Origin: Janthinobacterium rivuli | Lineage (GTDB): Bacteria; Pseudomonadota; Gammaproteobacteria; Burkholderiales; Burkholderiaceae_D | NCBI RefSeq assembly: GCF_029690045.1 | Contig: NZ_CP121464.1 | Coordinates: 1,736,001-1,800,000 of the forward strand | Length of the DNA stretch: 64,000 nt | Direction: 5' to 3' | Shown here: positions 1-64,000 of the stretch, in pieces | Layout: each line of letters opens with the position of its first letter | How positions within the stretch are numbered: the stretch's first letter is position 1 | The notes under the pieces: generated by a model | Seen by the model: the letters and a program-made list of their open reading frames with translations, nothing else | Database searches by the model: none | What the model was told of the DNA's origin: nothing | Made by a program: the position numbers and the translations under genes

Positions 1-1
1 G

Positions 2-343
2 CACTTCCAGACAGCACTTTCACATCTGTCAAATCGAGAAAATCCTGACCTGAGAAATGTGATCAAAGAATCAATAACCGCACTTGAAGCAACCGCAAAA
101 GTTGTCGCAAGGAAGGATAACGCAACCCTTGGCGATGCGCTTGCTATTCTTGAAAAGCAAGGACGTGTGGATGCAACTCTAAAAAAAGGGTTTGGTGCGA
201 TCTATGGCTGGACAAATGGGCCGAGCGGTATTCGGCATGCAATGAGTGATAGTCCGCAGCAGATTGATCGTGAAGACGCAAAGTTATATTTGATCCTGTG
301 TAGTGCATTTTCCAACTATTTGGAGGCAGTATCTATTAAATAG
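2..343 (+). CDS. C-terminal part of an AbiJ-like (abortive-infection family) protein, cut by the window edge
   Basis: The frame is open from base 2 and stops at 343, giving about 113 residues without a certain start; a GTG at 59 is only an internal codon candidate. The order of motifs (IKESITALEA near the start, LGDALAILEKQG, GFGAIYGWTNGPSGIRHA, then an SAFSNYLEA end) matches what I recall of the C-terminal HEPN-like region of AbiJ-type and related proteins of defence islands. Such proteins are thought to act as RNase-type abortive effectors, but catalysis cannot be judged from this fragment. The stop overlaps the convergent integrase remnant. It lies outside the ssrA-bounded prophage, so it belongs to a neighbouring element on the left. 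The family call is moderate; the missing N-terminus would decide the subtype. Confidence 0.6.
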   Translation, partial: HFQTALSHLSNRENPDLRNVIKESITALEATAKVVARKDNATLGDALAILEKQGRVDATLKKGFGAIYGWTNGPSGIRHAMSDSPQQIDREDAKLYLILCSAFSNYLEAVSIK

Positions 344-497
344 CCCTTTTTTCGATATTTCCGAATATGGCTTCAGCTTTTGAGCCTGCCATGCGCTCTG
401 CATCCGGCATCCACCGGCCGTAGACGCGCGCGATCATCGTCCAGTCTTTGTGGCCCATTTGTTTGGCCACCCACATCGGATGCTCACCGGCCGACAG
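336..497 (-). pseudogene. C-terminal remnant of a tyrosine integrase
   Basis: The minus strand reads about 54 codons that align residue for residue with the last part of the intact integrase at 3063-4205. The stretches SAGEHPMWVAKQMGH and WTMIARVYGRWMPDA are shared, including the catalytic tyrosine region, and the frame ends at a TAA at 338-336. Homology stops abruptly near 497, where a 15-base tandem repeat begins. No N-terminus or first catalytic arginine is present, so it cannot be active. It is best read as the end of an integrase from an earlier element at the same ssrA site, truncated by recombination. Confidence 0.8.
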
Positions 498-529
498 AGA
501 GCACATAGAGGGTCAGAGCACATAGAGGG
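498..529. repeat. Tandem 15-base repeat at the integrase break point
   Basis: The 15-mer agagcacatagaggg occurs at 498-512 and again at 515-529, a 17-base period. It starts exactly where similarity to the intact integrase ends, so it may mark the recombination joint. Confidence 0.6.
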
Positions 530-793
530 GCAGGTCCGTCATTCGCACACGGCCTGAGCAGCTGATATTGTTGCTAGGGAAAACCGCCTGCGGCGCAAAA
601 GCTAGTCAGACGAATCGGAGAGGGTTGCGCTTGCAAGCGCAACCCGGTTTTGCGGCGCCGAGCTGCGCTCGCCGAAGTCCCGCAAAACCCCCGCGTCCGT
701 ACCGGACGCGGATGCGACACCCGCGTTCTGCATGCATGGAATAAATAAAAAGGGCCTCCCCGCCAAAACGGGGAAGCCCTTTTTATTTATTCG
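530..793. other. Non-coding region with consecutive stem-loops before the left attachment site
   Basis: I see no gene here. It contains three back-to-back inverted repeats: a perfect 24-base palindrome at 622-645, a 10-bp stem pairing 646-655 with 680-689 around a smaller internal hairpin, and a 9-bp stem pairing 691-699 with 703-711. The long palindrome at 740-791 follows. The density of perfect stems suggests a structured RNA or recombination/REP-like element, which is inference. Confidence 0.55.
740..791. terminator. Near-perfect 23-bp inverted repeat, bidirectional terminator-like
   Basis: Arms 740-762 and 769-791 pair with one mismatch around a 6-base loop. The GC core is flanked by AAATAAA and TTTATTT on both sides, so each strand would read stem plus U-rich tail. 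It abuts the attachment repeat at 794 and would isolate the prophage from its left neighbour. Confidence 0.75.
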
Positions 794-823
794 GTGGTGG
801 AGACGGCGGGAATCGAACCCGCG
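794..823. repeat. attL: Left attachment site (attL core), copy of the ssrA 3' end
   Basis: Thirty bases are identical to 38195-38224, the end of the tmRNA gene including its T-arm and the CCA-encoding terminus. Identity stops after gcg at 823. No tmRNA or tRNA body follows, so this is a duplicated integration core and not an RNA gene. Confidence 0.88.
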
Positions 824-876
824 ACAATCGTAGATTCTATGCGGGTTGTCGGCAGTTAGCTGCCTAATTGTCGTCG

Positions 877-1614
877 TTAGAGTCCTGCGTCGCGAATTAG
901 TTTCAGCACAGTTGCAAACGGCTCGTCAGTGTTTCCTTTACCTTTTAGGAAAAACTGTGGTACTTCAGGGTGCAGTGGGAAAGCAAGATCGAAGTTGACT
1001 CTGTCAAATATTTCTTGAGGAGTCACGCGTCCATCATGATGCAAACTTAACAGGTCAAGATATGATCTTTCAAGCTGCTGATATCTTGCATAGCGAGCTT
1101 CTTGGGCAGCCTGCCGATTTATTTTTATTATTTGTTCAGTTTGCCTTGCTCTTGCCTCGTAGTCGTCCAAAACTATATCCCAGTTTGCAAGAAGATATCC
1201 AAATTTATCTAAAGTGTAATAATCCCAAATGTCCTCATCTATTGGATTTATTAATAAATTCTTTCCTTCCGCATCTTTCGGAAATCTATTACCTTTATTT
1301 AGATTGCAAAGACCGCAAATCCAAATGAAATTTTCCCATAACATTGCAGAGTGAGGATATGTGTCTTTTGGCTTAAAATGATCTACTTGTGAAGCCTCGC
1401 TGCCGCCACAAAACATACATCGCTCTCCCTTTCCTGCCAACTGGCCAAGGGTCGCCACCACTGACTCCTCAAACCATTTTGTCTGCCTAGAAGCAGTATA
1501 AATTTTATCTGCCGTTACTGCAGGAGTAGCCGACGCAAGGATAAGTTTTGTTTTACTAATTAGTTTTTTCGAATGCTTATCTTCTAGTAATGGTCGCAAG
1601 GGAAAATTACGCAT
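877..1614 (-). CDS. ptuB: Septu-type HNH endonuclease PtuB
   Basis: A 245-residue protein with a zinc-type HNH core: Cys66-x2-Cys69, Asp78-His79 (VDHFKPK), then Cys100-x2-Cys103 followed by N-x-N-K-G-N. This layout is that of the PtuB/TIGR02646 nuclease family, the effector of the two-gene Septu anti-phage system, which degrades nucleic acid when released or activated by the ATPase PtuA. Its ATG overlaps the stop of the upstream ATPase gene by one base (TAATG), so the pair is translationally coupled. The gene sits between attL and the integrase, a common place for defence cargo. The assignment rests on motifs and gene pairing; a retron-associated nuclease of the same family is the main alternative, but no reverse transcriptase is nearby. 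Confidence 0.82.
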   Translation of the reverse strand: MRNFPLRPLLEDKHSKKLISKTKLILASATPAVTADKIYTASRQTKWFEESVVATLGQLAGKGERCMFCGGSEASQVDHFKPKDTYPHSAMLWENFIWICGLCNLNKGNRFPKDAEGKNLLINPIDEDIWDYYTLDKFGYLLANWDIVLDDYEARARQTEQIIKINRQAAQEARYARYQQLERSYLDLLSLHHDGRVTPQEIFDRVNFDLAFPLHPEVPQFFLKGKGNTDEPFATVLKLIRDAGL

Positions 1615-2948
1615 TATGCTTCAAGCTCCGGCGTAGGCTCCAACGCTATTTCCAGTTGACTTTTGAGATTTGTAAGTTCAATTTCTTCGGATTGTGGCAA
1701 TGTGCCAGTTGCTTTTTTCTTTGACGTAAGTTTTTTCCAGCGTTCAATCTGTTGATTGGCCCAAGATGATCGGGTAGAGTCCAGACCAAAGGCTGTTCCG
1801 AGTAAGGTTTTCTCGGCACGTCCCCAACGTATCTTTTCATGTTCGTCATCTGATAGCCTTCTAGGTTCACGTGAGGTATCAGTCAAGGAAGGCAGGACAA
1901 AAATGCCATTGCTGTCAGCAGCTTGGGCTACAAGCGGACTATGAGTGGTAACTAGGAACTGCATTTTTGGAAAATGCTCTTTCAGCCAATACGGTATATC
2001 TCGCTGCCAAGATGGATGCAAATGTGCTTCGATTTCGTCGATTAATACGACTCCTGGTCGATCTACATAAATCGAGCCATCTGGACGATTTTTGAATAAA
2101 CCATCGTATCCATAGACATCGTATAGGCCATGAACGATATCCAAAATTGTCGCATAGACACTCCGGCATCCATCACTGATATCCCTCATGGGAAGCTCCA
2201 TGCCACGGGAATCTTTCACGAATACATGATCAACAGTGATGCGGTCGATTTTCATTCCGTAAGGAAGCAATCCGTCGCCAAGCAGTTCTTTAACGGACGC
2301 AAGGAGCTTTTCCAAGGCTGGTTGAGAGCTTTCTAATGTCCGAGAGTGATTGGTTTTTAACCAATCTTCACTTTCGCTCAACGCTGCGTCCTCGCGAAAT
2401 AATGTTACAAATCTGCCAACCGGTCCTCGATCTGCGGCATATCGCATTGACTCTGATGAGTTGCCAGAAAGGCGCCGCATAGGCCCGTAACCAGCAGAGA
2501 ACCAACCTGACGCATTGCGATTCCACAGGCCTCGATTTGCAGGCACTCGACTACCCTTGAGATTGCGGTTTTCGATTGGTTTCAGTGAGGCATATGCATT
2601 GGTTTCAGGATTCTCTACTGAGATTCTCACTCCCGCTTCAAACGAGGCTGCGAGGCTACCTCTGCTCCCTTTACTAGTATCCAGAACTTGGTCGCGGTTG
2701 ATGAGGATTGTCGTCTCTGCCTTTTTCTCCCCATGAGATATCCATCCGTGTCCCGGACCAATCAATTGCCTACCATCGTCAGGTCCGAGGAGCGCAAGTG
2801 CGATTGCTTTCAATAACGTCGATTTTCCAGAAGAGTTGCCGCCCAAAAAAACTGTCCACCCCGCATATGAATCGTCATGACGCTTGAAGTCGAAATTGAG
2901 TTTGCCAAACGACCTCACATTTTCTAGTTCGAGTGTTGTGACGTACAT
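1614..2948 (-). CDS. ptuA: Septu-type SMC/OLD-like ATPase PtuA
   Basis: A 444-residue ABC/SMC-like ATPase. Walker A is GGNSSGKST (36-44), the ABC signature region is ISDG (257-260), Walker B is VLIDE (301-305) and the switch histidine lies in TTHSP (334-338). All nucleotide-binding motifs look intact, so ATP binding and dimerisation are expected. The N-terminus follows the family form, with a LxLENVRSFG strand before Walker A. In Septu systems this protein senses infection and controls its partner HNH nuclease, here the next gene. A GGAG ribosome binding site lies about seven bases before the ATG. The coding sequence is visibly less GC-rich than the phage backbone, consistent with horizontal transfer as cargo. 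Confidence 0.82.
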   Translation of the reverse strand: MYVTTLELENVRSFGKLNFDFKRHDDSYAGWTVFLGGNSSGKSTLLKAIALALLGPDDGRQLIGPGHGWISHGEKKAETTILINRDQVLDTSKGSRGSLAASFEAGVRISVENPETNAYASLKPIENRNLKGSRVPANRGLWNRNASGWFSAGYGPMRRLSGNSSESMRYAADRGPVGRFVTLFREDAALSESEDWLKTNHSRTLESSQPALEKLLASVKELLGDGLLPYGMKIDRITVDHVFVKDSRGMELPMRDISDGCRSVYATILDIVHGLYDVYGYDGLFKNRPDGSIYVDRPGVVLIDEIEAHLHPSWQRDIPYWLKEHFPKMQFLVTTHSPLVAQAADSNGIFVLPSLTDTSREPRRLSDDEHEKIRWGRAEKTLLGTAFGLDSTRSSWANQQIERWKKLTSKKKATGTLPQSEEIELTNLKSQLEIALEPTPELEA

Positions 2949-3062
2949 AGTTGCTCCGGATGAATTATTTTGAAAGATGTAGCGTAACCTAGAGAAATGA
3001 TCTTGCCAACCAGTGAATCGACCAATTTTGACATACTTAACGTGGACTAATTATGAATTTAA

Positions 3063-4205
3063 TCACCCAAACAGGTGCTCGGCCTTGCTTCCTGCGCATT
3101 GATCCGCATCAGGCATCCAGCGACCATATACTCGTGCAATCATCGTCCAGTCTGCATGCCCCATCTGCTTTGCCACCCACATTGGGTGTTCGCCGGCCGA
3201 TAGCATCATGCTTGCATAGGTATGTCGTGTCTGATAGGGGTTGCGATACCGCACGCCAGCACTGAGCAGAACTCCTGTCCATAAAGTCTTACGGATCGGC
3301 TGGTCGCCCTCCCAGCGGCGTTCCAAGCGCGGATTTTGAAAGACCTCCTCACCCTTCGCCCAGGTGAATGCCTTTTGTTCCTGCAGCGCATGCATGGCGC
3401 GTTCCAAAAGCTTGACCTCGCGGCGGCCTGCATTTGTTTTCGTGCTCTCTGCCGCTTTGGAGTGCTGGGTGAGGGCGCGCGTCACCATTACAACACCACG
3501 CACGAAGTCCACGTCGGCCCAGTCCAGTGCCACCAGCTCGGACGTGCGCAAGCCTGTCCAAAACGCAAACTGCAACAGGTTGCGGCCCTGTCCAGTTGCG
3601 TGCGTGTCAATAGCGGCTTGTTCTTCCTTCGTGAACGGGTCGATATCGTCCTTCGACTGCGGTGCCTCGACCTTGGAATAGCACCAGCGCGCCAGCGGAT
3701 TGACCTCGATCAGCTCGTCCTCTATCGCGTCGTCCAGCGCCTTGCGCAGCACGCTCTGGATGTTCGCCATGGTCTTGTTAGTCGCGTTCATGGGCTCCAG
3801 CTTCGCCCGCACGTCCTTCTTGCGCAGCGCCGACAGCATGATCGTACCGAACCAGGGGATCAGCTGGCCAACGACGATCTTGCGATAGCCGTTGTATGTG
3901 CTGGCCTTGAGGTGCTTTTTCTGCCTGTCCAGCCACTTGTCCAGAAACGCTTCGACGGTCTGGACATCGCCCACCTGGTCGGCAAACTTGACCGCATTGG
4001 ACGATTGCGGGAAGGTGGCCGTGTAGTCAAAGCTGTTGGTGGCAATCGCGTGCAGGATCGCCGCCCGGTGGTTCTCGGCCCGTTTCAGATTAGCGGAGGT
4101 GGGCTTGAGCGCGATCCTTTCCCTGCACCTGGTGCCGCGATACATGAAGGTGATTTCGATGCTGCTTTCCGATGCAGCTTTAACCCCTCGCCCGTCTCTA
4201 CCCAT
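3063..4205 (-). CDS. int: Prophage tyrosine-recombinase integrase
   Basis: A 380-residue site-specific recombinase with an N-terminal arm-binding domain, a core-binding domain (about 80-175) and a catalytic domain. Arg220 (GLRTSELVALDWAD), Arg327-His328 (QTRHTYASM), His350 (MGH) and nucleophile Tyr360 (ARVYGRW) are all present, so it should be active. It is expected to recombine phage attP with the ssrA 3' end; the duplicated core lies at 794-823 and 38195-38224. The ATG at 4205 has an AGGA about nine bases upstream. The excisionase-like ORF runs 121 bases into the start of this gene in another frame. A second, truncated integrase of the same type lies at 336-497. Confidence 0.95.
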   Translation of the reverse strand: MGRDGRGVKAASESSIEITFMYRGTRCRERIALKPTSANLKRAENHRAAILHAIATNSFDYTATFPQSSNAVKFADQVGDVQTVEAFLDKWLDRQKKHLKASTYNGYRKIVVGQLIPWFGTIMLSALRKKDVRAKLEPMNATNKTMANIQSVLRKALDDAIEDELIEVNPLARWCYSKVEAPQSKDDIDPFTKEEQAAIDTHATGQGRNLLQFAFWTGLRTSELVALDWADVDFVRGVVMVTRALTQHSKAAESTKTNAGRREVKLLERAMHALQEQKAFTWAKGEEVFQNPRLERRWEGDQPIRKTLWTGVLLSAGVRYRNPYQTRHTYASMMLSAGEHPMWVAKQMGHADWTMIARVYGRWMPDADQCAGSKAEHLFG

Positions 4206-4363
4206 GATTCATATCCTTTTACGTCAATTAAAATTCGATTGTCTGGCGCTTTAATCCAGACGGCGTCTTGCGGCCAGATCCCGTCCCGGATCTTTGTTCT
4301 GATCGCGTCAGGCGTGTAGCCTGATTCGCTGGAAAACTTCGGTATGGTCATGTAGCGAAGCAT
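4085..4363 (-). CDS. xis: Excisionase-like protein overlapping the integrase start
   Basis: A 92-residue protein starting MLRYMTIPKFSSESGYTPD, with an MerR/winged-helix-like first half (about 1-60) and the motif RILIDVKGYESWVETG. Small proteins of this form precede integrases in many P2-like prophages and are annotated as excisionase-like; they would bend DNA at the attachment arms and set the direction of recombination. The C-terminal third is a polar, Ser/Pro-rich tail written over the first 40 integrase codons in another frame. The start lies inside the upstream small gene (4348-4539), so expression is probably coupled. The function is inferred from position and fold resemblance. Confidence 0.72.
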   Translation of the reverse strand: MLRYMTIPKFSSESGYTPDAIRTKIRDGIWPQDAVWIKAPDNRILIDVKGYESWVETGEGLKLHRKAASKSPSCIAAPGAGKGSRSSPPPLI

Positions 4364-4539
4364 TTCTTTTTCCCATTCTTGAAATCGGTTTGTACCGCCA
4401 AAGCAAACGCTTCGGCCTCCGTGTATTGCTGCACCTCAGCGCCAGGCTTGCGGTAATCGCGCAGTCGGCAAAATTCGGTGTACTGGTCCATCTTTTTAGT
4501 TTGTGGTTCGCTTTGTTGACTGGATAGCTTGTGGGTCAC
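4348..4539 (-). CDS. Small phage protein of unknown function (63 aa)
   Basis: It starts with a GTG that overlaps the stop of the methyltransferase gene (GTGA) and ends inside the start region of the excisionase-like gene, so it is one link in a tightly coupled chain. A GGAG lies about eight bases before the start. The product is hydrophilic with no cysteine motif or membrane segment. I do not recognise it; gene packing is the evidence that it is real. Confidence 0.55.
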   Translation of the reverse strand: MTHKLSSQQSEPQTKKMDQYTEFCRLRDYRKPGAEVQQYTEAEAFALAVQTDFKNGKKKCFAT

Positions 4540-5444
4540 GTCGTCTCCATTACCGATTCGATAAAGATGCGCGCTTGCTCCGCGTTGATCGCGTTGCCGT
4601 AGGCGCGCAGGCGTCCCACTCGGGCGGGAGCCCCATGAGCCAGCGGGAATGTGCTGGGTTCAACTGGCCGCCACCTTCCATCCCGGCATGTAAGCCAGTC
4701 AGCAGATCGCCAGAGGCCGTTAACCGGGCCGGGGAGTCCATCGCCAGCATCGCAAAGTCGTTCAGATTGGAGCCGTGCCGTGTCTCTCCCATTGCCCGAC
4801 AGGCCTGGCCTCCACCCGTCGAGTCGCTTGCCTGTGGCGTTGGCCAGCCCGCCAGATAGGCCTGGCGCGGTAGCTGGTCGACCCGGTCCTTGCCGTCTCG
4901 CTGGGCTACCATGCCGGGCGTATCCTTGTGGTCCCGTGTCGTTGGTGTAACCCACCCAGTAGGTGCGGTCGCGGATGTGCGGCGCGCCGATGCTCGCAGA
5001 CGGGAACGCGACCGCCCCGAAGGTGTAACCCAAGGCTTCCAAGTCATCTTGTACAAGGTCGATCCAAGCATCGACGTCCTTGCCTGCAACCTGTTCTCCA
5101 AAGACTGCTGCAGGGCGCGACTCGCTGATAAGGTGCTGGAAGGCTGGCCACAGGTGCCGCTGGTCATCAAACCCAGTTCCTTTGCCTGCCGAGCTGAAAG
5201 GCTGGCACGGGCAACTGCCTGTCCAGACTGGTCGCGCGTCGTCCCATCCTGCGCGACGAAGAGCATAGGACCAAACTCCAACGCCAGCGAAAAAGTGGCA
5301 TTGCGTGTAGCCGACGAGCTCGTCGGGACAAATATCTTCGATCGATCGTTCATCAACAATTCCCGGCGCTATGTGGCCGGCCTTTATCAGGTTGCGCAGC
5401 CAAGCGGCTGCGTATGGGTCAATTTCGTTGTAAAAAGCGCTCAC
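4536..5444 (-). CDS. Phage DNA (cytosine-5) methyltransferase, Dcm family
   Basis: A 302-residue C5-cytosine methyltransferase. Motif I is [17 protein letters not shown] (51-67), the catalytic Pro-Cys is GSCPCQPFS with Cys80, motif VI appears as FGEQV in place of the usual ENV, motif VIII is RDRTYWVG, and the end [14 protein letters not shown] is motif IX/X. The variable target-recognition part is short and Gly/Arg-rich. The GTG at 5444 was chosen because it follows a GAGG, stands just after the upstream stop and gives the familiar [15 protein letters not shown] beginning; the longer frame to 5576 overlaps the previous gene. It probably protects phage DNA from host restriction. A long +1 frame inside it (4550-5359) is listed separately. 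Confidence 0.9.
4550..5359 (-). CDS. Long second reading frame nested in the methyltransferase gene; possible overprinted phage protein
   Basis: On the same strand, one base out of phase with the methyltransferase, 269 codons stay open. The translation contains stretches I recall from annotated phage proteins: a region near [19 protein letters not shown], two WPTP/WVTP-type repeats, and an end region [18 protein letters not shown]. Such sequences are often annotated beside phage methyltransferases. It could be a true overlapping gene or simply a conserved shadow of conserved methyltransferase codons in high-GC DNA, where long shadow ORFs are common. No convincing ribosome binding site decides this. 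Confidence 0.3.
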
Positions 5445-5454
5445 CGGGATAGCC

Positions 5455-5694
5455 TCAGCTTGCGAGTTCCGCACCCGGCGCGGCAGCGCTTGCAGACTGC
5501 AGCGCAGCCAGCGGCACCGCACGGAACATGCCCAGCCACTGATGATCCAGCTCCACCCAAGCGTGCAGCTCGCCATTGCCCACGTCGCGGCGCAGGTCGT
5601 TGACGGTGCCGGCTTGGTAGCCTTCGTCGGTATCGAAGGTCACGCGGTCGCCCAGGGCGATTTGCCGCGGTGAATTGGTCGAGGTGTTCAGCAT
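5455..5694 (-). CDS. Small phage protein of the early operon (79 aa)
   Basis: The ATG at 5694 follows a GGAG and overlaps the stop of the upstream 50-aa gene (ATGCTGA). The product is compact, with a beta-rich middle (IALGDRVTFDTDEGYQAGTV, then a WVELDHQWLGMFRAVPL stretch) resembling a small barrel or SH3-like domain, which is only an impression. It precedes the methyltransferase in the operon. The function is not recognised. Confidence 0.65.
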   Translation of the reverse strand: MLNTSTNSPRQIALGDRVTFDTDEGYQAGTVNDLRRDVGNGELHAWVELDHQWLGMFRAVPLAALQSASAAAPGAELAS

Positions 5695-5840
5695 TGCGGT
5701 GCTCCTTTCAGTTTGGCGGTAACGCCGCACACGCCGAAGTGGTCGAGGGCGGCCTGGATCGCGTCGCCGCTGGAAGCGGCAATCGCGGCGTATTCAAAGC
5801 GTTCTGTTTGCGTGCGAACGATCACGGCATAGGTGCTCAT
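5688..5840 (-). CDS. Small phage protein (50 aa) downstream of replication gene A
   Basis: Reading from the ATG at 5840 gives MSTYAVIVRTQTERFEYAAI, continuing to a TGA at 5690-5688. Its start overlaps the gpA stop (ATGA) and its end overlaps the next start (ATGCTGA), so it is embedded in a chain of coupled genes. The form (VIVRT, a run of small residues, then FGVCGVTA) recurs next to gene A in P2-like prophages as far as I recall. The role is unknown. Confidence 0.7.
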   Translation of the reverse strand: MSTYAVIVRTQTERFEYAAIAASSGDAIQAALDHFGVCGVTAKLKGAPQC

Positions 5841-7675
5841 GTGCCATTTCCTTCTTGGGGTGAGTTGTCAGGGACGATCAGCCGGGGATATGGGCAGGCG
5901 TTGACGGCCGCCCAGGCTGCAATCAGCGCTCTTTTTGCCTCGTCGGGCAGATCGGGCACGGGTGCCGCCGGCGGCATGGCCGGGGCAGGGCGGTCGGGGT
6001 GCGTACAGTTATTTACACGAGTCCGAGGAACGGCAACCCCAACAGCCACCCCGCGCCCGCTTGTGGCCTGTACCGGCGTCCACGTATGGCGCACGGACTT
6101 GAAGACCACGCCAATGAGGTTGCTGCAGCGCACGCCGTAGGGCGTGGTGCGCAGCGTTTCGCCGTAGCGGCCGATGACGGTTTTTTCGTCCTTGGCCAGC
6201 GTGACGACCAATTCCTTGCGCGGCACCAGGGCGCCGCCCTGGGCGCGCAGGTATTCGGCCCAGCAGGCGCGCTTTTCGCCGTCGATCTTTTGCACGGCGT
6301 TCCAGGCGCGGCGCATGGCGGCCGGGGCTTCGTTGAGCATGCTTTCCTCGATGCGGCGCAGTTCGCGCCACACGGTGACGGGCGCGCCGCCCCATTGCTG
6401 GAATTGGCGGATGCCCCAGCACGCGGCCCAGGACTCGACGCGCGCCGATGGCGTCAGCTCGACATCGCCTTCGGTGTCGGCCGTGACGACATAACCTTCT
6501 TTCGTCTTGTGCTCGGCCACGCCGTCGATGTTCTTGGCCACGTACTTGGCGATGTAGCCGGCGGCGCTGCCCTTGGCCCAGTCGATGCGTTTCACGTCCA
6601 GGCGGCGCGCGAAGGCGCCCGGTTCGCCACGGTCCACGCGCCAGGCGTAGCGCTTCATGATGCGGATGGCGCGGCCCGCCACGTCCTGCAGGTGGGCCGT
6701 CTTGTATTTCGCGGTCGGGCGCACGAACAGCAGCAAATGCCAATGCGGGCAGCCGTCGTGATGCGGCTCGGCGATGCGAAAGCCGTACAGGCCGATGCCA
6801 CGGCGCGCCAGCGCGGAGCGGCACAGCGACGTCATCTTGCCCAAGTACGCATTCGCCTCGCGCGGCGTGGAGCCGTCGAACTTGTCGTTTGGCTTGCCGC
6901 TGTGCTGCATGGCGTGGAAGCGCGATGGGCATGTCCAGGTGATAAAGATGCCTTGGTCGCCGCATTCACGGGCGATCTGTTCAAAGCCGTTGATGCGCAA
7001 CATCAACTCGCCGCGCCGGATGGCCTTGTTCGCTGTCGTTTTCTCGGCCAGCTCGGCGATGCTGAATTGCTGGCCGTTCTCGTTTTGCACCAGGGTGGCC
7101 GCCAGCGCCGCCGCGTTGCGGCGGTTTTGCGCCAAGCGTGACAGCACCGCGTCATTGCTGGCGTAGGGTTCGCCGCGATAGTTGACGTAGCCCAGGCGGA
7201 TATTGCCGGCCTCGAAAGCGCGCTTGACGCGCTTGCGCAGTTGGCGGCGCCACCAACGGGCATCCACCAGGCGGGCGATGGTCTCGGTCATCGTGTCGAA
7301 CTCGGGCAGCTCGATGCCATACGAGGCGCATTCGTCTTCCATGATCTGCAGGGCGTGCGTGTTGGACACGGCCATCCACAGCATTTTGGTGACGCCGGCC
7401 GCTGCGCGCTCGGCGGTGGCTACGATGTCGGCATCGCTCTGCGACAGGTCGACGCCGGCCGGCACGTACTGTTCGGCAAACTCGCGCACAAAGCTGGTGG
7501 CGATGGATTCATAGACTTTGTACCAGGACGACCAGACCATTTTTGCCATGGCGGCCGTGATGACGCGGTTGCGCCATTTGAACGGGATACGGGCCAGCTC
7601 GGGCGCGAACTGAGCGGATCGCAAGAAGGCTTCGTGACGCTGGGCGTCAGGCAGCAGGATTTGTTTAGATTGCAT
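5837..7675 (-). CDS. A: Replication initiator, P2 gpA-like HUH endonuclease
   Basis: A 612-residue rolling-circle initiator of the phage P2 gpA family. The metal-binding HUH motif is HWH at 311-313 (EPHHDGCPHWHLLLF), and the two catalytic tyrosines are Tyr374 and Tyr378 in GYIAKYVAKN, the spacing typical of gpA and phiX174 A proteins. It should nick the phage origin, stay linked to the 5' end through tyrosine and start rolling-circle replication; in P2 the origin lies within gene A itself. The start at 7675 overlaps the end of the upstream gene by 11 bases. It is the largest member of the minus-strand early operon running from 9545 to the integrase. Confidence 0.95.
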   Translation of the reverse strand: MQSKQILLPDAQRHEAFLRSAQFAPELARIPFKWRNRVITAAMAKMVWSSWYKVYESIATSFVREFAEQYVPAGVDLSQSDADIVATAERAAAGVTKMLWMAVSNTHALQIMEDECASYGIELPEFDTMTETIARLVDARWWRRQLRKRVKRAFEAGNIRLGYVNYRGEPYASNDAVLSRLAQNRRNAAALAATLVQNENGQQFSIAELAEKTTANKAIRRGELMLRINGFEQIARECGDQGIFITWTCPSRFHAMQHSGKPNDKFDGSTPREANAYLGKMTSLCRSALARRGIGLYGFRIAEPHHDGCPHWHLLLFVRPTAKYKTAHLQDVAGRAIRIMKRYAWRVDRGEPGAFARRLDVKRIDWAKGSAAGYIAKYVAKNIDGVAEHKTKEGYVVTADTEGDVELTPSARVESWAACWGIRQFQQWGGAPVTVWRELRRIEESMLNEAPAAMRRAWNAVQKIDGEKRACWAEYLRAQGGALVPRKELVVTLAKDEKTVIGRYGETLRTTPYGVRCSNLIGVVFKSVRHTWTPVQATSGRGVAVGVAVPRTRVNNCTHPDRPAPAMPPAAPVPDLPDEAKRALIAAWAAVNACPYPRLIVPDNSPQEGNGT

Positions 7676-8018
7676 TCAACAGTCTTTCGTACACACGGAT
7701 AGCGGCAGAGGTGGCGGCGCGCAGCGCGATGCGCTCTTCCTCGGTAAAGGAGTGGATGGGCGATTCCCAGCGGTCGGCGTCCATGCCGGCGGCGATCAGC
7801 ACGGAGCGGCGCGCGCCGCGCGGCGACAATCCCCAGGCCTGGGCCATGAAGGGCGCCAGGCTGCGCGGCTTGATGCTGCGCAGCTGGGCCTTGGCTTCGG
7901 CGATGGCGGCCAGCGCATGCCCGGCGCCTGGTGGCGTCGGCATATCCTTGTCGCGCGCGGCCAGAATCTCGGTGGCGGGCTGGAAGGACAGGTGATTGTC
8001 GATAAGGGACGCCGGCAT
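7665..8018 (-). CDS. Hypothetical early phage protein (117 aa)
   Basis: It lies just upstream of gene A and overlaps its start by 11 bases. The sequence is largely helical and alanine-rich, with a basic centre (KPRSLAPFMAQAWGLSPRGARRS) that could be a DNA-binding helix pair, though no named family is evident. The ATG at 8018 follows the stop of a tiny membrane-peptide gene by a few bases. Compact packing supports that it is expressed. Confidence 0.7.
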   Translation of the reverse strand: MPASLIDNHLSFQPATEILAARDKDMPTPPGAGHALAAIAEAKAQLRSIKPRSLAPFMAQAWGLSPRGARRSVLIAAGMDADRWESPIHSFTEEERIALRAATSAAIRVYERLLNAI

Positions 8019-8021
8019 GCT

Positions 8022-8120
8022 TCAGTCCTTGATGAAGCCAATGGCCCGCAGCACGCCGGGGGCAATGACGATCAGGAGCGATAGCAGCCAGATGCCGCAG
8101 GTTTTGGCCAGGCGCAGCAT
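8022..8120 (-). CDS. Tiny single-pass membrane peptide (32 aa)
   Basis: The ATG at 8120 overlaps the upstream stop as TGATG, and a TGA closes the frame at 8024-8022. The product is almost entirely one hydrophobic helix (GIWLLSLLIVIAPGVLRAIGF) between positive residues, so it should sit in the inner membrane. Coupling to both neighbours supports translation; the role is unknown. Confidence 0.55.
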   Translation of the reverse strand: MLRLAKTCGIWLLSLLIVIAPGVLRAIGFIKD

Positions 8121-8521
8121 CAGCGTGCCCCTGGCTTGAGAAAATGTTCTGCCCAGTAGGGGAGCGTGTGCGATGTGCCGCAGCAGTGTCGGGAACCCGC
8201 TTCAGTGGCGAAAATATAGTTCACCTCGATGGGCAGCTTGCCGACCAGGGCACGTTGCTTGGCTGGCGCGAAAAAGCCGTCACGCTCCAGTGCCTGCGCA
8301 TCGCTGACGATGAAGGTCAGATTGGCGGCGCCATAGGCGTGGTAGGTCTTGGCAATCTCATGGATATGGGCGGTCAGCGCCGCGATGTCGATGCCCGCGC
8401 CAGCTTGCAGCAGAAAACACGTTGGCGCTACGGGGACAATACAATTTTGCAAGGTCGGGCGGATCGTGCTTGATGCCATGGATTTGTCGGCATGACTAGT
8501 GGCGTGCAGCGTGTTTTCCAT
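8120..8521 (-). CDS. Hypothetical early phage protein (133 aa)
   Basis: A soluble protein with no family I can name. It has a helical middle (IDIAALTAHIHEIAKTYHAYG) followed by a strand-rich section and a Cys-Cys pair near the C-terminus (RHCCGTSHTLPYW). Its stop overlaps the next start by TGATG. It lies between the Ogr-like gene and the replication block, and about 120 bases upstream are gene-free. Confidence 0.65.
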   Translation of the reverse strand: MENTLHATSHADKSMASSTIRPTLQNCIVPVAPTCFLLQAGAGIDIAALTAHIHEIAKTYHAYGAANLTFIVSDAQALERDGFFAPAKQRALVGKLPIEVNYIFATEAGSRHCCGTSHTLPYWAEHFLKPGAR

Positions 8522-8641
8522 CGGTTTTCCTTATTTCAGGTTGAACGAATCCCGCACGCTCAAAAGGGAGCGCTGCAGGGCACAGCAAAAGAGGGGAGTT
8601 ACGGCGGCCGGGCTACGGCGGCGCGAGGAGCGGGATAGTCA

Positions 8642-8905
8642 TCAGCAGCCCGCAGTCAGGTCCAGGGCCAGCTGGCTGGTGGCCGCCGTGCGCGCATGTT
8701 GGGACATCGGGATGCGGATATCCGGCTTGGGCATGGCGGAAAGCGAGAGGGTGCGCAGTACTTCCAGGCCGGCCACGAAGGAGTGCCCGCAGTCGGGGTT
8801 CTGGCACATGTAGGTGATTTCCTTGAACATGGCGGACATCGTGCGGCTTTTGACAGCGCGGACGGTGTATTCGCAATGCGGGCAGGGCAGGCCGATGACT
8901 CTCAT
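8642..8905 (-). CDS. ogr: Ogr/Delta-type zinc-finger activator of late genes
   Basis: An 87-residue protein with the Ogr zinc site Cys8-x2-Cys11 ... Cys34-x4-Cys39 (CPHC and CQNPDC) and the family-typical strand YMCQNPDCGHSFVA. Ogr and Delta proteins of P2 and P4 bind upstream of the late promoters and activate the capsid, tail and lysis operons through RNA polymerase. The ATG at 8905 overlaps the stop of the upstream gene (ATGA), giving the standard MRVIGLPCPHC start; the longer frame to 8992 was rejected. Unlike P2, where ogr follows gene D, here it is embedded in the early minus-strand operon, so late activation would follow early transcription. Confidence 0.9.
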   Translation of the reverse strand: MRVIGLPCPHCEYTVRAVKSRTMSAMFKEITYMCQNPDCGHSFVAGLEVLRTLSLSAMPKPDIRIPMSQHARTAATSQLALDLTAGC

Positions 8906-9090
8906 TTCAGCTTTCTTTCCACTTGGTACAGGGCGCGACCGCGACCCGTCATGTTTTTTGATTGCTTGCGTAAGCGCGACTTGACGAGCCATTCGGCCGC
9001 CTGATCGATACTTGCCAGCCCCTGGCGTTGACGCACGAGTTCCAGCACCGCGCGCTCTTCGTCATTGAGGTGAATTTGATGGTCTGGCAT
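8902..9090 (-). CDS. Small phage protein, possibly DNA-binding (62 aa)
   Basis: A short, charged helical product (LNDEERAVLELVRQRQGL and QAAEWLVKSRLRKQSKN) with the look of a helix-turn-helix or ribbon-helix-helix regulator. Its stop overlaps the ogr start, so the two are coupled. It belongs to the early leftward operon. No specific family is claimed. Confidence 0.65.
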   Translation of the reverse strand: MPDHQIHLNDEERAVLELVRQRQGLASIDQAAEWLVKSRLRKQSKNMTGRGRALYQVERKLK

Positions 9091-9127
9091 TTTCTGTAAC
9101 TTTAGAGTTGCTCAAAAGTGACTCGGT

Positions 9128-9331
9128 TTAAACGCTGCGACGCTGTACGCTGTCGATGGTGGCGTCATCCAAGGCGATCACGGCCAAGGCTTCACGCATC
9201 ACGATCTGGCGCACCAGCACCGCAAGCTCTTCGCCCTGGTAGTTGGCGATCGAGGAGACAAGCTGGTGCTCGTAATCGTCCAGGCGCAGTGCGACTGTAT
9301 GTTTGCGAATACGTTTTGCATCGGGGTACAT
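9128..9331 (-). CDS. Ribbon-helix-helix-like small protein (67 aa)
   Basis: The N-terminal RIRKHTVALRLDDYEHQLV stretch has the strand-then-helix pattern of Arc/CopG-type regulators, followed by a second helix (ELAVLVRQIVMREAL). It is the second gene of the leftward early operon, directly after another RHH-like gene. It probably binds DNA or controls an early promoter; this is inferred from fold pattern only. Confidence 0.65.
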   Translation of the reverse strand: MYPDAKRIRKHTVALRLDDYEHQLVSSIANYQGEELAVLVRQIVMREALAVIALDDATIDSVQRRSV

Positions 9332-9341
9332 GACGTTGTCC

Positions 9342-9545
9342 TTAGTGGGTGGATTTGGAGGTGAGTTCGCGCTTGTAGTCGGCGAGGCCGCGCAGGATCA
9401 GAAAGCGAAGAAACCAAGCCCTAGAGCGTTCAAGTTTCTCTGCGTAGCCCTCCACCTCGTCCACCTCATCAGGCGTCAGGCGGACGCCGAGTGGCCGAGA
9501 AGTGACGCCCTTGGCAGTACGCCCGACTTTTGACAAATTATTCAT
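9342..9545 (-). CDS. First gene of the early operon, RHH-like regulator (67 aa), opposite the repressor
   Basis: I take the ATG at 9545 (MNNLSKVGRTAKG) because the longer frame to 9590 runs into the operator palindrome. The product has a strand SRPLGVRLTPDEVDEVEGYA followed by helices, like Arc/CopG-type proteins that also carry C-terminal extensions. It is divergent from the CI-like repressor, the position held by Cox in P2 or Apl in 186, and might play that switch role. I see no sequence match to Cox. The spacing to a ribosome binding site is weak. Confidence 0.6.
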   Translation of the reverse strand: MNNLSKVGRTAKGVTSRPLGVRLTPDEVDEVEGYAEKLERSRAWFLRFLILRGLADYKRELTSKSTH

Positions 9546-9625
9546 AATGTTATGATCTGTAATCGCTACGGAATGGCGTAAATATATCACTCATTTGAGT
9601 GATTTGGAAAGGTATTTGTACTCAA
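9546..9625. promoter_or_regulatory. Divergent lysogeny switch region with CI operator candidates
   Basis: An 18-base palindrome, ATCACTCA-TT-TGAGTGAT, lies at 9586-9603. A related imperfect copy, ACTCAAATGAAGT, lies at 9620-9632 and overlaps the repressor ATG. The shared half-site is ACTCA. The region separates the rightward repressor gene from the leftward early operon, so these are the likely repressor operators. The downstream copy would allow autoregulation by blocking repressor transcription or translation start. Confidence 0.65.
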
Positions 9626-10063
9626 ATGAAGTATTTTTTTGATCGTCTCAAGGAAGAACGAAAGCGCCTCGGCCTCAATCAGGACGAGTTTGCTGCCCTT
9701 GGTGGAGTAAAAAAGGGCGCCCAGTTCAACTATGAAAATGGCTCGCGTACCCCAGACTCCGACTACTTGGCCGCTGTCGCTGGGGTTGGGGTTGATGTGC
9801 TGTATTTGTTGACAGGAGAACATGCCACCTCATCGCTGCCAACCGATGAGCATGAATTGTTGATGGGGTATCGCAAATTGGATCTTCGCTCGAAAGCACG
9901 GGTTCTTGGGGTCGTCGAGGGAATTATCGAGTCCACCAACGAATCAATGTCGGCTGCAGGGAAAGTTCATGCACAGACAATTGTTCATGGTGAAATTGGC
10001 CAGCAAGTTCATGGGGATATTGTTGCCCCTCAAACGATCAATGTTGGGCGTAAAAAAAAATAG
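9626..10063 (+). CDS. CI-like phage repressor (XRE helix-turn-helix)
   Basis: A 145-residue protein with an N-terminal XRE-type HTH (about residues 3-62: RLKEERKRLGLNQDEFAALG, then KGAQFNYENGSRTPDSDYLAAV). A C-terminal tail has a short repeated Q-x-VHG-x-I pattern seen in repressors of Burkholderiales prophages. No Ser/Lys autoprotease dyad is obvious, so induction by RecA cleavage is not supported. The ATG at 9626 lies inside the second operator half-sites; the upstream ORF start at 9599 would place codons over the first operator. It is divergent from the early operon and adjacent to the STAS-HATPase cargo operon. Confidence 0.85.
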   Translation: MKYFFDRLKEERKRLGLNQDEFAALGGVKKGAQFNYENGSRTPDSDYLAAVAGVGVDVLYLLTGEHATSSLPTDEHELLMGYRKLDLRSKARVLGVVEGIIESTNESMSAAGKVHAQTIVHGEIGQQVHGDIVAPQTINVGRKKK

Positions 10064-10097
10064 GCAAGGGAAGCGCTGGAAACAGAAAAAGTCTCCA

Positions 10098-10337
10098 ATG
10101 CAGAAGTTGGCAAATCAATCAAATATTTTTATATTGTCCTTGCTTACGTTTGCCTGCGTTTGGTCATTTTTCAAATGTGATTTGATGCTCTCGACGACTA
10201 AGGGCTTTAGAAGTTCATGCTATTTTAATAATGACGCCCATTCGACTGATATTGGCGTCATGAAAGTACGAGAAGTCAAGAGTGACTGTGTGTCGCCTTC
10301 AATAATCACGCATTGTTTTATTGAAATGTTACAATGA
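10098..10337 (+). CDS. Possible small membrane protein (79 aa)
   Basis: An ATG at 10098 opens 79 codons with one hydrophobic helix near the start (IFILSLLTFACVWSFF). It fills the gap between repressor and STAS-HATPase gene. No clear ribosome binding site precedes it and the codons are ordinary, so it may not be translated. Confidence 0.3.
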   Translation: MQKLANQSNIFILSLLTFACVWSFFKCDLMLSTTKGFRSSCYFNNDAHSTDIGVMKVREVKSDCVSPSIITHCFIEMLQ

Positions 10338-10373
10338 TTAACGACTAATATTTTTCTTGCCTGGCATACATCT

Positions 10374-11534
10374 GTGACTACAAAAAGAAAATCATATCGA
10401 AGCCGGTGCTTGGAAAGAGACTTGGCTACAGCTAAACGATCGAACCGAAAACGGTTACGCAGGAAGTGGCGAAAGTACAATCCTGATAAGCGAAATCTGA
10501 TTCGTCATAAGGTGAAGCTGAATCAAAACGTGATGGTTTTGGCCGATCATAATGGTAAAACTACGATTTTGGCGCCCGTATCTCTCAACTTTAAAGATGG
10601 GGCAGAGGATACAATTGTATTTTTGGCCACACTTCGTCAAGAAGTGTTGAAGGGGCGGGTAAAAAACATTCTAATTGATCTCACATCGTTAGAAGAGATT
10701 TCTCCTGCTGCCGCAGTGGTATTGCTCGCTGAGCTGACACGCTGCATCTATTACGCGGGCAAGATTAAGAAAATCATTGGGAATTATCCGAAGACAGATC
10801 GTGCTGCGCAAGTACTTGTTGATATCGGTTTTTTCCGTGCATTTGGTGCGAAAACACCAAAATGTACCCTTGAGAATCATGGTCGAGTGTACATTAAGAC
10901 AGTGTTCGGCAACCGGAGCGATGGGAGGTATACTTCAGGTTTGCTAAAGCAGTTCGAGGAGGTTTGTGGGCTTCATCCTTTGGCGTCGAAGCGTCTCTAC
11001 GGCGCACTAATTGAGTGCATGGACAACGTGAAAGGCCATGCATATCCCGAGTTTCCTGGCGTAAGGCCAGACCTTTCGGGCGAGTGGTGGCTTTGCGGAT
11101 TTGCCGATCCTGTACGTAGGCAAATTGCGATCGTTTTTTATGATCTGGGTGAGGGCATTCCGACGACTATCAAACGCAAGAGATCGGTGCGAATTAGGAG
11201 CTACTTGAATTTTACCGATTCGCGCATACTTAAGAGAGCAGTTGAGGTAGGCTTAAGTAGCAAAGATAGTCATCGAAGAGGTACGGGGTTACCATCTTTG
11301 AGGCAGTTTGTTGATTTTGCGCCAAGTGGTTTCCTTCGAGTTATGTCTGGACGCGGTGACATTAAATACACGCGGACATCGAAAAAAATTACTTCTCGTG
11401 ACCTGAAGACTCCACTTCAAGGTTCGCTAATCGTCTGGACTATACAAGAGTCCCAACTGGAGAACGGATCGAGTGACGTCAGCGATTTGGATTTCAATAC
11501 CGATCCTGTGCAACTAAGGTTTCCATATGACTAA
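10374..11534 (+). CDS. STAS-domain / histidine-kinase-like ATPase fusion, phage cargo
   Basis: A 386-residue protein starting at a GTG. After a very basic N-terminus (1-45) comes a STAS-like domain (about 60-160) with the core strand ILIDLTSLEEISPAAAVVLL. A GHKL/HATPase domain follows: N-box Glu214-x3-Asn218 (ALIECMDNVKGHAY), the nucleotide-binding YDLGEGIP around Asp257, and a glycine-rich GTGLPSLRQF lid at 303. It thus has an anti-sigma-antagonist-like module fused to an anti-sigma-like kinase or ATPase, but no receiver, transmembrane sensor or phosphoacceptor His box. It overlaps the DUF4325 gene by eight bases and heads a three-gene operon between repressor and late genes, a typical place for lysogeny-expressed cargo. 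An anti-phage or host-regulatory role is inference. Confidence 0.75.
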   Translation: MTTKRKSYRSRCLERDLATAKRSNRKRLRRKWRKYNPDKRNLIRHKVKLNQNVMVLADHNGKTTILAPVSLNFKDGAEDTIVFLATLRQEVLKGRVKNILIDLTSLEEISPAAAVVLLAELTRCIYYAGKIKKIIGNYPKTDRAAQVLVDIGFFRAFGAKTPKCTLENHGRVYIKTVFGNRSDGRYTSGLLKQFEEVCGLHPLASKRLYGALIECMDNVKGHAYPEFPGVRPDLSGEWWLCGFADPVRRQIAIVFYDLGEGIPTTIKRKRSVRIRSYLNFTDSRILKRAVEVGLSSKDSHRRGTGLPSLRQFVDFAPSGFLRVMSGRGDIKYTRTSKKITSRDLKTPLQGSLIVWTIQESQLENGSSDVSDLDFNTDPVQLRFPYD

Positions 11535-11850
11535 ATTATTTCAGCCCTATATTTTTATAAAATCTTTTAGCAAGTTTCCTGGTGGCAGGTACATTAAACA
11601 TGGACCTTACTCTGGTGAACTTTTTCGAGAGGAGGTCTTGCGACCGCTTCTAATGGCACATGATGTAGTATCGATAGACCTTACAGGAGCAAGAGGCTTT
11701 GGATCTTCGTTTCTGGACGAGTCTTTTGGTGAGGTTGGTCTGCAGTTGGGACAGAAGGAAGCTGAGCGACGCCTCATCATTAAGTGTGATGATGACCCTT
11801 CAATAGTTGATCTTATATGGGAAAAGATCGAGATTGCCAATTCCAAATAA
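11527..11850 (+). CDS. DUF4325 (STAS-like) protein
   Basis: A 107-residue protein with the DUF4325 layout: a strand-rich start with GGRYIKHGPYSGELFREEVL, a central VVSIDLTGARGFGSSFLDESF and a final helix. DUF4325 domains are STAS-like and are often found with HATPase proteins, as here. The start lies within the last codons of the ATPase gene (ATGACTAA), implying coupled synthesis and probably a stable complex or a partner-switch pair. No function is known for the family. Confidence 0.72.
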   Translation: MTKLFQPYIFIKSFSKFPGGRYIKHGPYSGELFREEVLRPLLMAHDVVSIDLTGARGFGSSFLDESFGEVGLQLGQKEAERRLIIKCDDDPSIVDLIWEKIEIANSK

Positions 11851-11868
11851 AAAATAGACTGGCGGATT

Positions 11869-12315
11869 ATGGATTTGTCACTAAGTTTGATTGATGTTTT
11901 GAAGATGGGTATACCTGCGATCCTGTCATTCACATTCGGCCGATATTTGTCATCGATTACGAACAGAGAGGCCAGGTTAAAAGATGCACGGCAAAAACTA
12001 GTTGAACTCATTAGGAAAATTACCGCCGATTCAATCCTCTATCATTCGACAGTATGTGATCCTAAGAGCGCCGTTAAGGAGGCCGCATTGCTAGACCACT
12101 TGCTGCATCAGCTTCGTACGGATCTACAGAATTTGAAGGTTCTTCTTAAAATTGATAGCAAAGAAAAATATGCAGTGCGGGAACTTCATGACCTGTTTGC
12201 TGCTGTTACTCGCTACCCGTTCCAACCGGCAGAACGGACTGATGAAATAGAAACACATAGGTTATCTCAAATATCACGTGCATGCGAGATACTTGTACAA
12301 AAAGTCAATCGGTGA
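11869..12315 (+). CDS. Membrane-anchored helical protein of the STAS-HATPase operon
   Basis: A 148-residue protein with one N-terminal hydrophobic segment (about 8-27, VLKMGIPAILSFTFGRYL) and a cytoplasmic, mostly helical remainder rich in charged residues. I recognise no family. Eighteen bases separate it from the DUF4325 gene on the same strand. It could anchor the system at the membrane or be its effector; both are inference. About 180 gene-free bases follow before gene D on the opposite strand, with an imperfect inverted repeat near 12393-12422 that may end the operon. Confidence 0.65.
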   Translation: MDLSLSLIDVLKMGIPAILSFTFGRYLSSITNREARLKDARQKLVELIRKITADSILYHSTVCDPKSAVKEAALLDHLLHQLRTDLQNLKVLLKIDSKEKYAVRELHDLFAAVTRYPFQPAERTDEIETHRLSQISRACEILVQKVNR

Positions 12316-12495
12316 CGGATTGGATCATTGGCATCGTGAGTATCGGAAACGCGGTGAACTGAAGAGCATCACAGGAAATATGGTGAGATGTGAACTTGTG
12401 GAGAGTTTTACTCTTTCTACAACTCGAATCCTTCTACTCTGTACTTGAGTAGCCGCCTACCCTATGCACGGAGTCAAAGCCGTTTATAGGTCATG

Positions 12496-13779
12496 TCAAA
12501 TTGCTGAGCCGCCATTACTGTTAACCACCCCGGCTTGCTTCGGAACTCGCGGCTTTTCGCTGTTTTCAAGGATGATTTCCCGCACCTCTTCAATATGCTT
12601 CCACGCATGCAGCGCCGCCCGCTTGGCGGCCTGTTTGCTCTTGTAAATGTGCTCCAGCGTCTTGAGCGTGCCCGTGGTACCGGCCTGCTCCTGCCCCGCC
12701 TTTTTCTTCTTCGCCGCCACGTCCTTCCACCTGGCCACCACGCCCGTGATGCCCTCGTCCGGGTCATTCTCTTCCTCTCGCTCAGCCTCCACCGCTTCCG
12801 TCTTCGTTTCAAACTCCACCCGCGTGGTAAAACCGTTGCCGCCCAGGCTATGCGTGACCTTGACTGAAAGCCACTCAGTGGCGTCGATCTCGGGCTTGAA
12901 GCCCTTCACCGTCACGGGCGATTGCGGGAACACGGCCGGGTTGCCCAGGGCCAGGCTCATTTCAAAGGTAGCCAGGCCGCGCAGGATGCGCTGCCATTCG
13001 GCCACGGCCGCCGCGCGCGCGTCCGTTTCGTTGGCGAAGGTGGTGCGCAGGCGCTTGCTGTTGCCGGGCACGCCGGCCACGACGCTGCGGCGGCGCGCGT
13101 AGCGCTCGTCATGCCAGAAGGCGCGTACGCCCGTGTAGGCGTCGCTCTCGGCGCTGTGGTAACGGTGGCCGTCGCCCAAGGAGCGCGTGATGGGGATGAC
13201 GGGCAGCGCCTTACCGCTGGCGGTGCGGCTCTGGTTGATGGGGATGAAGAGCAAGGTGTCATTTTTGACAGTGGCCACCGCGTCGTATTTCCTGCCCAGC
13301 CGGCGCAGGAAGGCCGCATCGCTTTCGTGGGTCTGGTCAATGTGTTCGACGGCGGTGTCGCGCAGGCGCGCCGATACGCCCGACGCCAGCTCATTGCGGA
13401 AGGCAATCGCCTCGATGATGGCGCCCAGGGTGGTCTTGTGAAAGCTGTGTTCCTGCTGCTGTTTAAACGTGTCGATCAGGTTGGCCGATCTGGCGCGCAG
13501 GGTGATGGTGTCGGGCGCGCCACTGTGCTCCACCTCGTCGACGGTGAACTTGCCCATGTCCACCAGGCCCGTGGCTTGCCAGCCCAGCGCCAGGGCGATC
13601 TGCGCGCCGCGCGGAGGCATGGCCAGCTTGCCGTCGCTGTCATCCAGCGAGATATCGAGCTGGTCGCTTTCGTCGCCACGGCACAGCGTCAGGGTCAAAT
13701 TAATCAGCCGCGGCGAGACGATGGCCGTCAAGTCCTTGTCCTCGATGCTGACCTTGAAGGCGGGGATATGCTCGCTCAT
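12496..13779 (-). CDS. D: Late control / tail hub protein gpD
   Basis: A 427-residue homologue of P2 gpD, the tail hub protein that forms the base of the tail spike complex. The ATG at 13779 overlaps the gpU stop (ATGA) and gives MSEHIPAFKVSIEDKDLTA; the longer frame to 14148 is only the shadow of gpU. Family marks include the SDQLDISLDD strand, HIDQTHESDAAFLRRLGRKY in the middle and a Lys-rich C-terminal tail with a predicted coiled coil. It ends the tail operon reading from V or J towards the repressor side. Confidence 0.93.
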   Translation of the reverse strand: MSEHIPAFKVSIEDKDLTAIVSPRLINLTLTLCRGDESDQLDISLDDSDGKLAMPPRGAQIALALGWQATGLVDMGKFTVDEVEHSGAPDTITLRARSANLIDTFKQQQEHSFHKTTLGAIIEAIAFRNELASGVSARLRDTAVEHIDQTHESDAAFLRRLGRKYDAVATVKNDTLLFIPINQSRTASGKALPVIPITRSLGDGHRYHSAESDAYTGVRAFWHDERYARRRSVVAGVPGNSKRLRTTFANETDARAAAVAEWQRILRGLATFEMSLALGNPAVFPQSPVTVKGFKPEIDATEWLSVKVTHSLGGNGFTTRVEFETKTEAVEAEREEENDPDEGITGVVARWKDVAAKKKKAGQEQAGTTGTLKTLEHIYKSKQAAKRAALHAWKHIEEVREIILENSEKPRVPKQAGVVNSNGGSAI

Positions 13780-14384
13780 TTGAATTTGTCCGCCGCGCTG
13801 CCGATGGCGCTGCTGATGCTGCCGCCGATCTTGTCTTTCATGTCGTTGACTACGCCGCCGTATTTCGACGTGATGCCGCCGACCACATTGCCCACCACAC
13901 TGCCCACGGCATTCTTGGCCGCGCCCGCAATGCTGCTGGTCATGCCGTCGATGCTGAGCATGTTTTTCAGGTCGCCGATGTCGCCCAGGCCCACCATGGC
14001 CAGCACGCCGTCGTCGTCGCGCTTGAGCGCAATCGAGAACTCGACGCGGCGTGCGCCGCCGCTGCCGTCGAGCAAGGTGCGGCCCTCCGTCATGCTGGTG
14101 ATGCGGTACGAGCCGAGAATGCGGCCCGTGCCCTGGATCAAAATCCACGATTTACCAGTGTCGGCCATCATGCGCAGCGCATCGAGCGAGTATAGGGAGC
14201 CGGTAAGTTCCGGCGCCACCCAGCCAGACAGGGTGATGGTGTCGTCGCCTGGCCCCACGTATTGATGCGCATCGCGCAGGCCCACGCGGGCCGTGCTGGC
14301 ATGCTTCCATTCTGTTTGCCGCTGCAGCTCGTGATAGGCCAGCGTTGGCAGGCTGAAAACGAACATTCCTAAAATCATCATCAT
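13776..14384 (-). CDS. U: Tail terminator/connector protein gpU
   Basis: A 202-residue P2 gpU homologue with the expected start (FVFSLPTLAYHELQRQTEWKH) and centre (QYVGPGDDTITLSGWVAPEL). The C-terminus is extended by a Gly/Ser/Ala-rich region beyond the common length of about 160, which is unusual but seen in some Burkholderiales phages. It starts at the first of three consecutive ATGs after a purine-rich ribosome binding site and ends coupled to gpD. Confidence 0.92.
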   Translation of the reverse strand: MMMILGMFVFSLPTLAYHELQRQTEWKHASTARVGLRDAHQYVGPGDDTITLSGWVAPELTGSLYSLDALRMMADTGKSWILIQGTGRILGSYRITSMTEGRTLLDGSGGARRVEFSIALKRDDDGVLAMVGLGDIGDLKNMLSIDGMTSSIAGAAKNAVGSVVGNVVGGITSKYGGVVNDMKDKIGGSISSAIGSAADKFK

Positions 14385-14399
14385 GGTGGTTTCTCTTTC

Positions 14400-17270
14400 T
14401 TAATCGTGGTCGCGCAGGGAAGAGCGGATGCGCGCCGCCTTTTCACGGTCGCGCTGATCGAGCGCCACGCTCACCGCGCGCGCGATGGCCTGGGGATCGG
14501 TGCCGGCCTGCACGTTGAAGGTGATTTCGATCTTGTCGCCTTGAATCGTCATGCCGGCGCCGAATCCGCCCTGTGACAACGGCGCGCGCGTGTCGAAGGC
14601 GCTGGCGGGCAAGGCCGTGGCCGTGCCGATGGCAATGCCTGCGCCCAGTTGCGTGAGGCGCTGCGCCAGGCCGGAAACCTTGGCAATGGGCGCGCCCTCG
14701 CTACGGTACAGGCCCACGGCCAGCCCCTGCATGGTGTAGTCGCCCAGCTGGGCAAACACGCGGCTTGGGCTGTGGATGCCCAACTTTTCCTTGAACCAGG
14801 CAATGGTGCTGGACCCCGCATTGCTGATGGCTTCCTTCACGGCTCCCATCGAGCCGGTGATGCCGTTGACCAGGCCGCGCAGGATGTTGGCTCCGAACTC
14901 GGTGAACTGGGCCGGCAGCTTGATGCCGAACCAGCTCATCACGCCCGCGAATGCCTGGTAAAACACGCCTGCGGGTGACCAGTTGATAATCAGGGCCGTG
15001 ATGCTGCCCATGCCGCCGGCGCAGACGGTGCGCAGGCGCGACCAGATATCGGCAAAGAAGGCGGCGATAGGTTGCCAGGATGCGGTAATGCGCTGCAGGA
15101 TGCTGGCGCCGAAGTCGGTGAACTTGGCCGGCAGCTCGATGCCGAACCAGCCCAGCACACCCGCGAAGGCACGATAGAACAGGCCCAGCGGTGACCAGTT
15201 GGCGATCAAGGCGCTGACGCCGCCGATGCCGCCCGCAAAGGCCGTCTTGATGTGCGACCAGATGCCGGTGAAAAACGCCTTGATCGGTTCCCAGTATTTA
15301 TAGATCAGATAGGCGGCGCCGGCAATGACCGTGATGGCAATGCCAATCGGGTTCATCAGAAGGGCGCGGCCCAGCCACAGTACAGCGCGTCCCGCCCACA
15401 TGAAGGCGCTGCCCAGGCCACGCAAGATGGGCGTGAGCACGCCGCCCTTCACGCCCATCTTGGCGAACATGACGTGCAGCATGGCATACGGGCCGATCAT
15501 GGCGGCAATGCCCAGCATCAGCGGGCCAAGCACCAGCAGCACACCGGCCAGCACGGCAAAAGCGGTAATCATGACCTTGGCCACGGTGGGGTTGCGCTCC
15601 ATGAAACCGTTCAGGCGCTGCACGGCACTGATGGCCAGTTCCAGCCCCTGCGCATACAGCGGCAGGATTTTCTCGCCCATGGTCAGTTTCAAGTTGGCCA
15701 GCTTGGACTGCGCCTCCAGTTCCTTGCCGGCGGCCGAGTCGCGGCCAAGCTTGTCCAGTTGACCAATATCGGCGGCGCCACGGTTGAGCTTTTCGTTTTT
15801 GTGGATCTGCACGCGCTGTAAGTACATCTGCGAGTACAGGTTCGACGCCGTGCGGTTGGAAAAGATGCTGCCGATGGCGTCGAGCACGTGCTTTTTCTCC
15901 GTGATGCCCTTCTTGGCCAGTTGCGGCAACAGCACTTTTTCCATCCATTCGAACTGATTTTCGCGGAACAGCTCGGAACCCAGCAGGGCGCCGGGATCCA
16001 GGAAGGCAATCTGCCCTGCCTTGTCGGGCGTGACTTTGCTTTTGTCGCCGATCAGGCCGAATTCATCCAGTTTTTTGACTGATCGTTTCGTCGTGCGGCC
16101 CTGGTACAAGTTCTGGTAGGCGCTCATCAGGGACGTGCCGACGCGGTTGCCGCTCATTTCCTGCACCAGCGGTTCCATCTGGTAGTAAAAGGCGTCATCT
16201 TTCAAGCCCTTGGCGGCGATACCGCCCGTCTTGATCATGTTCAGCCATTCATTCGGGCCGACACGCCCGCCCGTGGCGGTAATGACCTGCTGCACGATGT
16301 TGGCCTGGGCTTCAAACTTTTCCTTGCTCTCCAGGCCGCCGCGCAGCTCGATGACCTTGAGCATGTCCATGAACTTGCGTTCGTTGTCGGCGCCCTCGGC
16401 CTCGCCAAAGAAGGCGTGATTGGCAAACTTCATCTTGGCCAGGGTGGGGGCGACCATTTCCGCGTGGTGTACGTCGGCAAAGGCGCTCATGCCGTCGCGC
16501 ATGAGTTGCAGGTTGTCGAGCTGGCTGGTGCCGTAGGTCTTCATATTGCGCGCGAAGGCGACGGCCTCGGCTGACACCTTGTCGCCCAGGCCCAGCGCGT
16601 TGACCCTGCCGACTTCAGTTTGATAGTGCTTGGCCTCGTTCAATCCCTTGACGACGGGTGCGCCGATGACGGCGCCCGTGGCGGTCGCGCCCGCGCCGGC
16701 CATGGCCAGATTGCCCGCCTTGTTGCGCAACTTGTCCGCGTGCTGTGTGGCATTGGTGACGCGCTGCTGCTTGGCTGCCGCGTTGGCCAGCTTCTGCTGC
16801 TGCAGCGTCATGGTTTTATTGGTGGCCTCGATCTCGCGACGCAAGGTGCGCTCATGGTTGGCCAGGTCTTTCGTGCCGATGCCGGCGGCGCCCAGGCGCT
16901 CGCGCATGACCTGCAGTTGCTGGGCCTGCTGCTGGCCGGCCGTCTTCAAGGCGCCGGCCGCTTTGACGGCGGCGTTAAATTCGCGCGTCATGGCGCGCGT
17001 GGGGGCTTCCGCCCGTTTCATCTTGGCGGCCAGGCTGGCCACTTTCTGCTGGGCCGCTTCCAGCTTGTTGCGGGTCGCGTCCAGGCCGCCGTGCAGCTCG
17101 CGGAATTTACTGATGTTCTTTTGCTGGGTGTTCAGCTCGCGCAAACGGTCACTGGTCGCTTTCAACGCCTTGGCCGTGTCGCTGGAGCCGCCCATGATTT
17201 TTTTCAGCGGGCCGGTGATTTTGTCTAGTGCCGCAAACACCACCTGTAATTTCAAATCCCGACCAGCCAT
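14400..17270 (-). CDS. T: Tail tape measure protein gpT
   Basis: A 956-residue tape measure protein that fixes tail length and is ejected into the host envelope. The N-terminal 190 residues are long helices with heptad character, the phage TP901-type core lies at about 220-480, and two hydrophobic segments lie near 580-660. Two tandem 80-residue repeats follow, each with a NWSP-x2-x-FY-x-AFAGV-x-x-WFGI core, encoded around 14870-15270. The C-terminal part ends in a Q-A-IARAVS-type helix. The start follows the E' stop directly. The size fits a contractile tail of roughly P2 length. Confidence 0.94.
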   Translation of the reverse strand: MAGRDLKLQVVFAALDKITGPLKKIMGGSSDTAKALKATSDRLRELNTQQKNISKFRELHGGLDATRNKLEAAQQKVASLAAKMKRAEAPTRAMTREFNAAVKAAGALKTAGQQQAQQLQVMRERLGAAGIGTKDLANHERTLRREIEATNKTMTLQQQKLANAAAKQQRVTNATQHADKLRNKAGNLAMAGAGATATGAVIGAPVVKGLNEAKHYQTEVGRVNALGLGDKVSAEAVAFARNMKTYGTSQLDNLQLMRDGMSAFADVHHAEMVAPTLAKMKFANHAFFGEAEGADNERKFMDMLKVIELRGGLESKEKFEAQANIVQQVITATGGRVGPNEWLNMIKTGGIAAKGLKDDAFYYQMEPLVQEMSGNRVGTSLMSAYQNLYQGRTTKRSVKKLDEFGLIGDKSKVTPDKAGQIAFLDPGALLGSELFRENQFEWMEKVLLPQLAKKGITEKKHVLDAIGSIFSNRTASNLYSQMYLQRVQIHKNEKLNRGAADIGQLDKLGRDSAAGKELEAQSKLANLKLTMGEKILPLYAQGLELAISAVQRLNGFMERNPTVAKVMITAFAVLAGVLLVLGPLMLGIAAMIGPYAMLHVMFAKMGVKGGVLTPILRGLGSAFMWAGRAVLWLGRALLMNPIGIAITVIAGAAYLIYKYWEPIKAFFTGIWSHIKTAFAGGIGGVSALIANWSPLGLFYRAFAGVLGWFGIELPAKFTDFGASILQRITASWQPIAAFFADIWSRLRTVCAGGMGSITALIINWSPAGVFYQAFAGVMSWFGIKLPAQFTEFGANILRGLVNGITGSMGAVKEAISNAGSSTIAWFKEKLGIHSPSRVFAQLGDYTMQGLAVGLYRSEGAPIAKVSGLAQRLTQLGAGIAIGTATALPASAFDTRAPLSQGGFGAGMTIQGDKIEITFNVQAGTDPQAIARAVSVALDQRDREKAARIRSSLRDHD

Positions 17271-17441
17271 TTATTCCGCTCCGCTTCGCTGCCGGGCGCG
17301 TTCGCGCCAGGCCATCAGTTCATCAATCGTAAAGCCGTCCATCGCTGCCGGCGTCCAGTGAAAGACGCCGGCAATGTCGGCCATGGCGTCTTCTACTTCG
17401 CAGGGGATACCGAAAGGCGATCGGCTTTGCTCGCCAAAAAA
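17271..17441 (-). CDS. E': Tail chaperone extension E' reached by -1 frameshift
   Basis: From the slippery T-TTT-TTG at 17441-17435 in gene E, a -1 shift enters a frame that runs to the TAA at 17273-17271. Its end, MADIAGVFHWTPAAMDGFTI..., is a clear GpE-family sequence (about 37 residues from an internal ATG at 17384). In P2 the fused E+E' protein is made this way and chaperones the tape measure, like lambda gpG/gpGT. I infer the same here from the slippery site, the frame relation and position directly before gene T. Confidence 0.85.
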   Translation of the reverse strand, partial: FFGEQSRSPFGIPCEVEDAMADIAGVFHWTPAAMDGFTIDELMAWRERARQRSGAE

Positions 17442-17701
17442 CCGGCAACCTCTGCACCCACTGCCAGCAGGTCGGCCGGGTCCATGTTGGTGATGTCGTG
17501 TGCGGTCAAGGTCGGCTCGGTGATGCGGGGCAGCACGATCTGCAGGGCCGACACGTTCAGGTTGGCCAGCTCGATCAGGGAAATGCCGCGCAGGGCGCCC
17601 GCCTTGGGCTTGCGCACGGTCAGCGAGGTGATGAAGGTATCGCCGCGCTTGATCGGGTCGTCCAGTTCGATGACTGCTTGGTTTTGGATATCGTTGTGCA
17701 T
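17393..17701 (-). CDS. E: Tail assembly chaperone gpE
   Basis: A 102-residue protein of the phage tail-assembly chaperone family, starting MHNDIQNQAVIELDDPIKRGD, the expected P2 gpE-like beginning, with helical middle and a DPADLLAVGAEVAGFL stretch where the shift site lies. It lies between the tail tube gene FII and the tape measure gene. Most ribosomes should end at the TAG near 17393; a minority shift -1 to make E+E'. Confidence 0.9.
   Translation of the reverse strand: MHNDIQNQAVIELDDPIKRGDTFITSLTVRKPKAGALRGISLIELANLNVSALQIVLPRITEPTLTAHDITNMDPADLLAVGAEVAGFLASKADRLSVSPAK
17435..17441 (-). promoter_or_regulatory. Programmed -1 ribosomal frameshift slippery site
   Basis: The minus strand reads GGT-TTT-TTG-GCG in the E frame. 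TTT and TTG tRNAs can slip back one base onto TTT-TTT, and the -1 frame leads straight into the GpE domain. The heptamer TTTTTTG is the one used by P2 itself for E/E'. Confidence 0.82.
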
Positions 17702-17739
17702 GGTGTTGTCCTTGTAGGGTAGTGGTGAGTAAAAAGGGA

Positions 17740-18249
17740 TTACAGGCCGATGGCCTTGCGGATGGCCGCATTCGTGTCGCCGCCGCCGAAGTTCTCGGTG
17801 CCGCTCATGAAGTCCAGTTCGATGACGGTGGCGCCGTCGATCAGCAGCTTGTAATAGCTGCAGGCCATGGTGTATTTGTGGGTGGTGTCGTCGCCCATCT
17901 TGGCGCCGCCCATATCGATTTCCTTGTAACGGCCGCGCACGACGACCTCGACGGCGGCGACCGTGCCGTCATCGTCTTCCTGGTAGGCGCCGGCAAAGCG
18001 CAGTTGCACGGCGCCGTGCGTGTGCGCGCCGTACTGTTTCAGGGCTTCGGCGATCAGGCCGCCGCCGCTCCATTCCAGCGACAGCGCCTCGTTGCCGAAG
18101 TCCACGGACACGGGGCCGCTCATGCCACCGGCGCGGTACTCTTCCATCTTGCGGCTCAGCTTGGGCAAGGTGACTTCGGGCACCATGCCCATGAAGGAGA
18201 CGCCGTTCTGGAACAGGTTGAAGTTTTTCAGTTTGCGGGGCAGACCCAT
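17740..18249 (-). CDS. FII: Major tail tube protein gpFII
   Basis: A 169-residue P2 FII homologue with the standard start MGLPRKLKNFNLFQNG, the EVTLPKLSRKMEEYRAGGM stretch and the end typical of contractile-phage tail tubes. It polymerises around the tape measure inside the sheath. It is downstream of the sheath gene on the same strand, as in P2. Confidence 0.95.
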   Translation of the reverse strand: MGLPRKLKNFNLFQNGVSFMGMVPEVTLPKLSRKMEEYRAGGMSGPVSVDFGNEALSLEWSGGGLIAEALKQYGAHTHGAVQLRFAGAYQEDDDGTVAAVEVVVRGRYKEIDMGGAKMGDDTTHKYTMACSYYKLLIDGATVIELDFMSGTENFGGGDTNAAIRKAIGL

Positions 18250-18305
18250 AATTTCTCCAGTATTTCAATGCGCCCGCGCAGGCGCGGGCAGGGTGGTGAT
18301 GGGGA

Positions 18306-19481
18306 TTACGCGGCGATGCGCGAGGCGAAGTCGGCCAGGTAGCGGTCGGTAATGCGTTGCTGGAAGCGCAGGTTTTCCAGCGGCGGCACGGGCGTATAGT
18401 CGTAGTCGATGGCCAGCTTGCCCGCCTTGAGCGTGTCCTTGTCGTTGTACTGCTCGTCATACCAGGCATGGCCGTCGATGATGTAGCCCTGCAATTTCAG
18501 GTCGCGGAACTTGGCGTTGATGCTTTCCAGCAGGTCGCGCACCAGGGATGGATGCAAGGGCAGATCGACAAAGGAGAAATGCGCTTCGGCGATGGTGTCG
18601 GCCAGCACCTGGGCCGTGCGCGTATAGCTTTCGAAATAGAAGAAGCCGCCCGGTGCCTCGCAGGTGCGCGAACCCCAGAAGCGGTAGCCGCCCATGTTAA
18701 TCAGGGTGGTCACTTCCTTGGCGTTGAGCACGCCGGCGTCGGTGGCCGGGTCTTGCAGGTCGAAAAACACGTCCTTGCTGATGCCGGTCGGGCCGTTGAC
18801 GACCACGTTGGACAGCGTCTTGTGCCAGCCCGTTTCCTCGTCAATCTTGGCGCGCAGGCCCATGGCGTAGGCCACGGCGGAAATGCTGGCTTCCTCGTCG
18901 ATGGCGGTATCCCAGTTCACAAAATCGGGCCAGATGATCATGACCTCGCGCTGGCCAAACTGGCCGCGATAGGTGGTGGCGGCCACCACGTTGCTGCAGC
19001 CATACGCTGAGGCGTACACGAAGCTGCGCAGTTGCTGTGCCACGCTGGCCAGGGCGTTGGTGACGGCCTTGGTGTCCAGGCCCGGCGCGCCCAGGACGCG
19101 CGGCTTCACGCCGAGTTTACTTTGCGCTGCCAGCAGCGCTTTGGCGCCCAGGTACTTGCCATCGGGCGACACGCCGCCCACGGCATTGGTGGTGGTTTCC
19201 GCTTCCGTTTCGCCTTCGGCCACACGCACCACGACGGTCAGGGGTTTGGTCTGTGCGGCAATCGCTTCCAGCGCGCGGTACAAGGTGCCGGTCTTGCCGG
19301 CCTTGCCCATGGCGGCCAGCACGTTGGTGATGAGCACGGGCGTGTCGAGCGGGAAAGCGGCCGGGTCGGCATCGTCGGCCGTGGCGATCAGGCCCAGCAC
19401 AGCCGTGGACACGGTGCGGATCGGGCGCGAACCCTCGTTGATTTCAATGACGCGCACGCCATGGTGGTAGTCGGTGGCCAT
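18306..19481 (-). CDS. FI: Contractile tail sheath protein gpFI
   Basis: A 391-residue tail sheath protein of the P2 FI family, with the start YHHGVRVIEINEGSRPIRTV and the conserved middle FGQREVMIIWPDFVNWD and GGYRFWGSRTC stretches. The sheath contracts to drive the tube through the envelope. The length equals that of P2 FI. It is first in the FI-FII-E-T-U-D run on this strand. Confidence 0.95.
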   Translation of the reverse strand: MATDYHHGVRVIEINEGSRPIRTVSTAVLGLIATADDADPAAFPLDTPVLITNVLAAMGKAGKTGTLYRALEAIAAQTKPLTVVVRVAEGETEAETTTNAVGGVSPDGKYLGAKALLAAQSKLGVKPRVLGAPGLDTKAVTNALASVAQQLRSFVYASAYGCSNVVAATTYRGQFGQREVMIIWPDFVNWDTAIDEEASISAVAYAMGLRAKIDEETGWHKTLSNVVVNGPTGISKDVFFDLQDPATDAGVLNAKEVTTLINMGGYRFWGSRTCEAPGGFFYFESYTRTAQVLADTIAEAHFSFVDLPLHPSLVRDLLESINAKFRDLKLQGYIIDGHAWYDEQYNDKDTLKAGKLAIDYDYTPVPPLENLRFQQRITDRYLADFASRIAA

Positions 19482-19516
19482 GTGGCTCTCCTGGTAGGTG
19501 GTGAATGTCGGGGGTG

Positions 19517-19999
19517 TTACTGGGTGTTGCCTGCATCATCGAAGGCGCGCCGGGCCTCTTGCGGCAAGGCGTCGGCGATGCGCTGGAATTCGGCGCTGAC
19601 GGCCGCCTGCAGGGCGTCCATATCCTGTGCGGCGGTGACCGTCGCGCAGATGGTGATGTCGAGCAGGCAGGTGCGCGCTGTGGCGATGGCTTGCGCGCTC
19701 GCCGCGTCGCCGCTGGTCAAGGCGGCAAAGCCGATACCGGCCAGGCGGTTGAGGATGCCGTCACGGCGCGCGCGAACGGTATCGAGGTAGATGGCGCACA
19801 CTTGGTCATAGGGAATGGCAGGGGCCGGCGTGATGCGCAGCGCCCCTTTGACAAACTTGAACGATCCGCCGGATGCGCGGGCGGTATGGGCGGCCAGGTG
19901 GTCCGCCTCGGATACCTCAAACACATCGGACGGGATGTCCTGGTACTCGATGTTGACGGGGTAAAAAAAACCTGTGCTCGGGGAATATCTGACGGGCAT
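19517..19999 (-). CDS. Tail fibre assembly / chaperone-like protein
   Basis: A 160-residue protein right after the tail fibre gene, the place of P2 gene G. The beginning MPVRYSPSTGFFYPVNIEYQDIP is strand-rich like the fibre-assembly proteins of Burkholderiales phages, and the rest is helical. It probably helps fold or trimerise the fibre. The family call is from position and general form. Confidence 0.72.
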   Translation of the reverse strand: MPVRYSPSTGFFYPVNIEYQDIPSDVFEVSEADHLAAHTARASGGSFKFVKGALRITPAPAIPYDQVCAIYLDTVRARRDGILNRLAGIGFAALTSGDAASAQAIATARTCLLDITICATVTAAQDMDALQAAVSAEFQRIADALPQEARRAFDDAGNTQ

Positions 20000-20001
20000 G
20001 A

Positions 20002-21663
20002 TTAGTATCCAATCGCAAAATAGGATGGGGTGATGCCGGCCGAAAGCGCATTCCCGTTGTAGGTGAACAGCCGACAGCCCGCTTTTGTCCTCATACCGGC
20101 GTTGATGTTGCTGGGCAGACTGGACCCGCTTCCACCTTGCCCTTCATATCCAGGGAAGACGTGAAAACACGCGTTGGGAAACGGAATAGGGAAGATCACG
20201 TCGACATAGCCAGATTCCGGTGTCTGTGCTCCGCCGCCCCATTGCAGGATCATGCCGCCGGGTTGTTTCTGGTAGCCGCTCGAAGACAACATCGCCGCAA
20301 AGTCGGCATTGCGCCACAGCTCGGCGGTCGAGTCGATGACTTGCCAGACTTTTGGCGCGGTCGCCATGAGGGTGAGGGATTGCCCAGGCTTGATCGTGAT
20401 GCTTGGCACGTTGAAGACATCAAATCCAATGTTCACGCCTGGCGCGGCAATAATGGTGCCACTATTGAGAAGTCCGAAGAACCTGACGCACTTGCCGGAA
20501 TTGTTGGGAATGCCAAGCGATACCGGGTCAGGAATGGTGATGGCCTTGCCTGCAGTAGGGAAGTACAGGGCGCAGCCCATATCATCGGCGGTGAGTGTGC
20601 GGCTTTCAATGACGTCGTTATAGCGCACCATGTTTCCTTGTGTGCGCCGGACAAAATCGGCGTTGGCCAGCTTCTTCGACGCGTCAAATTTGGGCAGCGT
20701 TTCTACTTCCTTCATGCTGTATTGCGGGTGTGGGTCTTCGGCAGCCTGGTGCTTGGCCAGTTGCTGGTCGCCATAGGTGCGCGCGCTAGTGTCCTGCTGA
20801 TCGACATACGCGACCTTGGCCAGCAGCGGGTGCGGATCGGCGGCGGCTTGGTGCTTGGCCAGCTGCTGGTCGCCGTATGTGCGTGCGTTGGTGTCTTGCT
20901 GGTCGACATAGGCGACCTTCGCCAGCAGCGGGTGCGGATCGGCCGCAGCCTGGTGATTGGCAAGTTGCTGGTCGGCGTAAATGGCGACTTTGCCGTCTTG
21001 TTGATCGACGTAGGCGACCTTCGCCAGGAGCGGGTGCGGGTCAACTGCAGCCTGGTGCTTGGCCAGTTGCTGATCGCCATAGCTGCGCGCGCTGGTGTCT
21101 TTCTGATCGACGTAGGCGACCTTGGCCAGGAGCGGGTGCGGATCAAGAGCCGCCAGGTGCTTGGCCAGTTGCGCGTCGCTGTAGGCGCGCACGATGATGT
21201 CCTGGTCATCGACATACTTGCGCGTGGCCAGAATGATGGACGGGTCGATTTTCAGTTCGATGGCGGCCGTGCTGGCGACGATCAGCACGATGCGCACGAC
21301 TTGCGTGCGGCCGCTGCCCTCGGCCATTAATGGCTTGTAGCTGGGCGGGCAGTTGGCCACCGCGCACAGGTCGCCGGCCTCGTCAAAGATGCCAATTTCG
21401 CGTATCCACCAGCCGCCCACGTCCTCGGGCAAGACTTGCTCGACGATGATCTGGCTTGTGTTGGCCGGGTCGATGGTCAGCTGGTTCAGGCCCGCGCGGC
21501 GCACCTCGTGCACCAGCGCCTTTTGCGTGCGCACTGGCATGGGCAAATTGCCGTTGCCGTCGCCCACGGCCAGGCTTTTCAGTTTCAGGGTTTGGCCCAG
21601 GGCGATGGCGTTGGCCAGCTTGGCCTCGCCCACTTCGGTGAGAATAGCGAAATATGTGCTCAT
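20002..21663 (-). CDS. H: Tail fibre protein gpH-like, with 34-residue repeats
   Basis: A 553-residue fibre. Residues 1-160 form a P2 gpH/DUF3751-type base-binding region (MSTYFAILTEVGEAKLANAI start; GGWWIREIGIFDEAGDL). A shaft of four full 34-residue repeats follows, each containing DPHPLLAKVAYVDQ and QLAKHQAA, encoded at 20737-21144. The C-terminal part (VDVIFPIPFPNACFHVFPG and SYFAIGY end) is a GP37-like receptor-binding tip. The ATG at 21663 overlaps the gpI stop (ATGA), so the longer frame to 22173 is rejected. The tip should define host range. Confidence 0.9.
   Translation of the reverse strand: MSTYFAILTEVGEAKLANAIALGQTLKLKSLAVGDGNGNLPMPVRTQKALVHEVRRAGLNQLTIDPANTSQIIVEQVLPEDVGGWWIREIGIFDEAGDLCAVANCPPSYKPLMAEGSGRTQVVRIVLIVASTAAIELKIDPSIILATRKYVDDQDIIVRAYSDAQLAKHLAALDPHPLLAKVAYVDQKDTSARSYGDQQLAKHQAAVDPHPLLAKVAYVDQQDGKVAIYADQQLANHQAAADPHPLLAKVAYVDQQDTNARTYGDQQLAKHQAAADPHPLLAKVAYVDQQDTSARTYGDQQLAKHQAAEDPHPQYSMKEVETLPKFDASKKLANADFVRRTQGNMVRYNDVIESRTLTADDMGCALYFPTAGKAITIPDPVSLGIPNNSGKCVRFFGLLNSGTIIAAPGVNIGFDVFNVPSITIKPGQSLTLMATAPKVWQVIDSTAELWRNADFAAMLSSSGYQKQPGGMILQWGGGAQTPESGYVDVIFPIPFPNACFHVFPGYEGQGGSGSSLPSNINAGMRTKAGCRLFTYNGNALSAGITPSYFAIGY
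20737..21144 (-). repeat. Four tandem 102-bp repeats in the tail fibre gene
   Basis: The Asp codons that open each unit lie exactly 102 bases apart (at about 20836, 20938, 21040 and 21142), followed by a degenerate fifth unit near 20734. Divergence between units is small, so copy number may vary by recombination and change shaft length. Confidence 0.85.
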
Positions 21664-22280
21664 GGATAGATGGTCAGGGTGTCGATGGTATGGGATGCGC
21701 CGGCCTGCAACAGCGTGCCGCGCACTTCGATGGTTTCCGCGATCCAGGGATACACGGTCATGGCGTCGCCGTGGTAGGCGCAAGCGCCCGCGTAGACGTT
21801 GCCGCGACTTTCCAGATAAATGGCCAGGCCCGTCATGTGGCGGCTGACGGGCTTGGCGTCGGCAATCAGGCGCTCCATTTCCTGAAACATGGCGTCCGTG
21901 ATGCCGGTATCGAGCACGCCGACATCGAGGCGGAAAGTGCCCGGCACGCCCGGCGGCCTGGTTTGCCACCATTCGGTAATGCGGATCAAATAGCCCAGGG
22001 ACTCGACCACGCGGCGCACGGCGGCAATCGTGCCCTTGTGCTTGTGGATGAAATAGGCCGCCTTGATGGCGCCGCGCTTGATCGATTCGGGCCAGGCGTC
22101 GTCCCATCGGTCGACGGAACAGGCCCAGGCCAGAAACGGCAGCAGATTGACCGGGCAGCGGTCGGCGTTCCACAGATCGCGCAGCGGCACGGGCACGTTG
22201 ACCAGCTCGGCGCAGGCCACGGCAATGGCGCGCTCCAGCGCCGTGGTATTGGGCGGCAGGGTGGGAACAAGCTTATTCAT
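21660..22280 (-). CDS. I: Baseplate protein gpI
   Basis: A 206-residue P2 gpI homologue. The ATG at 22280 lies within the last codons of gene J (ATGAATAA), the typical coupling. Recognisable marks are LPPNTTALERAIAVACAEL, LLPFLAWACSVDRWDDAWPE and the FRLDVGVLDTGI strand. With J it forms the wedge to which the fibre attaches. Confidence 0.92.
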   Translation of the reverse strand: MNKLVPTLPPNTTALERAIAVACAELVNVPVPLRDLWNADRCPVNLLPFLAWACSVDRWDDAWPESIKRGAIKAAYFIHKHKGTIAAVRRVVESLGYLIRITEWWQTRPPGVPGTFRLDVGVLDTGITDAMFQEMERLIADAKPVSRHMTGLAIYLESRGNVYAGACAYHGDAMTVYPWIAETIEVRGTLLQAGASHTIDTLTIYP

Positions 22281-23184
22281 CGCGCACCACGACATTGAGC
22301 TTGATGGCGGTGCAGCGCGCGGCCTGGGTGGCATTCAGTTCGATGTCCGCCGCCGGGCTGGTCGAGACGACCTTGCGCACGCCTTCGACGTGGACGGCGG
22401 CGCTGCAGGCGGACCGGTAGATGCTGTGCCCCAGCGGGCGGCGCGGCTGCGACACGCGCACGGCGTTGGCGCGCGCGGCGTCCAGCAGAATCGGCACTTC
22501 CGGCCCGACGCCGATAAACAAGGTGGCCTCGATCTGGTAGTCGATGACCTGGGCGGCTTGCACCGTCAGGCGGTCACCCAGGGGGCGCACGTCCTCGGCA
22601 TTGAGTGCGCGCGCCACGGTGGCCAGCAGCGCGGCGTCGGCGATGCCTGTGTCGTTATTGGCCAGCACCGTGACGGTGACGCTGGCCGGCGCCGGGCTGG
22701 TGGCGCTCGCGTCCTTGACCTGGCCGTCCGCACTGCGGGCGTGGAATTCATAGGAGGCTTTCGGGCCAGCCACGGACAGGCCGTCCGGCGCTTCCTGGAT
22801 GCGCAGGCGGTAGGCGTCGTTATCTTCCATGACGGCGGCCACGGGCGGCAGGGCGTTGGGATTGGCCGGCGTGATGACCAGGCGCGCTACGTTGACGTTA
22901 GCGCCCAGCTGGTCCAAGTCGCCATCGAGGGCAAAGGCCAGCATGACGGCCTTGCCGGCCTCGTTGACGCGGTTGCGCAGGATGGTTTCTTGATAGCTGT
23001 TCTCTTCCAGCAGCTTGGTGGCCGGTTCCGATTCCAGCTCCAGCAGGGCCGTGACGGCGGCGCGCTCGGCTTCCGGCAGCAGGCTCACCAGGTGGGCTTT
23101 GCGCGTGGCCAGAATGGCTTCGAAGTCGAGCACCTCGACCACGCTGGGCGCCGGCAACTGGGTCAGGTCGATGGGCGTGCTCAT
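22273..23184 (-). CDS. J: Baseplate assembly protein gpJ
   Basis: A 303-residue P2 gpJ-family wedge protein, beginning STPIDLTQLPAPSVVEVLDFEAI and containing the ALDGDLDQLGANVNVARLVI stretch typical of the family. The ATG at 23184 overlaps the gpW stop (ATGA); the ORF reaches further upstream only by shadowing W. It lies in the conserved V-W-J-I order. Confidence 0.94.
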   Translation of the reverse strand: MSTPIDLTQLPAPSVVEVLDFEAILATRKAHLVSLLPEAERAAVTALLELESEPATKLLEENSYQETILRNRVNEAGKAVMLAFALDGDLDQLGANVNVARLVITPANPNALPPVAAVMEDNDAYRLRIQEAPDGLSVAGPKASYEFHARSADGQVKDASATSPAPASVTVTVLANNDTGIADAALLATVARALNAEDVRPLGDRLTVQAAQVIDYQIEATLFIGVGPEVPILLDAARANAVRVSQPRRPLGHSIYRSACSAAVHVEGVRKVVSTSPAADIELNATQAARCTAIKLNVVVRDE

Positions 23185-23525
23185 ACAGTGCCCCCTTGCT
23201 TGACGGGTACGGACAGGGTGATGCCCTGGCCATTCGCCGTGCCATCGAGCAGCAGGGCGATGGCGCCGTCCGTGTCGCGCGTGAGCTGCACGCTGGCCAG
23301 CTGCAAACGCGGCTCCCAGCGGCGCAGGGCAAAGGCGGTGGCGGCGTAGATGCGCAACTGCGTGGCGCTGTTCAGGGGCTGGTCGATCAGCTCGGGCACC
23401 TCGGAACCATAGCGGCGGCGCCGGATGCGTGAACCCATCGGCGTGGTCAAAATGTCGGTCACGGACTGGCGCAGATGGCCCAGGCCCGTCAGGCTGCGCC
23501 CGGTGGCGGCGTGCATGCCCATCAT
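23181..23525 (-). CDS. W: Baseplate wedge protein gpW (gp25-like)
   Basis: A 114-residue gp25-like wedge protein with the hallmark GLGHLRQSVTDILTTPMGSR and RYGSEVPELIDQPLN stretches. These proteins initiate sheath polymerisation from the baseplate. It is coupled to V upstream and J downstream by 4-base overlaps. Confidence 0.95.
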   Translation of the reverse strand: MMGMHAATGRSLTGLGHLRQSVTDILTTPMGSRIRRRRYGSEVPELIDQPLNSATQLRIYAATAFALRRWEPRLQLASVQLTRDTDGAIALLLDGTANGQGITLSVPVKQGGTV

Positions 23526-24166
23526 GATTGCGGCCCGCCCGACTGGTCGCCGCCGGCCTTGACGCCGCCGTGCGCATGCTTGGCCAGGCTGATGGCGCCG
23601 GCCAGCACGTCCTCGCTGGCTTTGATCGTCCCTTGCACGGCCATGGCCACGCCGCCAGCGGCGCCGGCTTTCGCGTTCACGCCGCCGTTCAGCGCGGTGG
23701 CGCCGTTGACAATCAGGTTTTTCATGACGGTCAGATCACCCGTGCAGATGGTGCTGGGCGCGTTCGACGTGACTTTGTCGGCCGTGATGGTGGCGCTGCC
23801 GCCGGGAAGGGTAGCCGTCAGGGCATGGGCCGCGTGGTCGTACTGCACCACGGCGCCGTCGGGGTAGTGCGTGGTGTGGATACTGTCGCTCGATTCGGGC
23901 GCGTCAAATTCCTGCGAGTACAGCGCCGGTACGATGACGCCGCGCGTCAGGTCGCCGCCTGGGGAAAAGACGATCACCTGTTCGCCCACGGTGGGCGCCG
24001 ACCAGGTGCGCGTGCTGCCGGCGCGCGGCGTGGCCCATTTCAGCCATTCGGTGGTGAGTGTCGGGCCGAGCCGCACGCGCGCCCTGGCCCCTTTAACCTC
24101 GGCAATGGTGCCCAGGCGGATCAGGTTTTGCAGCAAGCGGAGGAGGTCGGACAGGTCGGCGTTCAT
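23522..24166 (-). CDS. V: Baseplate spike protein gpV
   Basis: About 214 residues. An OB-fold-like first half (IRLGTIAEVKGARARVRLG, GEQVIVFSPGGDLTRGVIV) is followed by a Gly/Ala-rich beta-helical part ending in HAHGG, the metal-binding histidines of the P2 gpV spike tip. I chose the ATG at 24166 (MNADLSDLLRLLQNL) from the family start; 24202 is also possible. Upstream the base composition drops sharply into a foreign low-GC gene. Confidence 0.92.
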   Translation of the reverse strand: MNADLSDLLRLLQNLIRLGTIAEVKGARARVRLGPTLTTEWLKWATPRAGSTRTWSAPTVGEQVIVFSPGGDLTRGVIVPALYSQEFDAPESSDSIHTTHYPDGAVVQYDHAAHALTATLPGGSATITADKVTSNAPSTICTGDLTVMKNLIVNGATALNGGVNAKAGAAGGVAMAVQGTIKASEDVLAGAISLAKHAHGGVKAGGDQSGGPQS

Positions 24167-24273
24167 GCAGTGCATGTTGCCGAAGTCCGCGTGCGGATGC
24201 ACGCGGGGGCGGGTTGATATGAAGATTAGTAACTTTGTATACTGGAAAAAGATTTTTTGTTGGGATTAGATGG

Positions 24274-25068
24274 TTAAATCGCGCGCAGGGGTAATTTAAT
24301 AGTTGGGGATATTATTCTTTTGTAGTGGATATTATTTAAAGTCCATTCTGATTCAATTCGATCAATAAATATAGTCCAAAAATCCAATTCCTTCGGTGTG
24401 AAGGTATTTGGTACGCGTAATATCGGGACGAAAAGGGTGATTTGATTATCGTTTGTTTCGGAAAGAATTGATACCGGGCCACTGCCTTTGCAGTACGAAA
24501 TATGGTGTTCGAGTCTGGTCTGTGTAATATGTCTGAAGTCTGGAGAGGAAATTCCACTTAATGGCGATATGACGTAGAGAATTCCGGCGTAAGGATGCAT
24601 GTCTTCGATACTGAGCCAATGAAATACAGCGGATAGTAAAACGTAGATGATTGCAAGGATTGCAAGCTGCCCCATGGGGTGCCCTGATTTTTCGAATATA
24701 GTAATGGCAAAAACAAGCGGAAGTAAAATAACGCCAAGTAATGAATTAATAGCTATTGCAAGATATCTTTGTTTTTTTGCAATTTTATCCAGTAAGCCAT
24801 CATCTCCTTTAGAAAATTTTTTTGCCAATATGGAAAATATTAATAATACTGCTGATGATATTATAAAAATTTGAAAAGTTACAGAATTTGAAGTTTTGTA
24901 TAAATTTTCTATTTCCTCATTTAGCTGTGGGGTTGTTGGGCTATTTTGTATTTCATTGAATAGAATTGTTGCTATGGTGAATATGGCAAAAGCTTTACCC
25001 GATGTGGGTAAGATCCATTCTTTTAAGAAGAGGGAAAGCCACTCTTTAATCGTATATTTTTTAAGCAT
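24274..25068 (-). CDS. Low-GC membrane protein inserted in the tail operon (cargo/moron)
   Basis: A 264-residue protein with four likely membrane segments (about 22-38, 62-82, 102-124 and 132-152) and a soluble C-terminal domain of about 100 residues with strands (QITLFVPILRVPNTF). It matches no family I recognise. The gene and its flanks (24203-25255) are strongly AT-rich against the very GC-rich tail genes on both sides. It sits between gpV and gpS, the place of the Z/fun gene in P2, a known moron position. It may alter the host envelope or exclude superinfecting phages, which is inference from topology and location. It is not required for tail assembly in related phages. Confidence 0.75.
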   Translation of the reverse strand: MLKKYTIKEWLSLFLKEWILPTSGKAFAIFTIATILFNEIQNSPTTPQLNEEIENLYKTSNSVTFQIFIISSAVLLIFSILAKKFSKGDDGLLDKIAKKQRYLAIAINSLLGVILLPLVFAITIFEKSGHPMGQLAILAIIYVLLSAVFHWLSIEDMHPYAGILYVISPLSGISSPDFRHITQTRLEHHISYCKGSGPVSILSETNDNQITLFVPILRVPNTFTPKELDFWTIFIDRIESEWTLNNIHYKRIISPTIKLPLRAI

Positions 25069-25255
25069 AAATTATTTATTTAGTTTGATTGAATTTTTTT
25101 CGTGATGTTTGTTTTTAAAAATTAGCAATTTAAACTCAAAAATATATTTTTCTTTGAGTTGTAAATTCTGAAGGAATTTTTCGCTTACAAATAGTTCCAT
25201 CCTGGTAACTTTAATGCATTTTTAACTTATTGTCTTTTTTATTTCGATGTGTAGT
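25069..25255. promoter_or_regulatory. AT-rich upstream region of the membrane cargo gene
   Basis: These 187 bases hold no gene but include the perfect inverted repeat AACTCAAA (25133-25140) / TTTGAGTT (25153-25160) around a second AT palindrome. The half-site ACTCA resembles the putative repressor operators at 9586-9632. It could be a terminator for gpS or an operator/promoter for the cargo gene; the direction cannot be settled by eye. Confidence 0.4.
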
Positions 25256-25723
25256 TCAGAATTTTTCGAAATATTTGAGAAGGGAGTTTCGTATTGAATC
25301 TCGATTTGCATCACTTATTCCCAAAAGTGGGCGGGCTGGATAGGAATAAGTTGCGCCTTTTTTTTTGACTCGGTCTTGCCAGCCAAACTGATGCACCCGC
25401 GCCACGCGCGCTACCCAGCCAAAGAAACCGACTTCGATCTGGTCGCCGGTCGCCTTCACTTTCAAGTGCTTGGCGGTACGAATCTTGGCGAACATCGCCG
25501 CCTTCTGCCGCTTGATGCGCCCGTTCTTCCCCTTGAATTCCTTGCGCCGCTTGCGCGCCGGATACGCGGCGCCATCCGGCCCCTGCTGCGCCTTGATGCG
25601 CTGCGCCTGGCTGCGGCGCAGGTCGATGGCCACCTTATGATTGATGGCGCGGCGTTGGGCCGGCTGCAGCTTGGCCAGCAGCGCGCCGGCCCAGGCTTCC
25701 AATGCGCGCAGGTCTTCGCTCAT
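25256..25723 (-). CDS. S: Tail completion protein gpS
   Basis: A 155-residue P2 gpS homologue (phage virion morphogenesis family) with the start SEDLRALEAWAGALLAKLQPAQ and the conserved ARVARVHQFGWQDRV and YPARPLLG motifs. The ATG at 25723 overlaps the gpR stop; the ORF extension to 25747 is within R. It ends at the edge of the low-GC cargo segment. Confidence 0.92.
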   Translation of the reverse strand: MSEDLRALEAWAGALLAKLQPAQRRAINHKVAIDLRRSQAQRIKAQQGPDGAAYPARKRRKEFKGKNGRIKRQKAAMFAKIRTAKHLKVKATGDQIEVGFFGWVARVARVHQFGWQDRVKKKGATYSYPARPLLGISDANRDSIRNSLLKYFEKF

Positions 25724-26208
25724 GGCGTGGCCTCGGGCGTGCGCCATTCGGCCAGCAGGGTCTCGCCGTCATACAGCTTCCAGAACTCGTCCGCATAGGC
25801 CGGCATGTGCTGTATCTCGGCCAGGTGCTTGATGTCCAGGCGGCCCGCCTCGCCGGTCTTGACGGCCACGCGCTCGGTCAGGTCCAGCTTGATGGAAATG
25901 TCGACCGTTTCATGGCTATTAAAATCCACCTCGAAGGCGATGCCATGCTTGCGCGTTTCCTCGTTGGCCATCAGGTCGAGCTGGTGGACTTTCAGCCAGG
26001 CGATCAGGGCCACCATGATGGCGTCGGCGTCGCCCGCGTAATCGGTGACGATCAGGTTGAGCTTGAAGCGGTATTCGAAGGAGAGGGAGGCGGTGGCCGA
26101 CGCCACCACGTTGCCCTCGTCGGCGAAGACCAGCAGGCGGTCGGGGTCGCGCTGCAGGTCGGGGATGGCGGCGGCCAGGTGCTGGCGCAGGCTATTCGGT
26201 TTGTACAT
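25720..26208 (-). CDS. R: Tail completion protein gpR
   Basis: A 162-residue P2 gpR-like tail completion protein, starting MYKPNSLRQHLAAAIPDLQRDPDRL with a YRFKLNLIVTDYAGD strand. It joins the sheath/tube end to the connector together with S. Its start overlaps the end of the spanin gene by about 17 bases. Confidence 0.9.
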   Translation of the reverse strand: MYKPNSLRQHLAAAIPDLQRDPDRLLVFADEGNVVASATASLSFEYRFKLNLIVTDYAGDADAIMVALIAWLKVHQLDLMANEETRKHGIAFEVDFNSHETVDISIKLDLTERVAVKTGEAGRLDIKHLAEIQHMPAYADEFWKLYDGETLLAEWRTPEATP

Positions 26209-26704
26209 GGTAGGTGTCTCTTACTAGGTTGTAGGCGTCGATGCAGGCGTTCAGCTGGCGGGTGGCGTCGTCGCCGTCCCCGGCAATGGCGTCAAGAGCT
26301 GCCGCAGTCGCTGGGTCAAGTTCGGCGCGCGCTTGGTGCCGATGGCCTGCGGCAGCGGTGGGATCTGCAGTTGCAGCGCACTGGCCGCTGGCGATGGGGA
26401 TTGACAGGCGCACAGCGCCGCTGCGCACGTCAGCATGGAAACGGTCGCGTTCAGTTTTCGCATGGGTTTGTTCCTGGGTGAGGTGGTCGGCGCGCTGCGC
26501 CAGGGCGGCGCCGGCGGCGCGCTCCAGCGTCAGCACGCGGGCGGTGGCCTGGGTCAGTGCGGTGGCGGCGGTGGATGTTTGGATAGCGGCCGCCCGCTGC
26601 AGTTCGGCGATGCTGGCGTCCTTGCGCCAGCCCTGCGTCGTCCAGCCCGCGATGGCGCCGCATAGCAGGCAGGCGGCCAGCGGGCGCCAGGTGAGCTCAA
26701 TCAC
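26192..26704 (-). CDS. lysB: Inner-membrane spanin (Rz/LysB-like)
   Basis: A 170-residue Rz-like i-spanin with one N-terminal membrane segment (LAACLLCGAIAGW) and a long helical periplasmic part (about 30-120). The GTG at 26704 overlaps the endolysin stop (GTGA). It works with the nested o-spanin at 26251-26463 to fuse the inner and outer membranes after the endolysin has cut the wall. Confidence 0.85.
   Translation of the reverse strand: MIELTWRPLAACLLCGAIAGWTTQGWRKDASIAELQRAAAIQTSTAATALTQATARVLTLERAAGAALAQRADHLTQEQTHAKTERDRFHADVRSGAVRLSIPIASGQCAATADPTAAAGHRHQARAELDPATAAALDAIAGDGDDATRQLNACIDAYNLVRDTYHVQTE
26251..26463 (-). CDS. lysC: Outer-membrane spanin lipoprotein (Rz1/LysC-like), nested in lysB
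   Basis: A 70-residue lipoprotein fully inside the Rz-like gene in another frame: MRKLNATVSMLTCAAALCAC gives a short signal peptide and lipobox LCAC with the lipidated cysteine, and the mature part is Pro-rich. That is exactly the Rz1 plan of nested spanin pairs. Confidence 0.85.
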   Translation of the reverse strand: MRKLNATVSMLTCAAALCACQSPSPAASALQLQIPPLPQAIGTKRAPNLTQRLRQLLTPLPGTATTPPAS

Positions 26705-27261
26705 ATGGCCACCCGTTCCTTGATCCAGCCGAACAGAAAACGGCGCTGGCTCTTGTTGGCTTCCGTGATTTCCAGGTAGCGCGCTGCCTGCAGACCATTC
26801 AAGGCGCGCAGCAGCACGGTGGCGCCATCCTGGCCGCGCCATTTGAGAAAAGCGGCCAGCGCACCCAGCGACTGCGCGCCCAGGCGGCCATCGACGAACA
26901 GGGCGGGATAGCGCGCGCCGGTGTCATTGAAACCGTTCAGCCAGCGCTGCAGGAACTCGGCCGCGCGGTGCGGCCCCATGTTCACGCCCGTGTCGATCAC
27001 TTCGGCGCCGATGCCGGCATGCAGGGACAGCACCTGGTCGAATTTCGGTTCCGTGATGTAGCGCGCCGTGTAAATGGCGCGCGCCACGGCCACAGGCAGG
27101 TCGCGTATCGGGCCTTGATAGCCGTTGGCGCGCGCCACGGCCACGGTGATGCCGAAATTGGTTTCGCCGCCTTTGTCGGCTGGGTCGTTCACATAGCCGC
27201 CTTCGGCGCGCAAGATGGCGTCGATGGTGCGCGCGATCAGCGGGTTTTCCATGGCGACCAT
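26701..27261 (-). CDS. K: Endolysin, GH108-type N-acetylmuramidase
   Basis: A 186-residue peptidoglycan hydrolase of the glycosyl hydrolase 108 family. The catalytic Glu20 stands in AEGGYVNDPADKGGETNFGIT-type sequence, followed by the C-terminal peptidoglycan-binding part (VDGRLGAQSLGAL). There is no signal peptide, so export relies on the holin just upstream. The ATG at 27261 overlaps the holin stop (TGATG). Confidence 0.92.
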   Translation of the reverse strand: MVAMENPLIARTIDAILRAEGGYVNDPADKGGETNFGITVAVARANGYQGPIRDLPVAVARAIYTARYITEPKFDQVLSLHAGIGAEVIDTGVNMGPHRAAEFLQRWLNGFNDTGARYPALFVDGRLGAQSLGALAAFLKWRGQDGATVLLRALNGLQAARYLEITEANKSQRRFLFGWIKERVAM

Positions 27262-27671
27262 CAGTGTTCCTTCGCGTCTTTGACCAGCTCGGCGATGTCC
27301 TTGTCGCTGCGGCGCTGGAACCACAGGGCCACTGCGCGCGATACCCACCAGCCGGGGGCGCCGACGATCAGATCGATGGCGGACGCGTTGACCATGGCGC
27401 CGATGGCGGGGAGCTGGGCGCACAGGAGCTGGTACACGGTGCCGCCCAGCAGGCACGAGAATACGCCCGCGCAGGCCAGGCGGGCGACGAATTCGCCCTT
27501 GTTGAAGGTTCCGTCGGCATTCAGCGGCGGCAGCACGATGTACAGCATGGCCGCGCCGACCATGCCGAGCGCCGCCTTGAAGCCGTACAGTTTGACCAGG
27601 GTGGCGAAACCACCAAACGATTCTGCGGACATTGCTTGATTCTCCGGTGAGAGGGTAGATAGATTTTTCAT
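27261..27671 (-). CDS. Holin (lysis timing membrane protein)
   Basis: A 136-residue protein with hydrophobic segments near 30-48, 63-82 and 88-110 and a charged C-terminal tail (RRSDKDIAELVKDAKEH), directly before the endolysin. It is the expected holin of the X-holin-endolysin-spanin order of P2-like phages, although the sequence is longer than P2 gpY (93 aa). The pore-forming role is inferred from position and topology. Confidence 0.8.
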   Translation of the reverse strand: MKNLSTLSPENQAMSAESFGGFATLVKLYGFKAALGMVGAAMLYIVLPPLNADGTFNKGEFVARLACAGVFSCLLGGTVYQLLCAQLPAIGAMVNASAIDLIVGAPGWWVSRAVALWFQRRSDKDIAELVKDAKEH

Positions 27672-27696
27672 GAGGGTAAAAAGGTGGATTGCCGCG

Positions 27697-27906
27697 TTAA
27701 TCCCATAGCTGCACGATGTCCGCAGCTTTGGCCGTGCTGGGTGCCGGCTCGGGCAGGGTGACGACCAGGCCGGCCGGCAGCACGGCGCCGTGGCGCGCCA
27801 GCGCGGGATTCATTTCCAGGGTTTGCTCGACGTATCCCGCACCGTCGCCCATGTAGCGCCACACCAGGGCGTCTACCGTGTCGTGCTGCTGCGTGCGTAC
27901 CTGCAT
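27697..27906 (-). CDS. X: Tail protein gpX
   Basis: A 69-residue gpX homologue starting MQVRTQQHDTVDALVWRYMG, a LysM-like fold typical of P2 tail protein X. The ATG at 27906 overlaps the gpL stop (TGATG). It precedes the holin, as in P2. Confidence 0.92.
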   Translation of the reverse strand: MQVRTQQHDTVDALVWRYMGDGAGYVEQTLEMNPALARHGAVLPAGLVVTLPEPAPSTAKAADIVQLWD

Positions 27907-28409
27907 CAGATCAGTTCCACGGTCAGGTGCGTGCGCCCGACGATATCTGCGATGGCCCATTGCGCATTGCGCCGCTGCGCGCCGGGCGCCTCGTCCAGCC
28001 ATTCCATGCTTTTCTTGTCGCTCACGGACGTGGCCGTGCTGTCGTAATCGCGGTAACGCTCGATCAGGTCCGCTTTCGCCGTGCTGTAGACGGCGCGCCG
28101 GTACTGCGCCAGCAAGCGGGACTCGCGGTTGATGCGCGTGGCCGGCACGTCGACCAGGGCGGCGATATCGGCAGCGGCCTGCTTGCCCTGCCAATCGGCC
28201 AGCTCGCGGTTGACCTGCAGGATGGCGTCCACCACGGCTTGCACCAGGCGCGCGTCGGTGACGGTGCCGTCCAGGCGCATGGCGTCGCGCATATCGGCGA
28301 GGGCAATATCGGGAAACCAGCCGTCGTTTTCGATGACGCCAGGGGTAGGCGTCGGCGGCGCGGGCGTGGCGCCGGGCGGGATGGACGGGGGCAGGGCCAT
28401 GAAGGACAT
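27906..28409 (-). CDS. L: Head completion protein gpL
   Basis: A 167-residue P2 gpL-like head completion protein with a Pro-rich leader (1-25), the WFPDIALADMRDAMRLDG stretch and a helical core. It closes the capsid connector after packaging. The first ATG is used; an internal ATG at codon 4 is also possible. A gap of 105 bases with a GC hairpin near 28475-28510 separates it from M. Confidence 0.92.
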   Translation of the reverse strand: MSFMALPPSIPPGATPAPPTPTPGVIENDGWFPDIALADMRDAMRLDGTVTDARLVQAVVDAILQVNRELADWQGKQAAADIAALVDVPATRINRESRLLAQYRRAVYSTAKADLIERYRDYDSTATSVSDKKSMEWLDEAPGAQRRNAQWAIADIVGRTHLTVELI

Positions 28410-28514
28410 ACGGGGCTTTCAAAAATGGGGCGGTGGACGGGGTTCATCAGGCCGAGATTGTTGCCAATGCGTTGGCCAGAATCCCCCCGTGCCGCCGTGC
28501 TGCGGGGGATGCTC

Positions 28515-29231
28515 TTACGTGGAACCAGCCGCGCGCTTGATGCGCCGCTCCAGCCGTTCCATATCTTTCTTGACGCCGCACGACTCGGACAGGGCGCGGG
28601 CGCGTTTCAACTGGCCCATGGCGTTTTCCGCTTGCGGCACCAGCGCCGGTGCGATGTCCGTGTCGTCGGCCTGATCGAGCACGGCGATCAGGGCCAGGCC
28701 GATGGCCTTGTGCAGCTTGGCGCGCGCCTGGTCGGGTGCGTCGCTGGTGGCCGTCAGCTGTTCCACCTGGCCCAGCACCTGGGCCGCGTGCTGCGGGTCG
28801 CTGGCCAGCTTGCCGTGCAAGTAGCCTTCGGCAAACTCGTCCAGCATCAGGGTGGCGATGTCGCGGCTGTAGGTGTCGGGCAAGGTGAACTTGTGTTCCA
28901 GCGCATAGGCGGCCATGACCAGGGCACGCTCATACTCGCCCGTGTCGATATGCCACACCAGCAGGCTGGCAAACACGTCATCCTGGGCGCCCTTGCCGCC
29001 GGCCAGCACGCCGTCGATCCACTGCGCGTAATCCGGCAGCAAGGTGGCCTTGACTTCGATCTTGCGTTCGACCGACTGGATGGACTTCAAGCGCCGGCGG
29101 TCGTCGGCCAGCTTGTAGAGCATCAGCTCATAGGCCGTGCCGGTGGTGACGCCTTGCGGCGCGGCGGCGCCGGCCGTGCGCTCGGCCAGCATGCGCGCGC
29201 GGTGGCGCAGGGCAGGGGATTGATTGGCCAT
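28515..29231 (-). CDS. M: Terminase small subunit gpM (endonuclease)
   Basis: A 238-residue P2 gpM homologue: SPALRHRARMLAER at the start, then helical DNA-recognition and nuclease parts (LPDYAQWIDGVLAGG, LVWHIDTGEYERAL). It recognises and cuts cos with gpP. Its ATG overlaps the capsid stop (TAATG). Confidence 0.94.
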   Translation of the reverse strand: MANQSPALRHRARMLAERTAGAAAPQGVTTGTAYELMLYKLADDRRRLKSIQSVERKIEVKATLLPDYAQWIDGVLAGGKGAQDDVFASLLVWHIDTGEYERALVMAAYALEHKFTLPDTYSRDIATLMLDEFAEGYLHGKLASDPQHAAQVLGQVEQLTATSDAPDQARAKLHKAIGLALIAVLDQADDTDIAPALVPQAENAMGQLKRARALSESCGVKKDMERLERRIKRAAGST

Positions 29232-30250
29232 TATTTGTCTTTCAGCTCGATGTTTTCCACCAGCGCGGCCAGGCCCAGGTCTTCGATCACGTAGGCGTCG
29301 TTGGACGATTCGTAGTTCTCGATGCGGTCGCGCTTGGGCACGTCCTCGACGCGGCGGCGGCGCGCGCCTTCCTGGAAGTAGATCGACAGATTGTCGAAGC
29401 GCGTGATGAGGATGGCGTTATCGGGGAAGAAGGGCACGCGCGCGGCCGGCAAGCCGCCGATGCGTTTCTGGCTGATGATGATGTCGGCCGCCAGGGTTTC
29501 CGTGGGCGCCTGCTTGGTGTTGACCAATGGAAAATACTTGTCGTTCAACAGCTTGCGCCCGACGATGGCCACCAGATTGGTGTCTTCCTGATACCACGGG
29601 TCCAGCAGGTTGACGGCATCGGTGACGGCCGCGTCCAGGTTGGCGTAATCCGCATCGGCTACGTCGCCGATGATGACCTTGCCCGGCATGCCTGCGGCGA
29701 CCAGGCCCAGCACGCGCTCGGGCGCCAGCTCGCGCAGGTGCTGCAGCCAGCCCTTGTTCACGTCCTGCAGCAGCGGGTTGGCGTCCAGATCGGTGTCTGC
29801 CATGGCTTTCACGCCATTGAAGCCGATGACGATGCGGTCCAGCGCCTGGCGCGTCAAGATGGCATTGGCCACGCGCGACTGGAAGTCGGGGAACTTGGCC
29901 CAGGCGTCCAGCTTGGCATAGTTCAGATGCGTGTCGAAGTTGGTCTGCTCGCAGCGGTACTTGGTGCCGTCCAGGGTGGACAGGTCGCGCGTCTTGCGTT
30001 CCTTGTCCTTGGTATTGGTGCGGCCGGCAATCGGGCCGGATACGCCTAGGCCCAGCTTTTCGCCTTCCTGCTCGGTCACGCCGATGATGTTCACTTTCGT
30101 CAGGAACTCGCTCGATTCCTGCATTTTCGTTTCCAGCTTTTGCTGCACGCTGGGCGTGACGCTGAAGGTCTTGGCCACGTTGTCCGTGTCGTTCAGTTGG
30201 CCCAGGCGGGTTTCATATTGGCCAAAGACCTGGCGCGTTTGCTTTTTCAT
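29231..30250 (-). CDS. N: Major capsid protein gpN
   Basis: A 339-residue HK97-fold capsid precursor of the P2 N family with the classic start KKQTRQVFGQYETRLGQLN and the markers KYRCEQTNFDTHLNY and KRIGGLPAARVPFFPDNAIL. It is probably trimmed at the N-terminus by the gpO protease during maturation. Its length is close to P2 gpN (357 aa). Confidence 0.96.
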   Translation of the reverse strand: MKKQTRQVFGQYETRLGQLNDTDNVAKTFSVTPSVQQKLETKMQESSEFLTKVNIIGVTEQEGEKLGLGVSGPIAGRTNTKDKERKTRDLSTLDGTKYRCEQTNFDTHLNYAKLDAWAKFPDFQSRVANAILTRQALDRIVIGFNGVKAMADTDLDANPLLQDVNKGWLQHLRELAPERVLGLVAAGMPGKVIIGDVADADYANLDAAVTDAVNLLDPWYQEDTNLVAIVGRKLLNDKYFPLVNTKQAPTETLAADIIISQKRIGGLPAARVPFFPDNAILITRFDNLSIYFQEGARRRRVEDVPKRDRIENYESSNDAYVIEDLGLAALVENIELKDK

Positions 30251-30298
30251 ATATCGGTGCTCCGTTGTTGAATGGGGTGTCGTGGATGGCGTGGACGC

Positions 30299-31087
30299 TT
30301 AAAACTCGGTCTGCACGGCGCCGTCGTTGCCGGTGGCGGCCGGGCGGCGCGGGCCGTTACCGGGCGCTTCGTCCATCTGCGCCTTGAAGGTGGCCAGCTC
30401 GTCCTGGGTCGCTTTCTGCGCCTTTTCCGCCGCGTCGAGTCGCTTGAGGGTGTCGGCATAGTTGTCGTTGACGGTGACGACGTGGCCGGCCAGCGCCTGC
30501 ACGGCTTCGCTGATGTCGGCGAACTGCGCGGCGTCGGCGCCGGATTTATTCGAAAAGCGCGACAGCAGGTTTTTCACGGCGTCGGCCAGCTTGGTGCCCT
30601 GCGGCTCGTCAAATTCCAGCGTCACCTCGACGGCGGAAGTAAACAGGTTGGCGCTTTGCTGCTTGCGGCTGGCCGAGAATTGCAGTGCCTCGGTGCCCAA
30701 GCTGGCCGGGCTGTCGGTGACGCCCAGGCCGACGAGGTAGGGCTGCGACGAGTCGGCAAAGTCGGGCTGGATTTCCAGGCTGGTGTACAGCTTCTGTTTC
30801 GCCTTGTTGATGGCGATCAGCTCCGGCGTGGGTTCGATCTGCGCGAACAGGGCCAGTTTCTTGCCGCTGTCGGTGTCCACTTCCTCGGCCTTGACGGCGA
30901 TTACGTCGCCGTAGGCCTTGAACTGGCTGTCGGGCAGGATGCCGCGAATGTGCTCCAGCCAGATGCGCGCGCCGTAGGTTTTCGGGTTGTAGGTGGCGGC
31001 GATTTGCTCGATGGTGGCACGGTCGATGTTGCGGCCGTCCGTGGTGGCGCCTTCGGTGGCGACGCGGAAGAATTGGGATTTGGGCAT
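30299..31087 (-). CDS. O: Capsid scaffolding protein and maturation protease gpO
   Basis: A 262-residue gpO: an N-terminal serine protease domain (about 1-140: SQFFRVATEGATTDGRNI, ARIWLEHIRG, TDSPASLGTEALQFS) and a C-terminal helical scaffold (about 190-250). I take the ATG at 31087 (MPKSQFFRVATEG) from the family start; an in-frame ATG 33 bases upstream is less likely. It is divergent from the terminase gene P. Confidence 0.93.
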   Translation of the reverse strand: MPKSQFFRVATEGATTDGRNIDRATIEQIAATYNPKTYGARIWLEHIRGILPDSQFKAYGDVIAVKAEEVDTDSGKKLALFAQIEPTPELIAINKAKQKLYTSLEIQPDFADSSQPYLVGLGVTDSPASLGTEALQFSASRKQQSANLFTSAVEVTLEFDEPQGTKLADAVKNLLSRFSNKSGADAAQFADISEAVQALAGHVVTVNDNYADTLKRLDAAEKAQKATQDELATFKAQMDEAPGNGPRRPAATGNDGAVQTEF

Positions 31088-31223
31088 GGTGGCGTGTCTC
31101 GGTTGATCGGATAACGCCATGGTCAACGTCTTGGCCCTGCGATTCAATGCGCTGCGGGTTGCTATGGCCAATAGCGACTTTTGCCTTTCCCCGTTCCGCG
31201 CGCGCGCGGCCTACGCTGGCGGC

Positions 31224-33023
31224 ATGCTAGCAATTGAACAAAAACCCGAAGAAATAATCGCCGAACTGGCCGTGCCCGAGTCCGAGCCGCGCCGTGCCGC
31301 GCGCGCCCTGTACTGGAAGGGCTGGCGCATTTCGTCCATCGCCCGCCACCTGGGGATCAAGCGCAGCACGATCAATAGCTGGAAGGCGCGCGACGAATGG
31401 GACAAGGCCCAGGCCATCGAGCACGTGGAAGCGTCGGCCGAGCTGCGCCTGGTCAAGCTGATCGAAAAAGAGGTCAAGAGCGGCAGCGATTACAAGGAAA
31501 TCGATTTACTCGCCCGCACCATCGTGCAGATGGCGCGCGTGCGCCGCTATGAGCAACCGGGCGGCAACGAGGTCGACCTCAACCCCAAACTGGCGAACCG
31601 CAATGCGGGGCCGAAGAAGAAGCCGACGCGCAACGACTTCAGCGAAGAACAGAAAATCCAGCTGCTCGACGCCTTCCAGGATTCGCTCTTCGACTATCAA
31701 AAGGTCTGGTTCCGCAACGGCGACCAGCGCACGCGCGCCATCCTCAAGTCGCGCCAGATCGGCGCCACCTGGTACTTCGCGCGCGAGGCGCTGGCCGATG
31801 CGATGAAGACGGGCCGCAACCAGATATTCCTGTCCGCGTCGAAGTCGCAAGCCCATGTCTTCAAGCAATACATCGTGCAGTTCGCGCGCGAGGCGGCCGG
31901 CATCGAGCTGACGGGCGACCCCATCGTGTTGCCGAACGGCGCGCACCTGTATTTCCTGGGCACCAACGCACGCACGGCGCAGGGCTACCACGGCAATTTC
32001 TACTTCGATGAATTCTTTTGGACGCAGAACTTCCAGGAGTTGAACAAGGTGGCCTCGGGTATGGCCATCCACAAGAAATGGCGCAAAACCTATTTCTCCA
32101 CGCCTTCCTCGACCACGCACCAGGCTTATCCGTTCTGGACGGGCGAGCTGTTCAACAAGCGCCGCGCCAAGGTCGATCAAGTCAACATCGACGTGAGCCA
32201 CGGCCGGCTCTCGTCGGGCTACACGGGCGAGGACAAGATCTGGCGCCAGATCGTCACCATCCTGGACGCCGAGCGCGGCGGCTGCAACCTGTTCGACATC
32301 GACGAGCTGCGCAACTTCGAATACAGCCCCGACCAGTTCGACAACCTGCTGATGTGCAATTTTATTGACGACTCGGCCTCGGTCTTTCCGCTGGCCGAGC
32401 TGCAGCGCTGCATGGTCGATTCCTGGGTGGAGTGGGACGACTACAAGCCGTTGCTGGGCCTGCGCCCGTTCGGCAACCGGCCCGTGTGGATCGGCTACGA
32501 CCCGGCCTTGAACGGCGACAGCGCCGGCTGCGTGGTGCTGGCGCCGCCCATGACGGCCGGCGGCAAGTTCCGCATCCTGGAGCGCCACCAGTGGCGCGGG
32601 CAGAGTTTCGAAGACCACGCCGACGCCATCCGCCAGATGACCCAGCGCTACAACGTCGAGTACATCGGCATCGACACGACCGGCATGGGCATTGGCGTGC
32701 TGCCCATCGTGCGTGGCTTCTTCCCGGCCGTCACGGCCCTGAATTACTCGCCCGAAGTCAAAACCCGCATGGTGCTGAAAGCCAAAAACATCATCAGCAA
32801 GGGGCGGCTGGAGTTTGACGCCGGCTGGACGGACATTGCGCAATCGTTCATGGCCATCCACAAGACCCTGACCCCCAGCGGGCGGCACGTGACGTATGTC
32901 GCCGGCCGCAGCGATGAAACCGGCCACGCCGATCTGGCGTGGGCCTGCATGCATGCCCTCGATCACGAGCCATTCGAAGGTACCACCGACAACCACCACT
33001 CTTTCATGGAGATTTATTCTTGA
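31224..33023 (+). CDS. P: Terminase large subunit gpP (packaging ATPase)
   Basis: A 599-residue P2 gpP homologue. An N-terminal HTH (about 20-60: WRISSIARHLGIKRSTINSW) is followed by the ATPase with an atypical Walker A in LKSRQIGATWYFA and Walker B in FYFDEFFW, then the nuclease part with WIGYDPALNGDSAG and YIGIDTTGMGIG carrying acidic metal ligands. The ATG at 31224 is preferred over the ORF start at 31119, whose extra codons look like upstream DNA. It reads opposite to O, as in P2. Confidence 0.94.
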   Translation: MLAIEQKPEEIIAELAVPESEPRRAARALYWKGWRISSIARHLGIKRSTINSWKARDEWDKAQAIEHVEASAELRLVKLIEKEVKSGSDYKEIDLLARTIVQMARVRRYEQPGGNEVDLNPKLANRNAGPKKKPTRNDFSEEQKIQLLDAFQDSLFDYQKVWFRNGDQRTRAILKSRQIGATWYFAREALADAMKTGRNQIFLSASKSQAHVFKQYIVQFAREAAGIELTGDPIVLPNGAHLYFLGTNARTAQGYHGNFYFDEFFWTQNFQELNKVASGMAIHKKWRKTYFSTPSSTTHQAYPFWTGELFNKRRAKVDQVNIDVSHGRLSSGYTGEDKIWRQIVTILDAERGGCNLFDIDELRNFEYSPDQFDNLLMCNFIDDSASVFPLAELQRCMVDSWVEWDDYKPLLGLRPFGNRPVWIGYDPALNGDSAGCVVLAPPMTAGGKFRILERHQWRGQSFEDHADAIRQMTQRYNVEYIGIDTTGMGIGVLPIVRGFFPAVTALNYSPEVKTRMVLKAKNIISKGRLEFDAGWTDIAQSFMAIHKTLTPSGRHVTYVAGRSDETGHADLAWACMHALDHEPFEGTTDNHHSFMEIYS

Positions 33024-34084
33024 GCAAAGCACGACACATGCGCGCGCGCGGCCAGCAGGCCGAGGGCGCGCCATCAACAGCGGCCACGGCGCCGGCCGCC
33101 GCCGGCATCGAGGCTTTTTCCTTCGGCGACCCGACGCCCGTGCTCGAGCACGCCGACATTCTCGATTGCTTCGAATGCTGGAAGAACGGCCACTGGTATG
33201 AGCCGCCCGTCAACCTGGCCGGCCTGGCCAAGTCGTTCAACGCGGGCGTGCACCACAGCAGCGCCATCCACTTCAAGGCCAACGTGCTAGCGTCCACCCT
33301 GATTCCCAGCAAGTACCTGTCGCGCGACGCGTTCAAGCGCATGGCGCTCGACTTCCTGACGTTCGGCAATGCCTACCTGGAAGACCGGCCCAGCCGCAGC
33401 GGCAAGGCGCTGGCATACCAGCACGCCCTGGCCAAGTACATGCGGCGCGGCGTCGATCTGGACACGTATTTTTTCGTCAACGGCTACCAGGCCGTGCACC
33501 AGTTCGACAAGGGCCGTGTGTTTCACCTGATGGAGCCGGACGTGAATCAGGAGCTGTACGGCGTGCCGCAGTACCTGAGCGCGCTGCAGTCGGCCTGGCT
33601 CAATGAGGCGGCCACCTTGTTCCGCCGTAAGTACTACAAGAACGGCTCGCATGCGGGCTTCGTGTTCTACATGACGGACGCCGCCGCCAACACCCAGGAC
33701 GTGGACAACCTGCGCCAGGCCATGCGCGACAGTAAAGGGCCGGGCAACTTCCGCAATCTGTTCATGTACGCGCCGAACGGCAAGAAGGACGGCATCCAGA
33801 TTCTGCCGGTATCGGACGTCGCTGCGAAGGACGAGTTTTTCAACATCAAGAGCGTCACGCGCGACGACCAGCTGGCCGCGCACCGCGTGCCGCCGCAGCT
33901 CATGGGCATCCTGCCGAACAATGCCGGCGGCTTCGGCGCCGTGGAGCCGGCCGCGCGTGTCTTCGCGCGCAATGAGCTGGTGCCGCTGCAGGCGCAGTTC
34001 GAAGCGATCAACGAGTGGGCCGGCGTGGAAGTGGTGAGGTTTGCCCCGTATGACCTGGCGACAGGCGGGGAGGGCGCGCAATGA
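33020..34084 (+). CDS. Q: Portal protein gpQ
   Basis: A 354-residue P2 portal homologue. The TTG at 33020 overlaps the gpP stop as TTGA, giving MSKARHMRARGQQ; an ATG six codons later is the alternative. Family marks include AFSFGDPTPVLEHADILDC, LDFLTFGNAYLE and GFGAVEPAARVFARNEL. It forms the vertex ring for packaging and tail joining. Confidence 0.95.
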   Translation: MSKARHMRARGQQAEGAPSTAATAPAAAGIEAFSFGDPTPVLEHADILDCFECWKNGHWYEPPVNLAGLAKSFNAGVHHSSAIHFKANVLASTLIPSKYLSRDAFKRMALDFLTFGNAYLEDRPSRSGKALAYQHALAKYMRRGVDLDTYFFVNGYQAVHQFDKGRVFHLMEPDVNQELYGVPQYLSALQSAWLNEAATLFRRKYYKNGSHAGFVFYMTDAAANTQDVDNLRQAMRDSKGPGNFRNLFMYAPNGKKDGIQILPVSDVAAKDEFFNIKSVTRDDQLAAHRVPPQLMGILPNNAGGFGAVEPAARVFARNELVPLQAQFEAINEWAGVEVVRFAPYDLATGGEGAQ

Positions 34085-34296
34085 GCGACCATATCGACAA
34101 CACGGACAAGATCATCTTCGCCGAAGTTGCGCGCGGCCTGGCCGCGGTGCGCAGCCGGCCCGCCCTGGTGGCGCATGGCTGCTGCCACTACTGCGACGAG
34201 GCGCTGGCGCCCGGGCTGCTGTTCTGTGGCGTGGACTGCCGCGATGATTACGAGAAGGAGCAGGCGGCCAAGGCCCGCGCCGGCCGCCCAGGATGA
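34081..34296 (+). CDS. Small zinc-ribbon/treble-clef protein after the portal gene
   Basis: Seventy-one residues with a four-cysteine zinc site, Cys35-x2-Cys38 ... Cys49-x3-Cys53 (CHYCDE and FCGVDCRDDYEKE), like DksA/TraR-related or DUF2116 zinc proteins often found after Q in P2-like prophages. The ATG overlaps the portal stop (ATGA). It may modulate RNA polymerase; this is only a family-based guess. Confidence 0.78.
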   Translation: MSDHIDNTDKIIFAEVARGLAAVRSRPALVAHGCCHYCDEALAPGLLFCGVDCRDDYEKEQAAKARAGRPG

Positions 34297-34369
34297 CCGC
34301 CACGCCGCGCTAGCCAGCAGGGCAGGGCCGAGACAGTCCAGCCGCGCCGAAGCACCCCAGCCACCGCAC

Positions 34370-34393
34370 AAGCCGCCCACGAGGCGGCTTTTT
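34370..34393 (+). terminator. Rho-independent terminator of the P-Q operon
   Basis: The stem AAGCCGCC / GGCGGCTT with a five-base loop is followed by TTT. It stands about 75 bases after the last phage head gene and before the cargo block. Confidence 0.82.
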
Positions 34394-34539
34394 CACGTCC
34401 CGACGATTGATGTTGCGCCAGAAGCAAGAAAAAAGCCCATTTCGGCCCGGCGCGCGCAGTTGTCCCCCCTCCACACCTGCCCGCTATATAGGGCTCTTTT
34501 GACTCAAATGTGCGCCATGGCCGAAGGCGCATGAGGACT

Positions 34540-34558
34540 GGCGTGGCGGGGCGAAGAG
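34540..34558 (+). other. cos: Candidate cos (packaging end) site
   Basis: GGCGTGGCGGGGCGAAGAG resembles the 19-base cohesive ends of P2 and 186 as I remember them (GGCG-A/T-GGCGGGG start). It lies next to the portal/terminase end, where cos belongs in this phage group. The match is limited to about 12 bases and comes from memory. Confidence 0.45.
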
Positions 34559-34781
34559 GGGGCATGCGATTTGACGCATTTTGACGCACTTTGAGTAGCT
34601 ACACGTTGTTCGAAACCCTTCTATTCCCATTGGCAATCTTGCATTAAATGTGTGCAAACTTGACAATTTCATGCTAGGAGGTAATAGTGGTAAAAAGTAG
34701 AGGCAACTTTTAACGCATGCTTTGAGATAGAGCCCTATTTTTAAATGGCGTGACTGAGGATTCTGATTTCAAGGACTGACG

Positions 34782-35801
34782 ATGAAAAAAACCGTTTTTG
34801 TGATAATGCCGTTTGTTCAAGCAAATAATAGGGACCAAGATGAGCTTACTAAGTTTTTCACCGATCATATAAAAGATCCTATCGAAAATAGTAGAGATCT
34901 AGACGGGAAATATGTTGTAAATCGTTCGTCTGATGATTTTTTAATATTGGATAATATACTTCTTGATTTGGCGAATGCAGATCTTGTAATTTGTGATCTT
35001 TCAGGGGTTACCGCTAACGCAAATGTTATCTTCGAACTTGGGATACGTTTGTCAGTATCTCATAAACCCGTGATATTGATACGCGAGAACCTTGATTCTA
35101 ATAAATCGATGTTTGATGTTCATGGTCTTCATGCTTTTCATTACAAAATGAGTAGTACTAAAGATTTGGAACGATTTCTTATTAAGAAGATTTCAGAATA
35201 TGACGACGATAGTTCAAAGTACAGTTCTCCGGTATTGAAAATACTCAATCATGAGGCCGCGTTTTGGATGCAGTTGCCTATACGGAAGGCAAGCGCATTT
35301 CTTGGCGGGATATCAAGTGCCGCTGACGCAAATTTACGCGCATTTACGAAGGCAATTAATATTTTCTTGCGAAAGAATGAAGTTCATGATTTTTTGGTTG
35401 ATGACCCCGCTACGGTATATAAGCCAATAGAGAGTTTATCTGAAAATGTCAAGGCATTGAACTGTCTGGAGTCATTTTCGTACAACATAAGTTCTATTCC
35501 ATCACTTGATTCATATCTGTCCTCTGTATATTTGCTAGGTCTTATTGAGGAATCAATTGAGAGGAAATTTAGAACGTACGCAATGCATTATTCTTTGCAT
35601 TTCAATAAAGGTAATTCTGGATTTTTCTGGGATCGCAGGTTTGATGAAATTCATGCTTATGCAAAAGAAACATTGATTTTGATGAATTTGTGTCGTACGA
35701 CAATTAAAATATTAAGATCAAAGCAGGGTAGCGAAGAGCGAAATGAATATATAAAATCATTTGATGGAATAATTAACTCTAGTGAATTTGAGAATATGTA
35801 A
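34782..35801 (+). CDS. TIR / deoxyribosyltransferase-like protein, phage cargo
   Basis: A 339-residue protein whose first 120 residues form a Rossmann-like nucleoside-deoxyribosyltransferase/TIR (STIR-type) domain: strand FVIMPF (6-11), ADLVICDLSG (66-75), then NVIFELGIR (81-89) with Glu85 in the place of the catalytic glutamate of this superfamily, and the strand HKPVILI. The remaining 220 residues are helical and match nothing I recognise. Relatives in defence systems hydrolyse NAD+ or make nucleotide signals. The stop overlaps the start of the next gene (TAATG), so both are made together. The gene is very AT-rich, has its own ribosome binding site and lies after the phage terminator near attR, a classic defence-cargo site. 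NADase activity is inference. Confidence 0.72.
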   Translation: MKKTVFVIMPFVQANNRDQDELTKFFTDHIKDPIENSRDLDGKYVVNRSSDDFLILDNILLDLANADLVICDLSGVTANANVIFELGIRLSVSHKPVILIRENLDSNKSMFDVHGLHAFHYKMSSTKDLERFLIKKISEYDDDSSKYSSPVLKILNHEAAFWMQLPIRKASAFLGGISSAADANLRAFTKAINIFLRKNEVHDFLVDDPATVYKPIESLSENVKALNCLESFSYNISSIPSLDSYLSSVYLLGLIEESIERKFRTYAMHYSLHFNKGNSGFFWDRRFDEIHAYAKETLILMNLCRTTIKILRSKQGSEERNEYIKSFDGIINSSEFENM

Positions 35802-36502
35802 TGGCTAATTATATAAATAAAACAATCCTTTCTGAGTCTTATGCACATATCAATGTGGTAGAGCTTACTGCTGAGGAAAAGATTGAATTTGAAATGGATA
35901 TTAAGACATACCAAGCGCCTCGTGCAAAACGTATGCTTGGGATTGATATCGAGCCAGTAGTGAGAACGGAGGATGGCTCACTAAAGGTTTATTTGACGGT
36001 TTATGGATCTTTATCTGACGCACTCGGCGACTTTGATGATTTTAGAGATGCTCTCCAAAACCTTTATATGTCCTCAAAAATGGTCGCAGATGCTTGTAAT
36101 CTTGAAAGCTTATTTTTGTCGGGAGCATCAAAGAAACAATTGATTCGGGCTGAAGCAAGAACCGGGGTGGTGAAAGCTACTAGAGAGTTGTTTGATCTTT
36201 CTACTTACTTGGCGGAGTCTCGTGACAAGTATTCTCATAAGAAGTTGAGTTTATTAATAGCTGATTTGGATAGGAAGGTAACTACGTTAAATAAAAATCT
36301 TACCTTTGCAAAAGATAGATTGATGGTATGGCGGGAAATTCATCCATTGGCAAAAAAGATTCCTGCGAACATTCATAATTTGCAACAAAGTCCTGATGAG
36401 GAATTTCAAAAAACGAATAAAGCCAATGTTCTAGAAACTTCAAATAGAATTTTTGGCTATATAAAAAGCTCTCTGGCAGATGTTGAAGCTGAGGAACTTT
36501 GA
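35801..36502 (+). CDS. Unknown partner of the TIR-like protein (233 aa)
   Basis: A hydrophilic 233-residue protein with no family I recognise. Residues 1-95 look alpha/beta (VVELTAEEKIEFEMDIKTY, SLKVYLTVYGSLSDALGDF) and 95-233 are mostly helical, with a probable coiled coil near 150-180 (LIADLDRKVTTLNKNLTFAK). There is no signal peptide or membrane segment. Its ATG overlaps the stop of the TIR-like gene by one base, and composition matches that gene, so the two were probably acquired as a unit. It may be a sensor, inhibitor or second effector, none of which is shown by sequence. Confidence 0.68.
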   Translation: MANYINKTILSESYAHINVVELTAEEKIEFEMDIKTYQAPRAKRMLGIDIEPVVRTEDGSLKVYLTVYGSLSDALGDFDDFRDALQNLYMSSKMVADACNLESLFLSGASKKQLIRAEARTGVVKATRELFDLSTYLAESRDKYSHKKLSLLIADLDRKVTTLNKNLTFAKDRLMVWREIHPLAKKIPANIHNLQQSPDEEFQKTNKANVLETSNRIFGYIKSSLADVEAEEL

Positions 36503-36810
36503 TTCATTATCGGGCGGTTTTTTAATTGCCTGGAGGAAGCGAGCAGGGCGCCCTCGCACTCTGTGTGAGATTCGAAGAGCTGGGGCTACCCGCCCCGAAT
36601 CCTTAACCGCTGTTGCTTGCACATGCATGTCCTACTGATGAACTGTGTGGATGCACAGCATTGACTTGAGAGCGTGATGAGGGGGGTAAGTATTCCAGCG
36701 GGGTGTCCTGCTTGTCAGCGTTGATGATGCCGCCTACAATCGGTTTGTTGGTGTGAGCCCATTATTATATATAGTAGTGGGGATACGCTGAAGGAGAGGG
36801 GAAACCCTTC
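36503..36810. other. Intergenic region carrying the first palindromic module
   Basis: The stretch 36528-36604 is a diverged copy of 37249-37334: both read GCCTGG-GGAA-CGAGCAGG-CGCC then GTGTGAGATTCGAAG-GCTGGG and a GC hairpin closed by GATTCG / CGAATC. A T-run precedes the module and may terminate the TIR operon. The remainder up to 36810 shows no gene and presumably holds the promoter of the small ORFs that follow. Confidence 0.55.
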
Positions 36811-36894
36811 ATGGAAATTAACTATATTTCAAGGTTCTTCGGATTCCGTAGTGACCGGGAGAAGACGAATTTTAGGAGGCAATATGTCAGTTAG
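36811..36894 (+). CDS. Possible 27-residue leader peptide
   Basis: The ATG at 36811 follows GGAGAGG and reads MEINYISRFFGFRSDREKTN..., ending at a TAG that lies within the first codons of the next ORF (ATGTCAGTTAG). This overlap would couple translation of the 73-aa gene. It is too short to be certain. Confidence 0.35.
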   Translation: MEINYISRFFGFRSDREKTNFRRQYVS

Positions 36895-37105
36895 TATACT
36901 TGATATGGATAAAGAACTTAAGATTGCGGTAGGCCGTATAGTCTTGCTTGAGGCTGCGCTTGGTACGTTAATTAAACACCAATTTTCTAAAGAGCAGATT
37001 GGTGAGCTGGTAACTCACCTTGAGATCGAGAACGCTCGCTTGCTTCAGATTGGGCTTCCAAACCTGGACGGTAGTATTCTTAAGTCCCTGAAAACAAATT
37101 TATGA
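36884..37105 (+). CDS. Small helical protein of unknown function (73 aa)
   Basis: The ATG at 36884 has an ideal AGGAGG seven bases upstream, so it is preferred to a GTG at 36851. The product is amphipathic and helical (KELKIAVGRIVLLEAALGTL, EQIGELVTHLEIENARLL). It stands between two palindromic modules (36528-36604 and 37200-37334) as an orphan cassette-like gene. I do not recognise it. Confidence 0.6.
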   Translation: MSVSILDMDKELKIAVGRIVLLEAALGTLIKHQFSKEQIGELVTHLEIENARLLQIGLPNLDGSILKSLKTNL

Positions 37106-37594
37106 TAGTGCACGGCCAGGTCTGGTTGTTGTCGGTAAATTTGTAGGTACGTCCCAGAAATAATGGCTGTAAGCTGCATTTTAAATTGGTGTTCGCATTA
37201 CACCGCTTCCGCTAGGAAATAAAGAAACCGCCTTCGGGAGGTTTTTTTGCCTGGCGGAATCGAGCAGGACGCCTTCGCGCCCGCGTGTGAGATTCGAAGG
37301 GCTGGGCCTACCGGCCCGGCCCGCCTCGAATCCTCCAACTGCTGCCGCTGCGCGGCAGCTCCGCACGCCGCAGGCACGCGTTCGTGATTCGAATTAGCTT
37401 TTAGACTGAGCCAGCTTTCACAGCACCAATGCCTCAGTCCGTGTCTGAAAGCCGGACCTGAGCCTCGCGTATATCCGTTAATTTTTTCATCCAGTGTTGC
37501 GTTGTCAAGAAGTATTGATATTTCACAATGGCACCCCATTTAGTTGTCTATGCCCATGCAGTTCGCATAGGACCTTATAGGAGAGAAGAAAAAA
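37106..37594. other. Intergenic region with second palindromic module
   Basis: It contains GCATTACACCGCTTCCG near 37195, AAATAAA, a terminator stem AAACC-GCC / GG-AGGTTT with a T7 tail at 37226-37248, then the module 37249-37334 with a strong hairpin GGGC-TGGGCC-TACC-GGCCC, and the stem GCTGCCG / CGGCAGC near 37342-37360. No gene is supported; two minus-strand ORFs here are translations of these repeats. The last 60 bases carry the ribosome binding site GGAGAG of the next gene. Confidence 0.55.
37226..37248 (+). terminator. Rho-independent terminator after the 73-aa gene
   Basis: A short GC stem (AAACCGCC / GGAGGTTT with a TTCG-type loop) is followed by seven T residues. Confidence 0.7.
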
Positions 37595-37879
37595 ATGGCA
37601 AGGCACCAGGTCAAATCTTTCAAGGTAGCTATCACCCCTTCTGGAAAATCGGTTCATGTTGAAATCGAGACAGATCTCAAAAAACCGTATAAATTTGAAC
37701 TCACTTGTGACACAAACTATCCGACAGTGCAGAATATTGAGAATAAGCTGAAAGAGGCCTTAAAACACTGTGTTGATACATATGAAAAGGTCGAAGTCAG
37801 CTATTTCAAAGATCGTTTCTTCGTAACGATCAATGTGACCGATTTCATTAACACTCGGTTTTCCGGAAAAGCAGTATAG
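37595..37879 (+). CDS. Small protein of unknown function (94 aa) next to attR
   Basis: The ATG follows GGAGAGAAGAAAAA. The product alternates strands and one helix (VAITPSGKSVHVEIETDLKK, IENKLKEALKHCVDT, VSYFKDRFFVTINVTDF), which suggests a small alpha-beta domain, perhaps dimeric or nucleic-acid binding. No family is recognised. It is AT-richer than the host, and a 67-base palindrome directly follows it. Confidence 0.62.
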   Translation: MARHQVKSFKVAITPSGKSVHVEIETDLKKPYKFELTCDTNYPTVQNIENKLKEALKHCVDTYEKVEVSYFKDRFFVTINVTDFINTRFSGKAV

Positions 37880-38194
37880 GTATTTAGGCCCGCAAATGCC
37901 GGCTGTGTGCATCACACCGCCTCCGTACGTAAATAAAAGAAGAGGCACCCATCGGGTGGCTCTTCTTTTATTTACGTACGGAGGCGAGCAGCGCTGCGTT
38001 CATAGAGGCGGTACGCTACTGCGGTATCGCTGCATCGCAGAGGTCTGATTAGGGTGTCGGTGCTAGATCAGAGTATGAGGCGAGCGCACAAAAAAAGCTG
38101 TCATTTTGTTGTCATTCCTAGGCTAAAACAGCCCAAAAACAACCCAAATAATGACAGCCTTCTTCTTGCTAACTACTTGATTCTAAACAATTCA
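37880..38194. other. Right end of the prophage: palindrome and attachment-arm region
   Basis: It contains GCATCACACCGCCTCCG (third module, like 37195), the long palindrome at 37919-37985 and, nearer the attachment site, the inverted pair GCTGTCATT / AATGACAGC (about 38095-38160) with an extra TGTCATT between, which could be integrase arm sites. No gene is supported; an ORF crossing into ssrA (38054-38260) is an artefact. Confidence 0.5.
37919..37985. terminator. 67-base near-perfect palindrome, bidirectional terminator-like
   Basis: Arms of 32 bases (37919-37950 and 37954-37985) pair with a single mismatch around a three-base loop. Inside are TAAATAAAAGAAGAG and its complement, so both strands read a GC stem and T-rich tail. 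It mirrors the palindrome at 740-791 beside the left attachment site. Confidence 0.75.
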
Positions 38195-38224
38195 GTGGTG
38201 GAGACGGCGGGAATCGAACCCGCG
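38195..38224. repeat. attR: Right attachment site (attR core) within the ssrA 3' end
   Basis: Identical to 794-823 over 30 bases. Here the core is continuous with a full tmRNA gene, so the prophage lies on the 3' side and left the RNA gene whole. Confidence 0.88.
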
Positions 38225-38556
38225 TCCGCAAGCACTCTACAGACAGTTCTACATACTTAGCACTATCATTTAATTTAACTCAGCCAGCACGGATGTGCAC
38301 GTTATGGGCAAGCGAGTTACCTATTATTTAGTCGGACGCTAAGTAACCCAGCATACGACGAGTCCCTGTAAATGACTCTAGAGCTTTTGACGGCCCACCC
38401 CAGGGACGAGGTGTTCTAGAGCTAACAGCGATTAAGCTGCCAGTGCGTACGAGTTATCGTTTGCAGTTAAGTTTTTTCAGGTTGTATTTACGAGGTAGCC
38501 CGCCCTCGGTATGCCCTGCGCTGCTTTGCAACCCACGTCGAAACCAGGTCGTCCCC
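38196..38556 (-). ncRNA. ssrA: Transfer-messenger RNA
   Basis: The minus strand starts GGGGACGACCTGGTTTCGACGTGGG and ends in a T-arm and ...CTCCACCA, the standard tmRNA ends. The tag frame reads ANDNSYALAA-stop at 38464-38432, a normal beta-proteobacterial degradation tag. The RNA rescues stalled ribosomes with SmpB. A TACAAT -10 box lies at 38573-38568, 11 bases before the 5' end. It serves as the prophage integration target. Confidence 0.96.
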
Positions 38557-38567
38557 ACAGAACCTTC

Positions 38568-38573
38568 ATTGTA
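38568..38573 (-). promoter_or_regulatory. -10 box of the ssrA promoter
   Basis: TACAAT on the minus strand, 11 bases before the tmRNA start. The -35 is weak. Confidence 0.55.
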
Positions 38574-38620
38574 GCGCAATCTGCCCACTCTTGCATGATG
38601 CATTCGCGCCATTGACGTAA

Positions 38621-38647
38621 GGGGTCTGACCCGTCGGGTCAGACCCC
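38621..38647. repeat. GGGGTC-type intergenic palindrome, copy 1
   Basis: Twelve-base arms GGGGTCTGACCC / GGGTCAGACCCC with a GTC loop, between ssrA and gph. A sister element lies at 47292-47318. Confidence 0.75.
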
Positions 38648-38675
38648 AGCTTTCTGCTGCGAAAAGGGATGTGCC

Positions 38676-39380
38676 TCAAGCCGCCAGTTGCCGCTCCTGT
38701 GCCGCCTTCACTACCGCGCTGACCAGCGCGAGCAAGGCCTGCGGCGTCTCCAGTAAATGGTCGGCGTTCCAGTGCTGTGGCTCGACGGGGCCGCAGTAGC
38801 CCCAGGCGCAGGCCACCGTGCGCATGCCGGCGGCGCGGCCGGCCTGGATGTCGCGCAGGTCGTCGCCCACGTACCAGCAGGCTTCCGGCGCCAGGTCCAG
38901 GCGGCGCGCCGCTTCCAGCAGGGGGGCTGGGTGCGGTTTCGGGTGCGGCATGGTGTCGCCCGAGATCACGCAGCCGGCCGCGCCCAGGCCGATCTGGCCG
39001 ACCAGCGGGTCGGTGAAGCGGGCGGCCTTGTTGGTGACCACGCCCCAGGCCAGGCCCAGGGCGGTCAAGCCTTCCAGCAGGGCGGGGATGCCGTCGAATA
39101 AGCGGCTTTCCACGGCCAGGGCCGCTTCGTAATTGTTCAGGAAGCCGTCTTTCAGGGCTTCGTAGCCGCTTTCGCCCGGGGCAATGCCATACGACGCGCC
39201 GATCATGCCGCGCGCGCCGGCCGAGGCCGTGGGGCGCAGGATGTCGTACGGCGTCGGCGCCAGGCCGGCACGTGCGCGCAGCAGGTTGATGGCCGCTGCC
39301 AGGTCGGGCGCGGTGTCGGCCAGGGTGCCGTCGAGGTCGAACAGGATGGCGCGCGGGGCTGGCAGATGGTCAGTGATCAT
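38676..39380 (-). CDS. gph: Phosphoglycolate phosphatase (HAD family)
   Basis: A 234-residue HAD hydrolase with motif I FDLDGTLADT (catalytic Asp pair), motif II in VVTNKAA, the lysine of PHPKPHP and motif IV YVGDDLRD. It removes phosphate from 2-phosphoglycolate formed during DNA repair or oxygenation. The ATG at 39380 is chosen over a TTG three codons upstream. It follows ubiG on the same strand by 68 bases, a common betaproteobacterial pairing. Confidence 0.9.
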   Translation of the reverse strand: MITDHLPAPRAILFDLDGTLADTAPDLAAAINLLRARAGLAPTPYDILRPTASAGARGMIGASYGIAPGESGYEALKDGFLNNYEAALAVESRLFDGIPALLEGLTALGLAWGVVTNKAARFTDPLVGQIGLGAAGCVISGDTMPHPKPHPAPLLEAARRLDLAPEACWYVGDDLRDIQAGRAAGMRTVACAWGYCGPVEPQHWNADHLLETPQALLALVSAVVKAAQERQLAA

Positions 39381-39448
39381 GGCGGGCAAAGTGTGTCAAG
39401 TGGGAATGAAAAATGGCGGCCGCAGCCGCCTTGCATTGTGCGTGATGG

Positions 39449-40144
39449 TTACAGCGGCCGGGTGCAGGCCACCAGGTAATTGACGCTGGTATCGCTATTA
39501 AGTGAGTAAATCTTGGTCAGCGGATTGTAGCCCATGCCGCGCATGCTGTTGACGTCCAGGCCGGCGCTGCGCAGGTATTGCGACAGTTCGGCCGGGGTGA
39601 TGAATTTGTCATAGTCGTGCGTGCCTTTCGGCAACAGGCGCAGCAGGTATTCGGCGCCCAGGATGGCGAACAGATACGCTTTCGGGTTGCGGTTCAGGGT
39701 CGACAGGAAGACGTGGCCGCCCGGTTTCACCAGCGCGGCGCAAGCCTTGACGATGGCGGCGGGGTCCGGCACGTGCTCGAGCATTTCCATGCAGGTCACG
39801 ACGTCGTACTGGCCTGGCTCTTCCTCGGCCATGGCTTCGGCGGCGATCAGCTTGTAGCGTACCTTGGCGCCCGATTCCAGGCTGTGCAGGTCGGCAACTT
39901 TTAGTGCCTTCTCGGACAGGTCGATGCCCGTCACGTCGGCGCCCTTGCGGGCCATCGATTCGGCCAGGATGCCGCCGCCGCAGCCGATGTCGATCACGCG
40001 CTTGCCGGCCAGCGGCACTTTCGCGTTGATCCATTCCAGGCGCAGGGGGTTAATTTCGTGCAGGGGACGAAACTCGGAAGTGGGGTCCCACCAGCGGTGG
40101 GCCAGCTCACTGAATTTTTGGATTTCGAGAGGGTCGGCGTTCAT
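39449..40144 (-). CDS. ubiG: Ubiquinone biosynthesis O-methyltransferase UbiG
   Basis: A 231-residue SAM-dependent methyltransferase with the UbiG-typical start ([29 protein letters not shown]), SAM motif [16 protein letters not shown], and [10 protein letters not shown]. It performs both O-methylation steps in ubiquinone synthesis at the inner membrane face. It is expressed towards gph. Confidence 0.96.
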
Positions 40145-40193
40145 AGGTCGAATAATAGCGGCAATTTTACAATTGGGCAGCCACGGACGAAAA

Positions 40194-40218
40194 AAAACCC
40201 CGCCGTGGCGGGGTTTTT
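40194..40218. terminator. Rho-independent terminator after the OmpA-family gene
   Basis: AAAAACCCCGCC / GGCGGGGTTTTT with a short loop is symmetrical enough to act on both strands. It separates the OmpA-family gene from ubiG on the minus strand. Confidence 0.85.
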
Positions 40219-40271
40219 CATGCTGTTCTTGACTTGCGCGATGACTTGCGGCAAGTCCAGGGGATCAGCTA

Positions 40272-40982
40272 TTACTTGTTGCGGGTACCAACAACTTCGA
40301 TTTCCACGCGACGGTTTTTCGCACGGCCTTCGGCAGTTTTGTTATCAGCAACAGGTTGTTTCTCGCCTTTGCCTTCGGTGTACACGCGGTTGCTTTCAAC
40401 GCCTTTGGTGACCAGGTAGGCTTTGACAGCATCAGCACGACGTACCGACAGTTTTTGGTTGTAAGCATCGGTGCCGACGGAGTCGGTGTGACCCACAGCG
40501 ATGATGACTTCCAGGTTGATGCCGCCCAGTTGTGCGGACAGCTCGTCCAGCTTGGCTTTGCCTTCTGGCTTCAGCGTCGCTTTGTCGAAATCGAAGAATG
40601 CATCAGCAGCGAAGCTGACTTTTTCCGAGGTAGGAGCAACGACTACTGGCACTGGCACGACTGGTGCTGGTGCTGGAGCAGGTACGACTGGTGCTGGAGG
40701 AGCCACGCATTTGCCGTCTTGCAGGGTTTCTGGCTCTACGCACAGTGGTACGTCGCAACCTGGCACCGCGTCAGCAGGTGTCCAGTAGCCGGTACGCCAG
40801 CACAGACCGAATGGGTCACGCACGATGACGCCGCGGGCATCTTGCACGTAAGCGCTTTTTGGGCTTGGTGCTTTGATGTCAGTGGTAACTGGCGCGAATG
40901 GTGGGGAGGTTGGGGTTTGGGCCGAAGCCGAGCCAGCAATCACTGCGGATGCAGCGAAAAACAGCGTTACAAATTTATTCAT
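40272..40982 (-). CDS. OmpA-family outer membrane protein
   Basis: A 236-residue exported protein: signal peptide MNKFVTLFFAASAVIAGSASA, then a short cysteine-containing region (DPFGLCWRTGYWTP, CDVPLC, GKCVAPP), a Pro/Val-rich hinge and a C-terminal OmpA peptidoglycan-binding domain (about 125-236: FDKATLKPEGKAKLDEL, VGHTDSVGTDAYNQKLSVRRA, NRRVEIEV). It has no beta-barrel, so it is of the OmpA-like lipoprotein/linker type that ties the envelope to peptidoglycan. The ATG at 40982 follows GAAAGGAAAAAAGA. The low-AT codon bias fits high expression. Confidence 0.9.
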   Translation of the reverse strand: MNKFVTLFFAASAVIAGSASAQTPTSPPFAPVTTDIKAPSPKSAYVQDARGVIVRDPFGLCWRTGYWTPADAVPGCDVPLCVEPETLQDGKCVAPPAPVVPAPAPAPVVPVPVVVAPTSEKVSFAADAFFDFDKATLKPEGKAKLDELSAQLGGINLEVIIAVGHTDSVGTDAYNQKLSVRRADAVKAYLVTKGVESNRVYTEGKGEKQPVADNKTAEGRAKNRRVEIEVVGTRNK

Positions 40983-41638
40983 TCTTTTTTCCTTTCGGGG
41001 GGTGATATCCGCAGAACAACACTGCGCTACTGGTGCTACGTGCCAAGATTTTATCATGTAGACCATATGCGCTCGTTTCAGATTGCGAAACTAGCAATTA
41101 ACTTCCCAGTCATTTTGCCACACGCATCAGGGGCACACGACCGTGGTTAAATCAAAGCTTGCCCGATTTTAGACCGTGCGTTGTTTTTGCGCAACGAAAA
41201 TGCCCATTTGTAACGCGTCTGTAACAATTGATCGCTTTTTTTGCCTCTTTTAAGGGCAGGTGTCTTGAACTGATATTGCCATTGTGCATTATCGACAGGG
41301 CAACATGCACGGCTTCCGTGCAAACTGCCAATCTTGCCGGTATGGCCAATTTGTACAGGTAGCTGGGCGCGCATGCTAAAATCGTGCGCTTGACTGTCAA
41401 GAGTGTCGAGCAAATGCCCACGGCGGCACGGCATGGCCAGCACCTACCCTTGCGGTAGCCGTACTGGCCGTGCCGCCAGCCCGCCGATTTGTTCTGGCAC
41501 TCTGCGACATGGACACCGGGCCACGCCAGCAGCGCGCGGCGCGGCGTCCACGACGACAGCCACCCAGGATATGCAGTATTGCGTCATACATTGCGTAACA
41601 GATAAGTTAACCACAGCCTGAGATCAGTCGAACCGCCA
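40983..41638. other. Divergent intergenic region between the OmpA-family gene and gyrA
   Basis: About 656 bases with no supported gene. It must contain both promoters. A TTGAAC ... TTATCG pair with 18-base spacing near 41267-41296 on the plus strand is a possible gyrA promoter. Short ORFs here lack ribosome binding sites. Confidence 0.4.
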
Positions 41639-44317
41639 ATGGATCAATTCGCAAAAGAAACAATTCCTATTTCCCTCGAAGAAGAGATGCGCAAGAGCTA
41701 CCTCGATTACGCCATGAGCGTGATCGTCGGTCGCGCCTTGCCCGATGCGCGCGATGGCTTGAAGCCAGTGCACCGCCGCGTCTTGTTCGCGATGCATGAA
41801 ATGAATAACGTGTGGAACCGCCCTTACGTCAAGTGCGCCCGCGTGGTCGGCGAAACCATGGGTAAATACCATCCCCACGGCGATGCCTCGATCTACGACA
41901 CACTGGTGCGCATGGCGCAGGATTTCTCGCTGCGCTACATGCTCGTCGATGGCCAGGGCAACTTCGGTTCCGTCGACGGCGACGGCGCCGCGGCGATGCG
42001 TTACACCGAGTGCCGCCTGGACAAGATCGCCAGCGAGCTGCTGGCCGATATCGACAAGGATACCGTCGACTTCCAGCCCAACTATGACGGCAAGGAAAAG
42101 GAACCGACGGTCTTGCCGACGCGTATCCCGAACCTGCTGATCAATGGCTCGTCCGGTATCGCCGTCGGCATGGCGACCAACATTCCGCCACATAACATCA
42201 CCGAAGTCATCGACGGCGCGCTGCACGTGCTGCGCAATCCCGAGTGCACGATCGATGAATTGATCGAGCTGATCCCGGCACCGGACTTCCCGACGGCCGG
42301 CATCATCTATGGCGTGTCCGGCGTGCGCGACGGTTACCGCACGGGCCGCGGCCGCGTCGTCATGCGCGCCAAGACCCACTTCGAAGAATACGGCAAGGAT
42401 GGCGGCCGCATCGCCATCATCGTCGACGAGCTGCCATTCCAGGTCAACAAGAAATCCTTGCTGGAACGTATCGCTGAAAACGTGCGCGACAAGAAGCTCG
42501 ACGGCATTTCCGACATCCGCGACGAATCCGACAAGTCGGGCATGCGCGTGGTGATCGAGCTGAAACGGGGCGAAGTGCCGGAAGTGGTGTTGAACAATCT
42601 GTACAAGCAGACCCAGTTGCAAGACACCTTCGGCATGAACATGGTGGCCCTGGTCGATGGACAGCCGAAGCTGCTGAACCTCAAGCAGATGCTGCAATGC
42701 TTCCTGTCGCACCGCCGCGAAGTGGTCACGCGCCGCACCGTGTTCGAACTGCGCAAGGCGCGCGAACGGGGCCACGTACTGGAAGGCCTGGCGGTCGCGC
42801 TGGCCAACATCGATGACTTCATCGCCATCATCAAGGCCGCGCCGACGCCGCCGATCGCCAAGGTCGAGCTGATGGCCAAGGCCTGGGATTCGTCCGTGGT
42901 GCGCGAAATGCTGGCCCGCACGGGCGACGGCACGACGCCAGGCGGCATCGATGCCTACCGTCCGGAAAACCTGCCGAAGCACTACGGCATGCAGACGGAT
43001 GGCCTGTACAAGCTGTCGGACGACCAGGCGCAGGAAATTCTGCAAATGCGCCTGCAGCGCCTGACCGGCCTGGAACAGGACAAGATCGTCAACGAGTACA
43101 AGGACGTGATGGAACATATCGCCGACTTGCTCGACATCCTGGCCAAGCCGGAACGCGTGACCGTCATCATCACCGATGAAATGACGGCCGCGAAGAACGA
43201 ATACGGCGCTGGCAACAAGGACGTGCGCCGCTCGCAGATCGAGTTGAATGCGACCGACCTGGAAACGGAAGACCTGATCACGCCGCAGGACATGGTCGTG
43301 ACCCTGTCGCACACCGGTTACATGAAGGCCCAGCCGATCACCGAATACCGCGCGCAAAAACGCGGTGGACGCGGCAAGCAGGCCATGGCGACGAAAGAGG
43401 AAGACTGGATCGACCAGCTGTTCATCGCCAACACGCACGACTACATCCTGTGCTTCTCGGATCGTGGCCGCATGTACTGGCTGAAGGTATGGGAAGTGCC
43501 GCAAGGCTCGCGCAATTCGCGCGGCAAGCCGATCGTCAACATGTTCCCGTTGCAGGACAACGAAAAGATCACCGTGATCCTGCCGCTGTCGGGCGAGAAC
43601 CGCACGTTCCCGGAAGACCATTATGTCTTCATGTCGACCAGCCTCGGTACCGTCAAGAAAACGCCGCTGAAGGACTTCAGCAATCCACGCAAGGCCGGCA
43701 TCATCGCGGTCGACCTGGACGACGGCGACTTCCTGATCGGCGCGGCGCTGACCGACGGCCAGCACGACGTGATGCTGTTCTCGGATTCGGGCAAGGCAGT
43801 GCGCTTCGACGAAAACGATGTGCGTCCGATGGGCCGTACGGCGCGCGGCGTGCGCGGCATGAACCTGGAAGAAGGCCAGCACGTGATCGCCCTGCTGGTG
43901 GCAGAGAACGAGCAGCAGTCGGTACTGACGGCCACGGAAAACGGCTACGGCAAGCGTACGCCGATCACCGAATACACGCGCCATGGCCGTGGCACGAAAG
44001 GCATGATCGCCATCCAGACCAGCGAGCGCAACGGTAAAGTGGTTGCCGCGACCCTGGTCGATACCAGCGATGAAATCATGCTGATCACCACCGGTGGCGT
44101 CTTGATCCGCACCCGCGTGTCGGAAATCCGCGAGATGGGCCGCGCGACGCAGGGCGTGACCCTGATCGCCGTGGAAGACGGCACCAAGCTGTCCGGCCTG
44201 CAGCGCGTGGTGGAAACGGATATCGACGAAGTCGAGCTGACGACGGAGGCGGACGCCGCGCCTGCGCCGGCGGCGGTCGACCCGGTTGATCCGGTCGATC
44301 CGGCCCAGCCGGAGTAA
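41639..44317 (+). CDS. gyrA: DNA gyrase subunit A
   Basis: An 892-residue type II topoisomerase subunit that introduces negative supercoils with GyrB. The breakage-reunion domain carries catalytic Tyr122 ([10 protein letters not shown]), and the C-terminal beta-pinwheel has a GyrA box ([10 protein letters not shown]). The quinolone-determining region reads [10 protein letters not shown]: the position equivalent to E. coli Ser83 is Ala83 and Asp87 is kept. A C-terminal tail of Asp-Pro-Val repeats is a lineage-specific extension. It has a strong hairpin after the stop (44322-44347). Confidence 0.97.
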
Positions 44318-44321
44318 GATG

Positions 44322-44347
44322 ATTGGGGCTCTTTCGGGAGCCCCAAT
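44322..44347 (+). terminator. Hairpin after gyrA
   Basis: ATTGGGGCT / AGCCCCAAT stem with a CTTTCGGG-type loop, five bases after the gyrA stop. There is no long T-run, so termination may be partial. Confidence 0.6.
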
Positions 44348-44422
44348 TGCTATTGGCGCGCCAGTTGCGGCGCCAGCCTGCGTGTCCCACTTGTTCCCCG
44401 CTTTTATAAAGTCCCGCATGCC

Positions 44423-45006
44423 ATGAGAAAAATCGTCGCCACCTTCTTCGCCGCATTTTCGCTGGCCTTCCTCGCGACCCTGCCGGCCCTGGCCCAGAGC
44501 ACGCAAGCCACGCCCGCGCGCCAGGCGGCGCCCAGCCCCGCCATGAAAGTGGCCGTGCGGCGCATGCTCGACGCGATGCAGTTCCCGCAACTGACGCGCA
44601 ACATCTTCGACCAGATGCTGCAATCGATGCCCGCCATGATCCGCCAGTCGGCGCAGCAGCAAATCAACAGCAACCCGAAACTGGACGAACAGCGCAAGGC
44701 GCGCGCGCTGGCCAGCGCCGAGGAAGAAATCCCCTGGCCATCGCCACCCTGACGCAGGTATTGGCCGACCCGACCCTGATCGAAGAGCTGGGCGATGAAA
44801 TGGTGCCCCTGTACGCGCGCTTTTACACGGTGCCGGAAGTCGAACAGCTGACGGCCTTCTACAAGACGCCGCTGGGCCGCAAGATGCTGGCCACCATGCC
44901 GCAACTGTCGGCCGAATCGATGGCCATCAGCCAGCGCGTGCTGAACCCCCGCGTGAATGCCGTGCTTGACCAGTTCATGCGGGCGGCCACGCAGTCGCCC
45001 CAATAA
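44423..45006 (+). pseudogene. DUF2059 exported protein, split by a frameshift
   Basis: The first part (44423-44752) starts with a signal peptide (MRKIVATFFAAFSLAFLATLPALAQ) and the first half of a DUF2059 domain. The second half (DPTLIEELGDEMVPLYARFY, FYKTPLGRKML...) continues in the -1 frame to 45006. Around 44733 (GAAATCCCCTGGCC), adding one base to the C-run restores LAIATLTQVLADPTL and a normal protein of about 190 residues. A real one-base deletion or a homopolymer sequencing error are the options; no canonical slippery heptamer is present. DUF2059 proteins are periplasmic, of unknown function. The gene lies between gyrA and serC as in related genomes. Confidence 0.8.
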
Positions 45007-45033
45007 GATTCCCATTTTGCCAAGGACCGTATC

Positions 45034-46125
45034 GTGACCCATATCTACAATTTTTCCGCCGGCCCCGCCGTCCTGCCCAAGGAAGTGCTGGCGCAAGCTG
45101 CCGCCGAGATGCAGGACTGGCATGGCAGCGGCATGTCGGTGATGGAAATGAGCCACCGTGGTCCCGAATTCATTTCCATCTACAAGCAGGCAGTGGCCGA
45201 CCTGCGCGAACTGCTGGCCGTGCCCGATAATTACAAGATCCTGTTCCTGCAGGGCGGTGGCCTGGGCGAAAACGCCATCATTCCGATGAACCTGGCTGGC
45301 TTGGCCGCGCAGCAGCCGGCCACCGTGGACTTCGTGCATACGGGCTCGTGGTCGGGCAAGTCGATCCAGGAAGCGGCCAAGTATGCCAACGTCAACGTGG
45401 CCGCGTCGTCCAAGGCTGCCCGTTTCACGGGCGTGCCGCCAGTTGGCGAATGGAAGCTGACGCCAGGCGCCGCCTACCTGCACATCTGCACCAATGAAAC
45501 CATCGACGGCGTGGAATTCCAGCAGGCGCCAGGCGTGCCGGCAGGAACCACCATCGTGGCCGACATGTCCTCGCACATTCTGTCGCGCGTGATCGACGTG
45601 TCGCAATATGGCGTCATTTTCGGCGGCGCGCAGAAAAATATCGGCCCGGCCGGCCTGACCCTGGTCATCGTGCGCGAAGACTTGCTGGGCAAGGCGCTGC
45701 CGATCTGCCCGTCCGCTTTCGACTGGACCATCGTGGCCGAACATGAGTCGATGTACAACACGCCGCCCACCTACGGCATCTATATCGCCGGCCTGGTTTT
45801 CCAGTGGCTCAAACGCCAGGGTGGCGTTGCAGCCATGGAACAGCGTAATATTGAGAAAGCGGCGCTGCTGTACGCGGCGCTCGATGCGGACGACTTCTAT
45901 CAGAACCGGGTCGACCCCGCATACCGCTCGCGCATGACCATCCCGTTCTATCTGCGCGACGAAAGTCTGAACGACGCATTCCTGGCTGGCGCCAAGCAGC
46001 GCGGCCTGCTGCAACTGAAGGGCCACAAGTCCGTCGGCGGCATGCGTGCATCGATCTATAACGCGATGCCGATCGAGGGTGTGCAAGCCTTGGTGAATTA
46101 TCTGAACGAGTTTGCCGGACGCTGA
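45034..46125 (+). CDS. serC: Phosphoserine aminotransferase
   Basis: A 363-residue PLP enzyme of serine and pyridoxal phosphate synthesis. It starts with GTG ([18 protein letters not shown]) and the PLP lysine stands in [11 protein letters not shown]. Conserved HRGPEF and the end [13 protein letters not shown] are present. It precedes pheA with a short gap, the known serC-pheA-hisC-tyrA-aroA supercluster. Confidence 0.97.
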
Positions 46126-46207
46126 GTCGCCTAGACGACCGCGCCGGCCCGCCGCCGGCGCAGGCCGCGCGGCCATGATTGAAGTACAGCTGACGAAACA
46201 AACCACC

Positions 46208-47278
46208 ATGACCGATAAATTGAAACCGCTGCGCGAACAGATCGATGCGATCGACGCGCAAATCCTCGAACTGCTGAACCGCCGCGCGCAAATCGCCCAG
46301 CAAGTGGGCCACGTGAAAGCGGAAACCCAGGCGCCCGTGTTCCGCCCCGAGCGCGAAGCGCAGGTGCTGCGCGGCGTGGCCGAGCGCAATCCCGGTCCCA
46401 TGGGCGACCGCGAAGTGCAGACCATCTTCCGCGAAATCATGTCGTCCTGCCGCTCGCTGGAAAAGCGCGTGACCGTGGCCTACCTTGGCCCGGCCGGCAC
46501 CTTCAGCGAACAGGCCGTGTATCAGCAGTTCGGCAGCGCCGTCGAAGGCTTGCCATGCGCGTCCATCGATGAAGTGTTCCGTTCCGCCGAGGCGGGAACG
46601 GCGGACTTTGGCGTCGTGCCGATCGAAAATTCCTCGGAAGGCGCCGTCAACCGCACCCTGGACATGATGCTGCAGACTAGCCTCATCATCAGCGGTGAAG
46701 TGGCGATCGCCGTGCACCACAGCCTGATGACGAAGAGCGGCAACATGGATGGCGTCACCGCCATCTGCGCCCATTCGCAGGCGCTGGCGCAGTGCCAGGT
46801 GTGGCTGAACCAGAATTATCCGAACGTTGCGCGCCACGCCGTGGCCTCGAACGCCGAGGCGGCCCGCATGGCCGGCGAAGATGGCACGGTGGCGGCGATT
46901 GCCAGCGAACTGGCCGGCGCGCAGTACAAGCTGGGCGTGGTCAAGGGCCATATCCAGGACGACCCGCACAACCGCACGCGCTTTGCCGTCGTGGGCACCT
47001 TGCAGACGGCGCCGTCGGGCAAGGACCAGACCTCGCTGGTATTGGCCGTGCCGAACAAGGCCGGCGCCGTGTACCAGTTGCTGGCGCCTCTGGCCAAGCA
47101 CGGCGTGTCGATGACGCGCTTCGAATCGCGCCCGGCGCGCATGGGCAGCTGGGAGTATTATTTCTATGTCGACGTGGAAGGCCACGTGCACGACACGGCC
47201 GTCGCCCAGGCGCTGGGCGAGCTGCAGAGCAATGCGGCGTTTTTCAAGGTGCTGGGGTCGTATCCGGTCAGTTTGTAA
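46208..47278 (+). CDS. pheA: Chorismate mutase / prephenate dehydratase (P-protein)
   Basis: A 356-residue fusion: AroQ chorismate mutase (1-90), prephenate dehydratase (about 92-275: VAYLGPAGTFSEQA, GVVPIENSSEGAVNRTLD) and a C-terminal ACT domain for phenylalanine feedback (SLVLAVPNKAGAVYQLL, FESRPARMGSWEYYF). It commits chorismate to phenylalanine. The ATG at 46208 (MTDKLKPLREQID) is preferred; the ORF start at 46112 lies in the serC end. Confidence 0.96.
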   Translation: MTDKLKPLREQIDAIDAQILELLNRRAQIAQQVGHVKAETQAPVFRPEREAQVLRGVAERNPGPMGDREVQTIFREIMSSCRSLEKRVTVAYLGPAGTFSEQAVYQQFGSAVEGLPCASIDEVFRSAEAGTADFGVVPIENSSEGAVNRTLDMMLQTSLIISGEVAIAVHHSLMTKSGNMDGVTAICAHSQALAQCQVWLNQNYPNVARHAVASNAEAARMAGEDGTVAAIASELAGAQYKLGVVKGHIQDDPHNRTRFAVVGTLQTAPSGKDQTSLVLAVPNKAGAVYQLLAPLAKHGVSMTRFESRPARMGSWEYYFYVDVEGHVHDTAVAQALGELQSNAAFFKVLGSYPVSL

Positions 47279-47291
47279 CCCGGTAAAGGCC

Positions 47292-47318
47292 GGGGTCGGA
47301 CCCTCAGGGTCCGACCCC
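47292..47318. repeat. GGGGTC-type intergenic palindrome, copy 2
   Basis: Twelve-base arms GGGGTCGGACCC / GGGTCCGACCCC with a TCA loop, between pheA and hisC. It has the same format as 38621-38647 with one changed base pair. Confidence 0.75.
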
Positions 47319-47369
47319 AGTCATTGCTTTGGGGGTTCATCAATCATTCACCAACTTTTAAAGAACACC

Positions 47370-48476
47370 ATGTCTAAAAATATCGGTCCAGAATACGTCC
47401 GCGCCATCGCCCCTTACCAGAGCGGCAAACCGATCGCGGAAGTCGCGCGCGAATTCGGCCTCGACGAGGCAGCCATCGTCAAGCTGGCGTCGAATGAAAA
47501 TCCGTACGGCATGCCGGAATCGGCCAAGCAGGCGATGATCGCCGCCATCGATGACCTGGGCCGCTACCCGGACGCCAACGGCTTCGACTTGAAAGCCGTG
47601 CTGTCGAAGCGCTACGACGTGCCGGCCGACTGGATCACCCTGGGCAATGGCAGCAACGACATCCTGGAAATCGCCGCGCACGCGTTTGTGCAGCATGGCC
47701 AATCCGTCGTGTACTCGCAGTATTCGTTCGCCGTGTACGCGCTGGCCACGCAAGGACTGGGCGCGCGCCACCTCGTCGTGCCGGCGCAAGCCTATGGTCA
47801 TGATCTGGACGCCATGGCGGCGGCGATTGCCGACGACACGCGTTTGATTTTCATCGCCAACCCGAACAACCCGACCGGTACCTTCCTGACGGCCGCGCAG
47901 CTGGAAGCCTTCCTGCAAAAAGTGCCGGCGCACGTCGTCGTCGTGCTGGACGAGGCCTACAACGAATTCCTGTCGGCCGATGACCAGTACGAGTCGACGG
48001 CGTGGGTGCGCCAGTATCCGAACCTGGTGGTCTCGCGCACCCTGTCGAAGGCCTACGGCCTGGCCGGCCTGCGCATCGGCTTCGCCATCGCCCAGCCCGT
48101 GCTGACGGACCTGATGAACCGCATCCGCCAGCCGTTCAACGTCAACTCGCTGGCGCAGGCGGCCGCGATTGCCGCCCTGAACGACAAGGCCTTCCTCGAG
48201 CAAAGCGCGCGCAACAACGCGGCCGGCTACCAGCAGTTCACTGAAGCGTTTGCGCAACTGGGCCTGGAATACGTGCCATCGCACGGCAATTTCGTGCTGG
48301 TCAAGGTGGGCGACGATGAAGGCGCCGGCGCGCGTGTGAACCTGGCGTTGCTGAAACAAGGCGTGATCGTGCGTCCCGTGGGCAGCTATGGCTTGCCGCA
48401 ATGGCTGCGCATTTCCATCGGCCTGCCGCAGGAAAACGCCATCTTCATCGCCGCGCTGACGAAAGCGCTGGCCTGA
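47370..48476 (+). CDS. hisC: Histidinol-phosphate aminotransferase
   Basis: A 368-residue class I/II aminotransferase. The PLP lysine is in SRTLSKAYGLAGLR; NPNNPTG and LASNENPYG motifs are present. It acts in histidine synthesis and, in this aromatic cluster, may also transaminate aromatic precursors. The ATG at 47370 begins MSKNIGPEYVRAIAPYQ. Four bases separate it from tyrA. Confidence 0.95.
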   Translation: MSKNIGPEYVRAIAPYQSGKPIAEVAREFGLDEAAIVKLASNENPYGMPESAKQAMIAAIDDLGRYPDANGFDLKAVLSKRYDVPADWITLGNGSNDILEIAAHAFVQHGQSVVYSQYSFAVYALATQGLGARHLVVPAQAYGHDLDAMAAAIADDTRLIFIANPNNPTGTFLTAAQLEAFLQKVPAHVVVVLDEAYNEFLSADDQYESTAWVRQYPNLVVSRTLSKAYGLAGLRIGFAIAQPVLTDLMNRIRQPFNVNSLAQAAAIAALNDKAFLEQSARNNAAGYQQFTEAFAQLGLEYVPSHGNFVLVKVGDDEGAGARVNLALLKQGVIVRPVGSYGLPQWLRISIGLPQENAIFIAALTKALA

Positions 48477-48480
48477 CCTT

Positions 48481-49389
48481 ATGACGACGCCTGCACTGAA
48501 CAAGGTAGTGATCTTTGGCGTGGGCCTGATCGGGGGCTCGTTCGCGCGCGCCCTGAAACATGCGGGCGCGGTGACCACCGTGGTGGGCATGGGCCGCTCG
48601 CCGGCCTCGATGGCGCGCGCCTTGGAGCTGGGCATCATCGATGAAATCGGCGGCGACATGGCGCAAGCCTTGCATGGCGCCGACCTGGTGCTGCTGGCCG
48701 CGCCTGTGGCGCAAACGGGTGCCATCCTGGCGTCCATCGCGCCGCATCTGCAGCCCGGCACCATCGTCACCGATGCGGGCAGCACGAAGAGCGACGTGGT
48801 GGCGGCCGCGCGCGCGGCGCTCGGTGGCAAGGTGGGGCAATTCGTGCCCGGCCACCCGATCGCGGGGCGCGAGACGAATGGTCCCGACGCGGCCATCATC
48901 GACCTGTATCAGGGCAAGAAAGTGGTGCTCACGCCGCTGGCGGAAAACGCCGCGGACGACGTCGAACGCGTGGCGGCCGCCTGGCGCGCCTGCGGCGCCA
49001 TCCTGCACACTTTGAGCCCCGAAGAACATGACAAGGTGTTTGCCGCCGTCAGCCATCTGCCGCATCTGCTGGCCTTTGCGCTCGTCGACGACATCGCCAA
49101 CAAAGCGCACGCAGGCCTGCTGTTCCAGTACGCGGCCAGCGGCTTTCGCGACTTTACGCGCATCGCCGGCTCATCGCCGGAAATGTGGCGCGACATCAGC
49201 CTGGCCAACCAGCCGGCGCTGCTGCACGAACTGGACGCCTACCTGGCGCAGTTGACGACCTTGCGCGCCCACCTGGCCGCGAACGACGGCGCCGCCATCG
49301 AAGGCGTGTACGCGAACGCCCAGCACGCGCGGCAGCAATGGATCGAGGCGATTGAAACGGCGGAAATTCCGCCCGCGCCCACACGATAA
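48481..49389 (+). CDS. tyrA: Prephenate dehydrogenase
   Basis: A 302-residue NAD(P)-dependent enzyme of tyrosine synthesis, with Rossmann motif GVGLIGGSFARALK and the GHPIAGRE and FVAVSHLPHLLAFAL-like active-site stretch. It has no fused mutase or ACT domain. It is closely packed with hisC and aroA. Confidence 0.95.
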   Translation: MTTPALNKVVIFGVGLIGGSFARALKHAGAVTTVVGMGRSPASMARALELGIIDEIGGDMAQALHGADLVLLAAPVAQTGAILASIAPHLQPGTIVTDAGSTKSDVVAAARAALGGKVGQFVPGHPIAGRETNGPDAAIIDLYQGKKVVLTPLAENAADDVERVAAAWRACGAILHTLSPEEHDKVFAAVSHLPHLLAFALVDDIANKAHAGLLFQYAASGFRDFTRIAGSSPEMWRDISLANQPALLHELDAYLAQLTTLRAHLAANDGAAIEGVYANAQHARQQWIEAIETAEIPPAPTR

Positions 49390-49407
49390 ATACTCAAGGA
49401 TTCCAGC

Positions 49408-50763
49408 ATGACCCAGACCAAGCACTATCCCCACCATATCGATCTGAAACCGGTGATGCACGCCGAGGGCACGGTGCGCCTGCCCGGCTCGAAAAGTATT
49501 TCCAACCGCGTGCTGCTGCTGGCCGCGCTGGCCAAGGGCACGACGAAAATCATCGACTTGCTCGCCTCCGACGACACCTTCGTCATGCTGACGGCATTGA
49601 CGTCGCTGGGCGTGAAATGGACGCAGGATGAATTGACGGGCGACCCGGCCACTGCCCACCAGGTGCATCACGTGGAAGGCTGCGGCGGGGTGTTCCCGCA
49701 CCACGAGGCGGATCTGTTCATGGGCAATGCCGGCACGGCCATTCGCCCGCTGACGGCGGCGCTGGCCGTCATCGGCGGCGACTACACGCTGCATGGCGTG
49801 TCACGCATGCACGAGCGCCCGATCGGCGACCTGGTCGACGCGCTGAACGCCGTCGGCACGCAGATCGAGTACACGGGCGAGCAGGGCTTCCCGCCGCTGC
49901 GCATCCGCCGCGGCCATATCCACGCGCAGCGCATCGCCGTGCGCGGCAACGTGTCGAGCCAGTTCCTGACGGCCCTCCTGATGGTGGCGCCGCTGATGGC
50001 GCGCGACCATGCGGTCACCATCGACGTGACGGGCGAGCTGATTTCGAAGCCGTACATCGAGATCACCCTGAACCTGATGCGCCGCTTCGGCGTGACGGTC
50101 GAGCATGACGGCTGGCAGTCGTTCACCGTGCAGCCGGGCCAGCAATATCAAAGTCCTGGTACGATCCACGTGGAAGGCGACGCTTCGTCGGCCTCGTATT
50201 TCCTGGCGGCCGGCGCCATCGGCGGCGGTCCCGTGCGCGTGGAAGGCGTTGGGCGCGACAGTATCCAGGGCGACGTACGCTTCGTCGAAGCCTTGCAGCA
50301 GATGGGCGCGACCATCACCATGGGCGAGAACTGGATCGAAGCCCGTTCGAACGGCGTGCTAAAAGCTGTCGATATGGACTTCAACCATATTCCCGACGCG
50401 GCCATGACGATCGCCGTGGCCGCCCTGTACGCGGACGGCACCTCGACCTTGCGCAATATCGCCAGCTGGCGGGTGAAGGAAACGGACCGCCTGACGGCCA
50501 TGGCGACGGAGTTGCGCAAGCTGGGTGCGGAAGTGGAAGAGGGCGCGGACTACCTGCGCGTGACGCCGCCAGCGCAGATTCAGGCAGCCACCATCGACAC
50601 GTATGACGACCACCGCATGGCCATGTGCTTCTCGCTCGCCTCGCTGGACGGCGCCGCGCGCCGCGGCAACGAGATGCGCATCAACGACCCGAAATGCGTG
50701 GCCAAGACCTTCCCCGAGTATTTCGCCGCATTCGCGGGGATTGCCAAAGACACCCTGATTTAA
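49408..50763 (+). CDS. aroA: 3-phosphoshikimate 1-carboxyvinyltransferase (EPSP synthase)
   Basis: A 451-residue EPSP synthase with [18 protein letters not shown] (substrate lysine and serines), [14 protein letters not shown] and the final [14 protein letters not shown]. It condenses shikimate-3-phosphate and PEP in chorismate synthesis. It belongs to the aromatic operon before cmk. Confidence 0.97.
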
Positions 50764-50779
50764 TTGATTGCCTAATACT

Positions 50780-51448
50780 ATGCCGACCTCCAACATCCCA
50801 GTCATCGCCATCGATGGCCCCACCGCTTCCGGCAAGGGCACGGTGGCGCACCGCGTGGCCGACAAGCTGGGCTTTCATTACCTGGACTCGGGCGCGCTGT
50901 ACCGCCTGACTGCCTTGAGCGCGCTGCGCCGCGGCACGGACTTGCGCGACGAGCACGCGCTGGCCAAGCTGGCCGAACACCTGCCTTGCCATTTTGCCGG
51001 CGGCGAGATCCTGCTGGCGCATGAAAACGTCACCGAGCAGATCCGTGCTGAAGAAGTGGGCAATACGGCGTCGAAGATTGCCGTATTGCCAACGGTGCGC
51101 CATGCGCTTGTGGGTTTGCAGCTGGGCTTTCGCAAGACGCCAGGCCTCGTGGCCGACGGGCGCGACATGGGCACGGTGATCTTCCCGCATGCCCCATTGA
51201 AGGTGTTCCTGACGGCCAGCGTCGAGGCGCGCGCGCAACGGCGCTACAAGCAATTGATAGACAAGGGTTTTTCTGCTAATATGGAAGACCTTCTGATGGA
51301 TTTGCAGGCGCGGGACGAACGTGATACTCACCGTGCGATTGCGCCGCTGGTTCCCGCGGAAGGGGCGCATGTCCTGGATACGTCGGAAATGACGGCTGAT
51401 GAAGCCGTCGAAACCGTGTTGAAATGGTATGCGTCAGTTGCAAAATAG
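50780..51448 (+). CDS. cmk: Cytidylate kinase
   Basis: A 222-residue NMP kinase with P-loop [12 protein letters not shown] and the D-A-R/H-R lid region ([21 protein letters not shown]). It phosphorylates CMP and dCMP. The ATG at 50780 is preferred to an in-frame TTG 12 bases earlier. It sits before rpsA, as in most proteobacteria. Confidence 0.95.
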
Positions 51449-51567
51449 TGTGATTTTTATGCTATGTGGTGCCCGTTGACGGCTCCTGGCCTGTCCGGGT
51501 GTGTCAAAAACCTAACCCAGTTTAAGTCGCATCGTGCGATCTCTGCTGGATAACCTGTGTGAACCCT

Positions 51568-53280
51568 ATGTCTACTGTTACAACTAACGAATCTACCGGT
51601 ATGGAAAGTTTTGCTGCGCTCTTCGAGGAATCGTTGTCGCGTCAAGATATGCGCTCCGGCGAAGTTATTTCCGCTGAAGTCGTGCGCCTCGACCACAATT
51701 TCGTGATCGTGAACGCTGGCCTCAAATCCGAAGCATTCATCCCTGTCGAAGAATTCAAAAACGACCACGGCGAACTGGAAGTCAAAGTTGGTGACTTCGT
51801 TTCCGTGGCGATCGAATCGCTGGAAAACGGTTTCGGCGATACCATCCTGTCGCGCGATAAAGCCAAGCGTCTGGCTTCGTGGCTGGCTCTGGAAAAAGCG
51901 ATGGAATCGGGCGAAATCGTCGTCGGTACCGTCAATGGTAAAGTCAAAGGCGGTCTGACCGTGTTGACCAACGGCATCCGCGCGTTCCTGCCGGGTTCGC
52001 TGGTTGATACCCGTCCTGTCAAAGACACGACCCCATTCGAAGGCAAAACCCTCGAATTCAAAGTGATCAAGCTGGATCGCAAGCGTAACAACGTGGTTCT
52101 GTCCCGCCGCGCCGTCATCGAAGCTTCGATGGGCGAAGAGCGTCAGAAACTGATGGAAACGCTGAAAGAAGGCACGGTCGTGACCGGCGTCGTCAAAAAT
52201 ATCACCGACTACGGCGCGTTCGTGGATCTGGGCGGTATCGATGGCCTGCTGCACATCACCGACCTGGCATGGCGCCGTGTACGTCACCCGTCGGAAGTAC
52301 TGACGGTTGGCCAGGAAATCACCGCCAAAGTCCTGAAATACGATCAAGAGAAAAACCGTGTTTCGCTGGGCGTGAAACAACTGGGCGACGATCCTTGGAC
52401 CGGTCTGTCCCGTCGTTACCCACAAAGCACCCGTCTGTTCGGTAAAGTAACGAACCTGACCGACTACGGCGCATTCGTTGAAGTGGAACAGGGTATCGAA
52501 GGTCTGGTACACGTTTCCGAAATGGACTGGACGAACAAAAACGTTGCTCCTAACAAAGTTGTCCAACTGGGCGACGAAGTAGAAGTGATGGTTCTGGAAA
52601 TCGACGAAGAGCGTCGTCGTATTTCGCTGGGCATGAAACAGTGCAAAGCCAATCCATGGGACGACTTCGGTGTTACCCATAAGAAAGGTGACAAAGTCCG
52701 CGGCGCGATCAAATCGATCACCGACTTCGGCGTGTTCATCGGCCTGGCCGGCAACATCGACGGTCTGGTGCACCTGTCCGACCTGTCCTGGACCGAAACC
52801 GGCGAAGAAGCCGTGCGTCGCTTCAAGAAAGGTGACGAACTGGAAGCCATCGTTCTGGCCATCGACGTTGAGCGCGAGCGCGTTTCCCTGGGCGTCAAGC
52901 AACTGGAAGGTGACCCATTCAACAACTTCGCAGCCATGAACGACAAAGGCTCGCTGGTAACCGGTACCGTTAAATCGGTTGAGCCTAAAGGCGCCGTGAT
53001 CCAACTGTCCGAAGAAGTTGAAGGCTACCTGCGCGCTTCCGAAATCTCGCGCGACCGCGTTGAAGATGCTGGTACGCACCTGAAAGTCGGCGACACCGTC
53101 GAAGCTATGGTTCTGAACATCGACCGCAAAGCCCGTGGTATCCAACTGTCGATCAAAGCGAAAGACAACGTTGAAACCCAGGAAGCCATGCAGAAGATGG
53201 CAGCTACCGACAACAACGCAGCTTCGGGCACCACCAGCCTGGGCGCCTTGTTGAAAGCTAAGTTCGATAACAAGAACTAA
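51568..53280 (+). CDS. rpsA: 30S ribosomal protein S1
   Basis: A 570-residue S1 with six S1/OB repeats; the first two bind the ribosome and the last four bind mRNA. The common strand [19 protein letters not shown] recurs in the repeats. The codon choice is strongly biased (GGTCTG, GAAATC, CGT), showing high expression. The ATG at 51568 ([15 protein letters not shown]) follows an in-frame GTG at 51559, which may also serve. It is followed by ihfB after 17 bases. Confidence 0.97.
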
Positions 53281-53297
53281 GACTGCGGATACGGCAG

Positions 53298-53603
53298 ATG
53301 ACAAAGTCCGAGCTGATCAACCGCCTCGCTGAGCGTTATTCTCAGCTGGTGGCGAAAGATGCGGAGTATGCCGTCAAGACCATTCTCGATGCGATGACCA
53401 ACGCCCTGGCGACCGGTCAGCGTATCGAGATCCGCGGTTTTGGCAGTTTTGCCCTGAACAGCAGGCCCCCGCGCATCGGCCGCAACCCGAAATCCGGCGA
53501 CAAGGTGATGGTTCCCGAAAAACGGGTGCCCCACTTCAAACCGGGCAAACAGTTGCGCGAGCGCGTGGACGCGATGGTCGGGCAACCGATTATCGAGGAT
53601 TAA
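53298..53603 (+). CDS. ihfB: Integration host factor beta subunit
   Basis: A 101-residue HU/IHF-family protein with the beta-arm [15 protein letters not shown] carrying the intercalating proline. With IhfA it bends DNA sharply; it may also help the prophage integrase act at ssrA. It is downstream of rpsA as in other proteobacteria. Confidence 0.96.
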
Positions 53604-53628
53604 TCGTCTGCTGGAAGGCGACATAAAG

Positions 53629-53657
53629 AGCGGCGTCCTTGGATGCCGCTTTTTTTT
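53629..53657 (+). terminator. Rho-independent terminator after ihfB
   Basis: The stem AGCGGCGTCC / GGATGCCGCT (one G-T pair) is followed by eight T residues. Confidence 0.9.
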
Positions 53658-53838
53658 GTTAATATGCTGAGAATACCTGACATAAGCTACTGCGCGTCGC
53701 GCTTTGCGGCCTGCGATGCTCACCGTACTCAAGTACGGTTGCGCTTCTTGGCCACAAATCACTGACGCTCGCTACGCTTCTGTCAGGCATTCCAAGGTTG
53801 TGCCATACGGGCATTTTTTGTACTTTCTGGACGTATCG

Positions 53839-54141
53839 ATGAAAATCATCTCCACCATCGTTGGCTGTGTTCTTTTCGTCCTGTTCTTCAGTTTTGCGCT
53901 GAAGAATGCGCAGGTTGTTGACCTGCATGTTTTCCTTAATTATGAAATTCGCGGCCCCCTGGTCCTGATGCTGCTGGGCTTTTTTGTCGCTGGCGCGAGC
54001 CTGGGCGTATTGGCCCTGACGCCGACCGTGTTCCGTCACCGCCGCGAAGCGACCAAGCAAAAAACCACCATTGCCGCGCTGCAGACCGTTGGCGTGGCCA
54101 GCAATGTCCAGCCGCAACCGGACAGCGTGAGCGCGCAGTAA
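53839..54141 (+). CDS. lapA: Lipopolysaccharide assembly protein LapA-like (DUF1049)
   Basis: A 100-residue protein with two membrane segments (about 3-20 and 38-60) and a basic cytoplasmic tail. It begins MKIISTIVGCVLFVLFF, the DUF1049 form. Placed before lapB as in E. coli, it works with LapB in controlling LpxC and LPS synthesis. The ATG at 53839 is used; upstream codons of the ORF are intergenic. The 53658-53838 stretch holds a CCGTACT / AGTACGG hairpin and presumably the promoter. Confidence 0.9.
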   Translation: MKIISTIVGCVLFVLFFSFALKNAQVVDLHVFLNYEIRGPLVLMLLGFFVAGASLGVLALTPTVFRHRREATKQKTTIAALQTVGVASNVQPQPDSVSAQ

Positions 54142-54187
54142 GCGCCGCCGTCGCTCCTATCTCTCTTACTCGAATAAAAACAATCGC

Positions 54188-55363
54188 ATGGATTTTGAAC
54201 TCTGGTGGCTCTTGGGTATCCCGATGTTTTTCGCGCTGGGCTGGATTGCCGCGCGCGTGGACATTCATCAACTGGTGTCCGAATCGCGCAGCCTGCCGCG
54301 CAATTATTTCAAGGGCTTGAATTTCCTGCTCAACGAGCAGCATGACAAGGCCATCGACGCCTTTATCGAAGTCGTCAAGCTGGACCCGGAATCGGCCGAT
54401 ATGCACTTTGCGCTGGGCAATTTGTTCCGCCGCCGCGGCGAAACGGAGCGCGCCATCCGCGTGCACCAGAACTTGCTGGCGCGCCCGGACCTGCCGCTGG
54501 AACAGCAGGGCCACGCCGCCTACGAGCTGGGCATGGATTACCTGAAGGCGGGTCTGCTGGACCGCGCCGAAGAAACTTTCAATAGCCTGATCGACACGCA
54601 ATATGCGGCCCAGGCGCGCCGCGCGCTGCTGGAAATCTACCAGCGCGAAAAGGAATGGCCACGCGCCATCGAAGCGGCCGTGGGCTTGCAGGAATCGGGC
54701 GCCGGCGCGCGCCAGAAGGAAATCGCCCAGTTCTATTGCGAACTGGCGCATGACGCCCTCGTGCACATGAAACCGGACGAGGCCATGCCGCTGCTGGAAA
54801 AAGCCTTGCAGACGGACCGCAAGAGCGTGCGCGCCACCATCCTGACGGGCGACGTGCTGCTGGCGCGCGGCGACGTGGAAGGCGCGCTGACCACCTGGCG
54901 CCGCGTGGAGCAGCAAAGCGTGCCGCACGTGGCCCTGGTGGCGCAGCGCCTGATGGATGGCTACACCAAGCTGGGCCGTCCACAGGAAGGCGTCAACCTG
55001 CTGCGCTCCTACCTGGAAGAGGCGTCGTCGATCGACCTGATCGAAGTCGTCTTCAAGGCCGTCATCGAACTCGATGGCGTGGAAGCGGCGAAGCAGCTGG
55101 TCAGCGCCGAGCTGCGCCGCACGCCAACCCTGCTGGGCCTCGATAAACTGCTGGAAGCGCGCATGATGGATGCGCCGGCCGCGATCTGGTCCGAGCTGTC
55201 GATGGTGAAAAACCTCGTGCACGGCTACACGCAAAAGCTGGCCCGCTACCAGTGCAGCCACTGCGGCTTCAAGGCGCGCCAGTTCTACTGGCACTGCCCT
55301 GGCTGCAATAAGTGGGAGACTTACCCACCACGCCGCACAGAAGAACTCAATGTCATGAACTGA
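54188..55363 (+). CDS. lapB: LPS assembly protein LapB (TPR and rubredoxin-like zinc domain)
   Basis: A 391-residue protein with an N-terminal membrane anchor (about 4-20), nine or so TPR-like repeats (35-340) and a C-terminal rubredoxin-like zinc knuckle: [10 protein letters not shown] ... [10 protein letters not shown], with two CxxC pairs. LapB (YciM) brings FtsH to LpxC to limit lipid A synthesis. Length and layout equal the E. coli protein (389 aa). Confidence 0.95.
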
Positions 55364-55442
55364 TTCGTACACGTCACCTTGTCCTGAGCAATGTGGCGTG
55401 TACTTCTATGTAAGACCTGCTTTTTATCCATACGGTACATCC

Positions 55443-56810
55443 ATGAAAATCACTATTATCGGCACCGGCTATGTTGGCCTCGTGACCGGCGCCTGCCTGG
55501 CGGAGCTGGGCAACGACGTCTTTTGCCTCGACCTGGACGCACAGAAGGTCGCCTTGCTCAACAGCGGCGGCATCCCCATCCATGAACCTGGCCTGGAAGA
55601 AGTCGTGGCGCGCAACCGCGCCGCCGGGCGCATGACCTTTTCCACCGACGTCGAAGCGGCAGCCGCACACGGCGTGATGCAATTCATCGCCGTCGGCACG
55701 CCGCCCGATGAAGACGGCTCGGCCGACCTGCAATACGTGCTGGCTGCCGCGCGCGGCATCGGCAAGTACATGACGGACTTCAAGGTCATCGTCGACAAGT
55801 CGACCGTGCCCGTCGGCACGGCGGAAAAAGTGCGCGCCGCCATCCAGGGCGAACTCGACGCGCGCGGCGTGGCCGCCACGTTCTCGGTCGCCTCGAACCC
55901 GGAATTCCTCAAGGAAGGCGCGGCCGTCGAAGACTTCATGCGTCCGGACCGCATCGTCATCGGCGTCGACGCCACGCCGGATGGAGAGAGCGCGCGCGAA
56001 TTGCTGAAAAGCCTGTACGCGCCGTTCAACCGCAACCATGAACGCACCTACTGGATGGACGTGCGCTCGGCCGAATTCACGAAGTATGCGGCCAACGCCA
56101 TGCTGGCCACGCGCATCTCGTTCATGAATGAACTGGCGAATCTGGCCGACAAGGTGGGCGTCGACATCGAAGCCGTGCGCCACGGCATCGGTTCCGACCC
56201 GCGCATCGGCCACAGCTTCCTGTACGCCGGTTGCGGCTATGGCGGTTCCTGCTTCCCGAAAGACGTGCAGGCGCTCGAGCGCACGGCGCGCGGGCACGGC
56301 CAGGAATTGCTGATCCTGCGCGCCGTCGAGGCCGTCAACGACCAGCAGAAGCAGGTGCTGGGACGCAAAGTGGTCACTCGCTTCGGCGAAGACCTGACGG
56401 GCCGGCATTTCGCCGTCTGGGGCCTGGCCTTCAAGCCGAATACGGACGACATGCGCGAAGCGTCGGCCCGTGTGCTGCTGGCTGACTTGCTGGGACGCGG
56501 CGCCACCGTGGCCGTGTACGATCCCGTCGCCATGGCCGAGGCGCGCCGCGTGCTGCAGCTGGACTTGACGCCGGAGCAATTGGCCAAGGTGCGTTTTGCC
56601 GACAGCTCGAAAGATGCGCTGCAGGACGCCGATGCGCTGGTCATCGTGACCGAATGGAAAGCCTTCCGCAGCCCTGACTTCGAGCAGGTCAAGGCGCGCC
56701 TCAAGCAGGCCGTGATCTTTGACGGACGCAACCTGTTCGAGCCGGCCGTCATGGCCGAGAACGGCATCGAATACCACGGGATCGGCCGCTCGATCCTGAC
56801 GCGCACATGA
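55443..56810 (+). CDS. ugd: UDP-glucose 6-dehydrogenase
   Basis: A 455-residue enzyme that oxidises UDP-glucose to UDP-glucuronate for surface polysaccharide. NAD motif [17 protein letters not shown], the catalytic cysteine in YGGSCFPKD, and [19 protein letters not shown] are present. The ATG at 55443 gives the normal start. Its stop overlaps the start of rfaE1 (ATGA). Confidence 0.95.
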
Positions 56811-57760
56811 GCGCCCAAGAGGTGGTCGCCTTGACGGCGCCGGCCGCATTGGCCCAGGTGCGCCTGCTGGTGGTAGGCGATGTGATGCTGGACCGCTACT
56901 GGTTTGGCGACGTCAGCCGTATTTCGCCGGAAGCGCCCGTGCCCATCGTGCGCATCGAGAAGCGCGAAGAGCGCCTGGGCGGTGCGGCCAACGTGGCGCG
57001 CAACGCGGCCGCGCTGGGCGCGAAGACGAGCTTGCTGGGCGTGGTCGGCGACGACGAGGCCGGCAGCCAGGTCGAGCGCCTGCTCGAAGGCGGCGGCATC
57101 CACAGCTATCTGCAGCGCGATGCGGCCATTTCCACCATCATCAAGCTGCGCGTGATCGGCCGCCAGCAGCAGATGCTGCGCATCGACTTCGAGGATGCGC
57201 CCAGCGATACGGTGCTGCGCGACAAGCTGGCGCAATTCAATGCCCTGTTGCCGCACTATGATGTAGTGGTCCTGTCCGATTACGCCAAAGGCAGCCTGGT
57301 GAACGTGGCCGAGATGATCAAGGCGGCCCGGGCGGCCGGCAAGATCGTCATGGTCGACCCGAAAGGCGATGATTTCAGTCGCTATGCCGGAGCGTCAGTG
57401 CTCACTCCGAATAAATCGGAACTGCGCCGCGTGATCGGCAACTGGAATACGGAAGAGCAACTCACGGAACGCGCGCAGCAGATGCGCGCGCAGCTGGGCC
57501 TGGACGCCTTGCTGCTGACGCGCTCGGAAGAAGGCATGAGCTTGTACACGGCCGATGAAGTGCTGCACATGCCGACCGATGCGCGCGAAGTATTCGACGT
57601 CTCGGGCGCCGGCGACACGGTGATCGCCACCATGGCGGCCATGCTGGGCGCCGGCATGAGCCTGGGCGACGCCGTGCGCACGGCCAACCGCGCCGGCGGC
57701 ATCGTCGTCGGCAAGCTAGGCACGGCCACCGTCACCCGGGAAGAGCTGTTCCCGCAGTAA
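56807..57760 (+). CDS. rfaE1: D-glycero-beta-D-manno-heptose-7-phosphate kinase (HldE kinase domain)
   Basis: A 317-residue PfkB-family kinase: [14 protein letters not shown] near the start and [17 protein letters not shown] at the ATP site with catalytic Asp. It lacks the C-terminal nucleotidyltransferase of HldE, so the second step must be coded elsewhere (rfaE2). It supplies ADP-heptose for LPS core. It is coupled to ugd by a four-base overlap. Confidence 0.93.
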
Positions 57761-57937
57761 CTATGCCGCTGTATGCCGCATCTCACCTGCGCCGGTCCGT
57801 TTGATCTGGCGCAGGTTCTCCTACCATTCCGCTGTCCCGTCTTGTCAACCGTATCACGCCCCAGCCGTTAAGCCGTTAAGGCGCCGTTCCTCCTTTGCGT
57901 TCGAGTCATCTTGAAACCACCTTACGGAGAGATATCC

Positions 57938-58642
57938 ATGTTCAAAAAAATACTGCTGGCCATCGCCACCCTGATCGCGACGATGGGCTTTGCCTTTGCC
58001 CAGGTCGATGTCAACAAGGCGGACCAGGCGGCACTCGACAGCGTCAAGGGCATCGGCCCCGTCACGTCGAAAGCCATCATCGATGAACGCGCCAAGGGCG
58101 GCGCCTTCAAGGATTGGGCCGATTTCGAAAGCCGCGTAAAAGGCATCGGCCCGAAAAGTTCGTTGAAGCTGTCGGAAGCGGGCTTGCAAGTGAATGGCCA
58201 GGCCAAGTCCGGCGCGCCAGCGGCGCCTGCTCCGGCGGCGAAAGCTGTCCCGGCAAAAAAGGAAACTGCTGTGAAGGAAGTTGCAGCGAAAGAAGCCGCA
58301 CCGAAGCCAGCTGCTGCGACCGACACCGCTGCGGCGCCAGCCAAGACAGCCGCTGAAACGAAGAAAGAAGCTGCTGCCGCGAAGAAAGAAGCCAAGGCCG
58401 CCGCTGCCGCCGCCAAGAAAGAAGCAGCTGCCGCCAAGGTCGTGCCTGCCGCCGCTACCGCGCCAGCCGCCGCCGATGCCGCCCCCGTGAAAACGGCTGC
58501 CGAAACGAAGAAGGAAGCCGCTGCCGCGAAGAAAGCGGCAACGGCCGCCAAGAAAGAAGCCAAGGCTGCGGAAGCGGCGGCGAAGAAGGAAGCCAAACTG
58601 GCTGCTGCCGACGCGAAGAAGGCCGAAGCCGAGAAAAAGTAA
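57938..58642 (+). CDS. ComEA-like helix-hairpin-helix protein with long Ala/Lys tail
   Basis: A 234-residue exported protein. The signal peptide MFKKILLAIATLIATMGFAFA leads to a ComEA helix-hairpin-helix pair (about 23-88: VDVNKADQAALDSVKGIGPV ... VKGIGPKSSLKLSEAG) that binds DNA backbone, then about 140 residues of low-complexity Ala/Lys/Glu repeats such as TAAETKKEAAAAKK that appear twice. ComEA proteins pull DNA into the periplasm during transformation; the basic histone-like tail is uncommon in ComEA and could bind DNA or envelope. The ATG has GGAGAG before it. Confidence 0.85.
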   Translation: MFKKILLAIATLIATMGFAFAQVDVNKADQAALDSVKGIGPVTSKAIIDERAKGGAFKDWADFESRVKGIGPKSSLKLSEAGLQVNGQAKSGAPAAPAPAAKAVPAKKETAVKEVAAKEAAPKPAAATDTAAAPAKTAAETKKEAAAAKKEAKAAAAAAKKEAAAAKVVPAAATAPAAADAAPVKTAAETKKEAAAAKKAATAAKKEAKAAEAAAKKEAKLAAADAKKAEAEKK

Positions 58643-58702
58643 GTGTGTTGCTGTAGTTTGCTGTAAGGCGTGTTGCGTGGTGGTGCCGCGCAGCACGAGA
58701 AG

Positions 58703-58740
58703 AAAACCCCGCGTGGTACCGGCCGCGCGGGGTTTTTTTT
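58703..58740 (+). terminator. Rho-independent terminator between the ComEA-like and phospholipase D genes
   Basis: AAAACCCCGCG / CGCGGGGTTTT stem with T8; it can serve both converging genes. Confidence 0.88.
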
Positions 58741-58746
58741 ATGCGC

Positions 58747-60321
58747 CTACAGCTGCGATTCGATCGGCAGCCAGCGCATCACGGATACCAGCATGCGGCG
58801 CCAGAAGCCCGCTTCCGGATCGTGCGTCCACACTTTGGCGGGCACTTCGGTGGCGTCGGACCAGCGCAGGGCGCCGTTGTCGAGGAGCAAACGGTAGCTG
58901 GTGTCGCTCGCCGTCGAATGGTGGAACAGCGCGCGCATGTCGTTCGCCAGCGCGGCATCGTCGAACAGCACGCCCATCTCCGTATTGAGCTGGGCCGAGC
59001 GGGGATCGAGGTTGAAGGAGCCGACGAAGCCCCGCTGGCCGTCCACCACCATGGCCTTGGTATGCAGGCTGGCGCGGCTCGACCCCATCAGGCTGATGCG
59101 CTTGCGGTGCTGGGTCTTCAATTCATACAGTTCGATGCCGCCGCCCAGCAGCGCCTGGCGGTAGCGCGCATAGCCCGCATGCACGAGGGCCACGTCGGTG
59201 GCGGCCAGCGAGTTGGTCAGCACCTGGACCTGGACGCCGGCGGCGACTTTTTCGCCCAAGGTCCGCGTCAGCGCCGCGCCGGGCACGAAGTATGGCGAAG
59301 TCAGCAGCGCTTCCTCGCGCGCCTCCGTCAGCAGGGGCAGCAAGCTGTGCATGAGCCAGTGCTCGCTGCGCTGCAAACTGGCCACTGGCGCGGCTTTTTC
59401 CGGCGGATCCGACAGCACCTGCACTTTTTCGCTCCAGTGCAGGCGCACGCGGCCATCGAGGTGGGCTTGCAACTGGCCCGCATCCGTCAGTTGCCGCAGG
59501 TAGGGTGAAGCGCCCAGTTCGCCCGTCAGTGCGTCGAGGCGGGCGCGCACGGCCTGCAGTTCCGGCGCGCCTGCGTCCTTGCCAGCGTGCAAGGCGCGGA
59601 TGGGGATGACGGCGCGGCTGTTCCAGAAGCGGTCGAAGATATCGCTCGTCTGCTGCACGGCGGGCCCCACCAGCAGCAAGTCCGCATCCTGGAAATTGAC
59701 TTGTTCTGCGGCATCGAAATATTCATCGCCGATATTGCGCCCGCCGACGAGGGCGACCCTGCCGTCGACGATCCAGGCCTTGTTGTGCATGCGCCGGTTC
59801 AGGCTGACAGCGCGCAAGGCCATTTCCGTGGCGCGCAACCAGATGCCGTCGCGGTTGCGGCCCGGGTTAAACATGCGCACGTCGATCAGCGGGTGGCTGT
59901 CGAGCGCGAGGATGGCGGCGTCCTGGCCACGCGCGTTGATATCGTCGAGCAACACTCGCACGAGCACGCCGCGATCGGCCGCGCGTAGCAGTTCGCGCAC
60001 CAGCAGCCGTCCCGTGACGTCGTTATGCCAGATGTAGTATTGCAGGTCGAGGCTGCGGCCCGCCTCGCGCGCGCTCAGGGCGCGCAGGGCGAACGCTTCC
60101 AGATTGTCGTCGATCAGCGCCGTGCCGCTATCGCCGGGCCGTTGCGCCAGTTGCGGCGCCAGCACGCGGTCGAGCAGGGTGGCATCCATCGCCACGGGCA
60201 GGGCCGTGCCAGGCGCGCCTAGCGAGCGCTCGGCGAAGCGCCCGTAGCTGTACAGGGCGGCGATGCTGAGCATGGCAAACAAGGTGGCCAGCAGCAACAG
60301 TTTCACGAACATGCGGCGCAC
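58747..60321 (-). CDS. Phospholipase D family protein (cardiolipin synthase-like)
   Basis: A 524-residue protein with an N-terminal membrane segment (about 7-27) and two HKD motifs: HNKAWIVDGRVALVGGRN and HTKAMVVDGQRGFVGSFN, each with His-x-Lys-x4-Asp. Two HKD motifs make a complete phospholipase D active site, so it may be a ClsC-type cardiolipin synthase or a nuclease/phosphatidyl transferase. The linear order agrees with the YmdC/ClsC group. The substrate is not shown by sequence. Confidence 0.88.
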   Translation of the reverse strand: MRRMFVKLLLLATLFAMLSIAALYSYGRFAERSLGAPGTALPVAMDATLLDRVLAPQLAQRPGDSGTALIDDNLEAFALRALSAREAGRSLDLQYYIWHNDVTGRLLVRELLRAADRGVLVRVLLDDINARGQDAAILALDSHPLIDVRMFNPGRNRDGIWLRATEMALRAVSLNRRMHNKAWIVDGRVALVGGRNIGDEYFDAAEQVNFQDADLLLVGPAVQQTSDIFDRFWNSRAVIPIRALHAGKDAGAPELQAVRARLDALTGELGASPYLRQLTDAGQLQAHLDGRVRLHWSEKVQVLSDPPEKAAPVASLQRSEHWLMHSLLPLLTEAREEALLTSPYFVPGAALTRTLGEKVAAGVQVQVLTNSLAATDVALVHAGYARYRQALLGGGIELYELKTQHRKRISLMGSSRASLHTKAMVVDGQRGFVGSFNLDPRSAQLNTEMGVLFDDAALANDMRALFHHSTASDTSYRLLLDNGALRWSDATEVPAKVWTHDPEAGFWRRMLVSVMRWLPIESQL

Positions 60322-60437
60322 CGTCAGCGCACCGCGGGCATGCTGCGGCGCGGGAAAAGCCTGGTGGTGTGGAGCATGCGGACTCTTTCAGCGGGATGGC
60401 AACAGCCGATTGTAGCAGTTTCTACAATGCACGATTT

Positions 60438-62195
60438 TCAGGCGGAACCGGCCGGCAGCCGCGCCAGGAAGCCGTGAATCTGGGAAACAACTGCCGCGCC
60501 TTCACCGACGGCGGCGGCCACGCGCTTGGTGGAACCGGCGCGCACGTCGCCGATGGCGAACACGCCCGGCACGCTTGTTTCCAGCGCGGCCCGGTCGGGC
60601 AAGTCTGGCGGATAGATTGTGTGGCCGTGGGCGCGGCATTCGGCGCGCGTGACATCGAAGCCCGTGCGGATAAAGCCCTGTTCGTCGACGGCCACGGCGC
60701 AGTCGTGCAGCCAGTCCGTGTTCGGGTCGGCGCCGACGAAAAGAAACACGCGGCGCACGGCGCAAGCGGCTTCCTCGCCCGTGCGGTTGTTGCGCCAGCG
60801 CACTTCCGTCAAGCCATCGTCGTCGCCTTCGAGGGCGATGATTTCCGTGTGTGTGTGCAAAGTGATGTTGGGCGTGGCGGCGATGCGCTCGATCAAATAG
60901 CTCGACATGCTGGCCGCCAGGCCTTCGCCGCGGATCACCATGTGGACTTTGGCGGCGTGACCGGCAAGAAACACGGCCGCCTGGCCGGCCGAATTGCCGC
61001 CGCCAACGAGGATGATCTCTTCCTGCCGGCACAGCTTGGCTTCGATGGGCGAGGCCCAGTAATACACACCCCGTCCCTCATAGGTTTTCAGGTTCGCCAG
61101 CGAGGGGCGGCGGTAGCGCGCGCCGCACGACAGCACCACCGTGCGGGCGCGCACCTGCGTGCCGTCGCACAAGTTGACGCGCAGGGGCCAGGTGTCGCAC
61201 AGCAGGTTGGCGGCGCTGGCTGGCGTGGCGATCTCGACGCCGAATTTTTGCGCCTGCACATAGGCGCGTCCCGCCAGCGCGCGACCGGAGATACCGGTGG
61301 GAAAACCCAGGTAATTTTCGATGCGCGCGCTGGCGCCCGCCTGGCCGCCGTACGCGCGCTGTTCCAGCGCCAGCACTGTGAGGCCTTCGGAGGCTGCATA
61401 CACGGCCGTGGCCAGGCCGGCGGGGCCGGCGCCCACCACCAGCACATCAAAAATCTTGTCACCGGACAAATCGGGCAGCATGCCCAGACAGCGTCCCAGT
61501 TCCGCATTGCCGGGATTCTTCATGATCTTGCCGTCAGGGCAGACCACCAGCGGCCATTCCTGCGGCGTAGGCTGGTAGCGCTCGGCCAGCGCGGCGGCGG
61601 CCGCATCGGTGGACGGATCAAGCACCGTGTGCGGATGGCCATTGCTCGACAGAAAACTTTGCAGGTGGAACAGATTGCCATTGCCGCGCGGCCCTACCAG
61701 CACGGGGCCGCCCGAATTCGATTCGATCAGCGCCACGCGGCGCAGGATCAGGGCGCGCACGATGCGTTCGCCCATCTCCGCCTCGGCCACGATCAGCGCG
61801 CGCAGGGATTCCGAACTGATGTCGAGCAATTCCACGGCGCCCACGGCGCTGCCGTTGACGAGGGTGGGGCGGCCGGACAATTGCGCCACTTCGGCAATGA
61901 AGTGGCCGACGCCCACTTCGCGCAGGACGGACGCCTGTCCCATCACTTCGTGGCGCTTGATGCTGACCCGCCCGGACAGTATCACCAGCATGCCGAAGCT
62001 GCTGCTGCCCGCCTCGAACAGGGTATCGCCATCGGCAAAGCGCTGCAGCGTGCCATAGCGCTGCAAGCGCTGCAGTTCGAGCCCATTGAAGACGGGCGAG
62101 ATCTGGTGGCTGCGGCCCTGCAAGTCGAGCGTGGCGAACTGGACGGGATCGTCCTGCGTCGTTTCGGGAATGAATTCGGGTGTGCTGCTGGCCAT
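60438..62195 (-). CDS. Cyclic-nucleotide-domain flavoprotein related to thioredoxin reductase
   Basis: A 585-residue fusion. Residues about 30-145 form a CRP-type cyclic nucleotide-binding domain (ADGDTLFEAGSSSFGMLVILSG) and a linker domain with a thioredoxin-like fold follows (150-240). The last 330 residues are a thioredoxin-reductase-like FAD/NAD(P)H oxidoreductase (DVLVVGAGPAGLATAVYAAS, IILVGGGNSAGQAAVFLAG, GVFAIGDVRAGSTKRVA). The redox CxxC pair of true thioredoxin reductases is absent where it should be (YYWASPIEAKLC), so it is not a standard TrxR. The ATG at 62195 (MASSTPEFIPETTQDD) is used; the longer frame to 62402 runs through the intergenic region. It is divergent from cysM. Confidence 0.85.
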   Translation of the reverse strand: MASSTPEFIPETTQDDPVQFATLDLQGRSHQISPVFNGLELQRLQRYGTLQRFADGDTLFEAGSSSFGMLVILSGRVSIKRHEVMGQASVLREVGVGHFIAEVAQLSGRPTLVNGSAVGAVELLDISSESLRALIVAEAEMGERIVRALILRRVALIESNSGGPVLVGPRGNGNLFHLQSFLSSNGHPHTVLDPSTDAAAAALAERYQPTPQEWPLVVCPDGKIMKNPGNAELGRCLGMLPDLSGDKIFDVLVVGAGPAGLATAVYAASEGLTVLALEQRAYGGQAGASARIENYLGFPTGISGRALAGRAYVQAQKFGVEIATPASAANLLCDTWPLRVNLCDGTQVRARTVVLSCGARYRRPSLANLKTYEGRGVYYWASPIEAKLCRQEEIILVGGGNSAGQAAVFLAGHAAKVHMVIRGEGLAASMSSYLIERIAATPNITLHTHTEIIALEGDDDGLTEVRWRNNRTGEEAACAVRRVFLFVGADPNTDWLHDCAVAVDEQGFIRTGFDVTRAECRAHGHTIYPPDLPDRAALETSVPGVFAIGDVRAGSTKRVAAAVGEGAAVVSQIHGFLARLPAGSA

Positions 62196-62447
62196 GGCGA
62201 GTCCGTTCGGAGGCTGAATAAGCAAATAACAAAAATAACTAACAGTGACGAGTCTAGCGCATGCGGCACGCGCCTGCCGCAATACCCCTTGTGTACGCCC
62301 GGAAATGGCGGCGCGGCAGGCGCCATGCCGCATGTGGCGGCGCAGCAAGGCGCGCGTGCGGGCCCGGCTGCTGGAGCCGATCAGCGATACGCGGGCCGGC
62401 ATCTCATATTAGAATGGGTCTTTGTTGAACCTACTCAAACAGACACG

Positions 62448-63350
62448 ATGGCTTACAAGACACTTGAAGATACGATAGGCAATACCCCGCTGGTGCAGCT
62501 GACGCGCTTGCCGGGTGCCGATGCGCTTGCGCGCAATAACGTCATCCTGGGCAAGCTGGAAGGCAATAATCCGGCCGGCTCCGTGAAGGACCGCGCGGCC
62601 ATGTCCATGCTCAAGCGCGCTGAAGAGCGCGGCGTCATCAAGCCGGGCGATACCCTGATCGAGGCGACCAGTGGCAATACGGGCATCGCGCTGGCCATGG
62701 CCGCCGCCTTGCGCGGCTACAAGATGCTGCTCCTGATGCCGGATAACCTGAGCGTGGAGCGCCGCCAGAGCATGGCCGCCTACGGCGCCGACATTTTATT
62801 GACGCCGAAGACGGGCGGCATGGAATATGCGCGCGACCTGGCCGAGCAGATGCAGAAGGATGGCCGTGGCGTGATCCTCGACCAGTTCGCCAACGAAGAC
62901 AATTCGCGCGCCCACTATGAAAGCACCGGGCCGGAAATCTGGCGCGATACCAATGGCCAGGTCACGCATTTCGTCAGCGCCATGGGCACGACGGGCACCA
63001 TCATGGGCGTGTCGCGCTATTTGAAGGAACAGAATCCCGCCATCCAGATCATCGGCGCGCAGCCCGAGGAAGGTTCGCAGATTCCCGGCATCCGCAAGTG
63101 GCCGGAAGCGTACCTGCCGAAAATCTACGACAAGTCGCGCGTCGACCAGGTGGAGTATGTGAGCCAGGGCGTGGCTGAACGCATGGCGCGCAGCCTGGCG
63201 GCGGAAGAAGGCTTGTTCTGCGGCATCTCTGCAGCCGGCGCCTGCGAAATCGCGCTGCGCATCTCGCAAACGGTGGAAAACGCGACGATCGTGTTTGTCG
63301 TGTGCGACCGTGGCGACCGCTACTTATCTACCGGTGTGTTTCCTGCTTGA
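62448..63350 (+). CDS. cysM: Cysteine synthase B
   Basis: A 300-residue PLP enzyme making cysteine (or S-sulfocysteine from thiosulfate). The PLP lysine stands in NPAGSVKDRAAMSM, with EATSGNTGIALA and the phosphate loop. The CysM type is suggested by QFANEDNSRAHYESTGPEIW and GIRKWPEAYLPK. The ATG at 62448 is used; the ORF extends far upstream only as a shadow. Confidence 0.95.
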   Translation: MAYKTLEDTIGNTPLVQLTRLPGADALARNNVILGKLEGNNPAGSVKDRAAMSMLKRAEERGVIKPGDTLIEATSGNTGIALAMAAALRGYKMLLLMPDNLSVERRQSMAAYGADILLTPKTGGMEYARDLAEQMQKDGRGVILDQFANEDNSRAHYESTGPEIWRDTNGQVTHFVSAMGTTGTIMGVSRYLKEQNPAIQIIGAQPEEGSQIPGIRKWPEAYLPKIYDKSRVDQVEYVSQGVAERMARSLAAEEGLFCGISAAGACEIALRISQTVENATIVFVVCDRGDRYLSTGVFPA

Positions 63351-63407
63351 TAGTTGATACGGGAAAATAATGTCGGCCAGAACGGCCTGAGAACTGCTGG
63401 AAATACC

Positions 63408-63428
63408 CCCTCCCCATGGCGGGGAGGG
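63408..63428. terminator. Hairpin after cysM
   Basis: CCCTCCCC / GGGGAGGG with an ATGGC loop between two convergent genes. There is no T-run, so its role as terminator is uncertain. Confidence 0.45.
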
Positions 63429-63450
63429 AAAACCTGCGGAACTGGCAGGA

Positions 63451-63783
63451 TCAGCCTTGTGGCGTTTCGCCTTCTTTTGGCTTGAATTGCTTGTCGCTGA
63501 TGCGGAATTTGTTGCGGCGGTCACCCATCAGGTAACGCAGGTCACGGATGCTCAGGTCGCTGACTTCGTGCATGCGGATCAACAGCGATGCGCCGACCGG
63601 CAGGCGGTGGTGGCGGATTTTACTGATGACTGGTGGCGCTACTTCCAGCGCGCGGGACAGGGCTGCGTCGTTTTTCAGGCGCAGGTTTTCGATCAGGGTA
63701 TCGAGCAGTCTGTTTGGGTTGTACTGGAGCAGATCGTCGGAGTCCGAATCGCTGTTCATATCAATGCCGACTTGGTTTGTCAT
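63451..63783 (-). CDS. Small HTH-like DNA-binding protein (110 aa)
   Basis: The product reads MTNQVGIDMNSDSDSDDLLQ, then a compact XRE/Cro-like helical domain (LLDTLIENLRLKNDAALSRA, PPVISKIRHHRLPVGASLLI) and the motif LRYLMGDRRNKF. It is probably a regulator conserved in this family. The ATG at 63783 is preferred; a second ATG eight codons later is possible and the ORF extension to 63927 is doubtful. The following 63784-64000 shows only an AT-rich upstream region. Confidence 0.72.
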   Translation of the reverse strand: MTNQVGIDMNSDSDSDDLLQYNPNRLLDTLIENLRLKNDAALSRALEVAPPVISKIRHHRLPVGASLLIRMHEVSDLSIRDLRYLMGDRRNKFRISDKQFKPKEGETPQG

Positions 63784-64000
63784 GATGTTATTGTTCCTTC
63801 TGTAGTTGCACTGCAAAGTAAAAAACACTCGGAGCTCGCTCTTGCTGCGTTCATGTTCATTCTTTACTAAAAGGAACGAATTCACACACGGTACGATCCG
63901 GGATACAGTTTTTCGTAATATATACACAATTGTACAACAGGATTCAATTTCAGGCCGGAAAGCCCAGCAATCTTGCTTTGTACAAAATAGGTGTTGTCTT

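Follow-up and report, generated by a model that had tools for sequence, protein, structure and literature searches.

Swarozyc, which resembles the locus analysed here in several respects, consists of single proteins in which a TIR-like DUF4062 NADase is joined to an auxiliary domain that is triggered by the phage portal, according to the available part of a preprint (PMC13174449). For the related DrHyd proteins, the available sections of a second paper report only the ARC type from viruses (PMC9503650). In P2-like coliphages the region from gpQ to gpA has been recognized as a hotspot for defence genes, and the system tested from that region of one isolated P2-like phage combines a TIR protein with transmembrane partners, as far as the available portion of that study describes it (PMC9122126). 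The locus considered here is a pair of overlapping genes at one end of a prophage of Janthinobacterium rivuli (assembly GCF_029690045.1, contig NZ_CP121464.1, positions 1,736,001-1,800,000 of the forward strand); this whole stretch of 64,000 nucleotides is called the window. We lean towards reading the pair as a mobile superinfection-defence operon, in which gene 1 is an N-glycosidase effector and gene 2 its sensor or regulator.

The coordinates of both open reading frames, their one-base overlap, the sequence motifs and Glu85 of gene 1 and the AT-richness of the DNA had been described in an earlier note on this sequence, and all were recovered as described. The overlap is formed by the letters TAATG, and the GC content is 0.35 in gene 1 and 0.37 in gene 2 as against 0.62-0.64 in two large upstream genes. 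The same note had placed the pair after a terminator and before attR, which agrees with the hairpin and T-run upstream and the attachment repeat downstream (Table 1). The hairpin has a dG of -14.2 kcal/mol and a z-score of -3.2, was equalled by 3 of 200 shuffles, and is absent from the output of the pattern scan. Promoter sites of the TTGACA-17-AATAGT type were no commoner than chance, with six found and 6.2 expected. Across positions 34000-38700, tmRNA alone reached the gathering score in Rfam.

Table 1. Positions in the window of the gene pair, the variable spot that holds it and other features of the same prophage.
Feature	Position	Strand	Description or basis
Gene 1 (P0001, 339 aa)	34782..35801	+	predicted N-terminal NDT/TIR-type (TIR-DrHyd-SLOG clade) domain 1-155 and helical C-terminal part
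Gene 2 (P0002, 233 aa)	35801..36502	+	modelled ferredoxin-like domain and C-terminal helical bundle; PHROG 31894 family
Codon of Glu85, putative catalytic glutamate	35034..35036	+	strand/helix order from model; role by analogy, available parts of PMC9503650 and PMC13174449
Terminator-like hairpin, then T-run	34370..34390	+	3' of portal-side genes
Possible promoter TTGACA-17-AATAGT	34660..34688	+	pattern scan
Variable spot, left border	34004..34595	+	common to related prophages whole or in part, 80-92% identical
Variable spot, right border: att region and tmRNA end	38040..38300	+	common to four related stretches
attL, 30-bp exact repeat	794..823	.	repeat
attR, 30-bp exact repeat at tmRNA 3' end	38195..38224	.	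repeat
tmRNA gene, integration site	38196..38556	-	RNA-family match
PtuA of Septu	1614..2948	-	PADLOC E 6e-131; same prophage, not part of pair
PtuB of Septu	877..1614	-	PADLOC E 1.3e-27; HNH domain; same prophage, not part of pair

Because the two 30-bp repeats bound a prophage, the pair lies inside it, between the portal-side genes and attR. Judged by its portal sequence the prophage is P2-like: 333 of 50,697 phage records matched the portal in tblastn, 18 of them named Peduovirus, and the best rows, most of them annotated as portal, reached 59-63% identity; prophage genes other than the portal were named by eye. Septu (PtuA and PtuB, 877-2948) sits between attL and the integrase of this same prophage. 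In the circular form of the phage, the pair, att, Septu and int would all fall in the gpQ-gpA region, a placement that we infer from gene order with gpA recognized by eye. Two further AT-rich stretches lie within the prophage. Positions 10374-12315 hold three cargo genes, coding for a 386-aa protein without a family, a DUF4325 STAS-like protein (E 8e-12) and a protein of 148 residues which, judged by eye, resembles a membrane protein; they had no PADLOC match and are possibly another undescribed system. Positions 24274-25068, among the tail genes, encode a membrane-like protein of 264 residues with a weak HlyIII match (E 0.008), in what looks like another cargo spot.

The DNA of positions 34000-38300 was searched in 21 genomes (the prophage's own and 20 relatives), of which 20 matched. 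Eleven stretches (L157-L167) were taken from nine genomes, one of them (L165) from the own genome; L159 and L160 share one genome, L157 and L166 another, and the cargo of L157 looks like that of L159. L157-L160, from three genomes, contain both borders of the spot, the right one in parts, with unrelated genes of GC 0.32-0.57 between them. The other seven contain the left border whole or in part and not the right border, and in five of them a dispersed repeat follows further on. L166 runs from the left border through about 120 bases into sequence corresponding to window positions 36709-37418, as if it lacked the insertion with the pair, and the pair itself gave no blastn match at E 1e-10 in any of the eleven stretches. 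A dispersed repeat of about 280 bp is represented in the window by two related copies, at 36510-36612 and 37191-37470; genomes of the genus hold many copies, often beside cargo of this spot, and exchange of cargo might make use of the repeat as a substrate.

PADLOC was run on ten cargo proteins that came from seven of these stretches. IetS (E 0) and IetA (1.1e-104) were recognized between both borders in L158, Drt4 (1.3e-204) in L164 and the candidate PDC-S31 (1.1e-40) in L163, the latter two beside the shared left flank; L161 holds a fragment of a TIR effector (1e-34) about 2.2 kb from the border, less securely within the spot. The earlier statement that ends of P2-like prophages collect such cargo is supported by IetAS, DRT4 and a candidate system in the siblings and by Septu in the prophage itself. 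In these relatives the stretch from portal to att has the appearance of a defence hotspot, and the strongest support for the pair as a probable defence system is that siblings share its flanks but hold other genes, IetAS included, between them. Such a location does not prove a defensive function, because five of the ten cargo proteins had no PADLOC match and because the spot in L167 is occupied by a pair that we take, by eye, to be HicAB. Several unnamed genes also occur there, among them, in L162, a ParA-like ATPase (recognized by eye) and two small neighbours.

Gene 1 carries the motifs FVIMPF (residues 6-11), ADLVICDLSG (66-75) and NVIFELGIR (81-89), the last of which contains Glu85. Its predicted model has a Rossmann-type fold in residues 1-155 that can be aligned to solved NDT/TIR structures, and with a strand at 68-72 and a helix at 80-92 it places Glu85 on the helix after strand 3. 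Residues 1-155 are therefore predicted, from the model, to form an NDT/TIR-type domain of the TIR-DrHyd-SLOG clade, with a putative active site of Asp72, Asn79, Asn81, Glu85, Arg89, Phe111 and Asp112; in this respect the predicted fold and the active-site glutamate uphold the earlier description of the protein as TIR/deoxyribosyltransferase-like. Searched alone, gene 1 matched no Pfam family at E 0.01, its score against PF05014 (nucleoside 2-deoxyribosyltransferase) being 16.3 bits, under the Pfam gathering cut-off of 28.8. Sequence searches of the PDB gave nothing significant. DUF4062 was absent from the Pfam matches listed for gene 1 up to E 10 and from those of all 47 rows at 0.01. The C-terminal part is helical and poorly modelled, with pLDDT of 48-76 per block over residues 161-290, and one relative of it (149-339) is known, in Massilia kyonggiensis; viral contigs and 100 other genomes around M. 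kyonggiensis yielded none.

Relatives of the N-terminal domain are encoded at 153 places in viral contigs, many of them in proteins of about 290 residues, and are a common (pro)phage cargo family. Eighty of the 153 were kept (L064-L143), a phmmer ORF was found in 77 of these 80, and 45 entered the alignment A5; six rows were dropped by hand, three as truncated or odd (L124, L140, L143) and three without the strict motif (L071, L074, L134). The latter three keep Glu85, Asp72, Arg89, Phe111, Asp112 and Tyr121 and are without Leu86 or Gly87, so these two residues are not invariant; L110, L111 and L138, which have no phmmer ORF, also carry the motif. The peptide patterns of the search account in part for the conservation of N79, N81, V82, E85, L86, M9 and P10, and Glu85 is present in all 17 relatives found without a pattern, among which Arg89 is not always kept (e.g., L012, L045 and L049).

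The N-terminal domain of gene 1 has profile similarity to the TIR effectors of CBASS and Pycsar (PADLOC PDLC00733, PF10137), and its nearest folds are nucleoside and nucleotide enzymes as much as TIRs, so that NAD+ is a candidate substrate. MilB and DNPH1 act on monophosphates. An attack on the nucleotide pool, with a (deoxy)nucleotide 5'-monophosphate as the substrate hydrolysed by gene 1, perhaps in a modified form that invading phages make, and with gene 2 as an accessory or second enzyme, would still be defence, though not by NAD+ depletion; we regard it as unlikely.

The model of gene 2 (pLDDT 89.6, pTM 0.85) runs beta-alpha-beta-beta-alpha-beta over approximately residues 9-120 and continues into a helical bundle, an order of strands and helices that corresponds, in this confident model, to a ferredoxin-like fold. 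No solved structure stands out, the first Foldseek rows being designed ferredoxin-like proteins at E 6.7e-3. The earlier note had called this partner unrecognised, which holds for Pfam, where it has no match, and not for PHROGs, where residues 1-125 match PHROG 31894, a family without assigned function, at E 1.4e-5; members from plasmids match the same family at 1.6e-15 to 2.8e-53. The PADLOC run that had been proposed earlier showed the similarity of gene 1 to TIR effectors and gave no convincing match for gene 2 in PADLOC 2.0.0.

Members of the gene 2 family were located in 7 of 72,556 plasmid records, at 13 loci on genome contigs and at 12 on viral contigs. Searching for gene 2 alone, by tblastn in phage records and by a scan of viral contigs, was unproductive, and a near-identity search of 5,426 complete Escherichia coli genomes found 12 with a copy close to L036, one with a copy close to L037 and none with a copy close to L033. 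What lies next to the relatives varies: on a Klebsiella plasmid it is a dGTPase gene, in one E. coli prophage DUF262 and HEPN genes, in L016 a DUF5677 gene, and in other cases P2-like tail genes. In L025 the relative is flanked by a P4-type integrase gene and a primase-like one, both named by eye, as if it belonged to a P4-like satellite. A conserved ORF of 106-108 residues precedes the relative in L005, L006, L031, L033 and L040, on small E. coli plasmids and phage contigs; the L031 copy had no Pfam match, and the ORF is possibly another partner of gene 2 relatives.

Eight residues (Arg41, Gly59, Ser60, Glu102, Glu118, Arg120, Gly122 and Asp172) are invariant in 21 of 21 aligned members of the family and lie outside the search patterns, and the sequence conservation of the polar ones suggests a binding or catalytic site. 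Such a site would suit a system in which gene 1, upon infection, converts NAD+ into a nucleotide messenger and gene 2, as the effector, is its receiver, following a Thoeris-like logic; the six polar residues Arg41, Ser60, Glu102, Glu118, Arg120 and Asp172 point in this direction, as do gene 2 relatives without gene 1, which would be expected of a protein with its own activity. Those stand-alone relatives, however, would have no source of messenger, and searches of gene 2 against Pfam, PADLOC, PHROGs and NCBIfam revealed nothing of the SIR2, SLOG or macro kind and one weak nuclease match (REase_II, E 0.033), while no fold relative in the PDB stood out. We consider this arrangement of signal and receiver improbable.

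Whether the two genes belong together can be judged from a second locus, L015 in M. kyonggiensis, where a homologue of gene 1 with 68% identity lies directly upstream of gene 2 with the same one-base overlap. The two copies of gene 2 are 62% identical over the alignment and 67% in the best segment. Nucleotide identity at the three codon positions is 0.74/0.83/0.42 for gene 1 and 0.67/0.77/0.37 for gene 2, a pattern that fits selection on the protein, and both ORFs are therefore real genes; dS is saturated and no dN/dS is given for the pair. DNA similarity between the loci starts at the start codon of gene 1 and the flanks do not match, and because the pair and its overlap recur within unrelated flanks, the pair moves as a unit. 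The conserved operon is claimed from n = 2, G689 being L015 by coordinates, and adjacency across genomes, which the earlier note had proposed to count, comes to these two copies only; no third was found in the samples of phages, plasmids, viral contigs and genomes searched.

The pair is rare and mobile. Of 392 genomes of the family, two contained full-length gene 1, and the coordinates show the second to be the M. kyonggiensis locus; of 274 genomes of the class, one contained it, the window's own. Gene 2 was present in one of 245 family genomes and in one of 369 class genomes, each time the own genome, in samples that did not bring up M. kyonggiensis. Searches for gene 1 by tblastn in phage and plasmid records and by scans of viral contigs were unproductive, as was tblastn of P0006 in phages; viral-contig scans with A3, A6 and A7 led nowhere, and none of the 80 kept viral loci of the gene 1 domain had a gene 2 relative.

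The wider gene 2 family is mostly without gene 1. Among the ORFs neighbouring 31 gene 2 loci (which include near-copies and L003, identical to L018, and amount to 26 distinct sequences besides the window), a gene 1 homologue at E 0.01 was present in L015 only. The earlier note had named a partner found mostly without the first gene as something that would refute its reading, and such is the state of the broad family (1 of 31 loci), but both close copies have gene 1. In a tree of 27 rows the copies from the window and L015 form one deep branch with support 100/100 and a length of 2.21, which carries a warning of long-branch attraction. Six residues shared by 19 of 19 other members (Pro19, Phe44, Phe45, Tyr78, Asp91 and Gly125) differ in both members adjacent to gene 1, as expected if gene 2 has adapted to a partner; the search patterns account in part for the conservation of M1, A2, Y4, I9, Y14 and H16, and to some degree for that of P19. 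These observations also bear on whether the genes are a toxin-antitoxin or addiction module keeping the prophage stable, or unrelated cargo genes that are neighbours by chance, gene 2 then having a function of its own. In keeping with this, gene 2 relatives that lack gene 1 are seen in P2-like prophages, near integrases and on small plasmids, and the L167 spot has the presumed HicAB pair. Against it stand the identical gene order and overlap at two loci whose flanks are unrelated, the separate deep branch and the six changed positions, and we hold both of these possibilities to be improbable.

On the reading that we favour, that of an effector and its sensor or regulator, the N-terminal domain of gene 1 would cleave an N-glycosidic bond via Glu85, most likely in NAD+ or else in another nucleotide, and the helical C-terminal part would control this domain. 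Given the overlap, the two genes are probably co-translated, and gene 2 would be a specialised branch of a phage and plasmid cargo family that keeps gene 1 silent. When a second phage infects, the restraint exerted by gene 2 would be lifted, or gene 2 would activate gene 1, which would then cleave NAD+ or another nucleotide, so that the infection aborts and the cell stops supporting the invader. That the pair is defensive, that it acts on NAD+, that gene 2 is the sensor and that infection ends abortively are what we infer from the locus; a close precedent for this silent-effector logic is Swarozyc, as the available part of the preprint presents it (PMC13174449). An unlikely extension is that the ferredoxin-like gene 2 family, with its invariant polar site, senses phages and acts alone against phages or in superinfection exclusion in P2-like prophages, satellites and small plasmids, and is here coupled to an NDT-type effector in a two-gene system unlike Thoeris, CBASS, retrons or Swarozyc.

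If the favoured reading is true, two-component control would be added to the known ways of controlling a TIR/NDT-type effector, and a family of Gammaproteobacteria, Burkholderiales included, that is carried by prophages and plasmids and has no name would gain its first possible function. The portal-to-att region of these prophages would likewise be marked as a defence hotspot and a place to mine for further systems.

Set against described systems, the locus combines familiar and unfamiliar elements. The view that it is neither Thoeris nor CBASS, put forward in the earlier note, stands by the domain searches of gene 2 and the genome search for SMODS. Thoeris was set aside with no match in gene 2 to a ThsA-type receiver (SIR2-SLOG, macro or another known effector). 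The profile similarity of gene 1 links it to CBASS and Pycsar, but gene 2 is not a CD-NTase or cyclase by Pfam or PADLOC, and SMODS had no match at E 0.01 in the own genome, while the same search was positive in 4 of 14 control genomes. A retron was likewise rejected, since at E 0.01 the genome has a single RVT_1 match, about 232 kb away, and no RNA family other than tmRNA matched near the pair. Relative to PHROG 31894, gene 2 keeps the invariant residues and is changed at the six positions named above in both the window and M. kyonggiensis. In the literature searched, which was mostly open-access and in which gene 2 offered no name to search, no description of such a pair was found; the effector type is known, and no account of the partner or of its combination with gene 1 came up there. 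As in the hotspot of P2-like phages, the cargo of the window adjoins a portal gene, here that of a P2-like prophage whose siblings carry known defence systems at this place, but that hotspot, in the available portion of the study, is one of E. coli phages, whereas the spot in the window ends at an att site in the tmRNA gene (PMC9122126). From the TIR-DrHyd-SLOG N-glycosidases gene 1, which would belong to their DrHyd/NDT branch, differs in its helical C-terminal part of about 180 residues, of which the M. kyonggiensis copy was the only other one found, and in its partner, which the available sections of that paper do not mention (PMC9503650). Swarozyc proteins, as described in the available part of the preprint, and gene 1 share a TIR/NDT-like N-terminal domain, a catalytic glutamate (putative in gene 1) and a C-terminal auxiliary part, but Swarozyc consists of single proteins, whereas the locus in the window has a second gene (PMC13174449).
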